Source: Bacteroidales bacterium
Lineage (GTDB): Bacteria; Bacteroidota; Bacteroidia; Bacteroidales; Muribaculaceae
Direction of reading: 5' to 3'
NCBI GenBank assembly: GCA_910575615.1
Contig: CAJTEX010000009.1
Location: forward strand, 1-64,000
Length of the DNA: 64,000 nt
The position numbers and the translations under genes were made by a program. Shown piece by piece: positions 1-64,000 of the stretch; the stretch's first letter is position 1, and the number at the start of each line of letters is the position of its first letter. The notes beneath the pieces were generated by a model, which was not told where the DNA came from, ran no database searches, and worked only from the letters and a program-made list of their open reading frames with translations.

Positions 1-117
1 AATCGCCAATACGTTCATACGCTAAGATTTTTATAATGAACGCTTTGGCGATTCAGTTGTATTTGACAATTCGATATATTAACTTAAGTTTCAACTACTT
101 CGGTAATTTTTACCGAA
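1..117. repeat. AT-rich gene-free DNA with two hairpins
   Basis: The first 270 bases are much richer in A+T than the rest of the window and no convincing gene covers them. Bases 1-9 pair with 45-53 and, inside that, 12-18 pair with 36-42, giving an interrupted hairpin. A second hairpin has arms at 99-106 and 110-117 with a 3-nt loop. These could be terminators or the end of an element lying mostly outside the window. A CAAAATTA at 197-204 could be a minus-strand -7 box, but it has no partner box. Confidence 0.35.
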
Positions 118-272
118 TCATTGCAATCACAAGATGAGCATAACGCTTCTTATTTATTCCAGCGATGTTTTTGGATGAGCCTATGCCATCCATTCGCAAA
201 ATTACTACTTTTTTTGGGAATATCAGTGGGTTAACACATTTTTTATGGGGAAGAAATGGAGTTCTCTCAGCT

Positions 273-470
273 ATTCCGCAGATACATGGATTACTCGCGG
301 ATATAAAGGGAGGTCTCACAGATTACACTGATTACACAGAAGCCATCCGGATGGAATGTTGTTGGACTCCCATCCGGATGGCTTCTGTGTAATCAGTGTA
401 ATCTGTGAGACCCCCTCCCGAAGATTGTCTCATCTTCTAAATCCGCGAGTAATCCGCATATCTGCGGAAT
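273..470. repeat. Nested palindromic repeat element, copy 1
   Basis: The inner arms 312-354 and 370-412 are perfect 43-bp reverse complements around a 15-nt loop. The outer arms 273-302 and 441-470 match at 26 of 30 positions. The block ends next to the sequence TCCCGGGAGCGAAGC (483-497). The internal vocabulary (GATTACACAGA, GCAGATTCCGCAGATA, GCTTCGCTCCCGGGA) recurs in the element at 47334-47535, so this is an interspersed repeat family rather than a one-off terminator. No protein is encoded; short open frames here are by-products of the palindrome. Confidence 0.8.
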
Positions 471-505
471 CTGCGTGAGACATCCCGGGAGCGAAGCTGT
501 GTTTG

Positions 506-1087
506 TCAGAACTTGTAGGCGATGCCGATTGAGATGGGCATGCGGTTGAAGTCTTTGAGATACTGGTATTTGATTTCAAAGTTGGCGACCAGGTTGTCGG
601 TGATGTCGTAGTCGGCTCCGACTCCGATGTTGAAGAGGAAGCGGCTGGCGTTGGATGAGGCATCGGCGGCATTCTCGATTTCTTTCAGGTACTCGCTCAT
701 GTCGGGCATGCCGGGGATGTTCGGGATGTTGGGTATGCTGACTTCAATCTTGGGGGCGGAGGAGTGGAGGTTGGCGTAACCGATACCGGCCAAGGGGTAG
801 ACTTTGAGCTTGTCGGTGATGTTGAAGAGGTAGTGGACGTTGGCCGAGATGTCAAAAACGCTTATGCCTTTGGCCTTGAACCAGTATTCGAGGTCGGCTT
901 CAACGCGGATGGGCTCGGTGACGTTGTACTGGAATTTGGCTCCGATGCCGAAATTGGTGGGCGCGCCGTCTCCTTCGAGGCAGGGGGCGACTCCGAGGTT
1001 GATGCCTGCGGCCATCTGGCCTTCCTGAGCGTTGGCTGCCGAGATTCCGGCGAGAGCCAGACAAATTACGAAGAATACTTTTTTCAT
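506..1087 (-). CDS. Outer-membrane beta-barrel (porin-family) protein
   Basis: This 193-residue protein starts with a clear signal peptide: positive MKK, a hydrophobic stretch, then an Ala-Asn-Ala cleavage site near residue 20. The rest alternates short amphipathic strands and Gly/Asn/Asp turns (for example GINLGVAP, FGIGAKFQYN, FLFNIGVGADYD) and ends in an aromatic residue, as outer-membrane barrels do. It fits the OmpW/OmpA-like barrel family of about 8 strands found widely in Bacteroidota. An upstream in-frame Met at 1198 exists, but the signal peptide fixes the start at 1087, and the promoter at 1168-1199 would give a leader of about 75 nt. The ligand or role is unknown. A proline-rich loop with repeated NIPNIPGMP residues near the middle may be extracellular. 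Confidence 0.8.
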   Translation of the reverse strand: MKKVFFVICLALAGISAANAQEGQMAAGINLGVAPCLEGDGAPTNFGIGAKFQYNVTEPIRVEADLEYWFKAKGISVFDISANVHYLFNITDKLKVYPLAGIGYANLHSSAPKIEVSIPNIPNIPGMPDMSEYLKEIENAADASSNASRFLFNIGVGADYDITDNLVANFEIKYQYLKDFNRMPISIGIAYKF

Positions 1088-1167
1088 GATACTGATGGTA
1101 TTAGGGTTGATTGTCCACGTTGTGTAAAACCTGATTGTACAGGGGGGTGATGTATGGCGTTGCTCCG

Positions 1168-1199
1168 CAAAGATAAACATTTGTTTTAAAAAATGCAAA
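1168..1199 (-). promoter_or_regulatory. Bacteroidota promoter for the barrel protein
   Basis: Read on the minus strand, TTTG (1196-1199), 20 nt, then TATCTTTG (1168-1175) match the TTTG / TAnnTTTG consensus at ideal spacing. Transcription should begin near 1161. Confidence 0.75.
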
Positions 1200-1286
1200 T
1201 CACAGGGGGATTATGTTTGGATGTCTGGCGGATTTGCGGTTTTTGACGCAAATTGTTTGTGTAATTGTGAATTTTATTGTAAAATG

Positions 1287-1318
1287 CTTGGTGGATTGCC
1301 GGAAGATGCGTAATTTTG
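1287..1318 (+). promoter_or_regulatory. Bacteroidota promoter for the ammonium channel gene
   Basis: CTTG (1287-1290), a 20-nt spacer and TAATTTTG (1311-1318) match the consensus with one mismatch in the upstream box. The start codon at 1372 lies about 50 nt downstream. No sigma-54 type or nitrogen-control site was recognised. Confidence 0.65.
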
Positions 1319-1371
1319 CCGCAGTTTTCAATAGAGAGATTGCTTAGGTCTCTGATTAATAGGTGAAAAAT

Positions 1372-2823
1372 ATGATTAAAGTCAAAGGACGAGAGGTGAA
1401 GAAGCGCTGGATAGTGCTGTTCGCCGCCCTTGCCGCCATCTGCGGGCTGGGGCTTGGAGCCTCCCCCGAGGAGGGGCTCTTCGAGATGACCAACGAGAGT
1501 CTGTGGGCCAACGTGGCCTGGATGATAACCGCGACGATTTTTGTGTTGATGATGACCCCCGGGTTGTCATTTTTTTATGGCGGAATGGTCAGGGCGAAGA
1601 ATGTCATCTCGACGATGTTGCAGAGTTTCATCGTCATGGGAGTGGTAAGTGTGATATGGGTGGTGTTTGGTTTCGGTCTGGCCTTCGGCAATGATGTGCT
1701 GCATATTATCGGCAATCCGGCCGATTTTTTTATGTTCGACCATGTGGGGATGTCAAACGTGACGGCCTCCGAGAGTGAGCGTGTGGCTATGGAGGGGCTG
1801 AATGAGATTGGTTTCGCCACCACCACGATTCCCTTGGCGTTGTTCGCCCTGTTCCAGATGAAGTTTGCCATCATCACCCCGTCGCTCATCACTGGCTCGT
1901 TTGCCGAGCGAGTGCGTTTCTCGGGCTACCTGTTCTTCATGATTTTCTGGGTCATCCTTGTCTACTGTCCGCTGGCCCATTGCACCTGGCATCCCAAGGG
2001 GCTCTTCGCCTTGATGCATGTCCATGACTTCGCCGGAGGGATAGTGGTACATGCGGCCTCTGGTGTGGCTGCTCTCACCGGGGCCTTGTTCCTTGGCCGT
2101 CGCTCTGCCACCGCCGGTTCCAAGCCGGCCAATGTGCCGTTTGTGCTTCTCGGGGCAGCCATGTTGTGGCTCGGATGGTTCGGATTCAATGGCGGCAGCT
2201 CGCTGGCCGCCGACGGGGTTGCCATCCTGGCGTTTCTCAACACTAACACCGCTGCTGCCATCGCCATGGTCTCGTGGGTGGTTTTCGACTGTCTGCGTGG
2301 CCATAAGCCCTCGGCTCTGGGTGCAGCCATCGGCGCGGTGGTAGGACTGGTGGCGATTACCCCCTGTGCCGGCTGGGTCACGGTCGGCCAGAGCATGTTC
2401 ATCGCGTTTGTCACCACCCTGTGTTGCTACACGGCTGTCACATGGAAGAACTCCCGCCAAAGTTTCGACGATGCCCTTGATGTGTTTCCCACTCACGGTC
2501 TCGGAGGGATAATCGGAACCATCTTCACTGGCATATTCGCCTATGGGCATTTCGCCAAGGAGGACCCCGATATCATCAGCCATAATGAATTTTTCTGGAA
2601 CCATGTGCTTGTGGTGCTGATGGTCATAGCCTACACATTTGTGGTCTCATACGCGCTTTACTGGATTACCGACAAGATGATACCTATGAGGGTGTCGCGG
2701 CATAGCGAGCAAATCGGCCTGGACCGTTCGCAGCATGACGAGGAGTATGCCTCGGAGGCTTCCACCGAGCTTGCCGAGGAAATCACCACCGACCGGTGGT
2801 TCAGGTCGCTGGAAGAGAACTGA
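1372..2823 (+). CDS. amtB: Ammonium channel AmtB
   Basis: Inner-membrane ammonium/ammonia channel of the Amt/Mep/Rh family, 483 residues with about 11-12 membrane spans. The family signatures are visible: FFYGGMVRAKN early on, the first pore histidine in DFAGGIVVHAASG, and the second in DVFPTHGLGGIIG, so both twin histidines are present. The cytoplasmic tail has GLDRSQHDEEYAS, the segment that contacts GlnK in characterised family members, followed by an acidic extension. A hydrophobic stretch near the N-terminus may be a signal sequence. A GTG codon at 1363 is in frame; ATG at 1372 is preferred because AGGTG lies at proper distance before it. No glnK is adjacent in the window, which is unusual since the two are often paired. 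Confidence 0.95.
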   Translation: MIKVKGREVKKRWIVLFAALAAICGLGLGASPEEGLFEMTNESLWANVAWMITATIFVLMMTPGLSFFYGGMVRAKNVISTMLQSFIVMGVVSVIWVVFGFGLAFGNDVLHIIGNPADFFMFDHVGMSNVTASESERVAMEGLNEIGFATTTIPLALFALFQMKFAIITPSLITGSFAERVRFSGYLFFMIFWVILVYCPLAHCTWHPKGLFALMHVHDFAGGIVVHAASGVAALTGALFLGRRSATAGSKPANVPFVLLGAAMLWLGWFGFNGGSSLAADGVAILAFLNTNTAAAIAMVSWVVFDCLRGHKPSALGAAIGAVVGLVAITPCAGWVTVGQSMFIAFVTTLCCYTAVTWKNSRQSFDDALDVFPTHGLGGIIGTIFTGIFAYGHFAKEDPDIISHNEFFWNHVLVVLMVIAYTFVVSYALYWITDKMIPMRVSRHSEQIGLDRSQHDEEYASEASTELAEEITTDRWFRSLEEN

Positions 2824-2849
2824 CGCGCTGGATGACGGCAGCAACGCCG

Positions 2850-3839
2850 TCAGAGAGATTTGTCATACAGGTTGCCGGCTGGCGGATGCGTGTCATCCGT
2901 CAGCCGGTCTTGTGATATGAGGTGGCGGATGTTGCGCATGAGGCCGGCGAGCTTTACCCTTTTGATGGCAGAGTGGCGCAGCAGGGAGGCGTAGGTCTCG
3001 GGGATGAGCGACAATATGTCGGCTGCGGTGAGGTCGAGCAGCGCGGGCCTGGGGGTGAATTCCGGCAAGGGGTCGATTGGGCGGGCGGGATGGTTGTGGG
3101 GGCATACCTCGATGCATATGTCACATCCGTATAGCGCGCCACGGCGGGGATGGAATCCGGCGGGCAGTTCGCCCCGGTGTTCGATGGTCAGGTATGAGTG
3201 GCAGCGGCGGCAGTCGAAGTCGTCCCCGTCGAGGGCGTGGCCGGGACAGGCTTTCACGCAGGCGCGGCAACCGCCGCAATGGAGGCGGCAGGGGATGTCG
3301 GGGGTGAACTCGGCGCGGGTGACGATTTCAGCCAGGAAGAAGCAGGAGCCATGGCCGGGTATGATGAGCTGGCGGTTGAGGCCGATGAAGCCCAGGCCGG
3401 CCTCCACGGCCCAGTGGCGTTCGAGGATGGGGGCGGTGTCGACACACACGCGCGCCTCCTTCCCGGTCTCGGCGGTTATCCATCGGGCCACCGGCATGAG
3501 CCTGTGGCGCAGCACCTCGTGGTAATCGTCGCCGAGGGCGTACCGGGCTATGCGCAGACGGCCAGGGCGGTAGTGGTCGCCCTGGGTGTATGGGAATGCG
3601 GCGCAGATGACGGTGCCTCCCGGCCGTGGGTCTTGGTCTCCGTCGAGGAGCAACGCGGGGTTGCGGCGGATGGCCGTATGGTTGGCCAGATACTCCATCG
3701 AGCCGTGGTTGCCCCGTGAAAGCCACGCGGTGTACTCCTCCATCACCTCGGGCGCGACCTCGCGCAGCGCGGCGAAGCCCACGGCCCCGGCCCCGGCCCG
3801 GAGCAGCTTCTGGCGGAGTATGTCGGAGGGGAGGGCCAT
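2850..3839 (-). CDS. queG: Epoxyqueuosine reductase QueG
   Basis: Catalyses the last step of queuosine synthesis, reducing epoxyqueuosine to queuosine in the wobble base of tRNAs for Tyr, His, Asn and Asp, using a cobalamin cofactor and two [4Fe-4S] clusters. The clusters are marked by CGGCRACVKACP and CDICIEVCPHNHP; the QueG-type N-terminal region (GAVGFAALREV, then HGSMEYLANH) precedes them. At 329 residues it is the usual length. An in-frame ATG at 3878 overlaps the stop of the upstream deacetylase gene (ATGA) and would add 13 residues; the 3839 start was chosen because the extension resembles nothing in the family, but coupling makes the longer form possible. Confidence 0.93.
   Translation of the reverse strand: MALPSDILRQKLLRAGAGAVGFAALREVAPEVMEEYTAWLSRGNHGSMEYLANHTAIRRNPALLLDGDQDPRPGGTVICAAFPYTQGDHYRPGRLRIARYALGDDYHEVLRHRLMPVARWITAETGKEARVCVDTAPILERHWAVEAGLGFIGLNRQLIIPGHGSCFFLAEIVTRAEFTPDIPCRLHCGGCRACVKACPGHALDGDDFDCRRCHSYLTIEHRGELPAGFHPRRGALYGCDICIEVCPHNHPARPIDPLPEFTPRPALLDLTAADILSLIPETYASLLRHSAIKRVKLAGLMRNIRHLISQDRLTDDTHPPAGNLYDKSL
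2875..2907. terminator. Hairpin between convergent amtB and queG
   Basis: Arms 2875-2888 and 2894-2907 form a 14-bp stem with one mismatch or wobble and a 5-nt loop. It lies inside the last codons of queG and 50 nt after amtB, so it may terminate amtB. There is no strong U-tract. Confidence 0.4.
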
Positions 3840-3874
3840 GGATGATGGTGAGGATAACAAAAGAGAGAGGCGCG

Positions 3875-4492
3875 TCACATCGGTATGCGCTCAAACGAGT
3901 AGCCCCGAGAGCGGAGCCATTCGATGGCCTGCGGCAAGACGGCTTTCATGTTTTTCTCGGCTTTGAGCGAGTCGTGGAAGACGATGATCGAGCCATTGCG
4001 GGCGAAGCGCCTGACGTTGCCGAACACCTTCTCTGGAGTGAGCTTCTTGGAGTAGTCGCGGGTCACCAGGTCATACATCACTATGTTGTAGCGGTCTTTG
4101 ATGGCCCTGGCCTGCTTCCAGCGCAGCAACCCGTGGGGAGGACGGAAGAGTGGACTGTCAATCAGGTCGTTGGCCTCGGTGATGTCGTGCATATAGCGGT
4201 ATGAAGTCACCTTCATCCCCTGCAGATGGTGCATCGTGTGGTTGCCGACGCTATGGCCGCGCCGTTTCACCTCCTCGTAAAGCTCGGGATGGCGGGCGAC
4301 ATTGTCGCCCACCATGAAGAATGTGGCTTTCACGCCATACTTGTCGAGCGTGTCAAGCACCCAGGGTGTGACCTCGGGAATCGGCCCGTCGTCGAAAGTC
4401 AGGAAGACGACTTTCTGGCGGTTCTTCTTTATGCGCCATATCGCCTCGGGGAAGAGGAGGCGGTAGAGCAGCGGTGGACGCTCGATAAGCAT
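3875..4492 (-). CDS. Polysaccharide deacetylase (NodB domain)
   Basis: Carbohydrate esterase family 4 protein of 205 residues that removes acetyl groups from N-acetylglucosamine-containing polymers. The metal triad is visible: Asp35 in TFDDGP (32-37) and His85 and His89 in NHTMHH. Later family motifs RPPHG and IIVFHDS are also present. There is no signal peptide, but the N-terminal region is hydrophobic, so the enzyme may sit at the inner membrane. It is co-directional with the DUF2723 gene upstream (45 nt gap) and overlaps or abuts queG downstream. The substrate (peptidoglycan, capsule or lipid-linked sugar) cannot be told from sequence. Confidence 0.9.
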   Translation of the reverse strand: MLIERPPLLYRLLFPEAIWRIKKNRQKVVFLTFDDGPIPEVTPWVLDTLDKYGVKATFFMVGDNVARHPELYEEVKRRGHSVGNHTMHHLQGMKVTSYRYMHDITEANDLIDSPLFRPPHGLLRWKQARAIKDRYNIVMYDLVTRDYSKKLTPEKVFGNVRRFARNGSIIVFHDSLKAEKNMKAVLPQAIEWLRSRGYSFERIPM

Positions 4493-4537
4493 TGGCGGCG
4501 TGGGGTTTGCGTGGAAGATGTTGCTGCGCCTGAGGGA

Positions 4538-7500
4538 TTACCGGTTGGGGAGGTATGCCTCCAGGTCGTCGAGGTTGATGCCTTTCTTGGCCAGCGACTC
4601 GCTGATGACGTTGAGGTCGCCACCCTCCTCGGCGTAGAGCTGGAGCAGCAGGTAGAGGTAGGTCGGCACATAGCGGTCGGCGGGGGAGAGGCCCGAGAAA
4701 CCACTGCCCGGCAGGGTGCGGCGCAGTTCGTTGAAGTAGGGGAGGTATGCCGCGTAGCGTTCGATTTCGCCGATGGTTATCTTCATGCCCTTGTCGTAAA
4801 GCTTCTCGTCGCCGGTCTCGGCGGCCAGGCGCAGGTAGGCGTCGGCGATCTGGTAACCGGTCTGGATGGAGTATGGCGAGACGCTGACAGGCAGTTTCTC
4901 CTCGATCATGTCGAGTATGCGGGCGGCCTTTGTGAAGCGGTCGGCGGCATATACGGTGTCGGGCTTGCGGCCTCCGACAGAGTCGAGGGCCTCGATGCCC
5001 TCGACATAGAGTGCCATCGCGAGGTCGGCCATCGCCGTGCGGTGGGTGGTGACCATGCGGCGCACAGTCTCGTCAAGATATATGTCGCCATCCTTGCCGG
5101 CCTTGTCGAGACCTCCCCAGCGGAATTTCTCGGTGATGTTGGCATACATCTTGTCGGTGTCGATCCATGTCTCGCGGCTGCCGTCGGGGTTGAGCAGCGG
5201 CGACACCTGGTAGGCGAGGCCGGTGTTGCGCAAGTAAGGCGACAACGAGAGGTAGTATTCGTCGGGGACGGTCATGGCGAAGTAGGCCGGACGGTTCCAC
5301 CCCTCCTTGGCCTGGGTGGCGATCATGTCGAGCGACAGGGCCTGGCTGAGGGTGGCTCCTCCCACAGGATTCTTCGGGTCGCGGTAGAGGGCCACGTCGA
5401 TGGTCTCCTCGGCAGCCGGAAGCTCGCGTTCGGAAATCACACCGGCCTTGGCGGCAGCCTCGGCGTTGGAGGGGATGTACATGTAGGGCATCCTCATCAC
5501 GCGGGAGCCTTTCCAGGTCGCGTCGGGGTTGTGGTAGAGGTCGTCGAGCGAAGTGAAGACATTGACCGTGTCGGTCACCATGTTTTCAGGGTCGTAGTAG
5601 CTGAACTGCAGGCGGTCGTAGGCGTAGTCTGCCGGGTTGGCCGAGAACTTCAGGCCGGCCGCGCCGTCGGTGGCGACGCGCATCTGGTTGGCATACCAGT
5701 CGGTGGTCAGGTATGAGAGGTTGACCACCCTGACATCCGTGCGGTAGCCCTCCACCTCCTGGGCGTACCACAGGGGGAAGGTGTCGTTGTCGCCGTTGGT
5801 GAATATGATTCCGTTGGGGGCTACGCTCGACAGGTAGTTCATGCCGAAGTCGCGGGTGGTGTAGCGTCCCGAGCGGTCATGGTCGTCCCAGGTCTGCGAC
5901 ACCATCTGGACGGGCACGAGCAGCCCGACGGCCAGGGTGGCGCAGGCCACGCCGAGGGCGGTCTTGTGGCTCTTCGCGGGGTCAGGCTTGCCGTTTTTCG
6001 GGGCTGACAGCCCGTCGCGGACAGCCTCGGGGTTGCCGAGCATCCAGTTGACCAGCGTCCAGAGGCCGGCCACACCCATTCCTACCCAGATGGCGAAGGC
6101 GTAGAACGACCCGGCGAAGGCGTAGTCGCGTTCGCGCGGCTGCAGCGGGGGCTGGTTGAGGTAAAGCACGATGGCGAGTCCGGTCATGAAAAAGAAGAAG
6201 AAAATCACCCAGAACTGTTCGATTCCCCTCTTGGAGCGGAACGCCTGCCAGCACAGGCCGATGATGCCCATCAGCAGCGGCAGCATGTAGAAGACATTGT
6301 GGCCCTTGTTGCCCTTGCCGTATTCATCGGGCAGGAGGCTCTGGTCGCCAAGGCGGTAATTGTCGATCACCGGTATGCCTGAAATCCAGTTGCCCCGGTT
6401 GGCCTGCCCCTCGCCGGCCAGGTCGTTCTGGCGTCCGGCGAAGTTCCACATGAAGTAGCGCCAATACATGTAGTTGACCTGGTAGTTGAAGAAATAACGC
6501 AGGTTCTGCAGGTATGACGGGCGCTTCATGGCCATGGACTGCACGGTGTTGCCGTCAGCGTCGACCACCACAGGGGTCTCCACCGAGGGGAGGTCTTCAT
6601 CCGTGGCGTTTATCCATTCGAGATACGCCTGTGGATGCGAGCCGGCGGTGGAATACATGCGGGGGAAGAGCATCTTGGGGGTCATCTCGTATTTGAACTC
6701 CTCCTTCTTGGCCACATAGTTGTCGGGCTGGTCGGGAGAGGTCTTCACCCCCTTGTGGTAGATGGTCTTGCCGGGCTGGCGCAGGATGTCGTAGTTGTAG
6801 CCGTCGGGCTGAAGCTGGTACATGACCGACGACTTGAAGGTGTGGCCGTAGAGCAGAGGGGTCTCGCCATACTGCTCGCGGCTGAGGTATGAGCCGAGCG
6901 AGAACACGTTGTCGGGCGCGTTCTGGTTCATCGGGGGATTGGCGTGGGAGCGGATGAGCAGCAGGGCGTAGCTCGAATACCCCACGAAAATCACCAGCAC
7001 GCTGAGCGAGGCGACCGTGAGAATTCTTACCGGGAGCTTCTTGGCTCCCCAGAGCCATATGGCGAGCGCGCCCAGAAGAACCACCGGTATCCAGAGCGAG
7101 CTGCCGATGAAGGGGATGCCTGACAGGAGGATGGCGGCCAGGAACGACCAGCGGATGGCGTTGGCCGACTTCTGTTTGTAGAGCGAGCGCACCGACCATA
7201 TCATGACGGCGATGAACAGCACAGTGTAGACAAGCACGCCGATGTTGTAGCCCATGCCGAGGGTGTTGACAAAGAACAGCTCGAAATACTGGGCCACCTC
7301 GATGAAGCCCGGCACAAGGCCGAAGAGTATCAGGGCTACTATTGCCCCGGCGATGGCCAGCGCGATGAGCGACCCGGTGGCGGTGGTCTCCTTGAACTTG
7401 CGGTAATATATCACCAGCACGATGGCGGGGATACAGAGCAGGTTGAGCAGGTGGACGGCTATCGAGACACCGATGATGTAGGCGATGAGTATCAGGTAAC

Positions 7501-8029
7501 GGTCGCTGTGAGGCTGGTCGGCGCGGTTTTCCCACTTTATTATCAGCCAGAACACCAGGGCCGTGCAGAATGAGGAGAAAGCATACACCTCACCCTCGAC
7601 GGCCGAGAACCAGAAGGTGTCGCTCCATGTGTAGGCAAGCGCGCCGCAGAGGCCCGAGCCGAAGATGACAAGCATCCTGGTGAGGCTTATCTCTGTGGCG
7701 TCATCCCTGACAAGCAGTCGTTTGACCAGATGGGTGATGGTCCAGAACAGCAACAGTATCGTGCCTGCCGAGAGCAGCGCCGACATGGAGTTGACCATCA
7801 GGGCCGCCTTGGTCATGTCGCCTCCGGCGAAGTTGACGAAGAACCGGGCCGCGAGCATGAAGATGGGGTTGCCCGGCGGGTGGCCGACCTCGAGCTTGAC
7901 ACCCTGTGAAATGAACTCCGGGCAGTCCCAGAAACTTGCCGTAGGCTCTACGGTCATAAGGTAAGTGAAGGCCGCCACCACGAAGCAGAGCCAGCCCAGC
8001 ACGTCATTGTAAAGTCTGTATTTCTTCAT
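4538..8029 (-). CDS. DUF2723 membrane protein, glycosyltransferase-like
   Basis: A 1163-residue inner-membrane protein of the Bacteroidota DUF2723 family. The N-terminal half carries many membrane helices and the motif SFWDCPEFI followed by GHPPGNPIF, which resembles the first periplasmic loop of GT-C protein mannosyltransferases. A second membrane block (about residues 600-720) is followed by a soluble region of roughly 400 residues with the motif NGDNDTFPLWY. By analogy it may transfer a sugar from a polyprenyl carrier to secreted proteins; this is inference. The ORF extends to 8293, but ATG at 8029 starts right before the first conserved residues and lies downstream of a good promoter at 8140-8171, so it is preferred. 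Confidence 0.88.
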   Translation of the reverse strand: MKKYRLYNDVLGWLCFVVAAFTYLMTVEPTASFWDCPEFISQGVKLEVGHPPGNPIFMLAARFFVNFAGGDMTKAALMVNSMSALLSAGTILLLFWTITHLVKRLLVRDDATEISLTRMLVIFGSGLCGALAYTWSDTFWFSAVEGEVYAFSSFCTALVFWLIIKWENRADQPHSDRYLILIAYIIGVSIAVHLLNLLCIPAIVLVIYYRKFKETTATGSLIALAIAGAIVALILFGLVPGFIEVAQYFELFFVNTLGMGYNIGVLVYTVLFIAVMIWSVRSLYKQKSANAIRWSFLAAILLSGIPFIGSSLWIPVVLLGALAIWLWGAKKLPVRILTVASLSVLVIFVGYSSYALLLIRSHANPPMNQNAPDNVFSLGSYLSREQYGETPLLYGHTFKSSVMYQLQPDGYNYDILRQPGKTIYHKGVKTSPDQPDNYVAKKEEFKYEMTPKMLFPRMYSTAGSHPQAYLEWINATDEDLPSVETPVVVDADGNTVQSMAMKRPSYLQNLRYFFNYQVNYMYWRYFMWNFAGRQNDLAGEGQANRGNWISGIPVIDNYRLGDQSLLPDEYGKGNKGHNVFYMLPLLMGIIGLCWQAFRSKRGIEQFWVIFFFFFMTGLAIVLYLNQPPLQPRERDYAFAGSFYAFAIWVGMGVAGLWTLVNWMLGNPEAVRDGLSAPKNGKPDPAKSHKTALGVACATLAVGLLVPVQMVSQTWDDHDRSGRYTTRDFGMNYLSSVAPNGIIFTNGDNDTFPLWYAQEVEGYRTDVRVVNLSYLTTDWYANQMRVATDGAAGLKFSANPADYAYDRLQFSYYDPENMVTDTVNVFTSLDDLYHNPDATWKGSRVMRMPYMYIPSNAEAAAKAGVISERELPAAEETIDVALYRDPKNPVGGATLSQALSLDMIATQAKEGWNRPAYFAMTVPDEYYLSLSPYLRNTGLAYQVSPLLNPDGSRETWIDTDKMYANITEKFRWGGLDKAGKDGDIYLDETVRRMVTTHRTAMADLAMALYVEGIEALDSVGGRKPDTVYAADRFTKAARILDMIEEKLPVSVSPYSIQTGYQIADAYLRLAAETGDEKLYDKGMKITIGEIERYAAYLPYFNELRRTLPGSGFSGLSPADRYVPTYLYLLLQLYAEEGGDLNVISESLAKKGINLDDLEAYLPNR

Positions 8030-8139
8030 TTTCTCGATGAATCGGTTGGAGTCATGGCTGCCTCCCGTGGGCAGGTGGCATGCCGGTGTCTCTCGGGCCG
8101 CCCGTGGCCGCCCAGCAAGCATAAGTAGCTTACAACCCG

Positions 8140-8171
8140 CAAAGTTAGCAAAACCCCTCCGTCCCCCCAAA
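8140..8171 (-). promoter_or_regulatory. Promoter of the DUF2723 gene
   Basis: On the minus strand TTTG (8168-8171), 20 nt, TAACTTTG (8140-8147): a full consensus match. The leader to the start at 8029 is about 100 nt and includes a GC-rich inverted-repeat-prone stretch around 8060-8110. Confidence 0.75.
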
Positions 8172-8268
8172 TATTTCAGATAATTTAAGCAAACCCCGGG
8201 GCATGCGGGGCCAGACGCAGGGCCGGATGCCGGGTTAGCCACCAAAAAACACCGCAATAGGCCGGGGG

Positions 8269-8300
8269 TTTGGCGGTGTGGATAAATATTCATATATTTG
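8269..8300 (+). promoter_or_regulatory. Promoter of the DUF4254 / GT9 genes
   Basis: TTTG (8269-8272), exactly 20 nt, TATATTTG (8293-8300). It diverges from the DUF2723 promoter about 100 bp away; the stretch between holds no other recognisable element. Confidence 0.75.
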
Positions 8301-8380
8301 CAATCGGTTAGGAAGTCTTGCCGGGCGGTTGGCCCGGGCGGTCTCCTGGCCGCTCAAACTGACTTCAAAACAAGGAATAG

Positions 8381-9022
8381 ATGGACCAGGATAAAGAGAA
8401 TCTGACGGTGTCGACAGAGGGGTTCGCCCACCGTTGCAACGTGGTCTTCGACCGCGCCACCGCCGACTATCATATCACAGACTCGATTGACGCGGATGTC
8501 CCCGCGCCCTTCCCCGCAGGAAGCATCGAGGCGCTGCTTTACGCCAAGAACTGGATCGATGTGGCGCAGTGGCATATGGAAGACCTCATACGCGACCCTC
8601 AGATCGACCCGGCCGAGGGTATGAAACTCAAACGCCGCATCGACGCGTCAAACCAGGACCGCACCGACCGTGTGGAGGACCTCGACACATATTTCCGCGA
8701 CCTCTACAAAGCCGTGGAGCCGCTTCCACAGGCGCAGATCAACACCGAGAGCCCCGCATGGGCGCTCGACCGCCTCTCGATACTCGCCGTGAAGATTTTC
8801 CACATGAAGGCCGAGACCGAGCGCGCCGACGCGTCGGAGGAGCATCTGGCCCGTTGCCGCGGCAAGCTGGCCGTGCTGCTTGAGCAGCGCGCCGACCTCT
8901 CGTCGGCCATCGACACCCTGCTTGGCGACATCGCCGCCGGCCGCAAATATATGAAGGTCTACCGGCAGATGAAGATGTACAACGATGCCGACACCAATCC
9001 TGTGCTATACGCCAAAAAGTAA
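8381..9022 (+). CDS. DUF4254 domain protein
   Basis: A 213-residue, predominantly helical cytoplasmic protein matching the DUF4254 family, which in Bacteroidota is regularly encoded directly before a family 9 glycosyltransferase, as here (18 nt gap). Visible features are a conserved central stretch NWIDVAQWHMEDLIRDP, a later LSILAVKIFHMKAE helix and a C-terminal KYMKVYRQMKMYND segment. There is no signal peptide or membrane helix. Its function is unknown; the context suggests a role in making lipopolysaccharide core or another envelope glycan. Confidence 0.85.
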   Translation: MDQDKENLTVSTEGFAHRCNVVFDRATADYHITDSIDADVPAPFPAGSIEALLYAKNWIDVAQWHMEDLIRDPQIDPAEGMKLKRRIDASNQDRTDRVEDLDTYFRDLYKAVEPLPQAQINTESPAWALDRLSILAVKIFHMKAETERADASEEHLARCRGKLAVLLEQRADLSSAIDTLLGDIAAGRKYMKVYRQMKMYNDADTNPVLYAKK

Positions 9023-9040
9023 GCCGTAGCCAGAGGAGAT

Positions 9041-10126
9041 ATGACCCGCAGCCTTGACATTGCCGCCAATAATCCCAGGAGATTGCGCAGGGTGCTTGTC
9101 GCCCGGTTCTCAGCCCTGGGCGATGTGGCCATGACCGTCCCGGTGATATACAGCGCGTGTCTGTGTTACCCCGAAGTGGAGTTCACGATTCTGACCCGCA
9201 AGTCGATGACCTCGGTGTTTCTCAATCCCCCGGCCAATCTCAGGGTGATGGGGGTCAACCTTGAGGAATATGAGGGGCTGGGAGGGCTGCGGCGGCTGTT
9301 CAGCGAGCTGCGGCGCGACATCGGTTTCGACGGGTTCATCGACCTGCATGATGTGTTGCGCACCAAAATCCTCGCGTTGCAGTGTCGCCTGGTGCGCATC
9401 CCGGTGGCGGTCATCAACAAAGGTCGCAAAGGTAAACGCGCGCTCACACGCGCCAACAACAAGGTGTTGCTGCCCCTGATTTCCTCCCGGGCCCGTTACC
9501 GCCAGGCGTTCCACCGGATAGGGCTGCCGGTCGACCACCGTTTTGAAGGGCTTTTCGCCGGGCGTCCCCTCCGCAAGGGTGACCCCGCGGATTTCGCCTG
9601 TGTCGCCTCACCCAAGCTCCCCGCAGAGAAATGGATAGGCATAGCCCCCTTTGCCAAGCATGAGGGGAAGATATATCCCGTGGAGCTGATGGAGCAGGTG
9701 GTGGCCACGCTGTCGCGCCGCGACAACACCCGTATTTTTCTCTTCGGGGGGGGCGACAAGGAGCGCGCGGTGCTCGACTCATGGGCCGCGAGATACCCCG
9801 GAGTGGTCTCCCTGGCCGCCAAGAGGCTTGGGTTCCCGGTGGAGCTGTCCCTCGCGAGCTGGCTTGACGTTATGGTCTCGATGGACTCCGCCAACATGCA
9901 CCTTGCTTCGCTGGTCTCTACCCCCGTGGTCAGCGTGTGGGGGGCCACCCATCCTTATTGCGGCTTCAAGGGGTGGCGTCAGAAAGAGGAGGACATCATA
10001 CAGTTGCCGATGACCTGCCGCCCTTGCTCGGTGTTCGGCAACAAACCCTGTCACCGGGGCGACTATTTGTGTCTCAGAGGCATAGCCCCGCAATCTGTCA
10101 TATCCGCCGTTGAAAAACACTTGTGA
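9041..10126 (+). CDS. Glycosyltransferase family 9 (heptosyltransferase-like)
   Basis: A 361-residue GT-B fold enzyme of the ADP-heptose:LPS heptosyltransferase family. The N-terminal motif VLVARFSALGDVAMTVPV is the family hallmark. The nucleotide-sugar site is recognisable as GIAPFAKHEGKIYP followed by the IFLFGGGDKE strand-loop, and SMDSANMHLASLVSTPVVS closes the C-terminal domain. A cluster of cysteines near the C-terminus (CRPCSVFGNKPC) is common in Bacteroidota members. The sugar and acceptor are not predictable. It likely forms an operon with the preceding DUF4254 gene. Confidence 0.9.
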   Translation: MTRSLDIAANNPRRLRRVLVARFSALGDVAMTVPVIYSACLCYPEVEFTILTRKSMTSVFLNPPANLRVMGVNLEEYEGLGGLRRLFSELRRDIGFDGFIDLHDVLRTKILALQCRLVRIPVAVINKGRKGKRALTRANNKVLLPLISSRARYRQAFHRIGLPVDHRFEGLFAGRPLRKGDPADFACVASPKLPAEKWIGIAPFAKHEGKIYPVELMEQVVATLSRRDNTRIFLFGGGDKERAVLDSWAARYPGVVSLAAKRLGFPVELSLASWLDVMVSMDSANMHLASLVSTPVVSVWGATHPYCGFKGWRQKEEDIIQLPMTCRPCSVFGNKPCHRGDYLCLRGIAPQSVISAVEKHL

Positions 10127-10166
10127 CGGTTAACTTTTATTCAACTTCGTTTGTTGAATTTACATA

Positions 10167-11855
10167 ATGGAAAAAACTCGTTTCAACTATAAGAGGCTGC
10201 TGTGGTTGCCGGGCCTCTTCGCGTGGATTCTGACTATGTCGGCCGAGATTCCCGCCGGTTATTATTCATCGGTCAGCGGCAAGCGTGACGGGGAGCTGAA
10301 AACTGCCCTCCACAACCTGCTTTACAATCACACGCTGATTTCGTCGTACAACAACCTGCCGAATTATTTCCGCAAGACCGATGTCTATCCCCCAGGAAAC
10401 GAGCGGTACGGCCAATGGTGGGACATGTATTCCGACATCCCGCTGTATACCAACTCTTTCAGCGGGCTTAACCGAGAGCATTCCCTGCCTAAGAGCTGGT
10501 GGGGAGGCTCCACCACGACCCCGGCCTACATCGACCTCAACCATCTCTATCCCTCTGAGGCCGCCGCCAACATAGCCAAGTCAAACTATCCCCTCGGGGA
10601 GGTTTCGGGCAAGCCCACGTTTGAAAACGGAATAACCACCGTCGGCTCTCCGGTCTCAGGGCAGGGGGGCGGTGCTCGTCTGGTCTTCGAGCCGGCCGAT
10701 GTCTACAAGGGTGACTTCGCCCGCACATACTTCTATATGGTCACCTGCTACCAGAACCTTACCTGGAAGTACACCTGGATGGTGAGCAACAACCTTTACC
10801 CGACCCTCAACACCTGGGCTGTCAATCTGTTGCTGAAATGGCACAAAGAGGATCCCGTCAGCCAGAAAGAGCTTGACCGCAACGAGGAGGTCTACAAGGT
10901 GCAGGGCAACCGCAACCCCTTCATCGACTATCCCGAGCTGGCCGAATACCTCTGGGGCGACAAGCGCGGGGAAGCCTTCATCCCCGGCGGGGCGACCCAG
11001 GGCGACCCGGTGCTGATCACTCCGGTGCAGGACATGGCCATGGAGTTTGGTGAGACCGTGGTCAACGACAACAACACCGTGTCGCTGCAGGTGCGCGGCG
11101 AAAACATCAAGACCAATCCCGAGCTTACCCTTTCAGGCATAGACAAAGGGATGTTCTCCCTGGAAGTCAGCAGCGTCACCGCCGCCGACGTGAACAAGCC
11201 TGAGGGTACATGGGTCAGGGTCTCCTACAAGCCGTCAGCCACAGGGGAGCATTCTGCACGCCTGATAGTCTCGAGCTATGACGGGGCCAAATCACGCGGA
11301 ATCGCTCTGAGAGGACAGGCCGTGGAGAAACCTGTGCTGCACGACATCCATGCGCTTCCCGCCGTGGGAGTCACCGCCACATCCTACACCGCAATGTGGG
11401 AGGAGCCTGAGAATGACGTAGTTGATTACTACGTCGTTACCCGCACCGTTTATCCCGACAATGCCGAGACGTATTGGGAAGAACAAGTGGCCGAGGAGGC
11501 TCATTTCACCTTTGACGACTGCGAGCCTGGCACACGCGAGAGCTACAATGTCCGCTCCTGCCGCCTGGGCTACTATTCCGCCCCCTCCAATGAGGTGTAT
11601 GTCGACCTGCTCGCAGGCATAGACGCGGTGGGTGAAGACAGCCGCGTGCCGATGGGATGGCGCCTCACTGCCGACGGCCTTGTGCTGACGATGCCTGAAG
11701 GCTTGTCAGTTGCCAACGTGATGGTCTACGACCTGCAAGGCCGCCTCGTGATGACACTTCCCGAGGCCACAAACGGCCTGCTCCTCCCGGTTGCCCCCGG
11801 CGCGTATGTCATCACCGCCGACACCCTCTCGGCTCCCCTCCGGGTGATTTTATGA
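10167..11855 (+). CDS. Secreted endonuclease I with Fn3 and T9SS-like tail
   Basis: A 562-residue exported protein. After an N-terminal hydrophobic signal segment (about residues 10-25) comes an endonuclease I (EndA/BsuI) His-Me finger domain: REH at 103-105 in LNREHSLPKSWW and DLNHLYPSEAAANIAKSNYP further on hold the metal and catalytic residues. From about residue 290 a beta-rich region precedes a fibronectin type III-like domain (ALPAVGVTATSYTAMWEEP), and the last 65 residues resemble a type IX secretion C-terminal domain (VMVYDLQGRLV ... APGAYVI). It probably degrades extracellular DNA or RNA. It sits 40 nt after the GT9 gene, with a small TTCAAC/GTTGAA hairpin between them. Confidence 0.88.
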   Translation: MEKTRFNYKRLLWLPGLFAWILTMSAEIPAGYYSSVSGKRDGELKTALHNLLYNHTLISSYNNLPNYFRKTDVYPPGNERYGQWWDMYSDIPLYTNSFSGLNREHSLPKSWWGGSTTTPAYIDLNHLYPSEAAANIAKSNYPLGEVSGKPTFENGITTVGSPVSGQGGGARLVFEPADVYKGDFARTYFYMVTCYQNLTWKYTWMVSNNLYPTLNTWAVNLLLKWHKEDPVSQKELDRNEEVYKVQGNRNPFIDYPELAEYLWGDKRGEAFIPGGATQGDPVLITPVQDMAMEFGETVVNDNNTVSLQVRGENIKTNPELTLSGIDKGMFSLEVSSVTAADVNKPEGTWVRVSYKPSATGEHSARLIVSSYDGAKSRGIALRGQAVEKPVLHDIHALPAVGVTATSYTAMWEEPENDVVDYYVVTRTVYPDNAETYWEEQVAEEAHFTFDDCEPGTRESYNVRSCRLGYYSAPSNEVYVDLLAGIDAVGEDSRVPMGWRLTADGLVLTMPEGLSVANVMVYDLQGRLVMTLPEATNGLLLPVAPGAYVITADTLSAPLRVIL

Positions 11856-11894
11856 AATCGCAAGGACTAATGTCGGGGTTAACTCCCGCAGATT

Positions 11895-12044
11895 CCACAC
11901 ACAGGCCATCTGCGAATAGGTGAGCCACACATAGGTTATCCGCGAAGAGGCCATCCACACGTAGGTCATCTGCGAAGAGGTCAGCCACACGTAGGTCATC
12001 TGCGAATAGGCCATCCACACATAGGCCATCCGCGAATCCGCCTT
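11895..12044. repeat. Five tandem 30-bp repeats
   Basis: Five head-to-tail units start at 11895, 11925, 11955, 11985 and 12015, each opening with CCACAC and containing a TAGG-like core, ATC, GCGAA. The units differ at scattered positions but the period is exactly 30. There are no spacers, so it is not CRISPR. The minus strand stays open through it (a 108-codon frame, 11812-12138, with a 10-residue repeat), but no start context or family supports a gene. It directly abuts the palindrome at 12046. Confidence 0.85.
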
Positions 12045-12045
12045 T

Positions 12046-12302
12046 CACGAATCCGGAGGATTCATTAATTATTAGCCCCGGGTTGGCGCGCGGGAGCCCC
12101 TTGTGGGCGACCAAGCGGCAACCCGGGGTTGCTGACATCAGGCGTGAGATTCTGAAAGAATCTTTTATAGATGTTGCCTTTAAATGAGGTTATCCATATA
12201 AAAGATTCTTTCAGAATCTCACGTCTGGCGTATTTACCGGGGGTTACCGGCCTGTCGGCCGCCAACCCCCGGCTAATAGTTAATGAATCCTCCGGATTCG
12301 TG
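12046..12302. repeat. Two-tier palindromic repeat element
   Basis: The outer arms 12046-12077 and 12271-12302 match at 31 of 32 positions. The inner arms 12143-12168 and 12198-12223 are a perfect 26-bp pair. Between them each side carries its own GC-rich hairpin (12076-12085 with 12119-12128 on the left; a CCGGGGGTT/AACCCCCGG pair at about 12237-12272 on the right), so the whole could fold as a branched cruciform. The architecture resembles the elements at 273-470 and 47334-47535, although the sequence differs. Confidence 0.8.
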
Positions 12303-12485
12303 GGCGAAACATACATAGGATTCATTTGAAGAGGCTTGTCAATGCATAAAACCGCTCAAAACACTCAGTTTGTCTCGCCCTGAAAAAATAGACTCCTAAC
12401 GAGTCAACCATTTTCAGGAACGGACAGTTAAACACGTTTGCCGGACACCAATGATTGGGAATGGGCGGATGTCGGGGAAATTTCG

Positions 12486-12493
12486 TAACTTTG
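12486..12493 (+). promoter_or_regulatory. -7 box upstream of the acyltransferase gene
   Basis: TAACTTTG, 32 nt before the start codon. The upstream box at the expected distance is poor (TGGG), so only the -7 element is supported. The stretch 12303-12485 between the palindrome and this box shows no gene. Confidence 0.5.
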
Positions 12494-12524
12494 CAGTCGA
12501 AATCAAAAAAATCTTTGTCTTACG

Positions 12525-13664
12525 ATGTCAGCCAAATTACCCCCCCCCATTCAAAATCCTGATAATCAGCAATATGTAAAGAAAAAGCGCGATTCCAACC
12601 TTGAGCTTTTCCGTGTTATAACGATGTTGCTCATCATAGCCCACCATTATGTGGTCAACTCCGATGTGTTGTCAGTCATAAGGGAAAACCCGTCGGAGAC
12701 CGCGTCGGGGTTTCTTATGCTGTTTGGGGCATGGGGCAAAACCGGCATCAACTGCTTCGTGCTGATAACCGGCTACTTCATGTGCAAGTCAAGCATTTCC
12801 CTGCATAAATTCCTGAAACTCGTCACACAGGTGCTGTTTTACAACCTGCTGATATTCGGTGTGTTCGTCGTTGTCGGCCTGGAAGACTTCAGTATGAGGC
12901 AGCTGTTGTCTAAAATATTGGTGGTGAAGAATATGAACGGTGGATTCACCAGTGGTTTCATAATGTTCTATCTCTTCATCCCGTTCCTGACAGTGCTGGT
13001 CAACAACCTTACACGTCGTCAGCATCTGATGCTGGTGGGGCTTGTCTTGCTGACATTCACGGTGTTAGGCTCGATGCCTCCGGCCTTGGGCATATCGGTG
13101 AGCGTAAATTATGTGTTGCATTTCTGCAATCTTTTCATCATCGCCTCATATGTCAGGCTCCATGGCTTCCCGGTGGCTGTCAGCCACCGTATGTGGGGGC
13201 TGGGCGCGTTGTTGTCGCTGTTGGCCGGTTGCGCCATGGTGCTGGTCATGCTTCGCCGCTTCGCAGTCGCCGGTGCGCCTGAGATTCCGTTTGGGCCATA
13301 TTACTGGATAAGCGACTCAAACAAGATACTGGCGATGTCGACCGCCTTCTGCGCCTTCATGTGGTTCAAGGACCTCAAGCTGGGTTACAGCCGGGTGATA
13401 AACGCCCTTGGAGGGGCCACATTCGGGGTGCTGCTCATCCATGCCAATTCCAACGCCATGCGTCAGTGGCTCTGGAACGAGCTGGTCGATTGCGCTGGCC
13501 ATTTCACAGACCCGTTGCTCTGGGTCTACGCTCCGGCATGTGTCATCGCCATATTCCTCGTATGCGCGTCGATAGATCTTTTGAGGGCGCGTTTTGTCGA
13601 AGGGCATATCTTGAAATGGAGCAACCGGGCTGCCATCGGAATCAGGCGCGTGCTGCCTGTCTGA
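12525..13664 (+). CDS. Membrane acyltransferase (acyltransferase 3 family)
   Basis: A 379-residue inner-membrane protein with about ten membrane helices. The start of the family is recognisable as RDSNLELFRVITMLLIIAHHY, with the conserved His pair on the first helix, then GKTGINCFVLITGYFM. Such enzymes O-acetylate or otherwise acylate surface polysaccharides, lipid A sugars or secreted metabolites. The first 20 residues are polar and proline-rich. It stands alone between repeat DNA and a convergent MATE gene with which its 3' end overlaps by 23 bp. The acceptor is unknown. Confidence 0.88.
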   Translation: MSAKLPPPIQNPDNQQYVKKKRDSNLELFRVITMLLIIAHHYVVNSDVLSVIRENPSETASGFLMLFGAWGKTGINCFVLITGYFMCKSSISLHKFLKLVTQVLFYNLLIFGVFVVVGLEDFSMRQLLSKILVVKNMNGGFTSGFIMFYLFIPFLTVLVNNLTRRQHLMLVGLVLLTFTVLGSMPPALGISVSVNYVLHFCNLFIIASYVRLHGFPVAVSHRMWGLGALLSLLAGCAMVLVMLRRFAVAGAPEIPFGPYYWISDSNKILAMSTAFCAFMWFKDLKLGYSRVINALGGATFGVLLIHANSNAMRQWLWNELVDCAGHFTDPLLWVYAPACVIAIFLVCASIDLLRARFVEGHILKWSNRAAIGIRRVLPV

Positions 13665-14976
13665 CGGTGCGCAGGAAGTAGTAGAGAAACAGGGCGGCGG
13701 CCAGGAAGAGGGAGCATGAGAAACTCAGCACTATGCCGTAAAGCCCCATGCCGAGGGGGAAGGCGAGCAGGTAAGACACGGGCAGCCCCACTATGATATA
13801 GCTGATGAAGGCTATCCACATCATCGGGCGGACATTGCCGGTGCCGCGCAGGGCGCTCGCGAAGTTGATCTGGGTGGCGTCGCCGAGCTGGTACAGCACC
13901 AGGGGGATGATTACCCCGACGGCGGCCGCCAGCACAGCCGCGTCGTCGGTGAAGATTTTCATCACATGGCTTGAGCCGAGGCCGAAGAAGAGGCTGGAGA
14001 GGGCGCAGGCCGCCAGCACCACACCGTAGCCCGCGAAGGCTTTGCGGCGCATCCCGGCCGCGTCTTTTCGTCCGGCCTCGTTGGCGACAAGGACGGTCAC
14101 CGAGGTGGCCATGGCGTAGTAGACACAGAAGCCGAGGGTGCCGACGACTACCACTATCTGGAATGCCGCCATCTCTATCGCCCCGAGCCACCCGCACATG
14201 ACGGCGCAGCCCGAGAATGCGGCTGTCTCAAACGACATCTGCAGGCTGACGGGCCACGACATCTGTATCACATTGCCATACACTGATTGCTCAGGCTTGC
14301 CGCTGCGGTATCCGGCGGCGTATTCGCGGTAACGCCTGGCGCGGAAGAAGACCCCGCATATGACCACGGCCGTGACCACCCTGGCTGTCAGCGTTGAGAT
14401 GCCGGCTCCGGTCAGTCCAAGTTCGGGCGCGCCGAAGTTTCCGTAAATCAGGATGTAGTTGCCGATGATGTTGAGCAGGTTGGCCCCCAGCATTATCCAC
14501 ATCGGCATGGCCGTGTTGCGGATGCCGTAGCTCCATTGGGCGAACGCGTTGAAGAGGCATATCGGCAGCATGCCGCTCATGTAAATCAGGAAGTAGGGGC
14601 GGATGACCGGAAGCAGGTGGGAGGGCTGGCCAAGGCGCGGGAGGTTGATATACACCACGGCCATCACCGAAATCAGCAGCAGGCTGACGGCGATGTTGAC
14701 AAGCACCCCGGCGCGCAACACCTGCCCGATTTTGTCGGGACGTCCGTTGGTGAAGAGCGCGCCGACAAGCGGGGTCAGGCCGTAGGAGAAGCCCAACGCG
14801 GCGAAAATCGGCAGGTTGAAAAGGTTGTTGACAAAAGAGGCGGAGGCCAGCGCGTCGGTGCTGTAATGCCCCACCATTATGTTGTCGGCGAAACCGACAA
14901 CGATCATACCTATCTGTGACACAAGGACAGGAAGTCCGAGACGGAAAATCTTCGCGCAGTCGCTCAGGTAAGACAT
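13642..14976 (-). CDS. MATE family multidrug exporter
   Basis: A 444-residue, 12-helix inner-membrane transporter of the MATE family, which exports cationic drugs or metabolites in exchange for Na+ or H+. The protein starts LGLPVLVSQIGMIVVGFADNIMVG, the usual first helix with the conserved Gln and Asp (shown here beyond 20 residues only in part: PVLVSQIG and FADNIMVGHY), and has the internal duplication (GLTGAGISTLTARVV in the first half and a matching MSFETAAFSGCAVM start in the second). It lies 52 nt after the rRNA methyltransferase gene and could share its transcript. Its substrate is not predictable. Confidence 0.9.
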   Translation of the reverse strand: MSYLSDCAKIFRLGLPVLVSQIGMIVVGFADNIMVGHYSTDALASASFVNNLFNLPIFAALGFSYGLTPLVGALFTNGRPDKIGQVLRAGVLVNIAVSLLLISVMAVVYINLPRLGQPSHLLPVIRPYFLIYMSGMLPICLFNAFAQWSYGIRNTAMPMWIMLGANLLNIIGNYILIYGNFGAPELGLTGAGISTLTARVVTAVVICGVFFRARRYREYAAGYRSGKPEQSVYGNVIQMSWPVSLQMSFETAAFSGCAVMCGWLGAIEMAAFQIVVVVGTLGFCVYYAMATSVTVLVANEAGRKDAAGMRRKAFAGYGVVLAACALSSLFFGLGSSHVMKIFTDDAAVLAAAVGVIIPLVLYQLGDATQINFASALRGTGNVRPMMWIAFISYIIVGLPVSYLLAFPLGMGLYGIVLSFSCSLFLAAALFLYYFLRTVRQAARA

Positions 14977-15028
14977 AGAAGTGAAAAAGGATTGGTGGTT
15001 AAGGATTGGTTTTCAGGTGCTCAGGTCT

Positions 15029-16546
15029 TCAAGTGATGTTTCGTATCCGCCATTCCTTGGGATAGAGGCTGTTGGTGCGGTTGCCGAGATTCTTTACGAA
15101 TCCCAGGGGCCAGCCGTCGTAGGTCAGCATCACCACTCCGCGCGGAGTCCCCTCGGGCAGCGTGACCGCCTCGCGGGCGAGATAGTCCACCGCCTCCCCG
15201 GACCCGACCTCCACCGCCGGAAACGCCGACGGGGAGAGAATCAGGCTCAGGGCGAACTGCTGGGTAGGGATGATGTCTCTGCCCTTGACGACAGCCATCT
15301 CGGTGCCGGCGGAAATGACCTGCAGGTCGCGGAGCATCGCCGGGAGCATCGGCTGCCACAGGCGGGGAAACGCCCTGACGCCATCGTCGGTGGCGCTGAC
15401 ATCGTACGCGTCGGCCAGTGTCGGCTGAAGCCATCCCCGGCATAGGTCGAGGGTCTGGCGGGAGACCGCCTGACGGTCAGGTGCCTGCTTTTTCTGTTTC
15501 CCTTTTTTCTGGCGGGAGTCCTTGCCGGAAAGGGCGATGGCGGCAGGGATGAGGTTGCCGGGTTTGCGCATCACGGTCATGTACAGCCCCTCGCCACGGG
15601 CTCTGCCCGGGATGAAGCGCAGGGAGTGGAGCGGCTCTACCCCCGGGATTTCAATCTCCCTGTCGATTATGTTGCGGGCCTCTCCGGTGGAAGAGGCTCC
15701 GGCGTTGACAGATTCGATTATGCCGGTGTCGACCGGTATGGCCCCGTGTTCGCGGCGCAACCAGTCGGCCATCAGCTCATCCTCGGCGGTGTTGAAGGTG
15801 CAGGTCGAGTAGACCAGGAACCCTCCGGGGCGCAGGGCCTCCCATAGATTGCCGAGAATCTCGCGCTGACGCGCGGCGCACTCCACGACAAGCGACGGGG
15901 TCCATTGCTCGCGGGCTGTCAGGTCTTTGCGCATCATCCCCTCCCCGGAGCATGGGGCGTCGACGGCTATCACGTCGAAGAATTCGCCGAGCCGCCTGAA
16001 CTGCGCTGTGTCGCCCCGGGTGATTACCGTCGGCGTTCCGCCCCATTTTGCTACATTCTCTTTCAGAATCTCGGCCCGGGAATAGTCATATTCGTTGGCC
16101 ACCACGAGCGAGCCGTCGGGCAGTCCGTCGAGTGCCGCGGTGGTCTTCCCTCCCGGGGCGGCACAAGCGTCGAGCCACAGCAGGGGGAGTTGCCCGTTTC
16201 CACCAGCCTCCGCCGCGTCGCAGGCGGAGGCGTTCTCCTTGGCGATTATGGCGGAAATGTGGCGGGCAATGGCGGAGGTGACCATCGATGATGCGTCCTG
16301 CACATAATACCGCCCCTGGTGGAGGGCCGGGTCGGCGGTGAACCGTGGCCGTTGACCGAGGTATATGCCCCCGTCCCACCAGTCTACCCGGCTGTCGGCG
16401 GTGGCGGCCATGGGGGTCTGTCGCCCTGCCTTGCGGGGGTTGAGGCGCACCGACACTTCCGGGCGGGTCGTCTCAAGCGTCTCGGCGAGCCGGTCGAAGC
16501 GTGTGTCGCCCAGGTCGGCGAGCATCTTGACAAATTCTGGTTTCAT
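15029..16546 (-). CDS. rRNA cytosine-C5 methyltransferase (RsmF/Sun family)
   Basis: A 505-residue NOL1/NOP2/Sun family RNA m5C methyltransferase. The SAM site is LDACAAPGGKTTAAL; the two catalytic cysteines lie in VDAPCSGEGMMRKD (motif IV) and YSTCTFNTAEDE (motif VI). The C-terminal third is the RsmF-type RNA-binding extension, including a linker rich in Lys and Gln (RQKKGKQKKQAP). It probably modifies 16S rRNA. ATG at 16546 is preferred over the upstream Met at 16594 because the family begins with a short helix like MKPEFVKMLADLG. Confidence 0.9.
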   Translation of the reverse strand: MKPEFVKMLADLGDTRFDRLAETLETTRPEVSVRLNPRKAGRQTPMAATADSRVDWWDGGIYLGQRPRFTADPALHQGRYYVQDASSMVTSAIARHISAIIAKENASACDAAEAGGNGQLPLLWLDACAAPGGKTTAALDGLPDGSLVVANEYDYSRAEILKENVAKWGGTPTVITRGDTAQFRRLGEFFDVIAVDAPCSGEGMMRKDLTAREQWTPSLVVECAARQREILGNLWEALRPGGFLVYSTCTFNTAEDELMADWLRREHGAIPVDTGIIESVNAGASSTGEARNIIDREIEIPGVEPLHSLRFIPGRARGEGLYMTVMRKPGNLIPAAIALSGKDSRQKKGKQKKQAPDRQAVSRQTLDLCRGWLQPTLADAYDVSATDDGVRAFPRLWQPMLPAMLRDLQVISAGTEMAVVKGRDIIPTQQFALSLILSPSAFPAVEVGSGEAVDYLAREAVTLPEGTPRGVVMLTYDGWPLGFVKNLGNRTNSLYPKEWRIRNIT

Positions 16547-16597
16547 CAGCGGTGGGGTGGGGATTGTTGTTGAGCTGTCGTGGTTGATACGCAATCA

Positions 16598-16621
16598 AGG
16601 GAGCGCCTTTTGAGCGCTCCC
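16598..16621 (-). terminator. Hairpin after secG
   Basis: Arms 16598-16606 and 16613-16621 form a perfect 9-bp GC-rich stem 28 nt after the secG stop. There is no long U-tract (TTGATTG follows on the minus strand), so it may be a processing or attenuation structure rather than a full terminator. Confidence 0.45.
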
Positions 16622-16648
16622 TGTATGTCGCGGGGTGTTGACGGTGGC

Positions 16649-17023
16649 TTATTCTCCGGCAGGAGCGGCGGGAGCCTCTTCCTGGGCGGGAGCTTCAGTC
16701 TCGGCTGCGACGGGGGCAGCTGCGGGAGCGGGAGCCGAAGTCTCGGTGCCTTTGATTACCTGCATCTCGGTGGCGGGCTTGACGCGCGAGCCGGTCACCA
16801 CGCTGGGCATAACGAACACCGAGAGGATGGAGAGCAGGCAGATGATGCCGGCCAGGGTCCATGTGGCCTTCTCGATGAAGTCGTTGGTGCGGCGCACGCC
16901 CATGATCTGGTTTGAACCCGCGAAGGAGGATGAAAGACCTCCGCCTTTGGATTTCTGAACCAGCACCACGATGATGAGGAGGATAGAGATAAGTACGGTC
17001 AATACGATGGTTAAGATATACAT
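16649..17023 (-). CDS. secG: Preprotein translocase subunit SecG
   Basis: Small inner-membrane subunit of the SecYEG translocon. Two membrane helices (about residues 3-22 and 54-74) flank the conserved cytoplasmic loop with QKSKGGGLSSSFAGSNQIMG. At 124 residues it is longer than typical SecG because of a C-terminal tail of about 40 residues made almost entirely of Ala, Pro and Glu, as often seen in Bacteroidota. It is the last gene of the likely acyltransferase / sigma-54 activator / lptE / TPR-like / secG operon (32 nt after the previous gene). Confidence 0.93.
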   Translation of the reverse strand: MYILTIVLTVLISILLIIVVLVQKSKGGGLSSSFAGSNQIMGVRRTNDFIEKATWTLAGIICLLSILSVFVMPSVVTGSRVKPATEMQVIKGTETSAPAPAAAPVAAETEAPAQEEAPAAPAGE

Positions 17024-17055
17024 ATCGCGTAAATTACTATTTTCGCAAGCGAAAA

Positions 17056-17886
17056 TTATGGATTGGGGTTGTTTTTGCTTTGATTTTCAATCTGGCGTCT
17101 CCGCTCGTTGAGGATGAGTTTCCGGAGAAACCGCAATTGGTCTGCAAAGTAACTACTTTTTTCCGGAAAACGCAAGCTTAAACCGTTAAGAATTTCATAT
17201 GCCTGCTCGTAACGGCGTGTTTTTATGTAGATTTTTGCCAGGGATTCTGACAGGAGGCCGTCGGGCGGGGTGGCTTTCTTCGGCTCGCGGCTCTCTTTGG
17301 GCTGTGGTTTGGCTTTCGCCGCCGGGGCTTTGGTCTGGACGGGGCTTTCAGGCTTGGAAGCCGGGGAGTCGGGGGCGACGGTGAGCTGAGGGGAGCCGGG
17401 GCGATGGGAGAGGATGAAACGGTTGAGGCGTGCCTCTGCCGAGTCGGAGTCTGCTGCGGGGTCATCGGCCGGCAATGACGATTCCTCCTCCATGGCAAGC
17501 TGTTGGGAGTAGTCGGGGACGGGGTTGAAAATCAGTCTTTCGAGCAGTTCGTTCTCCTCGTCTGACTGGTGGCCGTAGGTGTTGAGGAAGTCATCTATGG
17601 CGGCGTTGGTCGAGGGGGTGCGCCGGGTGTCGCGGGAGGGGTAGAACCCGTCGAACCTTGATGCCTCCGGGTCTCCTTTCATCCGGGCGTAAGCCTCCCC
17701 GGAGGGGGCGGCCAGGATGTCGGCCAGTGACGGGTCGCCCTGTTGTGACGGGACGGGGATGGTGAAGAAGGGGTAACGCCGCCTGAAATCCTCGAGCCAC
17801 TGCGTCTCCTGGGGTGTGAGAGGCTCTGCCGCGGGATCCGCGAGCCGCTTCAGCAGAGTGTCGAGTCTTTCCTGGTCGTTGTTCAT
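17056..17886 (-). CDS. TPR-like protein of the lptE-secG operon
   Basis: A 276-residue protein without signal peptide or membrane helix. The N-terminal part (about 1-125) is acidic and helical and includes the motif WLEDFRRRYPFF; the middle (about 150-205) is a low-complexity Pro/Lys/Ala linker; the C-terminal 65 residues look like one or two tetratricopeptide units (SLAKIYIKTRRYEQAYEILN). Its position between lptE and secG is conserved in Bacteroidota to my knowledge, but no function is established. It may act as an adaptor in envelope assembly; that is inference. Confidence 0.75.
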   Translation of the reverse strand: MNNDQERLDTLLKRLADPAAEPLTPQETQWLEDFRRRYPFFTIPVPSQQGDPSLADILAAPSGEAYARMKGDPEASRFDGFYPSRDTRRTPSTNAAIDDFLNTYGHQSDEENELLERLIFNPVPDYSQQLAMEEESSLPADDPAADSDSAEARLNRFILSHRPGSPQLTVAPDSPASKPESPVQTKAPAAKAKPQPKESREPKKATPPDGLLSESLAKIYIKTRRYEQAYEILNGLSLRFPEKSSYFADQLRFLRKLILNERRRQIENQSKNNPNP

Positions 17887-17924
17887 AGGTCGGTGGTGGT
17901 GGAGGGTGATGATGGGGGAGGTGA

Positions 17925-18437
17925 TTACCAGTTTCCGAGGGTGGCGTTGAAAATCAGTTCGACCAGCTCCTTGGCAATCTGGTTGCAGAGTTCTTCCTGC
18001 ACATCCATCAGCATCTGGGATGCCTCGAAATCGCGATAGGCCGAGAAGCTCTGGTCTACGTCGTTGCCATCCTTCTTGGTGTCGGTGTATTTGACGCGCA
18101 CGGTGATTGTCAGGCGTGTCATAGAGGCGTACGCGTCTTCGGTGACAGCCTGGGGGGTGAGGGTGTAGCCGGTTATCTCACCTTCGAGCTCGAGGTCGGC
18201 GGCCCCGTCCACCACCCGCAGGCGGGTGTTGCGGGTCACATAGTCGGTAAGCTCGTTCTCGAATGTCTGCTGCAGGGGGGCGTAGACCAGGGCGGCGCGT
18301 ATCGGGAACTCCCCGATGTGTACCGTCTTGTAGAGGTTGTAGTCAAGGGCCGCGCCGTTGAACTTGTAGCTTATCCGGCAACCCTGGCTGACTCCAAGGC
18401 AGATGGTCATTATCAGCAGTAATATCAGTTTCTTCAT
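17925..18437 (-). CDS. lptE: LPS-assembly lipoprotein LptE family
   Basis: A 170-residue outer-membrane lipoprotein. A lysine-rich start and hydrophobic stretch end at a cysteine (residue 20, VSQGC), followed by CRISYKFNGAALDY, the usual start of Bacteroidota LptE. The remainder fits the LptE fold, with the strands LRVVDGAADLELEGEITGY and TRLTITVRVKYTD and a long C-terminal helix (QEELCNQIAKELVELIFN). It would plug the LptD barrel that inserts lipopolysaccharide at the outer surface. The lipobox is weak (Ser-Gln-Gly-Cys), so lipidation is likely but not certain. Confidence 0.85.
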   Translation of the reverse strand: MKKLILLLIMTICLGVSQGCRISYKFNGAALDYNLYKTVHIGEFPIRAALVYAPLQQTFENELTDYVTRNTRLRVVDGAADLELEGEITGYTLTPQAVTEDAYASMTRLTITVRVKYTDTKKDGNDVDQSFSAYRDFEASQMLMDVQEELCNQIAKELVELIFNATLGNW

Positions 18438-18491
18438 GTCGGGGGCTTCCTGGGCCGCTTCGCGGGCGGGGATGTGATTATTGGTTTAGTG

Positions 18492-19718
18492 TTATTCCAG
18501 GCCGTATTCCTTTATCTTGCGGTAAAGGGTGCGTTCGGATATGTTGAGTTCCATGGCGGCGGCCTTTCGCCGTCCGGAATTCCGCTGGAGCGACAGCCTG
18601 ATGACCTCCTTCTCCGGCAGTCCGGCCTGCGTGGCGGCTGCCAGCCCGGCGTCATGGGGAGGCATTTCCTCGGCCTTCGCGTCCATTATTTCCACCGGGG
18701 TGTCGATGATGGCGGGGCGGAGCTTCACCAGCGATGAAGCGGGCTGGGACGGTTTCTCTCCTTTCAGCTCGTCGACATCGGCGCGGAGCTGCTCTATCTC
18801 CTCCCTCATCTTGAAAATCAGGGAGAAAAGCATCTCACGCTCACGCTCGTAGGTGTGGTCGCCATCGCCGCGGCCGGTGGTCGCCGGCAGGTTTCGGCTC
18901 TGGTGTAGCACGGGCATCAGTGTGGCCGTGGCCTCCGGCAGGTATCCGGCCAGGGTCTCGGGCGAAATCTCGTTCCCGGCCTCGAACAGGGCCATCTGCT
19001 CGACCACATTCTTGAGCTGGCGCACATTTCCGGGCCAGCGGTAGGCGAGCATGCGGTCGCGCGCGCCGTCGGAGAATGAAATCTGCGGGGTGCGGTTCTT
19101 CTCGGCGAAGTCTGAGGCGAACTTGCGGGCGAGCAGCTGTATGTCGTTGCCGCGCTCGCGCAGAGGGGGGACGGTGATGCTCACCGTGGCCAGTCGGTAG
19201 AAGAGGTCTTCCCGGAAACGGCCTTCGGCCACGGCGCGGGCCATGTCGACATTGGTCGCGGCCACGACCCGGATGTCGGTCTTCTGCACCTCGGAGGAGC
19301 CTACTTTGATGTATTCACCGGTCTCGAGGACGCGCAGCAGGCGCGCCTGGGTGGTCAGCGGCAGCTCGGCCACCTCGTCGAGGAAGATGGTGCCCCCGTT
19401 GGCCTCCTCGAAGTATCCCTTGCGGGAGGAGACCGCTCCGGTGAAGGCTCCTTTCTCATGGCCGAACAGCTCGGAGTCGATGGTGCCCTCGGGTATCGCG
19501 CCGCAGTTGACGGCGATGTATTTGGCGTGTTTGCGCGGTGAATACTGATGGATTATGGCCGGGAAGAATTCCTTGCCGGCTCCGCTCTCTCCGGTGACAA
19601 GCACCGACAGGTCGATCGGCGCGACACGCAAAGCCCTCCCCACCGCCTTGGCAAGGGCGGGGGCGTTGCCTATGATGCCCAGTCGGGCCTTGGCTTGCTG
19701 TATACGTGTCTCATCCAT
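18492..19718 (-). CDS. Sigma-54 dependent transcriptional activator
   Basis: A 408-residue bacterial enhancer-binding protein. It begins almost directly with the AAA+ domain: Walker A GESGAGKE near residue 43, the sigma-54 contact loop GAFTGA, Walker B GTIFLDEVAELP and the R-finger region FREDLFYRL. A linker of about 100 residues, partly coiled coil (FKMREEIEQLRADVDELKGE), leads to a C-terminal Fis-type helix-turn-helix (RRKAAAMELNISERTLYRKI). There is no N-terminal receiver or GAF domain, so activity must be controlled otherwise. It starts 2 nt after the acyltransferase stop and lies in the lptE-secG operon, hinting that it responds to envelope state. Confidence 0.92.
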   Translation of the reverse strand: MDETRIQQAKARLGIIGNAPALAKAVGRALRVAPIDLSVLVTGESGAGKEFFPAIIHQYSPRKHAKYIAVNCGAIPEGTIDSELFGHEKGAFTGAVSSRKGYFEEANGGTIFLDEVAELPLTTQARLLRVLETGEYIKVGSSEVQKTDIRVVAATNVDMARAVAEGRFREDLFYRLATVSITVPPLRERGNDIQLLARKFASDFAEKNRTPQISFSDGARDRMLAYRWPGNVRQLKNVVEQMALFEAGNEISPETLAGYLPEATATLMPVLHQSRNLPATTGRGDGDHTYEREREMLFSLIFKMREEIEQLRADVDELKGEKPSQPASSLVKLRPAIIDTPVEIMDAKAEEMPPHDAGLAAATQAGLPEKEVIRLSLQRNSGRRKAAAMELNISERTLYRKIKEYGLE

Positions 19719-19720
19719 TG

Positions 19721-20644
19721 TCAGGGGCGGATAATCTCTTTGTTGTCAGGGGTGATGACGAGTTTGGCGCGCGAGCGTATCTCCTTGTTGTCGCGCAGGT
19801 CGTAGGTCTGGGCGCGGAGGAAGTCGCCAAACTCCTTGAGCGAGCCCATATGAGCCTGCTGTTCATCCACGGAAATCGGATCGCCGACGGTGACGGTGAA
19901 TGTCTTGTGGCGTTTGCGGAAGACCTCGCGGGGATGGAGCAGGCTGCGCAGCTGCCAGCAGGTGACTCCCAGAAAGTTGAAGAACCATGACTGGCTGCCG
20001 TGGAAGAATATCGGGATCACCGGCACCTTGAGCTGCTGGGCCAGGCGGATGATTGACTCCTGCCACTCGCGGTCCTTGAGGCGGCCACGCCAGTTGGTCT
20101 TGCCTACCGCCCCGGCGGGGAAGAAGCCCACAGGTTCGCCCGAGCGCACAAGCTTTATGGCCTCCTTGATTCCGGCCATCGAGACGGCTTTCTTCTTGGG
20201 GTCGGCCGACGCGCTCTGGTCGACGGCTATGAAGTTGGGGCGCATGGCCCATATGTAGTTGAGAAACATGTTGACCATCACCTTGTACCTGGGCCTGCGG
20301 CGGGCGATGAGGTCGATGAGTATGATGCCGTCGAGGGCACCGAAATGGTGGTTGCTGACGGTGATGAACGCCCCCTCGGGGAGGTTGCGCAGCACCTCGC
20401 CGTTCTCGGCCACGACGGTGATGTCGAGGTCGTGGAGGCAGCCTCTGACGAATCCCGGCCCGGGGGTGTGGCAGTTCTCGGCGTGGAGACGGTTCACCTT
20501 GTCGAGCTGGAGCATCTTGATGAGCCTGTTGAGCAGGCGGGGATGACGGCCAAGGAATGGCACCATGCGGCCTATGTCCTCTGCGTCGAGGACTGTCGGC
20601 TTGAGTGGGGCTTCCTGGCGGGTGTCGTTTATGTTGTCTGGCAT
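19721..20644 (-). CDS. Lysophospholipid acyltransferase family protein
   Basis: A 307-residue PlsC-like acyltransferase that likely acylates glycerophospholipid or aminolipid precursors at the inner membrane. The catalytic HX4D is in SNHHFGALDG; the second motif region includes FIAVDQSA and the third GEPVGFFPAGAVGK. After the acyltransferase core the last 60 residues are basic (REVFRKRHKTFTVTVGDPIS), common in the hemolysin-like Bacteroidota branch. First gene of the acyltransferase-to-secG run, with its own promoter at 20686-20716. Confidence 0.88.
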   Translation of the reverse strand: MPDNINDTRQEAPLKPTVLDAEDIGRMVPFLGRHPRLLNRLIKMLQLDKVNRLHAENCHTPGPGFVRGCLHDLDITVVAENGEVLRNLPEGAFITVSNHHFGALDGIILIDLIARRRPRYKVMVNMFLNYIWAMRPNFIAVDQSASADPKKKAVSMAGIKEAIKLVRSGEPVGFFPAGAVGKTNWRGRLKDREWQESIIRLAQQLKVPVIPIFFHGSQSWFFNFLGVTCWQLRSLLHPREVFRKRHKTFTVTVGDPISVDEQQAHMGSLKEFGDFLRAQTYDLRDNKEIRSRAKLVITPDNKEIIRP

Positions 20645-20685
20645 ATGCGCGGAAAATTTCGGTTGAAAATCTGATGTCTAACCCG

Positions 20686-20716
20686 CAAAGTTACAAAATT
20701 CCCGGTAATTCTCAAA
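20686..20716 (-). promoter_or_regulatory. Promoter of the acyltransferase-secG operon
   Basis: Minus strand TTTG (20713-20716), 19 nt, TAACTTTG (20686-20693). The upstream box overlaps the last codons of the preceding DUF4294 gene. Confidence 0.7.
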
Positions 20717-21476
20717 GCTGGCCCTGCTCGACCATGGTGCATACCCGCTCGATGATTGCGTCTTTCTCGTCGGTCGAGGGGGAGTATTTACCTTTGAGGT
20801 TGACACCGAAGAGCCGTCCGAAACCCTGCCAGAATGTTGCCCTGAATGAGCCGAGGAATGCTTTCAGGATGTCGTAGCCGCTCTGGTTGGTCTCGCGCTG
20901 GATGAGCTTGACCAGCATGCGGGCCTGGTTCTTGGAGAATTTCTTAAGCACCGGCTTGTATTGCTCGAACACCGCCCCCTCCATCTCCTTGAGGTAGCGT
21001 TCGCGCTCCTTCTGGTCGGGGAATGTCTCGATGTACTCATATGTCTCGACCAGGGTCTCGCATATGAGCTTGGCGTAGGGGAGGGCCTTCTTGACATCCC
21101 TTACCGTACGCCAGTAGAATTCCTCCTGTTTCTTGTTTTTGAACTTCATCGGGGGGAAGACCGTGATTTCGTTGAAAATCACCACCAGCACGGTGTCCCC
21201 CTCGGGGGTGACGGTGTGGTATTTCCCCCGGAAGACCTTCTGCATGCCGCTGCCGGGATTGTATATGTCGCGTGCCCCGGCCGGTGTGTCGACAAGGTCG
21301 GAGTTGTCGTCGGCGATTGCCGTGGCGGGCAGCACCACCCTGGCCGAGGCGGTGGAGTGGGCCGGTTTGCGCTCCTGGTGCTTTCGGTGTGGCTGGGCGT
21401 TGGCCTCCTGGCCGCCGATGAGGAGCAGCAAGAGCGGCAGGATGATGTGTCGTAATGTCGAGAGAGGTTTCTGCAA
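20712..21476 (-). CDS. DUF4294 domain protein, secreted
   Basis: A 254-residue protein with a signal peptide ending near residue 27 (GGQEANA) and a Ser/Ala/Pro-rich spacer, then a DUF4294 domain of about 160 residues. Conserved-looking features are GDTVLVVIFNEITVFPP and a helical stretch with WRTVRDVKKALPYAKL, followed by a cluster FSKNQARMLVKLIQRETNQS. It would be periplasmic or outer-membrane attached. The function of this Bacteroidota-specific family is not known. It is 19 nt downstream of nadB and probably co-transcribed with it. Confidence 0.85.
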   Translation of the reverse strand: MQKPLSTLRHIILPLLLLLIGGQEANAQPHRKHQERKPAHSTASARVVLPATAIADDNSDLVDTPAGARDIYNPGSGMQKVFRGKYHTVTPEGDTVLVVIFNEITVFPPMKFKNKKQEEFYWRTVRDVKKALPYAKLICETLVETYEYIETFPDQKERERYLKEMEGAVFEQYKPVLKKFSKNQARMLVKLIQRETNQSGYDILKAFLGSFRATFWQGFGRLFGVNLKGKYSPSTDEKDAIIERVCTMVEQGQL

Positions 21477-21495
21477 TTTGAGTGGGGTTTATGGA

Positions 21496-23070
21496 TTAGG
21501 AGTTGTGGACAGGGGGGTAGTCGAGGGTGTAGTGGAGCCCGCGCGATTCCTTGCGCTCTTTGGCCTGGCGCATTATCAGGTAGCCCACGTTGATGATGTT
21601 GCGCAGCTCGCAGATCTCGCGGGAGACCTTGGAGCATTTGAAGAGGCGCTCGGTCTCCTCATAGAGGATGTCGAGGCGGTTCCAGGCGCGGTCGAGGCGC
21701 AGGTTGGAGCGGACGATGCCGACATAGCTGCCCATTATCTGGTTAACCTCGCGCATGCTCTGGGTGATCAGCACCATCTCCTCGGGATGGCGGGTGCCTT
21801 CGTCGTTCCATTCCGGCACATCGCGGCGCAGCGTGTAGTGGCCGATTTGTTCCGAGGCGTGGCGGGCGGCGGCGTCGGCGTAGACCACTGCCTCGATGAG
21901 CGAGTTGGAGGCCAGGCGGTTGCCGCCGTGTAGGCCGGTGCGTGAGCATTCCCCGACGGCGTAGAGCCGCTTGATGCTCGACTCCCCGTTGAGGTCGACG
22001 GCGATGCCTCCGCAGAGGTAGTGGGCCGCCGGGGCCACGGGGATGTAGTCCTTGGTGATGTCGATGCCCAGCGAGAGGCATTTGCGGTATATGTTGGGGA
22101 AATGGCGGCGGGTCTCGTCGGGGTCTTTGTGGGTGACATCGAGGAAGACATGGTCGTCGCCGTGGAGCTTCATCTCCGAGTCGATGGCGCGGGCCACCAC
22201 GTCGCGAGGGGCCAGTTCGAGGCGGCTGTCATACCGCTCCATGAAGCGCTCGCCCTTGAGGTTGCGGAGTATCGCCCCGTAGCCGCGCATGGCCTCGGTG
22301 ATGAGAAACGACGGGCGGTCGCCGGGGTGGAAGAGCGCCGTGGGGTGGAACTGGATGAACTCCATGTCTTTCACCGTCCCCTTGGCGCGGTAGACCATCG
22401 CGATGCCGTCGCCTGTGGCCACCAGCGGGTTGGTGGTGGTCTGGTAGACGGCCCCGGTGCCTCCGGTGGCCATCAGTGTCACCTTGGCGAGGAAGGTGTC
22501 GACATTCCCCTCCGGGGTCAGCACATATGCCCCGTAGCAGGTGATGTCGGGGGTGCGGCGGGTCACGAATTTGCCGAGATGGTGCTGGGTGATGATTTCG
22601 ACGGCGAAATGGTCTTCAAAGACATCGATGTCGGGGTTGGCGCGGACAGCCTTTATCAGGCTCTCCTGTATCTCGAAACCGGTGTTGTCGGCGTGATGGA
22701 GGATGCGGAACTCCGAGTGTCCCCCTTCGCGGTGGAGGTCAAACGAGCCGTCATCCTTCTTGTCGAAGTCCACCCCCCACTCGATGAGCTGCCTGATCTG
22801 GCCGGGGGCCTCCTTGACGACCATCTCCACGGCTGCCGGGTCGCTGATCCAGTCGCCTGCCACCATCGTGTCGTGGATATGCTTGTCGAAGTCGTCGACC
22901 TCGAGGTCGGTCACCGAGGCCACTCCCCCCTGGGCCAGGGCGGTGTTGGCTTCTTCGAGATTTGATTTGCAAACCAAGGCGACCCTGTGTCGCGGGGAGG
23001 CCACTTTCAGGGCAAAGCTCATTCCGGCGATGCCGCTGCCTATAACAAGGTAGTCATATTCCTTAGTCAT
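21496..23070 (-). CDS. nadB: L-aspartate oxidase NadB
   Basis: FAD enzyme that oxidises L-aspartate to iminoaspartate, the first step of NAD synthesis; anaerobes use fumarate as acceptor. At 524 residues it is the normal length. The FAD-binding motif VIGSGIAGMSFALKV is at the N-terminus; the fumarate-reductase-like capping domain follows (HREGGHSEFRILH, QFHPTALFHPGDRP), and GGNRLASNSLIEAVVYA marks the second FAD segment. The C-terminal helical domain is complete. nadA and nadC are not adjacent, and a DUF4294 gene follows closely. Confidence 0.95.
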   Translation of the reverse strand: MTKEYDYLVIGSGIAGMSFALKVASPRHRVALVCKSNLEEANTALAQGGVASVTDLEVDDFDKHIHDTMVAGDWISDPAAVEMVVKEAPGQIRQLIEWGVDFDKKDDGSFDLHREGGHSEFRILHHADNTGFEIQESLIKAVRANPDIDVFEDHFAVEIITQHHLGKFVTRRTPDITCYGAYVLTPEGNVDTFLAKVTLMATGGTGAVYQTTTNPLVATGDGIAMVYRAKGTVKDMEFIQFHPTALFHPGDRPSFLITEAMRGYGAILRNLKGERFMERYDSRLELAPRDVVARAIDSEMKLHGDDHVFLDVTHKDPDETRRHFPNIYRKCLSLGIDITKDYIPVAPAAHYLCGGIAVDLNGESSIKRLYAVGECSRTGLHGGNRLASNSLIEAVVYADAAARHASEQIGHYTLRRDVPEWNDEGTRHPEEMVLITQSMREVNQIMGSYVGIVRSNLRLDRAWNRLDILYEETERLFKCSKVSREICELRNIINVGYLIMRQAKERKESRGLHYTLDYPPVHNS

Positions 23071-23093
23071 CGGTGACAGTCATTTTGTTACCG

Positions 23094-23125
23094 CAAAATT
23101 ACCCTTTTCCGGCCAATTGTCCAAA
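23094..23125 (-). promoter_or_regulatory. Promoter of nadB
   Basis: Minus strand TTTG (23122-23125), 20 nt, TAATTTTG (23094-23101): a full match. The start codon lies only about 20 nt after the -7 box, so the leader is very short and leaves no room for a riboswitch. Confidence 0.75.
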
Positions 23126-23162
23126 AAAAACAGAAAGTTCTGGGTCCGCGAGGGGGGGTGGC

Positions 23163-24104
23163 TCAGAATAGGAGCCTGTAAGTGGGGTAGATGATTCCGC
23201 GTCCTCCAAATCCGTTCTTCTGGCGTATGAGTCCGGTGTTGAGGTAAAGTCCCCCGTCCTCATTGCAGGTGCCGAAGTCAAAATATCTCTTCCTGTCGGC
23301 CATGGCAATTTTTATCACAGTGTCGAAGACAAGGCTGAGGGCATTGCAACGTTTGCCCGTGTCATTCGCGGCGATGTACTGTGTGTGTGCCACAGTGTCT
23401 GTGACATACAGCAGAGTCCCCGCCACAGCCTCTCCATCTTTCAAGGCTGAAAAAAGACGGATATTCCCGGGAAAAAGTCTTGCCAGATGTCTCATCTCAC
23501 GCAGGGTGTGGACAGGGGTGGCCCCGTACCTTGATTCGAGGAGACATGAGAGTATCCCGTGGAAAATTTCGTAATCATCGGATTCCACTACGGATATCCC
23601 CTCTTTTACGGCCTTGCGGATATTGCGGCGGGTGTTTTCATTGTAGGCGGGGGTGTCCGTAAGGCAGATTGCTGAAGAGATGTTGGTGGCGATAACCTCG
23701 GCCTTGTTAAGGAACAACGCGTAACGGTCTTCTTGCGCGGGGGCTTTCTCGTATATAGTGGGGATGGCCTTGTATATTAGTTCCTTGGCTCCTTTAGCCG
23801 AATAGAATCTGCGTATGGCTGTGAAAATCTCACACACAGTCATCACATCTGTCCCGGAGGCTGTGAGGACTCCCCCGTAGGTCAGCCCTCCATGGGAAAA
23901 CACTGTGTCGCCAGATATGTTGGCGGGTAGCAATGCCGTGATTTTCCCCTTTTCGTCGTATATGATTACAGACGCGTCTGTGAAACGGTCGTTGTGGTAC
24001 TCCATATAATCACGAAGGTGCAGGAATGTCGCATTTCGTGATTGTTTGACAAAATCATCCCAAAGTCGGGCTTTGTCAGGTGTGTAAGGAGCGACTGTCA
24101 GCAT
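23163..24104 (-). CDS. FemAB/GNAT-like acetyltransferase
   Basis: A 313-residue cytoplasmic protein resembling the FemAB-like branch of GNAT acyltransferases: FLHLRDYMEYH and the HGGLTYGGV loop in the first half, RNIRKAVKEGISVVES in the centre, and a second GNAT half with GEAVAGTLLYVTDTVAHTQY and FDFGTCNEDGG. Relatives transfer amino acids or acyl groups during polysaccharide or cell-wall synthesis. The start at 24104 was preferred over the ORF start at 24200 because it lies 7 nt after the permease stop and opens with the domain. Last gene of the S41-lepB operon. Substrate unknown. Confidence 0.78.
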   Translation of the reverse strand: MLTVAPYTPDKARLWDDFVKQSRNATFLHLRDYMEYHNDRFTDASVIIYDEKGKITALLPANISGDTVFSHGGLTYGGVLTASGTDVMTVCEIFTAIRRFYSAKGAKELIYKAIPTIYEKAPAQEDRYALFLNKAEVIATNISSAICLTDTPAYNENTRRNIRKAVKEGISVVESDDYEIFHGILSCLLESRYGATPVHTLREMRHLARLFPGNIRLFSALKDGEAVAGTLLYVTDTVAHTQYIAANDTGKRCNALSLVFDTVIKIAMADRKRYFDFGTCNEDGGLYLNTGLIRQKNGFGGRGIIYPTYRLLF

Positions 24105-24111
24105 GGCATTG

Positions 24112-25365
24112 TCAGTTTTTTTGTCGTTGAGGACGGCCGAGGTATGCTCCGGCGGCCGCGATGAGCAGCGATGTGAGCAGTATCGCTCCCCCGGCTGCAA
24201 TCAGGTCGGAAAGGCGCAGGGCCACCGGGTAATGGTCGACGGCCATCATCGCCGGATTGGCGGAGCTGAGCTTTATCCAGCCGAAATGCTCCTGGCCGAG
24301 GGTCAGCAGTGAGCCGGCAGCCAGGCCGATGAACCCGCCGACTGAGGTTATCAGCCATCCCTGGTTGGCGAAAATCCCTTCAATGAGCCGGGGAGTGGCC
24401 CCCATTGCGGCCAGCACACCCATGTTGTTCTCTTTCTCGACCACCATCAGCGACAGGGTGGAGATGATGTTGAACGACGCGACGGCCAGGATGAAGAGCA
24501 GCATCAGGAAAGTGATCCATTTCTCGACGGCAATCATGCGGTACGCGTCGGCCTCCTGTTCCATGCGGTCAAGCACGGTCATCCCGGCGGGAAGCACCCG
24601 GGTGATTTCTTTCTTTGCGGCGGTGAAGTCATTGCCATCCTTGTGAGTCATGGGGTAGACGGCGATTGCGGTAGCCTCTGTGGTGTAGTCGAGCAGGTCG
24701 CGTGCCACAGCCAGGGGGATGACCAGCATGTCGCGGTCCTGCTCCTCTTGTTCGACCTGGTATACCCCGCTGACACGCAGCGAGTCGCCGCGGAATGAGG
24801 CGGTGGGATTGGCCGGGTTGACCCTGCGGCCCCTCACTGGCTCGAACACCTCTATCCATCCCGTGACAGGGCCGTCGGCAATGCCTGAAATTTCCTCGCC
24901 CAGGGGCCTGACATTGAGGTTGACGGCCACGCCGACCGAGACGGTGGCCTGTGCGTGGTCAAGTTCACCGTCGATGAGTATCTCGCTGAGTCCGGAGGTG
25001 TCCATCGCCAAAGGCTCCATGGCGCGGATGGTGACCGGCATCTGTCCCTGCCGCGACACGGCGAATGCCTGCTCCTCGATCATCGGGGAGGCCACGCTGA
25101 CAGCCGGGAGCCTCTGCAACGCAGAGGCCGTGGAGTCGGCGTCGGGGATTACCGACCTGTCGGCCATCCTGACCAGCAGGGGCGGGTTGAAATTGGATGT
25201 CTTCCGCTCGACCAGCTGCGAGAAGCCGTTGAAGACCGACAGCACCACGATCATGGCGGCGGCGGCCACGGCGACTCCGGCCATGGAGACCGCCGATATG
25301 ATGTTGACGGCTCCGTGGCTCTTGCGTGAGAGCAGGTAGCGGAGGGCGATTCTCAGGGGAAGCAT
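24112..25365 (-). CDS. LolC/FtsX-type ABC transporter permease
   Basis: A 417-residue inner-membrane protein: one N-terminal helix (AVNIISAVSMAGVAVAAAAM), a large periplasmic MacB/LolC-like domain (about residues 50-265), and three C-terminal helices beginning at FLMLLFILAVASFNIISTLS. This layout is that of lipoprotein-releasing permeases LolC/LolE. The ATPase partner is not adjacent. The first codon overlaps the stop of the WbqC gene by one base (TGATG), indicating coupled translation; this start also opens with the family motif LRIALRYLLSRKSHG. It probably helps release lipoproteins to the outer membrane, or moves another lipid-like substrate. Confidence 0.88.
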   Translation of the reverse strand: MLPLRIALRYLLSRKSHGAVNIISAVSMAGVAVAAAAMIVVLSVFNGFSQLVERKTSNFNPPLLVRMADRSVIPDADSTASALQRLPAVSVASPMIEEQAFAVSRQGQMPVTIRAMEPLAMDTSGLSEILIDGELDHAQATVSVGVAVNLNVRPLGEEISGIADGPVTGWIEVFEPVRGRRVNPANPTASFRGDSLRVSGVYQVEQEEQDRDMLVIPLAVARDLLDYTTEATAIAVYPMTHKDGNDFTAAKKEITRVLPAGMTVLDRMEQEADAYRMIAVEKWITFLMLLFILAVASFNIISTLSLMVVEKENNMGVLAAMGATPRLIEGIFANQGWLITSVGGFIGLAAGSLLTLGQEHFGWIKLSSANPAMMAVDHYPVALRLSDLIAAGGAILLTSLLIAAAGAYLGRPQRQKN

Positions 25366-26036
25366 CAGGTGGAGGCGGGGGTGATGGAGTTTCGTATCCA
25401 GAGGGCGGCCTCGGGTCCGAGGCAGAAGAGGAGGTCGAGGATGGAGAGGCCGGGCAGGAAGCCGAAACGGGCCTGGCGCGGCTGCCAGTAGGGGTGGATT
25501 GCATCCTTCGCTTCGCTCGGGCACCCGACTGCCTTTCCGGGGAGGGAGGCTGTGACGGGTGTGCCGGGAGTCGCGGTAGTAGAGGAGGGGAGGAGCAACA
25601 GGGCCTCTATCTCTTTGTCTATAGCCTCGTTCAGGTCGATTACAGATGGGAAGCGGTCGGTCGTCTCGCGCGACATGTACGGCAGGAAGCGGTCGATGTA
25701 AAACTCAAAAAAGGGGGTGCGGCCATAGGCCGACTCGAGCGACACGCGGTGGACATGCCACCACTGGCCGTGGTCGCTGACGCGCACGTCGCGCCATGTG
25801 GCCCGAGGTATGCCGTGGGGCTTGACGATGGGGAGGGTCAGGGTCAGCGGGCCGTTGACATCGGCGATGTCGTAACGGTGGATTTCCTTGCGGCGTTTGT
25901 CAAACAGCGCGTCGATAGCCACCGGCATGCCGGCGGCGCGCCTTGTCCAGTAGTCGACCGAACCGAAGTATCTCGGCAGTTCACCTTCCTTCATGGGTGT
26001 TGTCAGGGGGCTTGTTTGATGGGAGGGGAGCGTCAT
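25365..26036 (-). CDS. WbqC family protein
   Basis: A 223-residue WbqC-like protein. The family signature is visible as PRYFGSVDYWTRR near the start, then NGPLTLTLPIVKP and YGRTPFFEFYIDRF in the middle, and a C-terminal SILDLLFCLGPEA. WbqC proteins occur in O-antigen and signal-peptidase neighbourhoods; their reaction is not established. A serine/threonine-rich insert of about 30 residues sits before the last conserved block. The first ATG overlaps the lepB stop (ATGA); an internal Met at 25994 is the alternative start. Confidence 0.82.
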   Translation of the reverse strand: MTLPSHQTSPLTTPMKEGELPRYFGSVDYWTRRAAGMPVAIDALFDKRRKEIHRYDIADVNGPLTLTLPIVKPHGIPRATWRDVRVSDHGQWWHVHRVSLESAYGRTPFFEFYIDRFLPYMSRETTDRFPSVIDLNEAIDKEIEALLLLPSSTTATPGTPVTASLPGKAVGCPSEAKDAIHPYWQPRQARFGFLPGLSILDLLFCLGPEAALWIRNSITPAST

Positions 26037-27496
26037 TTGTCGGGATTCGCGTCCTTGAGGATGCGGTTCCAGCGTATTTTGCCGTCGAACAGCCCTTTGT
26101 CCTGGTCGAAGGATATCAGCACGCGCAGGGGGGTGCCGACGATGTGGTCTTCAGGCACAAAGCCCCAGTAGCGGGAGTCGAGGGAGTTGTCGCGGTTGTC
26201 GCCCATCATGAAGTAGTAGTCCATCTTGAAGGTGTAATAATCCTGGGGATTGCCGTCGATGTAGAGCCGGCCGTCGCGGAACTCGGCGGTCGGGTTTCCC
26301 TCATACACCTTTATGACACGTCCGTAGATGTCCCACGCGCTCTGGCTCATCTTCATCACCATGCCCTTTTTGGGTATCAGCAGGCCGTGTTCGCCGCCGT
26401 AGTCGGCACGGGTCCAGTCGGCTGAGATGGCTTCGGGGAAGAGTGAGTAAAGGGTCTCGGGGGCGGGCTGCTGGCGCTCGATTTTCCCTATGCGGGGATC
26501 GGCCTCGGCGGCCTCGACCATGGCGGCGGTCATCGGGGAGACATAGATGGGGGGCACTGAGCCGTCGGGGTTGACCTTGTAGCCGAGCATGGCGAGCTGC
26601 TCGGTAGTGATCTGGTCAAGTTCGGCCCGGCCACGGTCAAGCACCGGGATGCCCATCCGCTCAAACTCCTCCTGGGTCAGCGGCGCGCCGTTGACCTGGT
26701 AGAAGTAGTTGAACTGCACATTCTCGGGCACGATCTCGAATGGCTCGCCGTCGATGTGTATCACCCCGTCGACAATCTTGATGCGCTGGCCGGGGAGCCC
26801 GACGCAGCGTTTTACATAATTCTCGCGCCTGTCGACAGGCCGCCATATCTTCTTGCCGAACTCGGCTGTCTCGGTGTTGAGGATGGCCTCCCCTTTCCAT
26901 TTCTTGAGGGTGTAATAGTCGGGGTTGGAGACCTTTGACATCACGGTGTCGCCGGCGGGGAAGTTGAAGACGACGATGTCGCCGGCCTCAACGCCCCGGC
27001 GGCCTTGCAGGCGCTTGTAGCCCACCGAGGGGGAGTCGAGGTAGCTCTTCCCCAGGCCGAAAGGCAGCTCGTTGTGGACCAGCGGGAAATATACCGGGGT
27101 CATCGGCACACGCGGGCCGTAGGCCGTCTTGTCGACGAATAGGTAGTCGCCGGTGAGCAGGGTCTTCTCAAGCGAGGAGGATGGAATCTGGTAGTTCTGG
27201 CCCACGAAGGCGAAGACGAAGTAGACCAGCACCAGGGCGTAGACAATCGCGTCGACCCATGACATAAGGCTGCGGACGGTGGCGTTCTTCGACCGTTTCC
27301 ACCAGGTGAATGGGACGTAGCCGGTGATGTAGATGTCAAACAGCAGGATGCCTCCCAGCAGCAGCCAGGGGTTGCCCATCCATGCCACCCATAGGAGGAA
27401 TATGATGAAGACGATGCCGAAACGGACCCACCGGGTCGGCTTGTTGTCTTTGACACGGCTGATGAAATCGGCTTTGAGGTCTTTTTTGTCGTTCAT
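26033..27496 (-). CDS. lepB: Signal peptidase I LepB
   Basis: Inner-membrane serine protease that removes signal peptides. The protein has 487 residues, longer than typical because of Bacteroidota-type inserts. Membrane helices lie at about 23-60 and 80-100. Ser108 in QIPSSSLEKTLL aligns with the catalytic Ser of E. coli LepB, and Lys229 in ENYVKRCVGLPGQ with the catalytic Lys. The usual Met-x-Pro after the Ser is Leu-Glu-Lys here, normal for the phylum. The conserved GDNRDNSLDSRYWGFVPED box is at the C-terminus. Between Lys and this box are about 180 extra residues. It is in a tight operon between an S41 protease and wbqC. Confidence 0.93.
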   Translation of the reverse strand: MNDKKDLKADFISRVKDNKPTRWVRFGIVFIIFLLWVAWMGNPWLLLGGILLFDIYITGYVPFTWWKRSKNATVRSLMSWVDAIVYALVLVYFVFAFVGQNYQIPSSSLEKTLLTGDYLFVDKTAYGPRVPMTPVYFPLVHNELPFGLGKSYLDSPSVGYKRLQGRRGVEAGDIVVFNFPAGDTVMSKVSNPDYYTLKKWKGEAILNTETAEFGKKIWRPVDRRENYVKRCVGLPGQRIKIVDGVIHIDGEPFEIVPENVQFNYFYQVNGAPLTQEEFERMGIPVLDRGRAELDQITTEQLAMLGYKVNPDGSVPPIYVSPMTAAMVEAAEADPRIGKIERQQPAPETLYSLFPEAISADWTRADYGGEHGLLIPKKGMVMKMSQSAWDIYGRVIKVYEGNPTAEFRDGRLYIDGNPQDYYTFKMDYYFMMGDNRDNSLDSRYWGFVPEDHIVGTPLRVLISFDQDKGLFDGKIRWNRILKDANPDK

Positions 27497-27527
27497 TCAG
27501 ATTGGTTTATTGATTGCGAGTATGGCC

Positions 27528-29192
27528 TTATTTCTTGCCGAGGATGGCGTTGTAGCGGGCGGGGTCGTGGAGGACGTTGGCCGCCGAGTCGACATCCTGG
27601 TCGGTCTTGAGGGTCTGGATGATGGAGCCGCGTGTGCCATGCCAGCGCATCACCATCTCGGGGCCGAGGTATGAGGCGATCATCTCCCGGTTGAGGTTGA
27701 GGTCATGCTCCAGGTCATGCTGCAGCAGCGAGCGCAGCGCGTCGATGCGCGCTTGCACCGAGTCGTTGAGGTATCCCTCGGTCTTGGCCGATTTCTCGAG
27801 CTGGTCTATCACCAGTTCGCAGGCGCGGTCATATTTGAATTTGTCGGGGTCGATGAATTTCTTGAATTCCGAGAAGATGGTGTCGGTGACCTCGAACTCC
27901 TCTGCCGGGACACCCTCGGGATGGGTGGCGGCGTAGCGGTTGGCGAAGTCGAAGCTCCAGCCGTCGCGCACGATATTGTAGACCAGTCGGTTGCCCTCGG
28001 GGTATTCGCTCTTGATGTCGGGGGTGATGCCGCCGCCGTCGCGCACCTCGCGGCCGGCGCGTGTGTGCCACACGGTGGTCAGCGAGTCGGGGATGCGGGC
28101 CACCGAGCCGTCGGGGTTGCGGTGGCTGTAGTCGATGGCCTGGATGAGGCGGCCCGAGGGGATGTAGTATTTGGCGATGGTGACCTTCATCAGGCCGTTG
28201 TAGGGGATGGCGCGGGTCGACTGCACGAGCCCTTTGCCGAAGGAGCGTTCGCCCACGATGACGCCTCGGTCGAGGTCCTGAATGGCCCCGGTGACGATTT
28301 CCGCCGCCGATGCCGAGGAGCCGTTGACGAGTATGGCCAGAGGTGTCTCGGTGTCGACAGGCTTGTGGGTTGTCTTGTAGATTTTCTCGTTGACAAGCCC
28401 TTTGCCCCGGGTGCGGACCACTTCGGTGCCTTTGGGGACGAAGAGGCCCACAATCTGCACGGCGCTCTCCAGCAGTCCGCCGCCGTTGTTGCGCAGGTCA
28501 AGGACGATTGACTTCACGGCGGGGTCTTTCTTGAGGTCGGTCAGCGCGTCTTTGACCGCCTGGAAGCTCTTTTCGTTGAATGTGGTCAGCTGTATGTAGC
28601 CGATGTCGCCGCGCACCACCCCATAATATGGCACCGGGTCGACATCGATTTTCTCGCGTGTGATTTCAAAGGCGAGTGTGGTGTCAGACAGGGCGGCCGA
28701 GCCATAGGGGCGTTTGACGGTGACGTTGACCTTGGTGCCGGCCTGTCCGCGCAGTTTCTTCGAAATCTGGTCAGACGACAGCGAGGTCACGGAGTCTCCG
28801 TCGATGGTGATGAAGACATCTCCCGGTATGAGTCCCACTCGTTGGGCGGGGCTCCCCTCGCGCGGCTCGGAGACGAATGTCTTTCCGTCGCGTGTGCCTA
28901 TGTATGAGCCGATTCCGCCGTATTCACCGGTGGAGATGGTCATGAATTCCTCCTGCTCGCTCTCGGGGATGTATTCCGTGTAGGGGTCGATTTCGTTGAG
29001 CATCGCGGCGATGGCGGTGTTGATCGACTTGTCTGCGTCGATTGAGTCGACGTAGCTGGTCTGGAGGTTTTTGTAGACGGCGGTGAAGATGTCGAGGTTG
29101 CGGGATATGTCGTTCTTTGGGCTGCGGGTTGCCGCTCCGGCCACAATCGCGGCGGCTGAGGCTCCCATCAGCAGTATGGGAAGTTTTCTCAT
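27528..29192 (-). CDS. S41 family C-terminal processing peptidase
   Basis: A 554-residue periplasmic protease of the CtpA/Prc type. A short N-terminal hydrophobic segment (GASAAAIVAGAA) acts as signal or anchor. A PDZ domain follows (GGIGSYIGTRDGKTFV to QRVGLIPGDVFITIDGD), then the S41 domain: LRNNGGGLLESAVQIVGLF, the nucleophile Ser in NGSSASAAEIVTGA and the Lys in GERSFGKGLVQS. The C-terminal 150 residues are helical. It would trim or degrade envelope proteins after binding their C-termini. It heads the operon with lepB, wbqC, the permease and the acetyltransferase. Confidence 0.92.
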   Translation of the reverse strand: MRKLPILLMGASAAAIVAGAATRSPKNDISRNLDIFTAVYKNLQTSYVDSIDADKSINTAIAAMLNEIDPYTEYIPESEQEEFMTISTGEYGGIGSYIGTRDGKTFVSEPREGSPAQRVGLIPGDVFITIDGDSVTSLSSDQISKKLRGQAGTKVNVTVKRPYGSAALSDTTLAFEITREKIDVDPVPYYGVVRGDIGYIQLTTFNEKSFQAVKDALTDLKKDPAVKSIVLDLRNNGGGLLESAVQIVGLFVPKGTEVVRTRGKGLVNEKIYKTTHKPVDTETPLAILVNGSSASAAEIVTGAIQDLDRGVIVGERSFGKGLVQSTRAIPYNGLMKVTIAKYYIPSGRLIQAIDYSHRNPDGSVARIPDSLTTVWHTRAGREVRDGGGITPDIKSEYPEGNRLVYNIVRDGWSFDFANRYAATHPEGVPAEEFEVTDTIFSEFKKFIDPDKFKYDRACELVIDQLEKSAKTEGYLNDSVQARIDALRSLLQHDLEHDLNLNREMIASYLGPEMVMRWHGTRGSIIQTLKTDQDVDSAANVLHDPARYNAILGKK

Positions 29193-29219
29193 CGTTGGCT
29201 AACGTCTGTGTTTGACACG

Positions 29220-29252
29220 CGAAGTTACGATAATTTGCGGCAACCCGGCAAA
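29220..29252 (-). promoter_or_regulatory. Promoter of the S41-lepB operon
   Basis: Minus strand TTTG (29249-29252), 21-nt spacing, TAACTTCG (29220-29227), one base off the TAnnTTTG consensus. Confidence 0.6.
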
Positions 29253-29289
29253 CGGATTGCCACAAATTAAGTTAAATTAAAAGTAGGGG

Positions 29290-29871
29290 TCAGTGGCAGT
29301 GGCCTCCGCCGCAGCAGCCGTCAGAGCAACCGCCATCCTGGCCTTCGCCGCAATGGTCGTGGTCGCATCCGCAGCCGCATCCCTGGGCGGGCTTGAGCTC
29401 CTCGGGGGTGGCGTCGCGCACGGCGAGGATTCTGCCGTCGAAGCGCACGGCCTTTCCGGCCAGGGGGTGGTTGAAGTCCATCTTCACCTTGTCGGCGGTC
29501 ACCTCCTTCACCAGTCCGTTGATGCGGAAGCCGTCGGCGGTCATCATCGGCACAAGCGCGCCGGGCTTGATGGCCTCGTCGTCGAATTTGTCGTCGATGA
29601 GGAAGAGGTCTTTGTCGAGGGTCACCACCTGGTCGGGGTCGTAGGGGCCGAAAGCCTCGTCGGCGGTGGCGGTGACGTTGAATGTGCCATCCTTCTCCAG
29701 GCCTTCGATGGCCTTCTCGAGGGGGACGATCATTCCGCGTGTCACTCCGAAGACAATCTTCTCGGGGTCTTCGGCGTCGGTCTGGTGGACGAGCTTCTCG
29801 GTGCCGTCAGGCTCGATGGCGTAGAGGTCATAACCGAGTTCGACATATTTTCCGGGTTGGATTTTTTCCAT
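29290..29871 (-). CDS. FKBP-type prolyl isomerase, SlyD-like
   Basis: A 193-residue cytoplasmic peptidyl-prolyl cis-trans isomerase of the SlyD/FkpA-like branch. The FKBP core (GYDLYAIEPDGTEKL, EKAIEGLEKDGTF) is interrupted by an insert-in-flap domain (DLFLIDDKFDDEAIKPGALV), which gives chaperone activity in SlyD. The FNHPLAGKAVRFDGRIL box is typical. The last 30 residues contain eight Cys and four His (GCGCGCDHDHC and GCCGGGHCH), a metal-binding tail like the nickel-binding end of SlyD but richer in Cys. It lies 45 nt downstream of mfd and may share its transcript. Confidence 0.92.
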   Translation of the reverse strand: MEKIQPGKYVELGYDLYAIEPDGTEKLVHQTDAEDPEKIVFGVTRGMIVPLEKAIEGLEKDGTFNVTATADEAFGPYDPDQVVTLDKDLFLIDDKFDDEAIKPGALVPMMTADGFRINGLVKEVTADKVKMDFNHPLAGKAVRFDGRILAVRDATPEELKPAQGCGCGCDHDHCGEGQDGGCSDGCCGGGHCH

Positions 29872-29916
29872 AATTCAGTAGTAAATAGGTGTTATGATGT
29901 GGTTGGATGTGTCGGG

Positions 29917-32900
29917 TCAGGTCTCGAGGTTGAGAATCTCCGAAAGGATGGAGACGGCAGTCTCCACGTTGGGGACGGCTGAGAAGGCGAAGGAGCGCTT
30001 CTGGCCGTTCTCGCGTATCTTGACGGTGGAGAGATGGCTCTGCAGGTAGGCTATCATCCGGCCGAACATCGGCGACTGGTAGTAGGCCTGGTTCTGGGAG
30101 TCGACGAAGTAGGTGTACATCGTGCCTTGCTTGAGGGCCACCTTCTCGATGCCGAGCTGGCGGGCCAGGCGGCGCAGGCGCGGCACCCGGGTGAGTTCGG
30201 CGGCCTCGGGGGGGATTTTGCCGAAGCGGTCGACGAGCCGCGAGCGGAACTCGCGTATGTCCATCTCTCGCTCCATCGAGTCGAGCTCGCGGTAAAGCGA
30301 TATGCGCTCGCTCTCCTGGGGGACATACCATGCGGGCAGCAGCAGCTCGAGGTCGCTTTCGATGACGCAGTCGGCCACATATTCGGTCTCCTCCTCCGGG
30401 GAGTTGCCATGCTCCTCTTTGGTAAACGTTCCGGCGAACTCTTCGGTTCGCAGCTCGGTGACCGCCTCCTTGAGTATTTTCTGGTAGGTCTCGTAGCCGA
30501 GGTCGGCGATGAAGCCGCTCTGCTCGGCCCCCAGGAGGTTTCCGGCCCCGCGTATGTCGAGGTCCTGCATGGCGATGTGGATGCCCGAGCCGAGGTCTGA
30601 GAATCCCTCGATGGCCTGCAGGCGGCGGCGCGCCACCGGTGTCAGGGGGTTGCCCGGGGGTATCATCAGGTAGCAGAATGCCTTGCGGTTGCTGCGGCCC
30701 ACTCGTCCGCGCAGCTGATGCAGCTCTGAGAGGCCGAAGTTCTGGGCGTTGTTGACGATCATCGTGTTCACGTTGGGCATGTCGATGCCGCTCTCGACGA
30801 TGGTGGTGGCGAGCATCACGTCATAGTCGTGGTTGGTGAAGTCGATGATTGCCTGCTCGAGTTTCTCGGGGGGCATCTGGCCGTGGGCCACGATGGTGCG
30901 CGCGTCGGGGACTACCCGCTTCACCATCTGCTCGAGCTGCATCAGTCCCTCGATGCGGTTGTTGATGATGAACACCTGGCCGTTGCGCGACATCTCGAAG
31001 TTTACAGCCTCGGCCAGCAGGTCGTCGGTCAGGGTGTTGACCGAGGTCAGGATGGGGTAGCGGTTGGGTGGCGGGGTGGTTATCGACGAGAGGTCGCGGG
31101 CCCCCATGAGGGAGAACTGCAGGGTGCGGGGTATGGGAGTGGCCGACATCGTCAGGGTGTCCACCGAGACTTTGAGCTGCTTCAGTTTCTCCTTGACGGC
31201 CACGCCGAATTTCTGCTCCTCGTCAATCACCAGCAGGCCGAGGTCTTTGAACCGGACATCCTTGCCTACAAGCCTGTGGGTGCCGACCAGGATGTCGATT
31301 TTGCCGTCGGCGAGGTCTTTGAGGATTTCCTTGACCTGTTTGGGGGTGCGGGCGCGCGATAGGTAGTCGACCCTTACGGGGAAATCCTTCAGGCGGTCGC
31401 GGAAGGTGTGGAAATGCTGGTAGGCCAGCACGGTGGTGGGCACCAGCACCGCCACCTGCTTGCCGTCGGTCGCGGCCTTGAAGGCGGCGCGTATGGCGAT
31501 TTCGGTCTTGCCGAAGCCGACATCGCCGCAGATGAGGCGGTCCATGGGGCGGTCGCTCTCCATGTCGGCTTTCACGTCGCGGGTGGCCGTCAGCTGGTCG
31601 GGGGTGTCCTCGTAGATGAACGAAGCCTCAAGCTCATGCTGCAGGTAACTGTCGGGCGAGAAGCTGAATCCCTTCTCCTCCTTGCGGGCGGCGTAGAGCC
31701 TTATGAGGTCTCGCGCGATGTCCTTGAGTTTCTTCTTGGTCTTCTCTTTCAGGCGGTTCCATGCCCCCGAGCCGAGCTTGTTGATTGTGGGTTCCACCCC
31801 CTCCTTGCCTCGGTATTTGGCGAGCTTGTGGAGGGCGTGGATGGAGACGAAGATGCAGTCGTTGTTCTTGTAGATGAGCTTGATCATCTCCTGGGTGGTG
31901 CCGTTGACCTGGGTGCGCAGCAGTCCGCCGAACTTCCCCACGCCGTGGTCGACATGGACGATGTAGTCGCCGGTCTCAATCGCCGAAAGCTCTTTGAGCG
32001 AGAGGGCGAGCTTGCCCGACCGTGCGCGGTCGCTCTTGAGCGAGTATTTGTGGAAGCGGTCGAAAATCTGATGGTCGGTGAAGAGGCATCGTTTCAGCCG
32101 GTGGTCGACAAAACCCTCGTGGAGGGTCGCCGACGCCGGGGTGAAGGGTATCTCCTCCTCGCGTTCGTCGAAGATGGCGTGTAGTCGCTGGGCCTGCTTC
32201 TGCGAGTCGGTGAGGATGTAGATTTTGTAACCCTCGCCGAGGAATTTCAGGAAAGAGGCCGAAATGAGGTCGAAGTTCTTGTGGTAAAGCCCCTGCGGGG
32301 AGCAACCGAAGTCGAGCGATGTCTCCGACTCGCGTGGCGGGGTGGCGGCGGTGTATTCCAGGCGGGTGAATCCGGCCAGCCTGCGGGCGAACTTTGCCGG
32401 GTCTACCAACTGTTTCATCGCCTGCATGTCACCCTCGCCGGCAATCACCGCCGATGATGAGAAGCTGTCGGCGGCTATCGCCTCGATTCTCCCCGTGAGC
32501 CTCGACAGGTCGGTTGCCGCGATGACGGTGGATGGAGGGATGAAGTCGAGCAGGCTCTCCCCCGCGTCACCCTCGGCGGAGACATTGGCGGTGATAGCCA
32601 CCGACTCCACTTTCTGTTCAGACAGCTGGGTCTCGATGTTGAAAGAGCGTATCGACTCGATTTCGTCGCCGAAGAGGTCGATGCGGTAAGGCAGCTCCCC
32701 GGAATACCCGAATATGTCGAGGATTGAGCCTCGGATGGCGAAATGGCCCGGCTCATATACATAATCGACAGGCAGAAAGCCGTTGTCGAGTAGCCATTTG
32801 CGAGTCTTGGCAAGGTCGATTTCCTGCCCCACGGCGAATGTCGCCGTCTTGTCGGTCAGCCTCTGCCTCGAGGCCACCTTCTCGGCCATCGCCTCGGGGT

Positions 32901-33369
32901 ATGAGACCACAAACCGCAGTCCGGGGTCGGTGGTCCAGTGGCTGAGCGTCTCGGTGCGCAGAATCTGCTGCGGCGGGTCGACCTGGCCATACCTGATGTC
33001 GCGGCGGTAGCCCGACGGGAATATCATCACGGCCCTGTCGCCCAGTATCTTGACGAGGTCGTTGTAGAGATACCCCGCGTCATCCATCGAGTCGGCCACG
33101 AGCAGCACCGGCGCATTCCCCTTCTCGCCATTCGCCGGTTTCTTCCCGGTGTCGCGCAGGGCCATGCCGGCAAACAGCGCCGCCACCGACGAGCCTGCGA
33201 GGCCGCCAAGGGTCACGACGCTTCCCCCGCGGGCGAGCTGTAGCGCGCGGTCCATTGCTTTCTCCCTTGCCGGTGACAGGAATTCCCTTGCCAGCGATTC
33301 CAGCGGGCAGACCCCGTCGGCGGCCGTTGAGACCGGCATGTCTGTGTTTGGATTGATGGTTTTGGCCAT
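29917..33369 (-). CDS. mfd: Transcription-repair coupling factor Mfd
   Basis: A 1150-residue DNA translocase that removes RNA polymerase stalled at lesions and recruits UvrA. Domains in order: UvrB-like N-terminal region, RNA-polymerase interaction domain (around GDYIVHVDHGVGKFGGL), RecG-like translocase with Walker A GDVGFGKTEIA, DEEQKFGVAVKEKLK (motif II), TMSATPIPRTL (motif III), the TRG-type region LRGRVGRSNRKAFCYL, and the C-terminal TRCF domain binding UvrA. All helicase motifs are intact and the length is normal. An upstream promoter element is at 33411-33418. Confidence 0.96.
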   Translation of the reverse strand: MAKTINPNTDMPVSTAADGVCPLESLAREFLSPAREKAMDRALQLARGGSVVTLGGLAGSSVAALFAGMALRDTGKKPANGEKGNAPVLLVADSMDDAGYLYNDLVKILGDRAVMIFPSGYRRDIRYGQVDPPQQILRTETLSHWTTDPGLRFVVSYPEAMAEKVASRQRLTDKTATFAVGQEIDLAKTRKWLLDNGFLPVDYVYEPGHFAIRGSILDIFGYSGELPYRIDLFGDEIESIRSFNIETQLSEQKVESVAITANVSAEGDAGESLLDFIPPSTVIAATDLSRLTGRIEAIAADSFSSSAVIAGEGDMQAMKQLVDPAKFARRLAGFTRLEYTAATPPRESETSLDFGCSPQGLYHKNFDLISASFLKFLGEGYKIYILTDSQKQAQRLHAIFDEREEEIPFTPASATLHEGFVDHRLKRCLFTDHQIFDRFHKYSLKSDRARSGKLALSLKELSAIETGDYIVHVDHGVGKFGGLLRTQVNGTTQEMIKLIYKNNDCIFVSIHALHKLAKYRGKEGVEPTINKLGSGAWNRLKEKTKKKLKDIARDLIRLYAARKEEKGFSFSPDSYLQHELEASFIYEDTPDQLTATRDVKADMESDRPMDRLICGDVGFGKTEIAIRAAFKAATDGKQVAVLVPTTVLAYQHFHTFRDRLKDFPVRVDYLSRARTPKQVKEILKDLADGKIDILVGTHRLVGKDVRFKDLGLLVIDEEQKFGVAVKEKLKQLKVSVDTLTMSATPIPRTLQFSLMGARDLSSITTPPPNRYPILTSVNTLTDDLLAEAVNFEMSRNGQVFIINNRIEGLMQLEQMVKRVVPDARTIVAHGQMPPEKLEQAIIDFTNHDYDVMLATTIVESGIDMPNVNTMIVNNAQNFGLSELHQLRGRVGRSNRKAFCYLMIPPGNPLTPVARRRLQAIEGFSDLGSGIHIAMQDLDIRGAGNLLGAEQSGFIADLGYETYQKILKEAVTELRTEEFAGTFTKEEHGNSPEEETEYVADCVIESDLELLLPAWYVPQESERISLYRELDSMEREMDIREFRSRLVDRFGKIPPEAAELTRVPRLRRLARQLGIEKVALKQGTMYTYFVDSQNQAYYQSPMFGRMIAYLQSHLSTVKIRENGQKRSFAFSAVPNVETAVSILSEILNLET

Positions 33370-33410
33370 AGTCAGATTTCTGTCAGAATCTCCTTTTCAA
33401 GACGAAACTG

Positions 33411-33418
33411 CAAAATTA
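33411..33418 (-). promoter_or_regulatory. -7 box upstream of mfd
   Basis: TAATTTTG on the minus strand, 42 nt before the mfd start. The partner box at 20 nt (TTGG) is only partial. Confidence 0.5.
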
Positions 33419-33771
33419 ACAAAAAAGTTGTCACTCTCCCAATTCTCCCCCCGTCATAAAATGCCATGCCTTCTCTTCGAGGGCGATGCTGTGGATGTTT
33501 GTTTTCTGATTTCGAGCAAGGCGACGGCAAAGTTAAGCAATTTATCTAAAAACATCTTTGGTTATAGGGATAATTGCTGTTTTTTCGGCAGGTTACTGTC
33601 GGTTTTCCACGGAGGTATGACATGTGGATGGCCGGAAGAGAAGAAAAAGCATATTATATACCTGAGTATGAGAGGCAAGTACTCCGGCGTTTATGCCTCA
33701 CGGGAATGTTTTAATTAATGAAGTTTTGCGTATTTTAATGTATGGCGGTAGTGTTTTTCGTGGAAAATTCG
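33419..33771. other. Intergenic region between mfd and nifJ
   Basis: About 350 bp between divergent genes. A second minus-strand TAACTTTG (33528-33535) has no partner box. A weak hairpin (GAGGCA 33672-33677 / TGCCTC 33694-33699) is the only structure seen. The open frame through 33149-33718 (plus strand) runs antisense into mfd and has no family resemblance; I see no gene here. Confidence 0.4.
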
Positions 33772-33779
33772 TATCTTTG
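33772..33779 (+). promoter_or_regulatory. -7 box upstream of nifJ
   Basis: TATCTTTG fits TAnnTTTG. The upstream region at the expected distance is T-rich (GTTTTT) but lacks an exact TTTG. The leader to the start codon would be about 85 nt. Confidence 0.55.
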
Positions 33780-33867
33780 CGGGATGATAGGGGACGTTGT
33801 GTCTACAAGTTCCCTTGCTACGACGCGAATACGTCAAATTCAACATAAACTGTTTTTCTAAACTATT

Positions 33868-36800
33868 ATGAGTAAAGAAAAAAAATTCCTGACCTGTGAT
33901 GGTAACCAGGCAGCGGCCCATGTCTCCTATATGTTCTCGGAGGTAGCCGCCATCTATCCCATCACCCCCTCCTCGACTATGGCTGAATATGTCGACGAAT
34001 GGGCAGCCGCAGGCCGAAAGAACATTTTCGGTGAGACCGTTCTTGTCCAGGAGATGCAGTCTGAGGGTGGCGCCGCTGGCGCTGTCCACGGTTCGCTCCA
34101 GGCCGGTGCCCTCACCACCACTTATACAGCATCGCAGGGTCTGCTTCTGATGATCCCCAACATGTACAAGATTGCCGGCGAACAGCTCCCCTGCGTGTTT
34201 CATGTGTCAGCCCGTACGCTCGCCAGCCACGCGCTGAGCATCTTCGGCGACCATCAGGATGTGATGTCGGTGCGTCAGACCGGCTTCGCCATGCTCTGCG
34301 AGGGTTCGGTACAGGAGGTGATGGACCTCTCCGGGGTCGCCCACCTGGCCTCTATCAAGGCTTCCATCCCCTTCGTCAACTTCTTTGACGGATTCCGGAC
34401 CAGCCACGAGATTCAGAAAATCGAGGTGATGGAGCAGGACGACCTCGCTCCGCTGCTCGACCGTGAGGCTCTCGACCGCTTCCGCCAGCACGCCCTCACC
34501 CCCCAGGCTCCCGTGTCGCGCGGTATGGCCGAGAACGGCGACGTTTTCTTCCAGCACCGTGAGGCTTGCAACCCAGCCTACGACAACATCGCCGACGTGG
34601 TTGAGGAGTACATGGAGAAAATCTCGGCCATCACCGGCCGCAAATACGGCCTGTTTGACTACTACGGAGCTGAGGACGCAGACCGCGTGATCATCGCCAT
34701 GGGTTCGGTCACCCAGGCCGCCCAGGAGGCTATCGACTTCATGCTCGCCAATGGAGAGAAGGTAGGTCTGGTGTCTGTCCACCTCTACCGCCCCTTCTCG
34801 GCCAAGCACTTCCTCGCCGCCGTCCCCAAGACAGCCAAGCGCATCGCCGTGCTTGACCGCACAAAAGAGCCGGGTGCCACCGGCGAGCCCCTCTTCCTCG
34901 ATGTCAAGGAGTGTTTCTACGGCAAGGAGAATGCCCCCCTCATCGTCGGCGGACGCTACGGTCTGGCCTCGAAGGACACCACTCCCGCCCAGATCATCGG
35001 CGTGTTTGAGAACCTCGCCCTGCCTATGCCCAAAGACCACTTCACTGTCGGTATCGTCGATGACGTGACCTTCACCTCACTGCCCCTCCCCGAGGAGGTG
35101 GCCCTTGGCGACAAGTCGACCTATGAGGCCAAGTTCTACGGTCTCGGTGCTGACGGCACCGTGGGCGCAAACAAGAACTCGGTGAAAATCATCGGTGACA
35201 ACACCAACAAGTACTGCCAGGCTTATTTCGCCTACGACTCCAAGAAGTCGGGCGGTTTCACCTGCTCGCACCTCCGCTTCGGCGACGCGCCCATCCGCTC
35301 GACCTACCTGGTCAACACCCCCAACTTCGTGGCATGCCATGTGCAGGCTTACCTCCACATGTATGATGTGACCCGCGGTCTGCGCGACAACGGCACATTC
35401 CTGCTCAACACCATCTGGGAGGGTGAGGAGCTGGCCAAGAACCTCCCCGCCAAGGTGAAGAAATATTTCGCCGACCACAACATCTCGGTGTACTATATCA
35501 ACGCCACCAAGATCGCTCAGGAAATCGGTCTGGGCAACCGCACCAACACCATCCTCCAGAGCGCGTTCTTCCGCATCACCGAGGTGATTCCCGTTGACCT
35601 CGCCGTTGAGCAGATGAAGAAATTCATCGTCAAGAGCTACGGCAAGAAGGGGCAGGATGTGGTTGACAAGAACTACGCAGCCGTTGACCGCGGTGGCGAG
35701 TACAAGAAGCTCGATGTGGATCCCGCGTGGAGCAACCTCGAAGTGGAGATGCCCGCCCCCAACGATGATCCCGAGTTCATCAACAAAATTGTGCGCCCCA
35801 TCAACGCCCAGGATGGCGACCTGCTGAAAGTGTCAGACTTCGCCAACATCCCCGACGGAACATGGGAGAACGGCACATCGGCTTATGAGAAGCGCGGTGT
35901 GGCCGCCTTCGTCCCCGAATGGAAAGAGGAGAACTGTATCCAGTGTAACAAGTGCGCATATGTCTGCCCCCACGCCGCAATCCGTCCCTTCCTGCTTGAC
36001 GCGGATGAGATGAAGAATGCTCCCGTGGCTGAAGACAAGACCCTCCCCGCCATCGGCAAGCAGTTTGCCGGCATGCGCTTCATCCAGGCTGTCGATGTCC
36101 TCGACTGTCTCGGCTGCGGCAACTGCGTGGATGTATGTCCGGGCAAGAAGGGTGAGAAGGCCCTGGAGATGAAGCCTCTCGAAAGCCAGCTCGGAGTACA
36201 GGCCGAATGGGACTACTGCGTGAAGTCTGTCGCCTCCAAGCAGGAGCTTATCGACATCAAGGCCAACGTGAAGAACTCACAGTTCGCCACCCCGCTGTTT
36301 GAATTCTCAGGCGCATGCTCGGGCTGCGGCGAGACCCCCTATGTCAAGCTCATCTCGCAGCTCTACGGCGACCATGAGATGGTTGCCAACGCCACCGGAT
36401 GTTCTTCGATTTACTCCGGCTCGGTACCTTCAACCCCCTACACCACCAACTTCCGCGGCCATGGTCCGGCTTGGGCAAACTCCCTCTTTGAGGACTTCGC
36501 TGAGTTTGGTCTCGGTATGACCATCGCCAACGAGAAGATGCAGATGCGTCTGACCGCCCTCATGGAGCAGGCCCTGACCTGCGACTGCTGCTCGGCTGAA
36601 ATCAAGGCCCAGGCCCAGAAGTGGCTCGACAACCGCAACGACGCTGTGGCCACCCGCGAGGTCTACGAGACCATCGTTCCCCTCTGTGCCGCCTGCGAGT
36701 GTGACGTATGCAAAGGCATCGTGACCCTGAAGGGCTTCATCGTGAAGCGCAGCCAGTGGATCATCGCCGGTGACGGCGCTGCCTACGACATCGGTTTCGG

Positions 36801-37431
36801 CGGTCTCGACCACGTCCTCGCTTCCGGCAAGAATGTCAACATCCTTGTCCTCGACACCGAGGTTTACTCCAACACCGGCGGCCAGGCATCGAAGGCTACC
36901 CCCATTGGCGCCATCGCCAAGTTCGCCGCGTCCGGCAAGCGCATCCGCAAGAAAGACCTCGGTCTGATCGCCACCACCTACGGCTACGTTTACGCCGCAC
37001 AGGTAGCGATGGGCGCCGACCAGGCCCAGACCCTCAAGGCAATCCGTGAGGCTGAGGCTTACGACGGTCCCTCGATCATCATCGCTTACAGCCCCTGTAT
37101 CAACCATGGCCTCCGCTCAGGAATGGGCAAATCCCAGGCCGAGGAGCAAAAAGCTGTGGAATGCGGTTACTGGCACCTCTGGCGCTACAACCCCGTTCTG
37201 GAGGAGGAAGGCAAGAACCCCTTCTCGCTCGACTCGAAGACTCCCGACTGGGACAAGTTCGAGGACTTCCTCAAGGGCGAGGTGCGTTACGCGTCCGTTC
37301 AGAAGCAGTATCCCGCCGAGGCAGCTGAACTGTTTGGCGCAGCCAAGGCAAATGCCCGCTGGCGCTACAACAACTACCTGCGTCTCTCACAGAGCCAGTG
37401 GGGTGTGGAGCCCCCCGCCGTTGTTGAATGA
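33868..37431 (+). CDS. nifJ: Pyruvate:ferredoxin oxidoreductase NifJ
   Basis: A single-chain 1187-residue enzyme that oxidises pyruvate to acetyl-CoA and CO2 and reduces ferredoxin, the central pyruvate reaction of anaerobic Bacteroidales. Domains in order: N-terminal pyrimidine-binding half (AAIYPITPSSTMAEY), the gamma-type domain, an insert with two [4Fe-4S] ferredoxin motifs (CIQCNKCAYVCPHAA and CLGCGNCVDVCPG), and the C-terminal thiamine-diphosphate domain with the proximal cluster CSGCGETPY and the GDGAAYDIGFGGLDH magnesium motif. Codon use is strongly biased to C-ending codons, as expected for an abundant protein. It is monocistronic, followed by hairpins at 37482-37527. Confidence 0.97.
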   Translation: MSKEKKFLTCDGNQAAAHVSYMFSEVAAIYPITPSSTMAEYVDEWAAAGRKNIFGETVLVQEMQSEGGAAGAVHGSLQAGALTTTYTASQGLLLMIPNMYKIAGEQLPCVFHVSARTLASHALSIFGDHQDVMSVRQTGFAMLCEGSVQEVMDLSGVAHLASIKASIPFVNFFDGFRTSHEIQKIEVMEQDDLAPLLDREALDRFRQHALTPQAPVSRGMAENGDVFFQHREACNPAYDNIADVVEEYMEKISAITGRKYGLFDYYGAEDADRVIIAMGSVTQAAQEAIDFMLANGEKVGLVSVHLYRPFSAKHFLAAVPKTAKRIAVLDRTKEPGATGEPLFLDVKECFYGKENAPLIVGGRYGLASKDTTPAQIIGVFENLALPMPKDHFTVGIVDDVTFTSLPLPEEVALGDKSTYEAKFYGLGADGTVGANKNSVKIIGDNTNKYCQAYFAYDSKKSGGFTCSHLRFGDAPIRSTYLVNTPNFVACHVQAYLHMYDVTRGLRDNGTFLLNTIWEGEELAKNLPAKVKKYFADHNISVYYINATKIAQEIGLGNRTNTILQSAFFRITEVIPVDLAVEQMKKFIVKSYGKKGQDVVDKNYAAVDRGGEYKKLDVDPAWSNLEVEMPAPNDDPEFINKIVRPINAQDGDLLKVSDFANIPDGTWENGTSAYEKRGVAAFVPEWKEENCIQCNKCAYVCPHAAIRPFLLDADEMKNAPVAEDKTLPAIGKQFAGMRFIQAVDVLDCLGCGNCVDVCPGKKGEKALEMKPLESQLGVQAEWDYCVKSVASKQELIDIKANVKNSQFATPLFEFSGACSGCGETPYVKLISQLYGDHEMVANATGCSSIYSGSVPSTPYTTNFRGHGPAWANSLFEDFAEFGLGMTIANEKMQMRLTALMEQALTCDCCSAEIKAQAQKWLDNRNDAVATREVYETIVPLCAACECDVCKGIVTLKGFIVKRSQWIIAGDGAAYDIGFGGLDHVLASGKNVNILVLDTEVYSNTGGQASKATPIGAIAKFAASGKRIRKKDLGLIATTYGYVYAAQVAMGADQAQTLKAIREAEAYDGPSIIIAYSPCINHGLRSGMGKSQAEEQKAVECGYWHLWRYNPVLEEEGKNPFSLDSKTPDWDKFEDFLKGEVRYASVQKQYPAEAAELFGAAKANARWRYNNYLRLSQSQWGVEPPAVVE

Positions 37432-37481
37432 CCAACGCCTGTCGACATCGCTGAACCACGGCGATAACCGATAACCACCAA

Positions 37482-37527
37482 ACGGGCGGCGCGATCGGGA
37501 ACCATCCAGGGTTCCGGGTCGCGCCGC
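37482..37527 (+). terminator. Probable nifJ terminator
   Basis: Long GC-rich hairpin: GGCGGCGCG on the left pairs with CGCGCCGCC on the right, with GGGAACC and GGTTCC continuing the stem around a short loop. It begins about 50 nt after the stop and is followed by CGCGTTTTGTCC, a modest T-run. Confidence 0.6.
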
Positions 37528-37552
37528 CCTCGCGTTTTGTCCGTCATTGCCG

Positions 37553-37702
37553 GATTCGTGGGTGGAATCAATGTCCGTCAGGATGGAATCAATGTCGGAT
37601 AGGCTGTCATGGGGAAATATAAAGTCAGATAGCGTTTGGAGGTCTTTTATGGACACCAATAAGGTAAGCCCCGGAATTCCGTCGCGGAGTTCCGGGGCTT
37701 AC
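37553..37702. repeat. Short direct repeat and strong hairpin after nifJ
   Basis: TGGAATCAATGTC occurs twice, about 20 bp apart (around 37562 and 37582). Further on, 37664-37676 pairs perfectly with 37690-37702 (GTAAGCCCCGGAA / TTCCGGGGCTTAC), and inner bases extend the stem. The hairpin lies about 100 bp after the 3' end of the convergent secreted-protein gene at 37799 and may be its terminator, or part of a repeat. No gene is seen in 37432-37798. Confidence 0.5.
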
Positions 37703-37798
37703 AAAATCTATGAAACGAGGTTTATGTCATTTGGATGACGGAAAGAGGAGAAGAGAGGAGGGGATGAGAGAGGAGGAGAGAGGGAGGCTGGGCGGCTG

Positions 37799-39145
37799 TC
37801 AGCGTATGAGGTGCTTCTTGCCGTTGATGATGTAGAGGCCTGCGGGGAGGGTGGAGAGGGCAGAGGCGTCGGATACGCGGGCTACGAGGATGCCCTGGAG
37901 GTTGTAGACGGTGTAGCCTTCGGTGGCATTGTCGGCTGCGACATTGTCGACACCGGCCGAGACATCGGTGTAGTCGGCATAGACAATCCTGGAGGTGGGG
38001 AAATACTCCTCGGTGTCATAGTCGTAGTCGGAGACAATCAGCTCGGTGGGGTTGCCGTTGTTGTCATATGTGTATTCGGCTTTGGTGCCAGCCACGAGTT
38101 CGGTCATTCCATCGTAGGTTTCTGTCATTGTCTCGAGTGTGACGTTGCCGTGGTCGTCATATGTGGCCTCGGTCACTGTGATGTATGTGGCCTCGTCGGT
38201 GGGTTCGCCATCCTCGTCGAAGTATTCCGACTCGGTGAGGCGGAAGCTGCCGTTTTCATCGATGATTTCCATCTGTGAGGTGATGCCAACGATTGCCGGG
38301 TCTGCGAATGTTTCTTTCAAGAGGTAGTTGCCCGGGGTCTCGGCAGAGTATTCGACGAAGAGGTATCCGTCAAGCTCGTTGTCGTAATACACCTCGCATG
38401 ACTTCAAGCGATTGGCTCCGGAGGTCATCTCGTATAGTGAGGTTCCGGTCATCTGGCCGTCGGTCGCTTCCCAGATGATGTTACGGTAGCTTGTGTTGTC
38501 GTAAAGCTCCCACTCGACAGGCGTGCCTGAGTAGTTGCAGAAATACATGAACTCGTTGGCCTGGCCGGTGGTCTGGTCGTAGATCCAGACAGACTTGTAA
38601 GCCGCCATCATGTCGTTCATATAAGGGAGCGATTTCACGATTTCGATGATGTTGCCCTGGTCGTTGCGGGTCACCTCGTTGGTCTCGCAGGTGTAGTTTC
38701 TTGTCCACTCTCCGTCGCTCCAGTCGAATCCGAGGCGTTCGGTGAAGAATGTGTGAATCACAGGATCGTAAACATAGGTGCGCTTGGAGTCGTTTTCCCA
38801 TCCGTCACCCTCGTCGACACGCGAGAGAACTGACACGGGCATTCCGAACTCGTTGTATTCGGTCTCGGTGAGGGACATCACACCGTCGGCCTCCCCTTCC
38901 TCCTTGATGGCGTTGCCGTTGGCGTCGTAGGTGAAATTGATGGTGCCGAGTTCCAACCACTTTTCCTCGACATCGTACCATATATAGTCGGTCTGTGAGG
39001 CGGGACGCCATAGCGGGGCAGCTCCTTCGGCCTTCATCACTGCCAGTTTGCGGGGACTGCCTTTCTTGGTTTTGAAACGGCCGTCGGCAACGGCGGCAGA
39101 TGCGCCCAGGAGGGCGCAAAGGGGGAGAATGTAAAGTTTTTTCAT
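37799..39145 (-). CDS. Secreted YD-repeat-like protein with T9SS-like tail
   Basis: A 448-residue exported protein of no recognised family. Signal peptide: MKKLYILPLCALLGASAAVA. The mature part is very acidic and contains loosely repeated units centred on phrases such as FTYDANGNAIKEEG, TEATYDDHGNVTLE and EYTYDNNGNPTEL, resembling RHS/YD beta repeats, with similar units at about residues 60, 140, 330 and 370. The last 50 residues (YTVYNLQGILVARV ... LPAGLYIINGKK) look like a type IX secretion tail. ATG at 39145 is chosen over 39187 by the signal peptide. It probably sits at the cell surface; its role is unknown. Confidence 0.72.
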   Translation of the reverse strand: MKKLYILPLCALLGASAAVADGRFKTKKGSPRKLAVMKAEGAAPLWRPASQTDYIWYDVEEKWLELGTINFTYDANGNAIKEEGEADGVMSLTETEYNEFGMPVSVLSRVDEGDGWENDSKRTYVYDPVIHTFFTERLGFDWSDGEWTRNYTCETNEVTRNDQGNIIEIVKSLPYMNDMMAAYKSVWIYDQTTGQANEFMYFCNYSGTPVEWELYDNTSYRNIIWEATDGQMTGTSLYEMTSGANRLKSCEVYYDNELDGYLFVEYSAETPGNYLLKETFADPAIVGITSQMEIIDENGSFRLTESEYFDEDGEPTDEATYITVTEATYDDHGNVTLETMTETYDGMTELVAGTKAEYTYDNNGNPTELIVSDYDYDTEEYFPTSRIVYADYTDVSAGVDNVAADNATEGYTVYNLQGILVARVSDASALSTLPAGLYIINGKKHLIR

Positions 39146-39204
39146 GCAATGAAAATTTAGTAATTTGTCTGGTTGTGTAATTATCAAAATATAGCACTCG
39201 CGAC

Positions 39205-39236
39205 AAAGTTACTAATTTTTCGACGAAAAAGCAAAT
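39205..39236 (-). promoter_or_regulatory. Promoter of the secreted YD-like protein gene
   Basis: Minus strand TTTG (39233-39236), 20 nt, TAACTTTG (39205-39212): a perfect match. The boxes overlap the last codons of the guanine deaminase gene, so the two genes have separate starts. Confidence 0.75.
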
Positions 39237-40633
39237 CCGCAGGGTAATTCAGAGGGATAAGACAGCTGATGGGGCCGATGCCTGTCGAATACCTTTTTGC
39301 CCGCCACGTATGTGGCCCGGTTGAGGTTGTCGGGGGCGAGCGTCTGCAGCACGAACAGTTTTTCGGGGAGGCTGTGGGCAAACTGCAACCGCCATTCCAG
39401 GAACTCGGTGGCTTTCAGGTCGAGCACAGCCAGGTCTGCCTCACGGCCCGGACGGATTGACCCGATGGTGTCTTCGAGGCGCAGCACACGCGCCCCGCCG
39501 AGTGTGGCCATGTAGAAGCTCCGCAACGCGTCGAGAGGATTGTCGTCGAGCATCGCCACCTTGTAGGCGTCACCCAGTTGGCGGGGGATTGAGAAGCTTG
39601 TCCCGGCTCCGACATCAGAGCCTATGCCGACACGGCAGGGCCGGGCGGGGTCGGTGGCCTGGCGGTACTTGAACTCCCCGTCGCCCAGGAAGAGGTTTGA
39701 CGACGGGCAGTGGGCGACCCCGCATCCCGCCTCCGACAGGCGTTTCCACTCCCGGGGGGTGACGATGCAGCAGTGGGCCAGCACAGTGTGATGGCCGAGC
39801 AGGCCAAACCGGTCGTATATGTCGGTGTAGTCCCTGGCCTCGGGGAACAGCGACATCGCCCAGCGGATTTCACCCTCAGCCTCGTCGAGATGGGTGTGGA
39901 GATAGACCCCCTGGTCGAGGTGGGCGCGATAAAGCTCCCCGGCCAGCTTGAGCTGCAGCGGGGTGCTTGTCGGGGCGAAACGGGGGATGATGGCGTAGAG
40001 CTGCCGGCCGCGGCGGTGCCACTTGGCCATCAGTTTCTCAGTAAGCAGCATGGAGCCTTCAGCCGAGGGGTCTTTCAGGTTTTCGGGCAGGTTGCGGTCT
40101 TGCAGCACCTTCCCGGTGATGGTGCGGGCGTTGTAGCGTTCCGATTCCTCAAACAGGGCATTGACCGAGGCTTCGAAGGTTGTGGAGAAGACATTGGCGG
40201 TTGTGGTTCCCGCCGAGAGGGTCTGGCGGAAGAACATCCGGGCCACCTCGTCGGCGAAGTCCTTGTCGCGGAATCTCGCCTCTGTCGGGAATGTGTAGCG
40301 GTTGAGCCAGTCAATCAGTGTGTCGCCGTAAGAGCCAATCATAGGGGCCTGCACATAGTGGGCATGGCAGTCGATGAATCCGGGCAGTATGAGCGCGTCC
40401 TCATACCGGTCAATGTCGGTCAGGCCCGGGTAAGCGGGGGTCACGTCGGCGTATTCACCTGCGGCGAGAATCCGGCCGTCCTGTATCACGGCGAGGCCGT
40501 CGGCGTAATAGTCGTGGCAAAGGGAGACGGGAGCCATGGCCGGGTCGTCACGGAAAGTGAGCATCGCGCCGCGCACCCCTTTGAGAGGGCCTCCGGCGGG
40601 ATTGACGGGTAGGTGGGATATGTTGTCGGTCAT
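39212..40633 (-). CDS. guaD: Guanine deaminase
   Basis: Zinc amidohydrolase converting guanine to xanthine and ammonia. It has 473 residues, as expected. The metal ligands are in GFIDCHAHYVQ (HxH), HTHLDEAEGE, VLAHCCIV and GIGSDVGAGTS; the guanine-deaminase-specific stretch YGDTLIDWLNRYTFPTEARF distinguishes it from other amidohydrolases (cited here in parts: DWLNRYTFPTEA). The product could feed purine salvage or nitrogen supply. A 7-bp inverted repeat (40637-40670) sits directly before the start codon and may be a regulator site. Confidence 0.9.
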   Translation of the reverse strand: MTDNISHLPVNPAGGPLKGVRGAMLTFRDDPAMAPVSLCHDYYADGLAVIQDGRILAAGEYADVTPAYPGLTDIDRYEDALILPGFIDCHAHYVQAPMIGSYGDTLIDWLNRYTFPTEARFRDKDFADEVARMFFRQTLSAGTTTANVFSTTFEASVNALFEESERYNARTITGKVLQDRNLPENLKDPSAEGSMLLTEKLMAKWHRRGRQLYAIIPRFAPTSTPLQLKLAGELYRAHLDQGVYLHTHLDEAEGEIRWAMSLFPEARDYTDIYDRFGLLGHHTVLAHCCIVTPREWKRLSEAGCGVAHCPSSNLFLGDGEFKYRQATDPARPCRVGIGSDVGAGTSFSIPRQLGDAYKVAMLDDNPLDALRSFYMATLGGARVLRLEDTIGSIRPGREADLAVLDLKATEFLEWRLQFAHSLPEKLFVLQTLAPDNLNRATYVAGKKVFDRHRPHQLSYPSELPCGFAFSSKN

Positions 40634-40636
40634 AAT

Positions 40637-40670
40637 GGGTCATCTTTATATAATGATTAACATATGACCC
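40637..40670. promoter_or_regulatory. Inverted repeat upstream of guaD, possible operator
   Basis: GGGTCAT (40637-40643) and ATGACCC (40664-40670) flank a 20-nt AT-rich spacer that begins 3 nt before the start codon. The position, so close to the start, suits a repressor site or an RNA stem controlling translation. No purine riboswitch core was recognised. Confidence 0.4.
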
Positions 40671-40729
40671 GGGAATCTGTTGCATCAGACAGCGAAAGTT
40701 TCTTATGGAAGCGCGCTCTCCACACGAAA

Positions 40730-40782
40730 CCCCGGATTGCCGCCCGGGAGCCTGCTATGGACTCCAGCGCGTCAATCCGGGG
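40730..40782 (-). terminator. Hairpin after the large secreted protein gene
   Basis: CCCCGGATTG (40730-40739) pairs perfectly with CAATCCGGGG (40773-40782), with further pairs inside the 33-nt loop. On the minus strand it follows the stop at 40857 by 75 nt and is trailed by TTTCG. The remainder of 40671-40856 contains nothing else recognised. Confidence 0.5.
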
Positions 40783-40856
40783 CGGATAATGGGGCAATCC
40801 TCAGTAAGCGCGTGACTCAGTCAGCGTCAATACCGTCGGATTCAGATAACAGGGTG

Positions 40857-43800
40857 TCAGTCGACAGCCACCTTGAAGGTCTTCTCTCCGACGGTCACCA
40901 CATAGATGCCGGGAGCCACGGGGAGCGACATGCTTTCGCCGGTCAGCTGCGTGGCGGCCACCTGGATTCCTGCCGGGAGGAAGACGCGGGCTGTCTCGCC
41001 CTGGAAGCCGGTGAAGAGTATCGCGCCGGTCTGCCCGGTCACCGAGTATGCTGCCTCGGCGGTGGTCTCCTCCAGGCCTGACTGTGAGCCTGAACGGATG
41101 GAATAGGAGTCAATCAGGGGTATGGAAGAGCTGCCGCCTATGAAGTTGACGTGCAGGCGGGCATCCACCCATTTCTGGCCCTGGAGGGATTCAGGCAGTG
41201 TGTAGCTGAACTTCTTCCAGCCGTCGGTGGTCTGGGGCGCGGTCACCTTGCCGAGTATGACATATTCATCCATGCCGTGGCATGCAGCCATCAGGGTCAG
41301 CTCGCAAGCCAGCGGGTGGTGGTAGCTCGAGAACTCGATTTCCGCGTCTGTGATTCCCTCGGTTGAGAATTTTGGCAGATAGATGTAAGAGTCGCCGCGG
41401 TTCCAGGTGGTGTGGCCGTAGAGGGCGAATCCTCCCTCGGCCGATACGGCAGTGGGTATGATGTCAGAGGGATTCACAAGGCCCCAGGTCGGGGAGTACT
41501 CTGCCTCGAGCGACGAACCCAGTGCGAGGGGCTTGTAGTGGAGCGCGGCATCGGCGAATGTCTCATCCATCGGCAGCGTGTAGGGCCTGCCGAGAATCAC
41601 GGTGAAGGAAGTCATGGCCGAGCCGGAGTTAATACCGTTGTAGGCCTGCAGGCCGAGGGTGAGGACGGTCAACGGCATGTTGGTGTATTCAAGCTCATAG
41701 GTCATGGTCAGTTTGTCAGTGACATCGATCTGATACCAGTCTTCATCCTCCTCGTCCCACTCCCAGAGGTAATAGTCCATCCCGTCGGGATTTACGTGTC
41801 CGCCGGTCACGCCGGTGGTTATGGCCTGGTAGTCGATTTTCACGCTCATGTTGTCATCGCTGACGGCCAGGGCGGTGATTACCGGTGCTGTCGGGCGGTC
41901 AAGGCCGCAGTTGACCTCGATTGACGCGCGAGGGCCAGTCCCGACGGGTGAAGACACCGTCACGGTTACCTGAGATTTCCCTTCCGGGCAGGCTATGCGG
42001 GCATTCCCCTCTTCGCCAGGTTTCCCCTCTACGGTCTTAGACTCGGCGGCGCTGGCTACCGTGGCGGTGAGCGGTGTCTCCGGGTCGAGCGTCTGGCCGC
42101 CGTTGTTGAGTGTGGGGAACCTGAATGTGATGTCGGCGAGCAGCTCGCCGGTCTCAAGGCCGTCACCGGCCAGGTCGGTCACTGTGGCCGGAGTCTCCTG
42201 GTTGGCGAGGCTTTCCATCATTTCCAGACGGTTGACGTGGAGGTAATATTTGTTTTTGTCAGACACGCAATGCACACCGATGTAGTAGCGTCCGGCCTCA
42301 GGCAACGCCAAGGTGTTTTCGAGGCGTATCCATTCGGTGGAGGAGACGCTGGTCTTGTCGATGACGGGGATTGTCATAGCCTCCACGCTCTGCTGGCGGC
42401 CTATGAATACCTCCACATCCTCGGGATAGGAGGACGAGTAGCATTTCACGTTGATGGCGATGTCGTAAAGCACAGATGCGTCGGCGACCTCGATGGCCGG
42501 GGAGATGAACCAGTCGTCGGCCTCGTTGGAGCCGCTGTAAGTGTATTTGAAACTGTCATCCTCGCCGGTCCATGTGCGGTCGTCGTTGTTTGCGTCAACT
42601 ACCAGGAAGTTGTCAAACACCTCCTTGTCGAGATCAAGCCCGAGCGGCAGCTCGAAATAGAATGATGAGGAGATGTGGCAAGAGAAGGAGATGGAGCTTG
42701 TCTGGCTGCCGCTCTTTGAGCCGTCGCCGTCAAGGATGTATGACATGGAGGTGACCGAGTGTGCGCCCAGTGAGAGGCCGGTGAAAGATATGGGCTTGCT
42801 CTCGCCTGGCGCGCCCTGCACCGGCTCGCCATAGGGCTGTCCGTCGAGGGTTATGTCGGCATGGATGACGGTCTGGGCCGCCAGGGTCTCCCCGGAGAGG
42901 CTGGTGGTGGGGAAGGTGATGGTCACCGAGCCGTCGCCGCCGTCAAAGTCGGCGTCAGATAGTATGGCGGCCAGCGGGGCCGAGCCGTCGGTGACTTCCA
43001 CGGATATGTTCTGGAGATAGAGATATGACGCGCTGGTGGGGGAGATGGCGTGGAATGCCACATAGAAGGGCCGGTCGGCCTCGACGGGGAATATGGCCTC
43101 TTCGGTGGCGAACGCTTCAGGGCTTTGGAACGCCGCGTTTCTCCACAACACGTTCTGGCTCAGAGCTTCCACGGTAGGCTCATAGGCCATGCATACCTCC
43201 AGCCCCTCGTCGTTGTATTTCGTGGCCACGTTGAAAGTCAGTTTTCGCGCGCCTGCGCTGCCCGCCTCGAATGCGGGCAGTATGATCCAGTCGTCGCCGG
43301 GATTGAACCAGGAGTAGCTGTAGCGGAATGAACCCTCACCGGCGGAGTTGCCGGCAGGGTAGCCGCTGGCACACCATTCCCAGGTGTTGCTGTCGTCATT
43401 GGCGTTGATTACCGTACACCATTCAAACTCGTCTGTGTCGGGCAGGAAAGTGTAGCCCATTGGAATGAATGCCGGCTGAGGCTTGGTGAACTTTCGCTCG
43501 ACCGATGCCCGTTCGGAGGAAAGCTCCCCGACGGTAGCGGTGGCTGAGATGGTGTGGGTGCCGCTTGTGGCGACATTGAAGTTGAAGAGCCGTGATTCGC
43601 CGGGCGCGCCGGTGAATGTGCCATCCTCGATTTCGTTGCCGTCGAGGAATACGGTCGCCGTGACGGATGAGGCCTGAAGCGGGTCACCTCCGAGGGTCTG
43701 TGACGGGAGGGTGACGGTGAGTGCGCAATCGAGGCCGTCGGCCTCGATTGCAAGCGCCGGCGCTTGCGGCTGGTCCAAAGACGGTTTCTCTATCGATATG

Positions 43801-44405
43801 TTCTTGAAGAAGATGTAGAATTTGTTGGCCGGCGACGAGGCGTAGAGGCCGAAATGCCAGGTGCCGTCCGAGGGGATTTCTACCGTGCGGGACTCTGTCA
43901 CATCCTCCTGGTTGGTGTAAGAGGTCTTCTCCATGATTGTGGTGGTCATGGAGGCGGGGTCGGTCGAGGAGCCGATACACAGCTTGAAGTCCTCCATGTC
44001 TGAGCGGGTCTTGTAGGTGTATGTCACCTTGTATGTTCCCCCCTCGAGATTCATCGGGGGGAGTATGCACCAGTCGTCGGCCTGCTGGCTGTAGTTGTAG
44101 GTGTACTTGAGATATTCCCCGTCGAGGCTCCAGGTCTTCCCGTCGTTGTTGCCGTCGATGATTGTGCATTCGGCAAACTGCGCTGGGGTCGGGGCGAAGG
44201 TGACGGGGGCCGTGTAGCCCCCCTCCGGGGCGCGGTTGGGGATGGTCTTTGAAGCACCGAGACGCACCAGGCGCGGGGCCTCGGTGGCGCTTTTTTCGGC
44301 CGCAGGGGGGACTGAAGGCTGGGCCTTCTGGTCGGCCAACCCGATGGCGGCGAGGAATCCGGCTGTCGCCAGTCCTCCACACAGGAGGGATAACTTCTTG
44401 ATCAT
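40857..44405 (-). CDS. Large secreted protein with three repeated modules and T9SS-like tail
   Basis: A 1182-residue exported protein. The signal segment is MIKKLSLLCGGLATAGFLAA. Three homologous modules follow at about residues 77-206, 328-470 and 598-728; each opens with a Cys/Val-rich strand plus DGNNDGKTW, NANDDSNTW or DANNDDRTW and contains ADDWCILPP, GDDWIILPA or ADDWFISPA, like choice-of-anchor J / cleaved-adhesin jelly-roll domains. Between them are Ig/Fn3-like parts with VTLPSQTLGGDPL, ITFPTTSLSGETL and FRFPTLNNGGQTL. A fourth, shorter jelly-roll-like region leads to a type IX-like tail (LPVAPGIYVVTVGEKTF). Probably a surface adhesin or glycan binder; no catalytic residues seen. The ORF extends to 44768 but would overlap bioB. 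Confidence 0.8.
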   Translation of the reverse strand: MIKKLSLLCGGLATAGFLAAIGLADQKAQPSVPPAAEKSATEAPRLVRLGASKTIPNRAPEGGYTAPVTFAPTPAQFAECTIIDGNNDGKTWSLDGEYLKYTYNYSQQADDWCILPPMNLEGGTYKVTYTYKTRSDMEDFKLCIGSSTDPASMTTTIMEKTSYTNQEDVTESRTVEIPSDGTWHFGLYASSPANKFYIFFKNISIEKPSLDQPQAPALAIEADGLDCALTVTLPSQTLGGDPLQASSVTATVFLDGNEIEDGTFTGAPGESRLFNFNVATSGTHTISATATVGELSSERASVERKFTKPQPAFIPMGYTFLPDTDEFEWCTVINANDDSNTWEWCASGYPAGNSAGEGSFRYSYSWFNPGDDWIILPAFEAGSAGARKLTFNVATKYNDEGLEVCMAYEPTVEALSQNVLWRNAAFQSPEAFATEEAIFPVEADRPFYVAFHAISPTSASYLYLQNISVEVTDGSAPLAAILSDADFDGGDGSVTITFPTTSLSGETLAAQTVIHADITLDGQPYGEPVQGAPGESKPISFTGLSLGAHSVTSMSYILDGDGSKSGSQTSSISFSCHISSSFYFELPLGLDLDKEVFDNFLVVDANNDDRTWTGEDDSFKYTYSGSNEADDWFISPAIEVADASVLYDIAINVKCYSSSYPEDVEVFIGRQQSVEAMTIPVIDKTSVSSTEWIRLENTLALPEAGRYYIGVHCVSDKNKYYLHVNRLEMMESLANQETPATVTDLAGDGLETGELLADITFRFPTLNNGGQTLDPETPLTATVASAAESKTVEGKPGEEGNARIACPEGKSQVTVTVSSPVGTGPRASIEVNCGLDRPTAPVITALAVSDDNMSVKIDYQAITTGVTGGHVNPDGMDYYLWEWDEEDEDWYQIDVTDKLTMTYELEYTNMPLTVLTLGLQAYNGINSGSAMTSFTVILGRPYTLPMDETFADAALHYKPLALGSSLEAEYSPTWGLVNPSDIIPTAVSAEGGFALYGHTTWNRGDSYIYLPKFSTEGITDAEIEFSSYHHPLACELTLMAACHGMDEYVILGKVTAPQTTDGWKKFSYTLPESLQGQKWVDARLHVNFIGGSSSIPLIDSYSIRSGSQSGLEETTAEAAYSVTGQTGAILFTGFQGETARVFLPAGIQVAATQLTGESMSLPVAPGIYVVTVGEKTFKVAVD

Positions 44406-44487
44406 TAGCACTTGTTTTATTAGTGAGACAATATGACTGGTTGCGGGTGTATGGTTGTGGTTGGTTGGTAACGATGAATAGTGATTT

Positions 44488-44495
44488 CGCAAAAA
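44488..44495 (-). promoter_or_regulatory. -7 box upstream of the large secreted protein gene
   Basis: TATTTTTG on the minus strand. The leader to 44405 would be about 75 nt. The matching upstream box is not clear. Confidence 0.4.
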
Positions 44496-44529
44496 TACAA
44501 AAAATATTAAAATAACTGGCGGAATTTTG

Positions 44530-44537
44530 TAATTTTG
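44530..44537 (+). promoter_or_regulatory. -7 box upstream of bioB
   Basis: TAATTTTG 22 nt before the bioB start codon, giving a short leader. No TTTG at the expected upstream distance; this region diverges from the secreted-protein gene. Confidence 0.45.
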
Positions 44538-44559
44538 TGGGGTTAATTGGAAAAATGCT

Positions 44560-45528
44560 ATGGTAGATATCCAGTCACTTAAAAACAAGATACTTGAAGG
44601 CGGGGAAATCTCTGCCGATGAGGCTTTTGGCCTGTGTGACATCACCCCGGAGCAGCATGAGGAGCTTTGGGAGAGCGCCCGCGAAATCACGAGGCGGTTT
44701 TGCCCGAAGGTCTTCGATTCTTGCTCGATAGTCAATGCCCGGTCGGGAAAATGCCCTGAGAACTGCAAATGGTGCGCCCAGTCGGCCCATCACAAAGCCG
44801 ATGTGGAGGTTTATCCCCTGATAAGCCGTGAGCAGTGTATGTCGATAGCTGAGCATAACCGGCTGCAGGGCATCCGGCGCTTCTCGCTGGTGACCAGTGG
44901 CCGCGCGATGAAAGGGGATGCCCTGGAGACGGCCTGCGGCTATTACCGGGAGTTGAAAGGCAAGGGGGGCATGCATCTGTGTGCCTCTATGGGACTTCTC
45001 GACCGCGATGAGCTACAGAAGCTTTATGACTCGGGTGTGACGCGTTATCACTGCAACCTTGAGGCTGCTCCTTCATACTTCGGGAATCTCTGCACCACCC
45101 ACACCGTTGAGGACAAGATAAAGACCATCCTTCTGGCCCGCGAGATAGGCATGGAGGTGTGCAGCGGGGGAATCATAGGCATGGGTGAGACAACGCGCCA
45201 GCGTGTGGAACTCGCCATCGAGTTGCGCCGGGTTGAGCCCCACTCGATTCCTATCAACCTGTTGTGTCCGATTCCCGGCACTCCCCTTGAGGGTACTCCG
45301 CCGCTGAGCGAGGAGGAGGTGCTTGACGCGATAGCGATATTCCGTTTCGTGCATCCCCGGACAATATTGCGCTTCGCCGGGGGCCGAGCGCGCCTGAGCC
45401 GTGCCACCCAGCTGCGCGCCCTGCAGATAGGGATGAACGGCGGGGTTGTCGGCGACCTGCTGACGACCATCGGCTCCATGGTGGCCGATGACAAGCCCCT
45501 GATTGAGTCGGCGGGATATGATTTCTGA
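44560..45528 (+). CDS. bioB: Biotin synthase BioB
   Basis: Radical SAM enzyme that inserts sulphur into dethiobiotin to make biotin. The [4Fe-4S] cysteines are Cys65, Cys69 and Cys72 in CPENCKWC. The [2Fe-2S] site residues appear as the Cys in HLCASMG, YHCNLEAA and EVCSGGIIGMGE, and the Arg ligand in ILRFAGGRAR. At 322 residues it is the usual length and complete. Other bio genes are not linked here, as is common in Bacteroidales. Confidence 0.95.
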   Translation: MVDIQSLKNKILEGGEISADEAFGLCDITPEQHEELWESAREITRRFCPKVFDSCSIVNARSGKCPENCKWCAQSAHHKADVEVYPLISREQCMSIAEHNRLQGIRRFSLVTSGRAMKGDALETACGYYRELKGKGGMHLCASMGLLDRDELQKLYDSGVTRYHCNLEAAPSYFGNLCTTHTVEDKIKTILLAREIGMEVCSGGIIGMGETTRQRVELAIELRRVEPHSIPINLLCPIPGTPLEGTPPLSEEEVLDAIAIFRFVHPRTILRFAGGRARLSRATQLRALQIGMNGGVVGDLLTTIGSMVADDKPLIESAGYDF

Positions 45529-45631
45529 TCGGCCGGGATAAAATTGTCGATATGTAATATTTTGAAAATCAGCCATATGTAGCAGATGCGACGATATGGC
45601 TGGTTTTTTATGTGAAATTTTTCAAAAAATA

Positions 45632-45663
45632 TTTGGAAAAGTCGGATATAATTCCGAACTTTG
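45632..45663 (+). promoter_or_regulatory. Promoter of the small RNA gene
   Basis: TTTG (45632-45635), exactly 20 nt, GAACTTTG (45656-45663; one base off TAnnTTTG). It lies between bioB and tnaA and drives the RNA described next. Confidence 0.65.
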
Positions 45664-45668
45664 CACTG

Positions 45669-45740
45669 TGTGTTTTTCATAGTATTAGATTAAGATAAAG
45701 GTTTAAAGGAGAAAGGTCGTTGTGAAACGACCTTTTTTTA
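45669..45740 (+). ncRNA. Small RNA, Bacteroidales-1-like, copy A
   Basis: A transcription unit of about 72 nt bounded by a Bacteroidota promoter and an intrinsic terminator, with no reading frame. It contains TTTTTCATAGTATTAGATT followed by AAGATAA, which also occurs (TTTTTCATGGTATTAGATTT, AAGGTAA) in the unit at 51332-51395 on the other strand. The combination of a promoter at one end, a terminator at the other and this shared block fits my recollection of the Bacteroidales-1 RNA motif; a covariance-model search would settle it. The start is an estimate from the -7 box. It may also act as an attenuated leader for tnaA, 115 nt further on. Confidence 0.6.
45712..45740 (+). terminator. Intrinsic terminator of the small RNA upstream of tnaA
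   Basis: A perfect 10-bp stem, AAAGGTCGTT (45712-45721) with AACGACCTTT (45726-45735), a GTGA tetraloop and a T7 run ending near 45739. Confidence 0.85.
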
Positions 45741-45854
45741 TTTTATTAAGTCTCCTTTTGTTGCGCGTCCCATGTTTTTTAGCTAAATTGCGTCCGTCGC
45801 CGTTGGGCGGCGTTCAGGCATGCCTGAATAATCCCAGACAACAACTTATATACC

Positions 45855-47231
45855 ATGGAACTACCTTTTGCTGAATCCTGGAAAATCAAGATGGTCGAGC
45901 CGATACGGAAGTCGACCCGTGAAGAACGCGAGCAATGGCTCCGCGATGCCCATTACAATGTCTTCCAGCTCAGAGCCGATCAGGTCTACATCGACCTGCT
46001 GACCGACTCGGGCACCGGCGCGATGAGCGACCGCCAGTGGGGCGCGATGATGACCGGCGACGAGAGTTATGCCGGGGCGCGCTCTTTTTTCCGCCTGAAA
46101 GAGACTGTGGGGCGACTCACGGGCTTTGATTACTTCATTCCGACCCACCAGGGGCGTGCGGCTGAGAATGTGCTTTTCAGCCATCTGGTCAAGGAGGGAG
46201 ACATAGTCCCCGGCAATTCACATTTCGACACCACCAAGGGGCATATAGAGAGCCGCAAGGCGTTTGCGCTCGACTGCACGGTGGATGAGGCCCGCGACAC
46301 CCAGCTGGAGGTGCCTTTCAAGGGAAATGTCGACATCGCCAAGCTTGAGAAGGCGCTCGAGGAGTATCACGACAGGGTGCCGTTCATAATCGTGACCATC
46401 ACCAACAACACCGCCGGTGGCCAGCCTGTCTCGTTGCAGAACCTGCGCGAGGTGCGCGCCGTGGCTGACCGGTGGGGAAAACGTGTCATCCTCGACTCGG
46501 CCCGTTTCGCCGAGAACGCATATTTCATCAAGACCCGCGAGGAGGGGCAGGGGGCCCGCACGATCAAGGAAATCGTGCTTGACATGTTCTCGCTTGCCGA
46601 CGCGATGACGATGTCGGCCAAAAAGGATGGCATCGTCAACATGGGTGGCTTCATCGCCACGCGCCATGAAGACTGGTATGAGGGCGCGAAGCGTTTCTGC
46701 ATACCTTTCGAGGGGTATCTCACCTATGGAGGCATGAACGGCCGCGACATGGAGGCGCTGGCAGTGGGGCTTGACGAGAACACTGAGTTTGACAATCTCC
46801 ACTCACGCATCCATCAGGTGGAATACCTGGCCAAGCGTCTTGACGAGTTTGGCATTCCCTACCAGAGGCCTGCCGGAGGACATGCCATATTCGTCGACGC
46901 CTCGAAGGTGCTGACCCATGTGCCGCGCGAGGAGTTCCCGGCGCAGACGCTCACTGTCGAGCTTTACCGTGAGGCGGGTATACGCGGCTGTGAGATCGGC
47001 TACATACTCGCCGACCGTGACCCTGTGACCCGCGAGAACCGTTTCGGGGGGCTTGACCTGCTGCGCCTGGCGATTCCCCGCAGGGTCTACACCGACAACC
47101 ATATGGATGTCATCGCCGTGGCCCTGAAGAATGTCTACGACCGCCGCGAGTCTATAACCCGCGGGCTGCGTATCATCTGGGAGGCTGAACTGATGCGCCA
47201 CTTCACGGTGAAGCTCGCTCCCGCCGAGTGA
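45855..47231 (+). CDS. tnaA: Tryptophanase TnaA
   Basis: PLP enzyme splitting tryptophan into indole, pyruvate and ammonia; 458 residues, full length. The PLP lysine is Lys257 in MSAKKDG. It was told apart from the closely related tyrosine phenol-lyase by two positions: Asp125 in HFDTTKGH, where tyrosine phenol-lyases have Thr (FTTT), and His449 in MRHFTVKL, where they have Phe. Other family stretches are FIPTHQGRAAEN, DSARFAENAYFIK and FPAQTLTVELY. No tnaC-like leader peptide or tnaB permease is adjacent; instead a terminator-bounded RNA lies upstream. Indole from gut Bacteroidales matters to host and neighbours. Confidence 0.94.
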   Translation: MELPFAESWKIKMVEPIRKSTREEREQWLRDAHYNVFQLRADQVYIDLLTDSGTGAMSDRQWGAMMTGDESYAGARSFFRLKETVGRLTGFDYFIPTHQGRAAENVLFSHLVKEGDIVPGNSHFDTTKGHIESRKAFALDCTVDEARDTQLEVPFKGNVDIAKLEKALEEYHDRVPFIIVTITNNTAGGQPVSLQNLREVRAVADRWGKRVILDSARFAENAYFIKTREEGQGARTIKEIVLDMFSLADAMTMSAKKDGIVNMGGFIATRHEDWYEGAKRFCIPFEGYLTYGGMNGRDMEALAVGLDENTEFDNLHSRIHQVEYLAKRLDEFGIPYQRPAGGHAIFVDASKVLTHVPREEFPAQTLTVELYREAGIRGCEIGYILADRDPVTRENRFGGLDLLRLAIPRRVYTDNHMDVIAVALKNVYDRRESITRGLRIIWEAELMRHFTVKLAPAE

Positions 47232-47333
47232 CTTATGTCATCCAAATCATCTGTGGAAATCGGCGTAGCTGTCTAATCTGCGTTGGTTTTTCTCCATCAC
47301 ATAGGCGCGATGTCTGATATCGGGTCTTTAAAG

Positions 47334-47535
47334 AAAGGTCTCACGCAGATTCCGCAGATACGCAGATTCCCCGCGGATTAAAGGTCGCTTCGCTCCCGGG
47401 AGGATTCCACAGATTAAAATTGATTCCATAGATTACACAGATGCCATCCTGATGGTTTTTTGTCCAGGATGGCATCTGTGTAATCTGCGTAATCTGTGAG
47501 CCTTTTCATAGAATCCGCGTGTCCGCGCGGAATCA
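47334..47535. repeat. Nested palindromic repeat element, copy 2
   Basis: The inner arms 47431-47450 and 47466-47485 are a perfect 20-bp pair. The outer flanks, around 47346-47377 and 47511-47534, are imperfect reverse complements. It shares GCAGATTCCGCAGATA, GCTTCGCTCCCGGGA and GATTACACAGA-type words with the element at 273-470. It lies between tnaA and the convergent pfkA and could stop transcription from both sides. No gene is seen in 47232-47570. Confidence 0.75.
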
Positions 47536-47570
47536 GCGACAGGCCATTTATGTGAGTGTTGTCGACTTCG

Positions 47571-48551
47571 TCAGATGGAGAGGCGGCGCAGGGTGTTGAG
47601 CAGGTCGCGGTTGATGGGCTTGTCGTTCTTGATGGCCTTGACGAAGGGCACGTAGACGATTTCGTCGTTCTTCACGCCGATCATGACGTTGCGCTGGTCG
47701 TCGAGCAGGGCGTCGATGGCGGCTGCTCCCATGCGTGAGGCAAGGATGCGGTCGTGGGCTGTGGGTGAGCCGCCTCGCTGGAGGTGGCCGAGGATTGACA
47801 CGCGCACGTCATACTGGGGGTATTCCTCCTCGACGCGTTTGGCGATGGCCATCGCGCCGCCTGTGACGGGGCTTTCGGCCACGAGGACTATCGATGAGTT
47901 CTTGCTCTTGCGGAATCCGTTCTCGATGAGGTCGGCGAGCTGGTCGGCCTCGGTGGAGATTTCGGGGATGATGGCGGCTTCGGCTCCTGAGGCGATCGCG
48001 CCGTTGAGGGCGAGGAAGCCCGCGTCGCGTCCCATGACCTCGATGAAGAAGAGGCGTTCGTGGGAAGTGGCGGTGTCGCGGATTTTGTCGACGCACTCCA
48101 TGATGGTGTTGAGGGCTGTGTCGTAGCCGATGGTGGTGTCTGTGCCGAAGAGGTCGTTGTCGATGGTGCCGGGGAGGCCGATGATGGGGAGGTTGAACTC
48201 GTTGGCGAAGATGCGGGCGCCGGTGAGCGAGCCGTCGCCGCCGATTACCACGAGCGCGTCGATGCCGTGGCGGCGCAGTGTGTCATAGGCGAGCTGTCGT
48301 CCTTCGGGGGTCTGGAACTCCTTGCAACGGGCGGTCTTGAGTATGGTGCCGCCGCGCTGTATGATGTTGGAGACGTTGGCTGTGGTGAACTCGACGATTT
48401 CGTCGGTCACCAGCCCGCGGTATCCGCGGTATATGCCTTTGACTTTGAATCCGGCGAATATGGCCGCGCGTGTGACGGCGCGGATCGCCGCGTTCATGCC
48501 GGGGGCGTCACCTCCGGAGGTCAGTATTCCTATGCATTTTATTTCTGCCAT
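47571..48551 (-). CDS. pfkA: ATP-dependent 6-phosphofructokinase
   Basis: Glycolytic enzyme phosphorylating fructose 6-phosphate; 326 residues. Substrate motifs are [22 protein letters not shown] and [12 protein letters not shown] with the catalytic Asp. The Gly following GGD (rather than Asp) indicates use of ATP rather than pyrophosphate. [12 protein letters not shown] and [15 protein letters not shown] are also present. The Met at 48551 opens the canonical N-terminus ([10 protein letters not shown]); an upstream in-frame Met at 48605 was rejected. A -7 box lies at 48603-48610. Confidence 0.95.
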
Positions 48552-48602
48552 GGCCTTGTTTTGTTTCTTGATGATGTCGTTTCGGATATTGTAATCTCCC
48601 GG

Positions 48603-48610
48603 CAAAGTTA
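48603..48610 (-). promoter_or_regulatory. -7 box upstream of pfkA
   Basis: TAACTTTG on the minus strand, about 50 nt before the start codon. The region upstream is G+C rich and lacks a clear TTTG box. Confidence 0.5.
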
Positions 48611-48660
48611 CTAATTTTTCTCGGGCCCGGGGCCTGGGGGCCGGGAAATTTTATGTCGGT

Positions 48661-49380
48661 TCATTCCTCATTTATGGAGTATTCGAGAAATCTCAGCAGT
48701 GGGTGGAGAATCTCGAAATGTCCGGCGGCTTTTTCGGGCCATGCCGGGTCACTGAAGAATTCCCGGCCGCAGGGCATGAACTTGCCGTACTCCTTAAGGC
48801 GGAGCAGTTCGGCCTGCGGGTGGTCGCGGTCATAGCCCTTGGGGATGGTCTTCAGCCTGGGTCCGTACCATCCGGGGAAGAGCGAGGCCAGGCGTGGCTC
48901 GTTGATTATCTCCTCAAACTCGTCGATGTTGTCGACAATGGCTTTGCGGAGCTTCCTTAGCACCTGGCTCTCGGGGCACCACAGGCCGCCGTAGAGGCCG
49001 CTTGCAGCCGCCTCGTAGTTGTCGGTGGCGCCGCCTGCGCGTCCGGGGCCTGCCTGGAGGTAGTAGCCTGGCAGGTGGGCGGCCGAGGATGAGCGGCCGC
49101 GTGGGGAGACGGTGGCCGAGAAGTATGTCTTGTATGGCGACTTGTCGGGTGAGAAGCGGGTGTCGCGGTAGATGCGGTAGACCGAGCCTGCGCCGGTCTG
49201 CCCTTTCACCTTGGGCCACCATTGGGAGCAGTGGAGTATGAGACGGTCGACATCGGCGATCCAGGCCGCGCGCAGGTCGTCAAACAGGGATTTGTTTTCC
49301 TTGAACCACTGTCGGTCCTGGCGGCGGCCAAGTTCCTCCAGGAAGTCGTAAAGGCGGGGTATGTAGCTGTTTTCTGTCAT
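48661..49380 (-). CDS. DUF2461 domain protein
   Basis: A 239-residue protein of the DUF2461 family. The family start is recognisable as YDFLEELGRRQDRQWFKENK, and the later YRIYRDTRFSPDKSPYKTYF and GYYLQAGPG match conserved family segments. There is no signal peptide. The family is widespread but its function is not established. The start codon overlaps the stop of the DUF4834 gene (ATGA), so translation is coupled; the Met 15 nt upstream (49395) is a less likely start. Confidence 0.85.
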   Translation of the reverse strand: MTENSYIPRLYDFLEELGRRQDRQWFKENKSLFDDLRAAWIADVDRLILHCSQWWPKVKGQTGAGSVYRIYRDTRFSPDKSPYKTYFSATVSPRGRSSSAAHLPGYYLQAGPGRAGGATDNYEAAASGLYGGLWCPESQVLRKLRKAIVDNIDEFEEIINEPRLASLFPGWYGPRLKTIPKGYDRDHPQAELLRLKEYGKFMPCGREFFSDPAWPEKAAGHFEILHPLLRFLEYSINEE

Positions 49381-49742
49381 ACGATGTCTTCCCATTTCAC
49401 ATCCTCAATCTGTTGCTCGACTGTAGTCTGGCGGGTGTCGCCGGTCGTGGGGGCTGATTGGGTTGTGGTCTCGACCTCTTTGAATTTGACATATTCGCCG
49501 ACTTCGGGGTCGATTTTCTTGCGGCGTGCCACCGGTGCTGTCCATCCTCCTTTGCGTGAGGCTTGTTTTTGGCTTTCGGCGTGGCGGCGGGCCTGCTCGG
49601 GGTCGATGCCGGCGGCGCGCTGGAATGCTTCATTCATCTCGCGGGCCTGTCGCCGGGCTGTGTTGACGGCTTTCCAGACTTTCCAGGCGGGGCGGACGAA
49701 GAGGTAAAATATTATTATGCAACAGATTATTGCGAACCACAT
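49377..49742 (-). CDS. DUF4834 family protein
   Basis: A 121-residue protein with a single N-terminal membrane helix (FAIICCIIIFYLFV) and a charged cytoplasmic tail: a helical part (NTARRQAREMNEAFQRAAG) and a C-terminal acidic end with VEQQIEDVKWEDIV. It matches the Bacteroidota DUF4834 family, which usually sits beside DUF2461 and lipid-synthesis genes. Function unknown; a membrane adaptor is a guess. Gap of 31 nt to pssA upstream. Confidence 0.8.
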   Translation of the reverse strand: MWFAIICCIIIFYLFVRPAWKVWKAVNTARRQAREMNEAFQRAAGIDPEQARRHAESQKQASRKGGWTAPVARRKKIDPEVGEYVKFKEVETTTQSAPTTGDTRQTTVEQQIEDVKWEDIV

Positions 49743-49773
49743 AAGGAGAGTGTCTTTTGGGGGTTAAAGGGGG

Positions 49774-50523
49774 TCAGGAGGCCTGGCCGATGCGTGTCAG
49801 GGCGAATGCCGACAGCAGGAAGTAGAGGATGATGGTGTAGGCGAAGCCTTCCACGCCGAAGATGCTGACGAAAGCCACGGCTGCCAGCAGGAGGATGTAG
49901 CGGAGCAGGTTATCGCCGATGCGGAAGTTCTTCAGTTTCAGGGAGAACATGCGCATGTCGCAGACCATAAGCAGGGCCACGATGATGATGACGGCGCTCA
50001 CGATGAGGTTGCCCCAGTAGACATGGGTGTGCATCCATTCTCGCGCGTGTGACTGCATCCAGGCTGTGGCGCCTATCCAGAAGATGGCGTTGGCCGGTAT
50101 GGGGAGGCCTTTGAACTCAGTGGCCTGGGAGTCGTCGAGGTTGAATTTGGCCAGGCGTAAGGCTCCCATGGCGGGGATGAACAGGGACACGAAGGGTATC
50201 CACCATGAGCCGGTCCAGACGCTGAGGATGTTGTAGAGCAGCAGCGAGGGGGCGACTCCGAAGCTTACCAGGTCGGCCAGCGAGTCGAGCTCCTTGCCAA
50301 GGGGTGATGGGGCGTGGAGCCAGCGGGCGGCGGCACCGTCGAAGAAGTCGAAGACGGCGGCCAGTCCGACCAAAATCCAGGCGAGCTGTCGGCCGTTGAG
50401 TCCTCCGAGGGCCTCGATGTCGCTGTCGAAGGAGAAGGCGCATATGCAGGCCAGGCACCCCGACACGAGGTTGCAGAGGGTCAGCGTATTGGGTACGGAG
50501 GTTATTATCTTTCTCAAAAACAT
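49774..50523 (-). CDS. pssA: CDP-diacylglycerol-serine O-phosphatidyltransferase
   Basis: Inner-membrane enzyme making phosphatidylserine from CDP-diacylglycerol and serine. It has 249 residues and about eight helices. The CDP-alcohol phosphatidyltransferase signature DG-x2-AR-x8-G-x3-D-x3-D is complete (begins FFDGAAARW, ends GKELDSLAD). NTLTLCNLVSGCLACI is the typical N-terminus. It lies 12 nt after psd, so the two consecutive steps to phosphatidylethanolamine are encoded together. Confidence 0.93.
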   Translation of the reverse strand: MFLRKIITSVPNTLTLCNLVSGCLACICAFSFDSDIEALGGLNGRQLAWILVGLAAVFDFFDGAAARWLHAPSPLGKELDSLADLVSFGVAPSLLLYNILSVWTGSWWIPFVSLFIPAMGALRLAKFNLDDSQATEFKGLPIPANAIFWIGATAWMQSHAREWMHTHVYWGNLIVSAVIIIVALLMVCDMRMFSLKLKNFRIGDNLLRYILLLAAVAFVSIFGVEGFAYTIILYFLLSAFALTRIGQAS

Positions 50524-50535
50524 TTTGGCAATCTC

Positions 50536-51207
50536 TTATGGATTGAGGCGCCCGACTTCGGTGATGCCTCCGATTGTCTTGTCGCCGAGCTTGACCAGGA
50601 TGGAGGTGGAGGTGGGCAGGTAAAGGTCTACGCGTGAGCCGAATTTGATGAATCCCATATGGTCTTCGATGGAGGCCTCGTCGCCGGGGCGGGCGTAGGT
50701 GACGATGCGTCGGGCCATGGCACCGGCTACCTGTCGCATCAACACGAGCTGCCCCTCTTTTGTTCGTATCACGACTGTGGAACGCTCGTTCTCGACGCTT
50801 GACTTGGGGAGGTAGGCGGCCATGAAGCGGCCCGGATGGTGTTTGTAATAGACCACTTCGCCGTCGACGGGGAACCAGTTGGCGTGGACGTTCATCGGCG
50901 ACATGAATACCGAGAGCTGGATGCAGTCGCATTTGAGGTATTCCGGCTCGTAGACCTCCTCAAGGGCGACCACTTTGCCGTCGGCCGAGGCGACCACCAC
51001 ATTCTCGATGTCTCCCTGGAAATTACGGTGGGGCGAACGGAAGAAGTTGACCACCAGGAGGTAGAATATGGTGGAGGCCACCAGCACAGTGGCCGGAATC
51101 CAGATGTAGTCTATGAGCCATATCCACAAAGGCGCGTTGACCAGCAGCAGGACTGCCAGCAGGATGATAAGTATGTTTGTGCCTTCGCGGTGAATCTTGA
51201 CTCTCAT
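50536..51207 (-). CDS. psd: Phosphatidylserine decarboxylase
   Basis: Converts phosphatidylserine to phosphatidylethanolamine. This is the short bacterial type (223 residues). Two N-terminal membrane segments (about 12-50) precede the core: FFRSPHRNF, VVASADGKVV, SVFMSPMNVHANW with the family His, and the autocleavage site Gly-Ser in IKFGSRVDLYLP, whose Ser becomes the pyruvoyl cofactor. First gene of the psd-pssA-DUF4834-DUF2461 run; its promoter at 51304-51334 overlaps the terminator of a small RNA. Confidence 0.94.
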   Translation of the reverse strand: MRVKIHREGTNILIILLAVLLLVNAPLWIWLIDYIWIPATVLVASTIFYLLVVNFFRSPHRNFQGDIENVVVASADGKVVALEEVYEPEYLKCDCIQLSVFMSPMNVHANWFPVDGEVVYYKHHPGRFMAAYLPKSSVENERSTVVIRTKEGQLVLMRQVAGAMARRIVTYARPGDEASIEDHMGFIKFGSRVDLYLPTSTSILVKLGDKTIGGITEVGRLNP

Positions 51208-51303
51208 CTCGACGGGTTGGTATTCGGGGGACAGGGGTGTTTTTATGTTCTCTTGTATATGAGCATGCTGCCGGAAATGGCATCCCGGCGCAGATTCAGT
51301 TTA

Positions 51304-51334
51304 CAAAGTTAGCTGTTTTTTTCGCAAGTACAAA
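51304..51334 (-). promoter_or_regulatory. Promoter of the psd operon
   Basis: Minus strand TTTG (51331-51334), 19 nt, TAACTTTG (51304-51311). The TTTG falls inside the T-run that terminates the small RNA gene just upstream. The leader to psd is about 95 nt and contains an imperfect GCCGG/CCGGC hairpin around 51270-51293. Confidence 0.7.
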
Positions 51335-51395
51335 AAAAATTACTCGTCATCGCGACGAATAATCTTCTTACCTTAAATCTAATACCATGAAAAAC
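51332..51395 (-). ncRNA. Small RNA, Bacteroidales-1-like, copy B
   Basis: Minus-strand transcription unit of about 64 nt. The block TTTTTCATGGTATTAGATTT then AAGGTAA matches the RNA at 45669-45740. It ends in a terminator: arms 51354-51363 and 51339-51348 (10 bp, one wobble), 5-nt loop, and a T8 run at 51332-51339. It has no reading frame. The start is estimated from the -7 box at 51401-51408. The presence of a second, sequence-related copy supports a true RNA family; assignment to Bacteroidales-1 is from memory. Confidence 0.62.
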
Positions 51396-51400
51396 TGATG

Positions 51401-51432
51401 CAAAGGTAAGGGTTTTTATGTTTTAAAACATA
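51401..51432 (-). promoter_or_regulatory. Promoter of small RNA copy B
   Basis: Minus strand TATG (51429-51432, one base off TTTG), 20 nt, TACCTTTG (51401-51408). Confidence 0.6.
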
Positions 51433-51658
51433 TTTATGGCCAAAAAATCGTCCTGTGATTAACCTTGTTTTGCATAGTTGACATTTGGTCATCATAAAAT
51501 TTGCAGTTGTTAACGTTTGGGGGGGCGCTCTCATTTGGTGTGTTTTGTTTTTGCTGGTTTGGTCACAGTGGTTGATTGAGGGGGCTTTCTCGCGCGCAAT
51601 ATATATAGCGCGGGCGTGCAGTCATTAGAAACATACGGTGGGATTGCGGATTTTTTCG

Positions 51659-51666
51659 TAACTTTG
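51659..51666 (+). promoter_or_regulatory. -7 box immediately before ruvX
   Basis: TAACTTTG ends only 8 nt before the ruvX start codon, so the mRNA would have almost no leader. The stretch 51433-51658 between the RNA promoter and this box is AT-rich and shows no gene. Confidence 0.55.
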
Positions 51667-51674
51667 CGGTCGAT

Positions 51675-52094
51675 ATGGGAAGATTGCTCGCTCTGGATTT
51701 CGGGAAGGCAAGGACGGGAGTCGCCGTCACCGACCCGCTGAGGATTGTGGCCAACGGCCTTGAGACGGTCGAGACCGCGAGGCTCGAGGAGTACCTGCGC
51801 GGGTATTTCAGCCGCGAGGAGGTCGATGCCGTGATTGTCGGCCTGCCCAAGAACCTTGACGGCTCCCCGTCTGACTCGCAGCGGTATCTGCTTCCGGCCC
51901 TTGGGCGCCTGCGCAAGGCGTTTCCCGGGATGACCTTCGAGATGTATGACGAGAGGTTCACCTCGGTGCTGGCCCAGCGGGCCATGCTGGAATCGGGGAT
52001 GAAACGCTCCGACCGCCGCAAGAAGGGGACGGCCGACGTGATGGCGGCCTGCATAATCCTCAACGATTATCTCGAGAGCCGGCGCTTCCTGTGA
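51675..52094 (+). CDS. ruvX: Holliday-junction resolvase-like protein RuvX (YqgF)
   Basis: A 139-residue RNase H-fold nuclease. The first acidic residue is in LLALDFGKARTGVAVTDP, the second in VDAVIVGLPKNLDGSPSD, and the third near KKGTADVMAACIIL. The family is essential in many bacteria and acts in pre-16S rRNA end processing and possibly recombination. It is the first gene of the ruvX-def-ettA-asd-antiporter run. Confidence 0.92.
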   Translation: MGRLLALDFGKARTGVAVTDPLRIVANGLETVETARLEEYLRGYFSREEVDAVIVGLPKNLDGSPSDSQRYLLPALGRLRKAFPGMTFEMYDERFTSVLAQRAMLESGMKRSDRRKKGTADVMAACIILNDYLESRRFL

Positions 52095-52126
52095 CCTGCA
52101 ACTTGTAAAACATCCACACCACATAA

Positions 52127-52693
52127 ATGAAATTACCCGTTTATCTTTACGGCCATCCGGTATTGAGGAACCAGTCAGAGCCGGTGGGGCAGGACTACCC
52201 CGAGCTGAAGAAGCTTGTGGCCGACATGTTCGAGACGATGTATGCCTCGGAGGGGGTTGGCCTCGCCGCGCCCCAGATCGGTCGCAACATCGACATGGTA
52301 GTGATTGACGCCGACCCTGTCAGCGATACTTTCCCCGAGTGCAAGGGGCGCAAGATGGTGATTATCAACCCCGAGCTTGAGATTCTCGACGGGGAGAAGG
52401 TCAGCCGTCCCGAGGGCTGTCTCAGCCTGCCCGGCCTCAGCGAGGATGTCAAGCGCGTGGAGCATATCCGCCTGAAATGGGTCGACGAGGATTTCGTGGC
52501 CCATGAGGAGGAAATCTCGGGTTTCCTGGCGCGCATCGTCCAGCATGAGATCGACCATCTCGACGGCAACCTCTATATCGACCATATATCGCCGCTGCGC
52601 AAGCAGTTCATACGCGGCAAACTCCACAATATCATCGAGGGGAAGACCCGCTGTGACTATCCGGCGAAGTACGCTCCCCGCAAACGCAAGTAA
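52127..52693 (+). CDS. def: Peptide deformylase
   Basis: Removes the N-formyl group from new proteins. Metal-enzyme motifs are complete: GVGLAAPQIG (motif 1), EGCLSLPGL with the Cys ligand (motif 2), and VQHEIDHLDGNL with both His ligands and the catalytic Glu (motif 3). It has 188 residues. It lies 32 nt after ruvX and 3 nt before ettA. Confidence 0.96.
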   Translation: MKLPVYLYGHPVLRNQSEPVGQDYPELKKLVADMFETMYASEGVGLAAPQIGRNIDMVVIDADPVSDTFPECKGRKMVIINPELEILDGEKVSRPEGCLSLPGLSEDVKRVEHIRLKWVDEDFVAHEEEISGFLARIVQHEIDHLDGNLYIDHISPLRKQFIRGKLHNIIEGKTRCDYPAKYAPRKRK

Positions 52694-52696
52694 ACC

Positions 52697-54397
52697 ATGG
52701 CAGCACCCAATCCAGACGACAAAAAGATTATCTTCTCGATGGTAGGCGTATCGAAGACCTACCCTCCCCAGAAACAGGTACTCAAAAACATATACCTCTC
52801 GTTTTTCTACGGAGCCAAGATCGGCATCATCGGTCTGAACGGCTCAGGTAAGTCATCCCTTCTCAAAATCATCGCCGGTATCGACAAGGAATACCAGGGC
52901 GAGGTGGTGTTCTCGCCGGGATACACTGTGGGCTACCTTGAGCAGGAGCCGAAGCTCGACCCGGAGAAGACGGTGATAGAGGTGGTCCGCGAGGGTGTCA
53001 AGCCGGTCATGGACCTGCTGCAGGAGTTCGACGAGGTCAATGCCGCATTCGCCGACCCCGACGTGCTTGAGGATCCCGACAAGATGGACAAGCTCATACA
53101 GCGCCAGGGCGAACTACAGGACGCGCTCGACGCCTGCGACGCATGGAACATTGACTCCAAGCTCGAGAGGGCTATGGATGCCCTGCAGTGTCCGCCCGAC
53201 GACCAGAAGGTTGACACCCTTTCGGGTGGCGAGCGCCGCAGGGTTGCCCTCTGCCGTCTGTTGCTCCAGCAGCCCGACGTGCTGTTGCTCGACGAGCCCA
53301 CCAACCACCTTGACGCGGAGTCGATCGACTGGCTCGAGCAGCACCTCCAGCAATATCCCGGCACTGTCATCGCCATCACCCATGACCGTTATTTCCTTGA
53401 CCATGTGGCCGGATGGATTCTTGAGCTTGACCGTGGCGAGGGGATACCCTGGAAGGGTAACTACTCTTCATGGCTCGACCAGAAGACAAAGCGCATGGCC
53501 CAGGAGGAGAAGCAGGCCAGCAAGCGCCGCAAGACCCTCGAAAGGGAGCTTGAATGGGTGAGGATGGCTCCCAAGGCACGTCAGGCCAAGGGTAAGGCAC
53601 GTCTGTCGAGCTACGACCGCCTGCTCAACCAGGACCAGAAGGAGCGCGAGGAGAAGCTTGAGATTTTCATCCCCAACGGGCCGCGCCTGGGCAACAAGGT
53701 GATTGAGGCCAAGGGGCTTGAGAAGTCGTTCGGCAAGAAGCTGCTGTTCAAGGATCTGGAATTCGCGCTGCCCCCCAACGGCATCGTGGGAGTGATAGGC
53801 CCCAACGGCGCGGGCAAGACCACGCTGTTCCGCCTGATAATGGACCAGGAGAAACCCGACGCTGGCTCTTTCGAGGTCGGCGAGACGGTGAAGGTCGCTT
53901 ATGTCGACCAGCGCCATCATGACCTGGTGCCTGACCATACTGTCTACCAGGTCATCTCGCAGGGAGTGGAGAGCTTCCGCATGGGGGGCCGCGATGTCAA
54001 CGCGCGGGCCTACCTGTCGAAGTTCAACTTCGCCGGGGCCGACCAGGAGAAGAAAATCGGTGTGCTGTCGGGAGGAGAGCGCAACCGTCTCCATCTGGCC
54101 ATGGCGCTCAAGGAGGAAGGCAACGTGCTGCTCCTCGACGAGCCTACCAATGACATCGATGTCAACACCCTCCGCGCCCTTGAGGAGGGTCTGGAGAACT
54201 TTGCCGGATGCGCTGTGGTGGTGAGCCACGACCGCTGGTTCCTCGACCGTATCTGCACCCACATCCTCTCTTTCGAGGGTGACGGCAAGGTGGTCTACTA
54301 CCAGGGTTCTTACTCCGACTATGAGGAGTACAAGAAGGCCCAGAACGGCGGCAAGGAGCTTCCCCGCCGTCGCTACCGCAAGCTGATGAATGACTAA
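52697..54397 (+). CDS. ettA: ABC-F translation factor EttA
   Basis: A 566-residue soluble protein with two ABC ATPase domains that binds the ribosomal E site and gates elongation according to ATP/ADP. First domain: Walker A GLNGSGKSSLLK, signature LSGGERRRVAL, Walker B LLLDEPTNHLD. Second: GPNGAGKTTLFR, LSGGERNRLHL and LLLDEPTNDID. Between them is the linker helix pair with a basic stretch (ERELEWVRMAPKARQAKGKAR). The arm subdomain insert in the first domain marks EttA rather than Uup. No membrane domain. Confidence 0.94.
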   Translation: MAAPNPDDKKIIFSMVGVSKTYPPQKQVLKNIYLSFFYGAKIGIIGLNGSGKSSLLKIIAGIDKEYQGEVVFSPGYTVGYLEQEPKLDPEKTVIEVVREGVKPVMDLLQEFDEVNAAFADPDVLEDPDKMDKLIQRQGELQDALDACDAWNIDSKLERAMDALQCPPDDQKVDTLSGGERRRVALCRLLLQQPDVLLLDEPTNHLDAESIDWLEQHLQQYPGTVIAITHDRYFLDHVAGWILELDRGEGIPWKGNYSSWLDQKTKRMAQEEKQASKRRKTLERELEWVRMAPKARQAKGKARLSSYDRLLNQDQKEREEKLEIFIPNGPRLGNKVIEAKGLEKSFGKKLLFKDLEFALPPNGIVGVIGPNGAGKTTLFRLIMDQEKPDAGSFEVGETVKVAYVDQRHHDLVPDHTVYQVISQGVESFRMGGRDVNARAYLSKFNFAGADQEKKIGVLSGGERNRLHLAMALKEEGNVLLLDEPTNDIDVNTLRALEEGLENFAGCAVVVSHDRWFLDRICTHILSFEGDGKVVYYQGSYSDYEEYKKAQNGGKELPRRRYRKLMND

Positions 54398-54412
54398 AAC
54401 CGCCAGACTGAA

Positions 54413-55423
<1,011 letters not shown>

Positions 55424-55438
55424 TTGCCGTAGCCTGCC

Positions 55439-57619
55439 ATGCTGTTGCCCCTGCTGAATGCCGCTCCGCTGGTGACCGACCCTGTCAAGATATTCCTGAT
55501 AGTGCTGGTCATCATCCTGCTCGCGCCTGTGGCATTGAACAGGTTGAAGATTCCGCATATCATAGGCATGATTGTGGCCGGGGTGGCCGTGGGGCCTTTC
55601 GGCCTCAATATCCTCGACCGCGACAGCTCGTTCAACATCTTCGGACAGGTGGGGCTGCTGTATCTCATGTTCCTTGCCGGACTTGAGATAGACATGTTCC
55701 ACCTGCGCCTGAACCTCAGGCGCGGGGCTGTCTTCGGGGCGTTGACGTTCCTGATTCCGATGGCCATGGGTGTGGCGGCCAGCGTGTATGTGTTGCATAC
55801 CCCCTGGCTTACGGCTTTCCTGCTGGCCTCGATGTATGCCTCCCACACGCTGATAGCCTATCCGGTGGCGGCCAGGCTCGGCATCACCAAATCGCCGGCG
55901 GTGCTGATTTCGGTGGTGGCTACGATAGTCTGTGTCATCGGAGCCCTCCTGGTGCTGGCGGCGGCTGTCAACATCCACGAGACCGGCGAACTAAGCGTCG
56001 GGCGGATGCTGTTGCTGCTGTCCAAGTCCGGGGCATATTGCGCCGGGGTGTTGTATCTCTACCCCAGGATGACGCGCTGGTTCTTCAAGAGCTATTCTGA
56101 GAAAGTCACCCAGTATGTCTTCATCCTCGCGATGGTCTTCCTGTCGGCATGGCTGTCTGGGATGGTGGGTCTTGAGCCTGTGCTGGGGGCATTCTTCGCC
56201 GGGCTTGTGCTCAACCGCTATGTCCCCTCCAGCTCGCCGCTCATGAACTCCATAGAGTTTGTGGGCAACGCGTTGTTCATCCCCTATTTCCTCATCGGGG
56301 TAGGGATGATGATCAACGTGGGGGTCATCGTCAAAGGCAACACCCTCTGGGTCGCGTCGGTGATGCTCGCCGTGGCCCTGGCCAGCAAATGGCTGGCCGC
56401 GTACATAGCCCAGAAAGGCTACCGGATGGACTCGGCAGACCGGGGTGTGATGTTCGGCCTGACGACAGCCCACACGGCAGTGGCCTTGGCCGTGGTCACA
56501 ATCGGTTACAACATGGTGTTGCCCGACGGCTCCAGGATGATGGACGAGACCATACTCAACGGCACAGTGCTTGTGATACTCGTCACATGCGCCATCGCCC
56601 CGATTGTCACCTCCCGGGCCGCCACCCGCATCAAGCTCAGGATGCTTGGCGCCCCGGATGCCGCGTCGGGCCAGACCGCCCCGGTGACGGGCAATATACT
56701 GGTGCCGGTGGCAAATCCGATAACCGCGGCATCCCTCGCCGAACTCGCGTTGCTCATGAGACGCCGGAAGGAGGGCCCGCGTGCCGACCGATTCTTCGCC
56801 CTGCATGTCCGCAACGACAACTCCCGCGCGTCAAAAGAGATGGGGGCCAGTTCGCTGGCTCTCGCCAAAGGGGCCGCCGCTGGGGTGGATGTCGCCATGG
56901 AGTCAATAGAGAGATACGACCTCAACACCGTCACCGGCATCCTCAACACCGTCAACGAGCGCGACATCACAGCCATAGTGATGGGAATGCACCGCAAGTC
57001 GAGCGTCATCGACACATTCCTCGGCTCTAAAATCGAACAGCTTGTCAAGGGCACACGTCAGATGGTGGTGCTGTCGAGATGCTACATCCCCGTCAACACC
57101 GTCACCCGCATAGTGGTCTTCGTCCCCCAAAAAGCCGAGTACGAGACCGGTTTCCGCCAATGGGTCGAATCCCTCGGCTCCCTCGCCCGCGAAGTCGGCT
57201 GCCGGCTGATATTCTGCGCCAACGCCCAGGGCCGCTCCCAGATAGCCGGAGTCATCACCCACGCCAAGCTCGGCATACGCCACGAATACCGCCCGGCCGA
57301 TGGCATCGACGACTTTATGCTGCTGGCCAACAAAGTGCTTGACGACGACCTACTTGTGGTGATTGGCGCACGCCGCGACTCAGTCAGCTACACCCCCGAG
57401 ATGACAGACATTGCCCTCTTCCTCCAGCGTTACTTCGACCGCAACAACCTGCTGCTCATCTACCCCGCCCAGTTCGGCGAAAACCGCCTCAATCCCGACG
57501 ACACACAGACCACCTTCGCCGACCCCCTCGGCACCGGTCCGGCCTCCGCCCCCTCCATCCTCCGCTCCATCCGCGGCCGCCTCCAGCGTCTCCGCCCCCT
57601 CCCCCGTCGCCATCGTTGA
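55439..57619 (+). CDS. CPA2 cation:proton antiporter with USP-like tail
   Basis: A 726-residue inner-membrane protein. The first 400 residues form about 12 membrane helices of the Kef/NhaS-like monovalent cation:proton antiporter-2 family, with GLLYLMFLAGLEIDMF (the conserved Asp region) and SGMVGLEPVLGAFFAGLVL. The cytoplasmic remainder (about 410-700) resembles two universal-stress-protein-like domains (GNILVPVANPITAAS; RIVVFVPQKAEYETGF). The C-terminal 40 residues are Pro/Arg-rich, running into the repeat DNA downstream. It likely exchanges Na+ or K+ for protons; the ion is unknown. Confidence 0.9.
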   Translation: MLLPLLNAAPLVTDPVKIFLIVLVIILLAPVALNRLKIPHIIGMIVAGVAVGPFGLNILDRDSSFNIFGQVGLLYLMFLAGLEIDMFHLRLNLRRGAVFGALTFLIPMAMGVAASVYVLHTPWLTAFLLASMYASHTLIAYPVAARLGITKSPAVLISVVATIVCVIGALLVLAAAVNIHETGELSVGRMLLLLSKSGAYCAGVLYLYPRMTRWFFKSYSEKVTQYVFILAMVFLSAWLSGMVGLEPVLGAFFAGLVLNRYVPSSSPLMNSIEFVGNALFIPYFLIGVGMMINVGVIVKGNTLWVASVMLAVALASKWLAAYIAQKGYRMDSADRGVMFGLTTAHTAVALAVVTIGYNMVLPDGSRMMDETILNGTVLVILVTCAIAPIVTSRAATRIKLRMLGAPDAASGQTAPVTGNILVPVANPITAASLAELALLMRRRKEGPRADRFFALHVRNDNSRASKEMGASSLALAKGAAAGVDVAMESIERYDLNTVTGILNTVNERDITAIVMGMHRKSSVIDTFLGSKIEQLVKGTRQMVVLSRCYIPVNTVTRIVVFVPQKAEYETGFRQWVESLGSLAREVGCRLIFCANAQGRSQIAGVITHAKLGIRHEYRPADGIDDFMLLANKVLDDDLLVVIGARRDSVSYTPEMTDIALFLQRYFDRNNLLLIYPAQFGENRLNPDDTQTTFADPLGTGPASAPSILRSIRGRLQRLRPLPRRHR

Positions 57620-57687
57620 CCCTCCTCCCCAACCTCCTCGGAAGCCAGGTGCGACGGCCAGCAGCATCCATCCCCGTCCATCCCCTC

Positions 57688-57765
57688 CATTCCCGTTCTG
57701 TCCATTCCATCTTCGTCTATTCCATCCATTCCCGTTCCGTCCATTCCATCTTCGTCTATTCTATC
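57688..57765. repeat. Two tandem 39-bp pyrimidine-rich repeats
   Basis: Units at 57688-57726 and 57727-57765 differ at only two positions, and partial copies extend on both sides (about 57660-57790). Each unit is itself made of CCATTCC-like words. On the minus strand the period of 13 codons gives repeated Asp-Gly-Met phrases, but no gene is supported. The remainder of 57620-57930 is low-complexity and gene-free. Confidence 0.75.
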
Positions 57766-57930
57766 CCATTCATTCATCCTATCCCATTTCCTGTTTTGCT
57801 CCTCTCTCATTATCCCGCTCTCCCTTGTACCCTGAGTGCGTTCCTGACATACTCAGTTTGCAAAAAACGGCCAAAAAATATCTCAAACCATCAAAAACGC
57901 CACCTTCTTCAAAAAAATATCCCAAAAAAT

Positions 57931-57961
57931 TTTGTCAATCAAAAAAAACTCCCTACCTTTG
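57931..57961 (+). promoter_or_regulatory. Promoter of tRNA-Lys
   Basis: TTTG (57931-57934), 19 nt, TACCTTTG (57954-57961). A small hairpin (GCATTT/AAATGC, about 57967-57982) lies in the short leader. Confidence 0.75.
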
Positions 57962-58000
57962 CATCGCATTTAAGGAAATGCGCTCGGCATTACGCCAAAA

Positions 58001-58073
58001 GACTCCGTAGCTCAGTTGGTAGAGCAACTGACTCTTAATCAGTGGGTCGAGAGTTCGAGCCTCTCCGGGGTCA
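58001..58073 (+). tRNA. tRNA-Lys (anticodon CTT)
   Basis: All four arms fold: acceptor GACTCCG (58001-58007) with CGGGGTC (one G-U), D stem GCTC/GAGC, anticodon stem ACTGA/TCAGT around the loop CTCTTAA with anticodon CTT, and T stem GAGAG/CTCTC around TTCGAGC. Discriminator A at 58073; CCA is not encoded. Its 3' end is the likely integration site of the adjacent mobile element. Confidence 0.95.
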
Positions 58074-58096
58074 CTATTAAAGACCACAGAAAGTGG

Positions 58097-58133
58097 AAAA
58101 CCGTTGAAAATCAGACATTTTCAACGGTTTTTA
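58097..58133 (+). terminator. Intrinsic terminator after tRNA-Lys
   Basis: A perfect 14-bp stem, AAAACCGTTGAAAA (58097-58110) with TTTTCAACGGTTTT (58118-58131), a 7-nt loop and a T-run continuing to 58139. Confidence 0.85.
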
Positions 58134-58174
58134 TTTTTGCACAAACCGCAAAAATCGGCATATCTGAGCACTCT

Positions 58175-58463
58175 GCGGTGTAAGAATCGGGAATAGATTT
58201 TGAAAATTCAAAATTTACACCCGAAGACTTGCCAATCTTCTGACTGACGCATAGTTACAGACACACGACTACCCCGAATACACCCCAATTTTCGCCGATT
58301 TTCCATAAATGGGTTCGGGCACCACTCCATTTATAGGTAAATCATTGAAAACTACGGGTAAAGAATTTCAGACCCCACTAAAACGAGTCAGTATCTGCGC
58401 TCAAATGCAGGTGTAAATTCTGAGGAAATCTTTTTGCTGGTCTCGATTCTTACACCCGAAAAG
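58175..58463. repeat. Four GGTGTAA/TTACACC sites before the integrase gene
   Basis: The sequence GGTGTAA or its complement TTACACC occurs at about 58178, 58215, 58410 and 58450. The outer pair is longer: GGTGTAAGAATCG at 58178 is the exact complement of a stretch at 58444-58456; the inner pair shares GGTGTAAATT. Two are followed by CGAA (ACACCCGAA). Repeated sites between att and int suit integrase or excisionase arm-binding sites; this is inference. No gene in 58134-58526. Confidence 0.6.
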
Positions 58464-58526
58464 ATCATATTTCGCTGATATTCAAATTTCTGCACCATAA
58501 GAGCACGACATGAGATTATTAACTTT

Positions 58527-59861
58527 ATGTCAAAAAAGACTCTTATGTATCAAGCGAATTATTACACGCTGACCTTTATGATACGAAAGGCTCAGCAGAA
58601 AAAATCCGGGGAAACTCCGATTTTTGCTCGCATAACCGTTTCCGGCCAGCGAGCCGAGTTCAACATCAACCGTAGTGTCGACCCTGACAACTGGAACGCC
58701 GCCAAAGGACTTTCCTTTGGAAAGTCCAAGAGAGATATTGAGCTCAACAAGTATTTGGACTCAATCCGTGTCCGCATAAGCGAGATTCATGCCTCGCTTG
58801 TGAAAGATGAAGAGGCAATCAATCCTCTCATCATCAAGCAGCACTTTCTCGGTAATGCCGAGGGGCCGAAGATGCTGTGTGCAGTGTTCAACTATGTCAA
58901 CGAACAACACAAGGAGAGATTCGACCGTGGCGACATCTGCGATGGTACATACCTGCGCTGGAAACGCTGTGCCGAATATCTCGCTGAGTTTATTCAGAAG
59001 CGAGAAGGAAGGGACGATATTCCTATTAAAAAGTTGACAAGCGGCATGATTGACGACTTCGAGCACTTTCTGCGTGTCAACAAGGGTAACGGCAACAATG
59101 CCGCCATCCGATATGTCCGCTATCTAAAGAAGGTGACCCGTGTCGCTCTCGCCAACAAGTGGCTTGATGAAGACCCCTTCATCGACAAGCACTACTCCCG
59201 AACCGCCACAAACCGTGGTCATCTTGGCGAGGAAGAGGTAAAGCGAATCATGGCACTCAATCTGACGGAGTTTCCCCGCCTCGACCAAGTGCGCGACACC
59301 TTCGTCTTCTGTTGCTTCACAGGTCTGGCGTTTGCCGACATTTCCACCCTCTCAAAAGAATTCATTGTCGAAGATGACAATGGAGAGAAGTGGATACGCA
59401 AGCCTCGTCAGAAAACCGGCGAGATAAGCACCATCCCGCTCCTTGATATTCCGCAGCGTCTAATCAAGAAGTATGAAAATCATCCGACGGTCATAGCCAA
59501 GGGGATTGTTCTGCCGGTAATATCCAACCAGCGCATGAATTCCTATCTTGCCGAGATTGCGACTCTCGCCAAAATCCAGAAGCATCTGACAACACACATC
59601 GCGCGCCATACATTTGCGACTATGTCGCTCCGCAATCATGTCCCCATTGAGTCTATTTCAAAGATGCTCGGCCATTCCGACATTCAGACTACTCAAATCT
59701 ACGCGAAAATGCTCGATGAAGCTGTGTCGGAAGATATGCAGAAGATGCGCTCAAAATTCGACGGCATAGACCACAACATCAATCCTCTCCCCGAAAAACC
59801 TACAACTTTTGAGCGTGAGCCGCTCAAAAAGCGTGGACGTCCGAGAAAAAATCCTCTTTGA
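58527..59861 (+). CDS. int: Tyrosine-type site-specific integrase
   Basis: A 444-residue recombinase of the Bacteroides conjugative-element class. An Arm-DNA-binding domain (IRKAQQKKSGETPIFARITV) and an SAM-like core-binding domain (about 115-210) precede the catalytic domain. Catalytic residues seen: Lys in RQKTGEIS, HIARHTFATMS (His-x-x-Arg), LGHSDIQTTQIYAKM (His and nucleophile Tyr). The first catalytic Arg, normally in TGLR, is Ala here (TGLAFADIS), as in many integrases of this class. The C-terminus has an AT-hook-like KKRGRPRKNP. A TAACTTTA overlaps the first ATG, so translation from the Met at 58545 is possible. Confidence 0.93.
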   Translation: MSKKTLMYQANYYTLTFMIRKAQQKKSGETPIFARITVSGQRAEFNINRSVDPDNWNAAKGLSFGKSKRDIELNKYLDSIRVRISEIHASLVKDEEAINPLIIKQHFLGNAEGPKMLCAVFNYVNEQHKERFDRGDICDGTYLRWKRCAEYLAEFIQKREGRDDIPIKKLTSGMIDDFEHFLRVNKGNGNNAAIRYVRYLKKVTRVALANKWLDEDPFIDKHYSRTATNRGHLGEEEVKRIMALNLTEFPRLDQVRDTFVFCCFTGLAFADISTLSKEFIVEDDNGEKWIRKPRQKTGEISTIPLLDIPQRLIKKYENHPTVIAKGIVLPVISNQRMNSYLAEIATLAKIQKHLTTHIARHTFATMSLRNHVPIESISKMLGHSDIQTTQIYAKMLDEAVSEDMQKMRSKFDGIDHNINPLPEKPTTFEREPLKKRGRPRKNPL

Positions 59862-59880
59862 GGAATGACAGAATTAATGA

Positions 59881-59917
59881 AGGGCGACAATCGAGCATGA
59901 CACTCGGTTGTCGCCCT
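59881..59917. terminator. Bidirectional terminator between int and HTH genes
   Basis: A 15-bp stem, AGGGCGACAATCGAG (59881-59895) with CTCGGTTGTCGCCCT (59903-59917), one wobble and a 7-nt loop, lies between convergent genes. Confidence 0.7.
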
Positions 59918-59948
59918 TCGGCCAGTTTATATGTATAACACAATCACG

Positions 59949-60242
59949 TCAGTATTTGGCGTGGAAGTTGGCGTTGAGCCATTCTTCTATCTCCGCTTCA
60001 TCGTAGATGGTCTTGCCACCTATTTTATAATAGGGAATGATATTGGCATTGCGGAAGTTCTGGAGAGTACGGCGATGCAACGACAGCCGTTTTGACAATT
60101 CCTTGTCTTCGATGAAGAATCTCCCTGCCAACGGCGGTCGGATATTCGGGGCTATCGCCTCAAACATTTCAGCCAATTCCCTTGCCTGTGCATAGAATGT
60201 CATCACACCGGGATGGCGTTTGGTGATAATCTCATCTGTCAT
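59949..60242 (-). CDS. Excisionase-like helix-turn-helix protein
   Basis: A 97-residue DNA-binding protein. A helical N-terminal part (AQARELAEMFEAIAP) leads to a MerR-like winged helix-turn-helix: LSKRLSLHRRTLQNFRN as the helices, then YKIGGKTIYDEAEIEEWL as the wing and last helix. Proteins of this type serve as Xis2d/Xis2c-like recombination directionality factors in Bacteroides elements. Its ATG overlaps the stop of the upstream gene (ATGA). Confidence 0.82.
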   Translation of the reverse strand: MTDEIITKRHPGVMTFYAQARELAEMFEAIAPNIRPPLAGRFFIEDKELSKRLSLHRRTLQNFRNANIIPYYKIGGKTIYDEAEIEEWLNANFHAKY

Positions 60243-60544
60243 AGGCTTCCTCCGGCCTCCATCCGGTTGTCGTCAAGATAACGTCCTATCTCAGCTTCGC
60301 TGAACAGACAGTTCCCTCCCGGCTCTTGGAAGTAGCCTATCTTTCCGCTTGATTTCAGCGTCTGGAGCTGGCGGACGGTGATACACATGGCATTTGCCGC
60401 CGCGTATGGTGTGAGCCATTTTCCGGAACCGGCGGGTGGATGTAGCAGTTTCCACATACGGCTCACCATTGTGTGAAGAAACTGCATGGATTTCACCATG
60501 TCCTCAAACACCTCCTTGTCTATTTCGATTGTCTGCATAGGCAA
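60239..60544 (-). CDS. Second excisionase-like helix-turn-helix protein
   Basis: A 101-residue protein with the same build as its downstream neighbour: a helical N-terminus (EVFEDMVKSMQFLHTMVSRM) and a MerR-like domain (YAAANAMCITVRQLQTLKSS, then FSEAEIGRYLDDNR). The two are probably ancient duplicates that act together at the attachment site. It follows the topoisomerase-like gene by 7 nt. Confidence 0.8.
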   Translation of the reverse strand: MPMQTIEIDKEVFEDMVKSMQFLHTMVSRMWKLLHPPAGSGKWLTPYAAANAMCITVRQLQTLKSSGKIGYFQEPGGNCLFSEAEIGRYLDDNRMEAGGSL

Positions 60545-60551
60545 TTCTATT

Positions 60552-62519
60552 TTATGAATATATCTTGGCGGCTTTGGCGGAGAATGTCACGCCGAAACGG
60601 TTGTCGATTACCAGCGATTCGCAGAATTTGCGACCTCTGGTATTTGTAAAGCCGTAGATGGGCGATGTGTATTTGTATCGGACGAGTTGCTCGATGTCCT
60701 TGTCGGTCAGGTCGTAGCCGTGGAAGTGGAGCGGGATTGAGAATCCACAGCACTCACAGGCAACTGTAGCCGGGAACACGGTCAGTCCGTGGTTGCCGCA
60801 TTTCGGACAGGTGTAGCCCGATACCTTGCTGACAAAGGATTTCTTGTCGGTGATGAGCGAGAGAATAAGGGGATGAATCCAGTTCTCATACTCCCGCATT
60901 ACCGGCTTTGTTGGCTTGCGGTTCTCCGCGAGCGCGTCAACCTCGTCAATCTGGCTGATGTACTTGCCGATGTCGGAGAGTTCGAGATGGCCGACGTGTG
61001 AAAGAAGCACACGCGCCTTCTCCGTCGGCTCGATGTCTCCAAGCAGATATTTCACTAATCCGTTGTCGATGAGACGCTGGAGGCAGGCTCCGCAGTCGCG
61101 GTAACTGCCCACGGGAAGAAGTGAGGGGGTATCACCGTCAGTGTTGACCAGTTCATTGAGGTCGTGCAGGAAGGCTACGGCGGTCAGGGTTTCGGGCGTG
61201 CGATTCGAGAAAGAGAATATATTCACGCCTGAGACTGTAAATGCGATGCTCCCCGGAACACATTCCGCATTGTCGGGCAGTTCGGCTGTGCCGAAGATGT
61301 CGATACCCTCTATATTAGCCATGATACCGACCTCGATACATTTGGCAGAGTCAAATGCCATTTCGGTACGGGTGCTGATGAGTTCATACACACGCTGCTC
61401 GTCGTCGCTGAGAAAGAGAGGTGTACGCTCGGTAGTGATAATTCCGTGGCAGTAGGGTATCTGCTCTTCCGGACGGAACGGGAACGCCTTTGCCTCAGGG
61501 AAGCGACGCTCAACGTGACGCTTCAGATGATGAGGTAGTGATGACACCGAGGTGCGGGGCGACGAGATAAGCCCTTTCTCAAACAGAAGGTCTGCGGCCG
61601 CCATTGTACGAGCTGGCAGGAATCCCAGCTCCTCGATGGACACCTCCTGAAGGGTCGCCATGTTGAGCAACTCGTGGCACCACTCCACTTTCGGGTTGAC
61701 CTCCACAACCTCAGCTGTGACAGTCTTGCCGTTCATTTTCATGAAATTCTCATAAACTTTCTGCGCGTCCGATTCCTTGCACCATATTTCCGTGGGTGCC
61801 AACTGTGCATCCTTTCCATCCCACTTGCCGGATATACCAACACCGTAGCGGGTCTTCTTGGGGAATTTGACTTTCATGTTGTCGTAGCTGTTGCAAAGGA
61901 GCCAGAGCGCGGCGATGTCCATGCGCTCCATCGGGAACGACTGCTTGCCATACATCTGGGCGAATGCCTGTTCCACATTGGCACGGAACAGAAAGTTCAT
62001 TCCGTGGTGAACGAAACCGGAGCGGGCTATACGTGTGATGTTGCGGCCTGACTCGCGGTTACGGTAGGCGTAGGTTATCGACCGGTTGCTCAGTGTGGTC
62101 AGCCACATGCGGCTGGTACGGCATCCGGCCTTTGCCGCCTGACATAGAATAGCGAATAGAGCCTGAGCCTCACTTCCGTTGTTTGAGGCGAAGATAACCT
62201 CTGCGGCCTGCTCGACAAGAGCATGAAGTCTGATGACTGTGCTTTTATCCTCGTCGCTGACTTTGAATTTGCCGTTCTCGTTGTAAGCACGGATACCATA
62301 CAGGTATCTCGTCGGGATGAAAGGGAGCGTCTTGATGAAGTCGCTGCCACCGGCGTAATACTGATACGGAGCCGGCTCGACGAGACTGGGCTCGACGGAG
62401 GTGATGACGATGCTGCCGGTGTCGTTGGTGTAGTCGCCGTTTTCGGTGCGGTCGGTGCAGTTGAGGGCGCGGGATACGGCGAAGGCGATTTGGGTGGAGT
62501 GTGCGATTACGAGATTCAT
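60552..62519 (-). CDS. Type IA topoisomerase-like protein lacking catalytic residues
   Basis: A 655-residue protein with the plan of topoisomerase III: N-terminal TOPRIM-like part, the LLNMATLQEVSIEELGF region with LPARTMAAADLLFEKGL, and a C-terminal zinc ribbon (CPKCGNHG ... CECCGF) followed by the family's closing helices. Catalytic positions are changed: IAEKPSV of TopB is IAHSTQI (Glu7 to His); the TOPRIM acidic box is SNNGSEAQ (112-119) where active enzymes have D-A/P-D/G-R-E-G; and the nucleophile in YPRT is Ser320 (SSPRT). It is thus probably unable to cleave DNA but may keep a structural role in excision, like the Exc protein of CTnDOT, which I recall does not need its tyrosine. No frameshift or stop is present. 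Confidence 0.82.
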   Translation of the reverse strand: MNLVIAHSTQIAFAVSRALNCTDRTENGDYTNDTGSIVITSVEPSLVEPAPYQYYAGGSDFIKTLPFIPTRYLYGIRAYNENGKFKVSDEDKSTVIRLHALVEQAAEVIFASNNGSEAQALFAILCQAAKAGCRTSRMWLTTLSNRSITYAYRNRESGRNITRIARSGFVHHGMNFLFRANVEQAFAQMYGKQSFPMERMDIAALWLLCNSYDNMKVKFPKKTRYGVGISGKWDGKDAQLAPTEIWCKESDAQKVYENFMKMNGKTVTAEVVEVNPKVEWCHELLNMATLQEVSIEELGFLPARTMAAADLLFEKGLISSPRTSVSSLPHHLKRHVERRFPEAKAFPFRPEEQIPYCHGIITTERTPLFLSDDEQRVYELISTRTEMAFDSAKCIEVGIMANIEGIDIFGTAELPDNAECVPGSIAFTVSGVNIFSFSNRTPETLTAVAFLHDLNELVNTDGDTPSLLPVGSYRDCGACLQRLIDNGLVKYLLGDIEPTEKARVLLSHVGHLELSDIGKYISQIDEVDALAENRKPTKPVMREYENWIHPLILSLITDKKSFVSKVSGYTCPKCGNHGLTVFPATVACECCGFSIPLHFHGYDLTDKDIEQLVRYKYTSPIYGFTNTRGRKFCESLVIDNRFGVTFSAKAAKIYS

Positions 62520-62577
62520 AATATTACTTATTTTATTGATTATTACTTATTTTAATTATTAAAAGATATTTCGGAAA

Positions 62578-62606
62578 GACATGGGGAGGGCCTGCCTCCC
62601 CATGTC
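62578..62606 (-). terminator. Hairpin between the DUF3945 and topoisomerase-like genes
   Basis: A perfect 12-bp stem, GACATGGGGAGG (62578-62589) with CCTCCCCATGTC (62595-62606), followed on the minus strand by TTTCC. The gap 62520-62656 also has a 13-bp direct repeat, ATTACTTATTTTA, at 62523 and 62542, just upstream of the topoisomerase-like gene's start. Confidence 0.55.
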
Positions 62607-62656
62607 GGTGAAGAGGACAGCCATTCGGAAATGGCGGGAACTATGTCAGTCGGAGT

Positions 62657-64000
62657 TTATACTTTCGGTCCCTTCGGCTTGCGCTGTTGCGCCTGCTGCT
62701 GTTCGTTCTTGGGAGCCGTCTGACCCTTATGTAGCGGGTCGGTGATGTTTTTCGTAGCCTCGTTGGTCTTTCCCTGATTGTTCACGGCATACTGGGTCTT
62801 GCTCTCCTCGGCCACGCCGACAACCTTCTTGTTTTCGGCATAGTGATATTCAGTGACCGGACGCTGTTTCTCCTTGTTGAACTGTAGAAATACCGTGCAG
62901 GGCTGGCCTTGCTTGTCAGTGACATTTACCATCTCGATCTTTTTACCAGCCATATAGTCGGCAATCTGCTGTTCGTTGAACCGGGTATCCTTCCACTTGG
63001 TGATACGCTTGGGATTACCGTCGGCGTCAACCCATGAGTTGCGCTGCTGTTGCTGCTGCTTCTCACCGGACTGCTCCTGTTTGAGCGACTGGGTGCGGAC
63101 GAACTCGACATCGCGCTTGTCGGCATTATACTGGAGGTCGCTGGTGAATTTGCGCCCGTTGTTCAGCTCGATTTCCTTGCCGTGTACCACACCGCCGTCT
63201 TTCAGGATACCTATCTCCTTCATCGAAAGCTCAGTCTTGCCGATGTGGTTCTTGATAAAGATTTTATCCACGGGCATCGCCTCGATTTCGTTGGTGAGGC
63301 GGTCAACGCTGACCAGACATTTCTTCATCTCCCCGGTCTTGGGGTCGGCAAGTTCAACGACCTTACCGAGATTGCCGGTTTTGAGAAGCTGCTCCTTGTC
63401 CTCCTTCGAGAACTCGTAGCCACGGAAGGGAACGTCAAGTCTTGGCTCGTTCTTGATGAAGTGAGGCGCGAGAGTGAAACTTCCGTCTGGCTGCTCCTTG
63501 AAGGATAGGCGGGCATCGAGAGTGAATTTCTCATCGCCGAACTGCGGCGTGACGGTAAAGAGCTGGGGCGACTTGTGGTTGTAGAGCATCGACTGGAGCG
63601 CGCCTGACTGTTCGAGTGTTTCGCGCTTTACGCCCCACTGCTGCTCGATGGTCGTCCAGTCTATCCTGTCGGGGTCAACGGGTGTCGCCTTTGTTGCGGT
63701 GGTTGTCGCTTCCGTCCGGCTCTGCGTGTTGTCCTGTTCGGGCTGAGGCTTTACTTCCGGTTTCTGCTGTACTTCCGCCGGGGTCTGCTCCTGCGCCGGG
63801 GCCTGTTCCTGAGTCTGTGCCACAGACTTCATATCGACCTCATAAGGCTTGAGCATCTCGCCGTTTGACTCAGTGTCTTGGATTAGGTCTGCCATTGCCG
63901 GAGCGATTGCATCATAGCGATCGGCGGGGAGTTTGAAGAATCCGAACAGCGTAGGGTTCTTCGCCTGACGGATGAAATTGGAGATGAACGCCTCGATGGG
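62657..64000 (-). CDS. DUF4099/DUF3945 domain protein, 5' end outside the window
   Basis: Open from the window edge to a stop at 62657 (447 codons seen). The first visible residues (FISNFIRQAKNPTLFGFFKL) are part of the protein, since no stop or Met occurs before the Met at 63895; the true start lies outside. A Gln/Pro/Thr-rich linker (about residues 60-100 of the visible part) separates this from a DUF4099-like region (IDWTTIEQQWGVKRETLEQS ...) and a DUF3945-like region (TDKQGQPCTVFLQFNKEKQ). Such proteins accompany topoisomerase genes in Bacteroides mobile elements; their function is not known. Confidence 0.8.
   Translation of the reverse strand, partial: PIEAFISNFIRQAKNPTLFGFFKLPADRYDAIAPAMADLIQDTESNGEMLKPYEVDMKSVAQTQEQAPAQEQTPAEVQQKPEVKPQPEQDNTQSRTEATTTATKATPVDPDRIDWTTIEQQWGVKRETLEQSGALQSMLYNHKSPQLFTVTPQFGDEKFTLDARLSFKEQPDGSFTLAPHFIKNEPRLDVPFRGYEFSKEDKEQLLKTGNLGKVVELADPKTGEMKKCLVSVDRLTNEIEAMPVDKIFIKNHIGKTELSMKEIGILKDGGVVHGKEIELNNGRKFTSDLQYNADKRDVEFVRTQSLKQEQSGEKQQQQQRNSWVDADGNPKRITKWKDTRFNEQQIADYMAGKKIEMVNVTDKQGQPCTVFLQFNKEKQRPVTEYHYAENKKVVGVAEESKTQYAVNNQGKTNEATKNITDPLHKGQTAPKNEQQQAQQRKPKGPKV

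Follow-up and report, generated by a model that had tools for sequence, protein, structure and literature searches.

The window, by which we mean the whole stretch of 64,000 nucleotides analyzed here, enters a conjugative element of the CTnDOT type, about 59.8 kb long and bounded by a 15-bp repeat of a tRNA-Lys 3' end, found at contig positions 58060 and 117857. The element encodes a tyrosine integrase, two HTH proteins, a DUF4099/DUF3945 protein, a DUF1896 protein, a SNF2-type helicase, a TraG/TraD coupling protein, and a MobA-type relaxase, in addition to the CTnDOT-type Tra proteins CtnDOT_TraJ, Transposon_TraM, TraO, P-loop_TraG, and VirB8 and a sigma-54 response regulator that we take to be RteB-like. 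Integrase, relaxase, coupling protein, CTnDOT-type Tra proteins, and att repeats, by which we recognize a CTnDOT-type ICE, are thus all present. The left 12,519 bp of the element are 99.992% identical to a contig in a second genome of the same genus (L001), and the match breaks off precisely where the tRNA gene begins. Beyond this point, no match to that contig was found over 300 bases at an E value of 1e-20, and the copy in the second genome therefore lies in a different chromosomal neighborhood, which points to recent movement of the element.

Next to the integrase gene lies a block of genes read in one direction, including the one that is the subject of this report, for a protein of 655 aa that we call a pseudotopoisomerase (Table 1). 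The gene is co-directional with both HTH genes; the frame of HTH-B starts 7 bases past its stop codon, and the HTH-A and HTH-B frames overlap by 4 bases. The DUF4099/DUF3945 gene occupies what is presumably the orf3 slot of CTnDOT. The first-pass annotation, made from the sequence before our analysis, had placed the gene beside two Xis-like proteins and an integrase. Both HTH neighbors indeed match excisionase models and the integrase is a tyrosine recombinase, although one of the two HTH matches is weak.

Table 1. Features of the pseudotopoisomerase gene, its neighbors, and its element (window positions unless a locus or contig is named)
Feature	Position	Strand	Evidence or remark
tRNA-Lys(ctt), integration target	58001..58074	+	second-genome identity stops at its first base
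Left att repeat, CCTCTCCGGGGTCAC	58060..58074	.	repeated at contig base 117857
Tyrosine integrase of the element	58527..59861	+	PF00589, PF13102, PF17293
HTH/Xis-like protein A	59949..60242	-	HTH_17; TIGR01764 excise below cut-off; phrog_66 excisionase, E 5e-9
HTH/Xis-like protein B	60239..60544	-	TTG start; phrog_66 excisionase, E 8e-4; no Pfam family
Pseudotopoisomerase (Exc-slot protein), 655 aa	60552..62519	-	full-length homologue of Exc-type topoisomerases and topoisomerase III
C-terminal zinc ribbon, C571..C591	60747..60809	-	PF13342, best stretch 591-646; Cys positions
Ser320 codon, place of the nucleophilic Tyr	61560..61562	-	alignments; Ser in 26/26 covering loci
Degenerate TOPRIM acidic motif, N113-Q119 (NNGSEAQ)	62163..62183	-	profile alignments and residue table
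His7 codon, place of the catalytic Glu7	62499..62501	-	alignments; re-read from DNA
DUF4099/DUF3945 protein	62657..64000	-	Pfam; runs on to contig base 64159
Group II intron region	L041:4860 to ~L041:7343 (contig C9 68860-71343)		ends approximate

A type IA topoisomerase relative that has lost key catalytic residues

The window protein is a full-length relative of type IA topoisomerases in which key catalytic residues have been lost. Its frame is open over all 655 codons, as first annotated, and the product scores above the curated Pfam cut-offs with Topoisom_bac (E 3.4e-13) and with Toprim_Crpt, a C-terminal repeat (E 1.9e-8). Its scores with the NCBIfam topoisomerase models listed fall far below their cut-offs, as expected for a divergent relative. 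A profile built from 10 proteins of its clade matches topoisomerase III chains, among them 11yy, 1d6m, 1i7d, and 2o19, over residues ~1-592 (E ~3e-17), bearing out the earlier description of a full-length topoisomerase III relative. The predicted structure, in which the toroidal fold was examined, has low model confidence.

In the profile alignment, Glu7 of 11yy_A, whose residue numbers we take to be those of E. coli topoisomerase III, faces H7 of the window protein, D103-P-D105-R-E107-G-Q109 faces N113-N-G115-S-E117-A-Q119, and Y328-P-R330 faces S320-P-R322. A single-sequence search of the PDB sets the ISSPRTS of the window protein against ISYPRTE of topoisomerase III-alpha. The nucleophilic Tyr is thus replaced by Ser320, the catalytic Glu by His7, and the first TOPRIM Asp by Asn113, and Lys8 is also gone (S8), whereas the TOPRIM Glu (E117), the Arg two residues past the Tyr (R322), the groove Arg R199, and H358 are kept; all of these residues, together with G115 and Q119, were re-read from the window DNA. 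In terms of E. coli TopB, Tyr328 has become Ser, Glu7 His, Asp103 Asn, and Asp105 Gly, while Glu107 and Arg330 are retained as Glu117 and Arg322. The replacements of Glu7 and of the Tyr of YPRT noted in the first-pass annotation were both confirmed, but its heading that every catalytic element had been replaced overstates slightly because E117, R322, R199, and H358 remain. Likewise, its statement that the TOPRIM acids had given way to SNNGSEAQ holds for the two Asp places but not for E117, and Q119 is no loss because the aligned topoisomerase III has Gln there too. Gly at the place of the second TOPRIM Asp is already found in active Exc-type proteins.

The Tyr residues nearest Ser320 lie 36 residues after and 64 residues before it, and a shifted Tyr in the window protein was rejected on these distances. 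The zinc ribbon, described earlier as kept, is retained in the window subclade (C571, C574, C588, and C590/591), but members of the clade with 511 to 539 aa stop before it. Judging from these residues, the window protein is very probably unable to cut DNA by type IA chemistry.

The serine clade, its degenerate relatives, and Exc

Searching 297 genomes of the window's family with the window protein and scoring the best four candidates per genome, as also done for the Phe form described below, we found at least 28 loci of a clade carrying Ser at the place of the Tyr (Ser clade) in at least 22 genomes. All 26 loci spanning the site, among them that of the window, have Ser there, at identities down to 25%; the two others (G143:C123 and G295:C44) are fragments without the site. 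Copies with identical ends were removed before residue tables were made. Two further searches with other Ser-clade queries, each of 393 genomes of the order at an E value of 1e-20 with the best three candidates per genome, gave matches only in G000 and G013, both of the window's family, and none outside it; an order-wide distribution of the clade was rejected on this basis.

Nine Ser representatives are 25-90% identical to the window protein, and in an alignment of ten Ser proteins I318-S319-S320, E107-V108, F110-A111-S112, G115, A118, and Q119 are invariant. By the Nei-Gojobori method, dN/dS is 0.13 and 0.15 between the window gene and its two 90% orthologues. The eight close pairs together, including one from the Phe clade, give 0.07-0.18, and four pairs with dS above 1 give 0.17-0.30. 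The protein is therefore under purifying selection, in line with the selection assumed in the first-pass annotation, and the Ser320 form, which it had proposed to check as a possible conserved clade, is one.

Erosion of the former active site differs among subclades and is strongest in that of the window (His7 and Asn113). A 48% relative of the window protein has Thr7 and the first TOPRIM Asp, most Ser subclades retain Glu7 and the first TOPRIM Asp, and one retains Lys8. The Arg at Tyr +2 is kept in the window and 48% lineages and is Leu, Phe, or Tyr in other Ser subclades; further G-strand-binding positions are replaced in Ser forms. The first-pass annotation had named an intact Tyr a few residues away in homologues as evidence that would count against it. 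Absent from the window protein, such a Tyr stands two residues past the Ser in one subclade, the 511-aa Ser proteins (frames of 515-656 aa; L031, L032, L033, L055, L056, and L215; 6 of the 26 loci), and the case for that subclade is therefore weaker. Glu7, Lys8, and the first TOPRIM Asp are all still present in the two 511-aa proteins that were tabulated, so proteins of this kind could be less dead than the window form.

Among 17 Ser-clade loci scanned, of which L004 and L057 are the same place, the integrase and HTH-A are found at all 17 (at L052, only an integrase fragment lies next to the block), DUF4099 at 16, and HTH-B at 14; the three loci that gave no HTH-B match are of the 511-aa type, and L050 gave none for DUF4099. 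A tRNA gene is present at 13 of these loci (Met at four, Lys(ttt) at four, Lys(ctt) at four, and Arg plus Gln at one) and at the remaining four there is none.

For comparison, we used the circular Bacteroides fragilis record p214_V8GG_COL1 (55,727 bp), which we take to be CTn214. Its gene order is integrase, small gene, HTH, HTH (reverse), HTH, HTH, DUF3945, topoisomerase IA, DUF1896, N-6 methylase, and tetQ, a slot that we assume corresponds to xis2c-xis2d-orf3-exc in CTnDOT naming, and its topoisomerase has an intact YPRTG. This record contains homologues of the window element's integrase, HTH genes, DUF4099, topoisomerase, DUF1896, MutS_I/methylase, and helicase. The window protein resembles the Exc-type protein in full-length homology and in its neighborhood of DUF3945/DUF4099, HTH, and integrase genes but has partly lost the Glu7, TOPRIM acids, and YPRTG that Exc-type proteins keep. 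In hhalign comparison, the Ser alignment matches active Exc-type proteins over 637 columns (E 7.6e-47, 100% probability), and trees place the Ser clade, with long branches, beside Exc and apart from chromosomal TopB. Homology, slot, and tree together indicate an origin of the window protein from Exc, the excision protein of CTnDOT that resembles topoisomerase III and is represented here by Exc-type proteins of the B. fragilis record and others. The DUF4099-topoisomerase pair of Ser elements is inverted compared to the B. fragilis element and reads into the two HTH genes, with which it is co-directional, so the operon partners differ between the two.

Two other degenerate forms occur in the same family. 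The Phe form, which is full length with ISFP and Gln for Glu7, was found at four or more loci in 4 of the 297 genomes (L036, L060, L083, and L084), and the half-length mini form, whose tabulated members have frames of 339-467 aa, at 23 or more loci in 20 of the 297, with the best six candidates per genome scored. Where inspected, the DUF4099-X-DUF1896 slot is held by the Phe form (L059 and L060) or the mini form (L177-L182). The mini proteins of L177-L182 and L184-L203 occupy, at half length, the exc slot of other elements. Of the 23 mini places, 20 loci were fetched and gave 18 distinct proteins, one with masked residues; seven of the 23 matches contain one stop codon, which in G090 and G081 is at the end of the match. 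Among the 18 tabulated proteins, the Tyr is kept in 16, the following Arg in none, Glu7 in two, and the first TOPRIM Asp in one; the GRVQ motif and a genuine C-terminal half are absent from all 18. When 295 genomes of the order were searched with the Phe query, active-type proteins ranked first, with YPRT at all loci of the ten best genomes (L111-L120). Among the rows read, the Ser and Phe forms were found within the window's family only; the mini-form search covered that family.

At 16 functional positions, 12 of 13 Exc rows agree throughout, the exception being L118 with Lys for one Glu, and each of the five chromosomal TopB rows departs at a single position, with Arg for Thr504, while all 32 degenerate rows (10 Ser, 4 Phe, and 18 mini) are broken at several. 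In a tree built without catalytic columns, all three degenerate forms fall into one clade (100/100) that joins Exc, a topology that needs one change from active to dead. A single loss of catalysis for the three forms is therefore likely on tree evidence but, given the long branches flagged, not certain. The joining of the Ser and Phe clades may reflect long-branch attraction; AU tests reject clades of Exc with Phe (p 0.017) and of Exc with Ser (p 0.0095), but under the same model as the trees. Across the 297 genomes of this one family, at least 55 degenerate loci (28 Ser, 4 Phe, and 23 mini) compare with at least 12 intact active-type Exc loci, all 12 of which were read; these are counts of scored matches rather than a census.

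An intact Exc-type protein accompanies the Ser form in 6 of the 22 genomes (G043, G081, G051, G222, G074, and G219), and none was found among the topoisomerase frames read in the other 16. Other type IA genes are present in all 22. In the window genome, all six PF01131 candidates were scored, covering chromosomal TopB, TopA, a 317-aa active-type Exc C-terminal fragment, and the window gene. The fragment (L183:5185-6135, on G000 contig C28) is apparently a remnant of another element. In G219, an active-type Exc gene (L073; G219:C1:2884202-2888821) is split into two frames about 2.6 kb apart.

Possible roles of the pseudotopoisomerase

Exc reportedly stimulates CTnDOT excision in vitro, and it has posed a puzzle, since a topoisomerase is needed for excision while its catalysis is reportedly dispensable. 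Sutanto et al. (2002) are reported to have found that CTnDOT Exc, when mutated at the Tyr and devoid of topoisomerase activity, can still sustain excision; a further paper on CTnDOT excision is that of Sutanto et al. (2004). Pseudoenzymes kept as scaffolds form a known class, which the window protein resembles in that catalytic residues are lost, selection persists, and the fold is probably kept. Literature searches within an open-access collection that does not include the main CTnDOT papers listed no description of a conserved pseudotopoisomerase clade or of a dead Exc.

We consider it fairly probable that the window protein is a natural pseudotopoisomerase, derived from Exc, that has a structural part in an excision complex, and perhaps in a transfer-switch complex as well, without strand passage. 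Such a protein would bind or hold DNA, the Int-Xis proteins, or both in a clamp-like, topoisomerase-shaped scaffold, and may thereby assist the integrase in joining attL to attR. The first-pass annotation had likewise proposed a structural excision or transfer factor; gene order and Exc homology fit this proposal, and the part played in excision or transfer itself is what we infer. Several observations count against a structural role: the intact Exc of six genomes could act in trans, and all 22 genomes have other type IA genes; helper functions could have mobilized the L001 copy; Glu7 and the first TOPRIM Asp persist in most Ser subclades, and Lys8 in one; the operon partners are not those of the B. 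fragilis element; HTH-B or DUF4099 is missing from the matches at some loci; and the structure model has low confidence.

The close, co-directional arrangement with the HTH genes, 7 bases apart, would also suit a former topoisomerase whose main function is to bind DNA and regulate the mob/tra operons or the HTH genes, outside the recombination complex. CTnDOT excisionases are described as also being transcription factors for conjugation genes (PMC9956884). However, that statement concerns excisionases and not the pseudotopoisomerase, and a mainly regulatory role appears unlikely to us. Sharing of 6 of the 22 genomes by the Ser form and an intact Exc could instead reflect interference, in which a dead Exc would obstruct active Exc or host TopB or compete with them, for instance to counter rival elements. 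With no intact Exc found in the other 16 genomes, and with the gene sitting in the element's own excision block, we hold this to be improbable. The invariance of Ser319-Ser320 in 10 proteins, the most distant of them 25% identical, the presence of Ser320 at every covering locus, and the Glu7 and first TOPRIM Asp of most subclades might be taken as signs of altered catalysis, with Ser320 as a nucleophile that nicks or transfers strands in the type IA fold. This reading is very improbable: Glu7, Lys8, and the TOPRIM Asp are gone from the window protein, lineages other than those of the window and its 48% relative have Leu, Phe, or Tyr in place of the Tyr +2 Arg, other G-strand-binding positions are replaced, and we know of no Ser-based type IA enzyme. 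Decay of a pseudogene, with which the lost catalytic residues and the C-terminal domains missing from some relatives would agree, is extremely improbable and was rejected on dN/dS. Open frames, residues invariant at deep divergence, and, where the first-pass annotation had allowed for a decaying singleton, 28 loci in 22 of 297 genomes also speak against decay.

Returning to a structural part in excision, we tentatively extend it to all three degenerate forms, whose clade may have replaced the enzyme in the excision block as non-cutting clamps, loss of catalysis being followed by diversification into Ser and Phe forms of full length and forms of half length. Evolution then seems to have repeated the experiment of an Exc whose catalysis is reportedly dispensable. 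Degenerate forms outnumber intact Exc among scored loci. If this is true, the structural role of the topoisomerase fold is directly testable, and the half-length forms would point to the part that matters.

Other features of the element

Elsewhere in the element, a 1163-aa protein (L041:1368-4859) has a MutS_I match (E 2.6e-37) and is taken as methylase-like by its place. Between its gene and the helicase gene lies a group II intron (RF00029, L041:7245-7343) with a reverse-transcriptase/maturase ORF. The MutS_I/methylase-like and helicase genes are nearly continuous in several relatives (L002, L047, and L049), and a similar gap is seen in L057. Further along the element, at contig C9 74425-86706 (L041 and L042), one ORF of 993 aa and another of 3087 aa stand out by their size.
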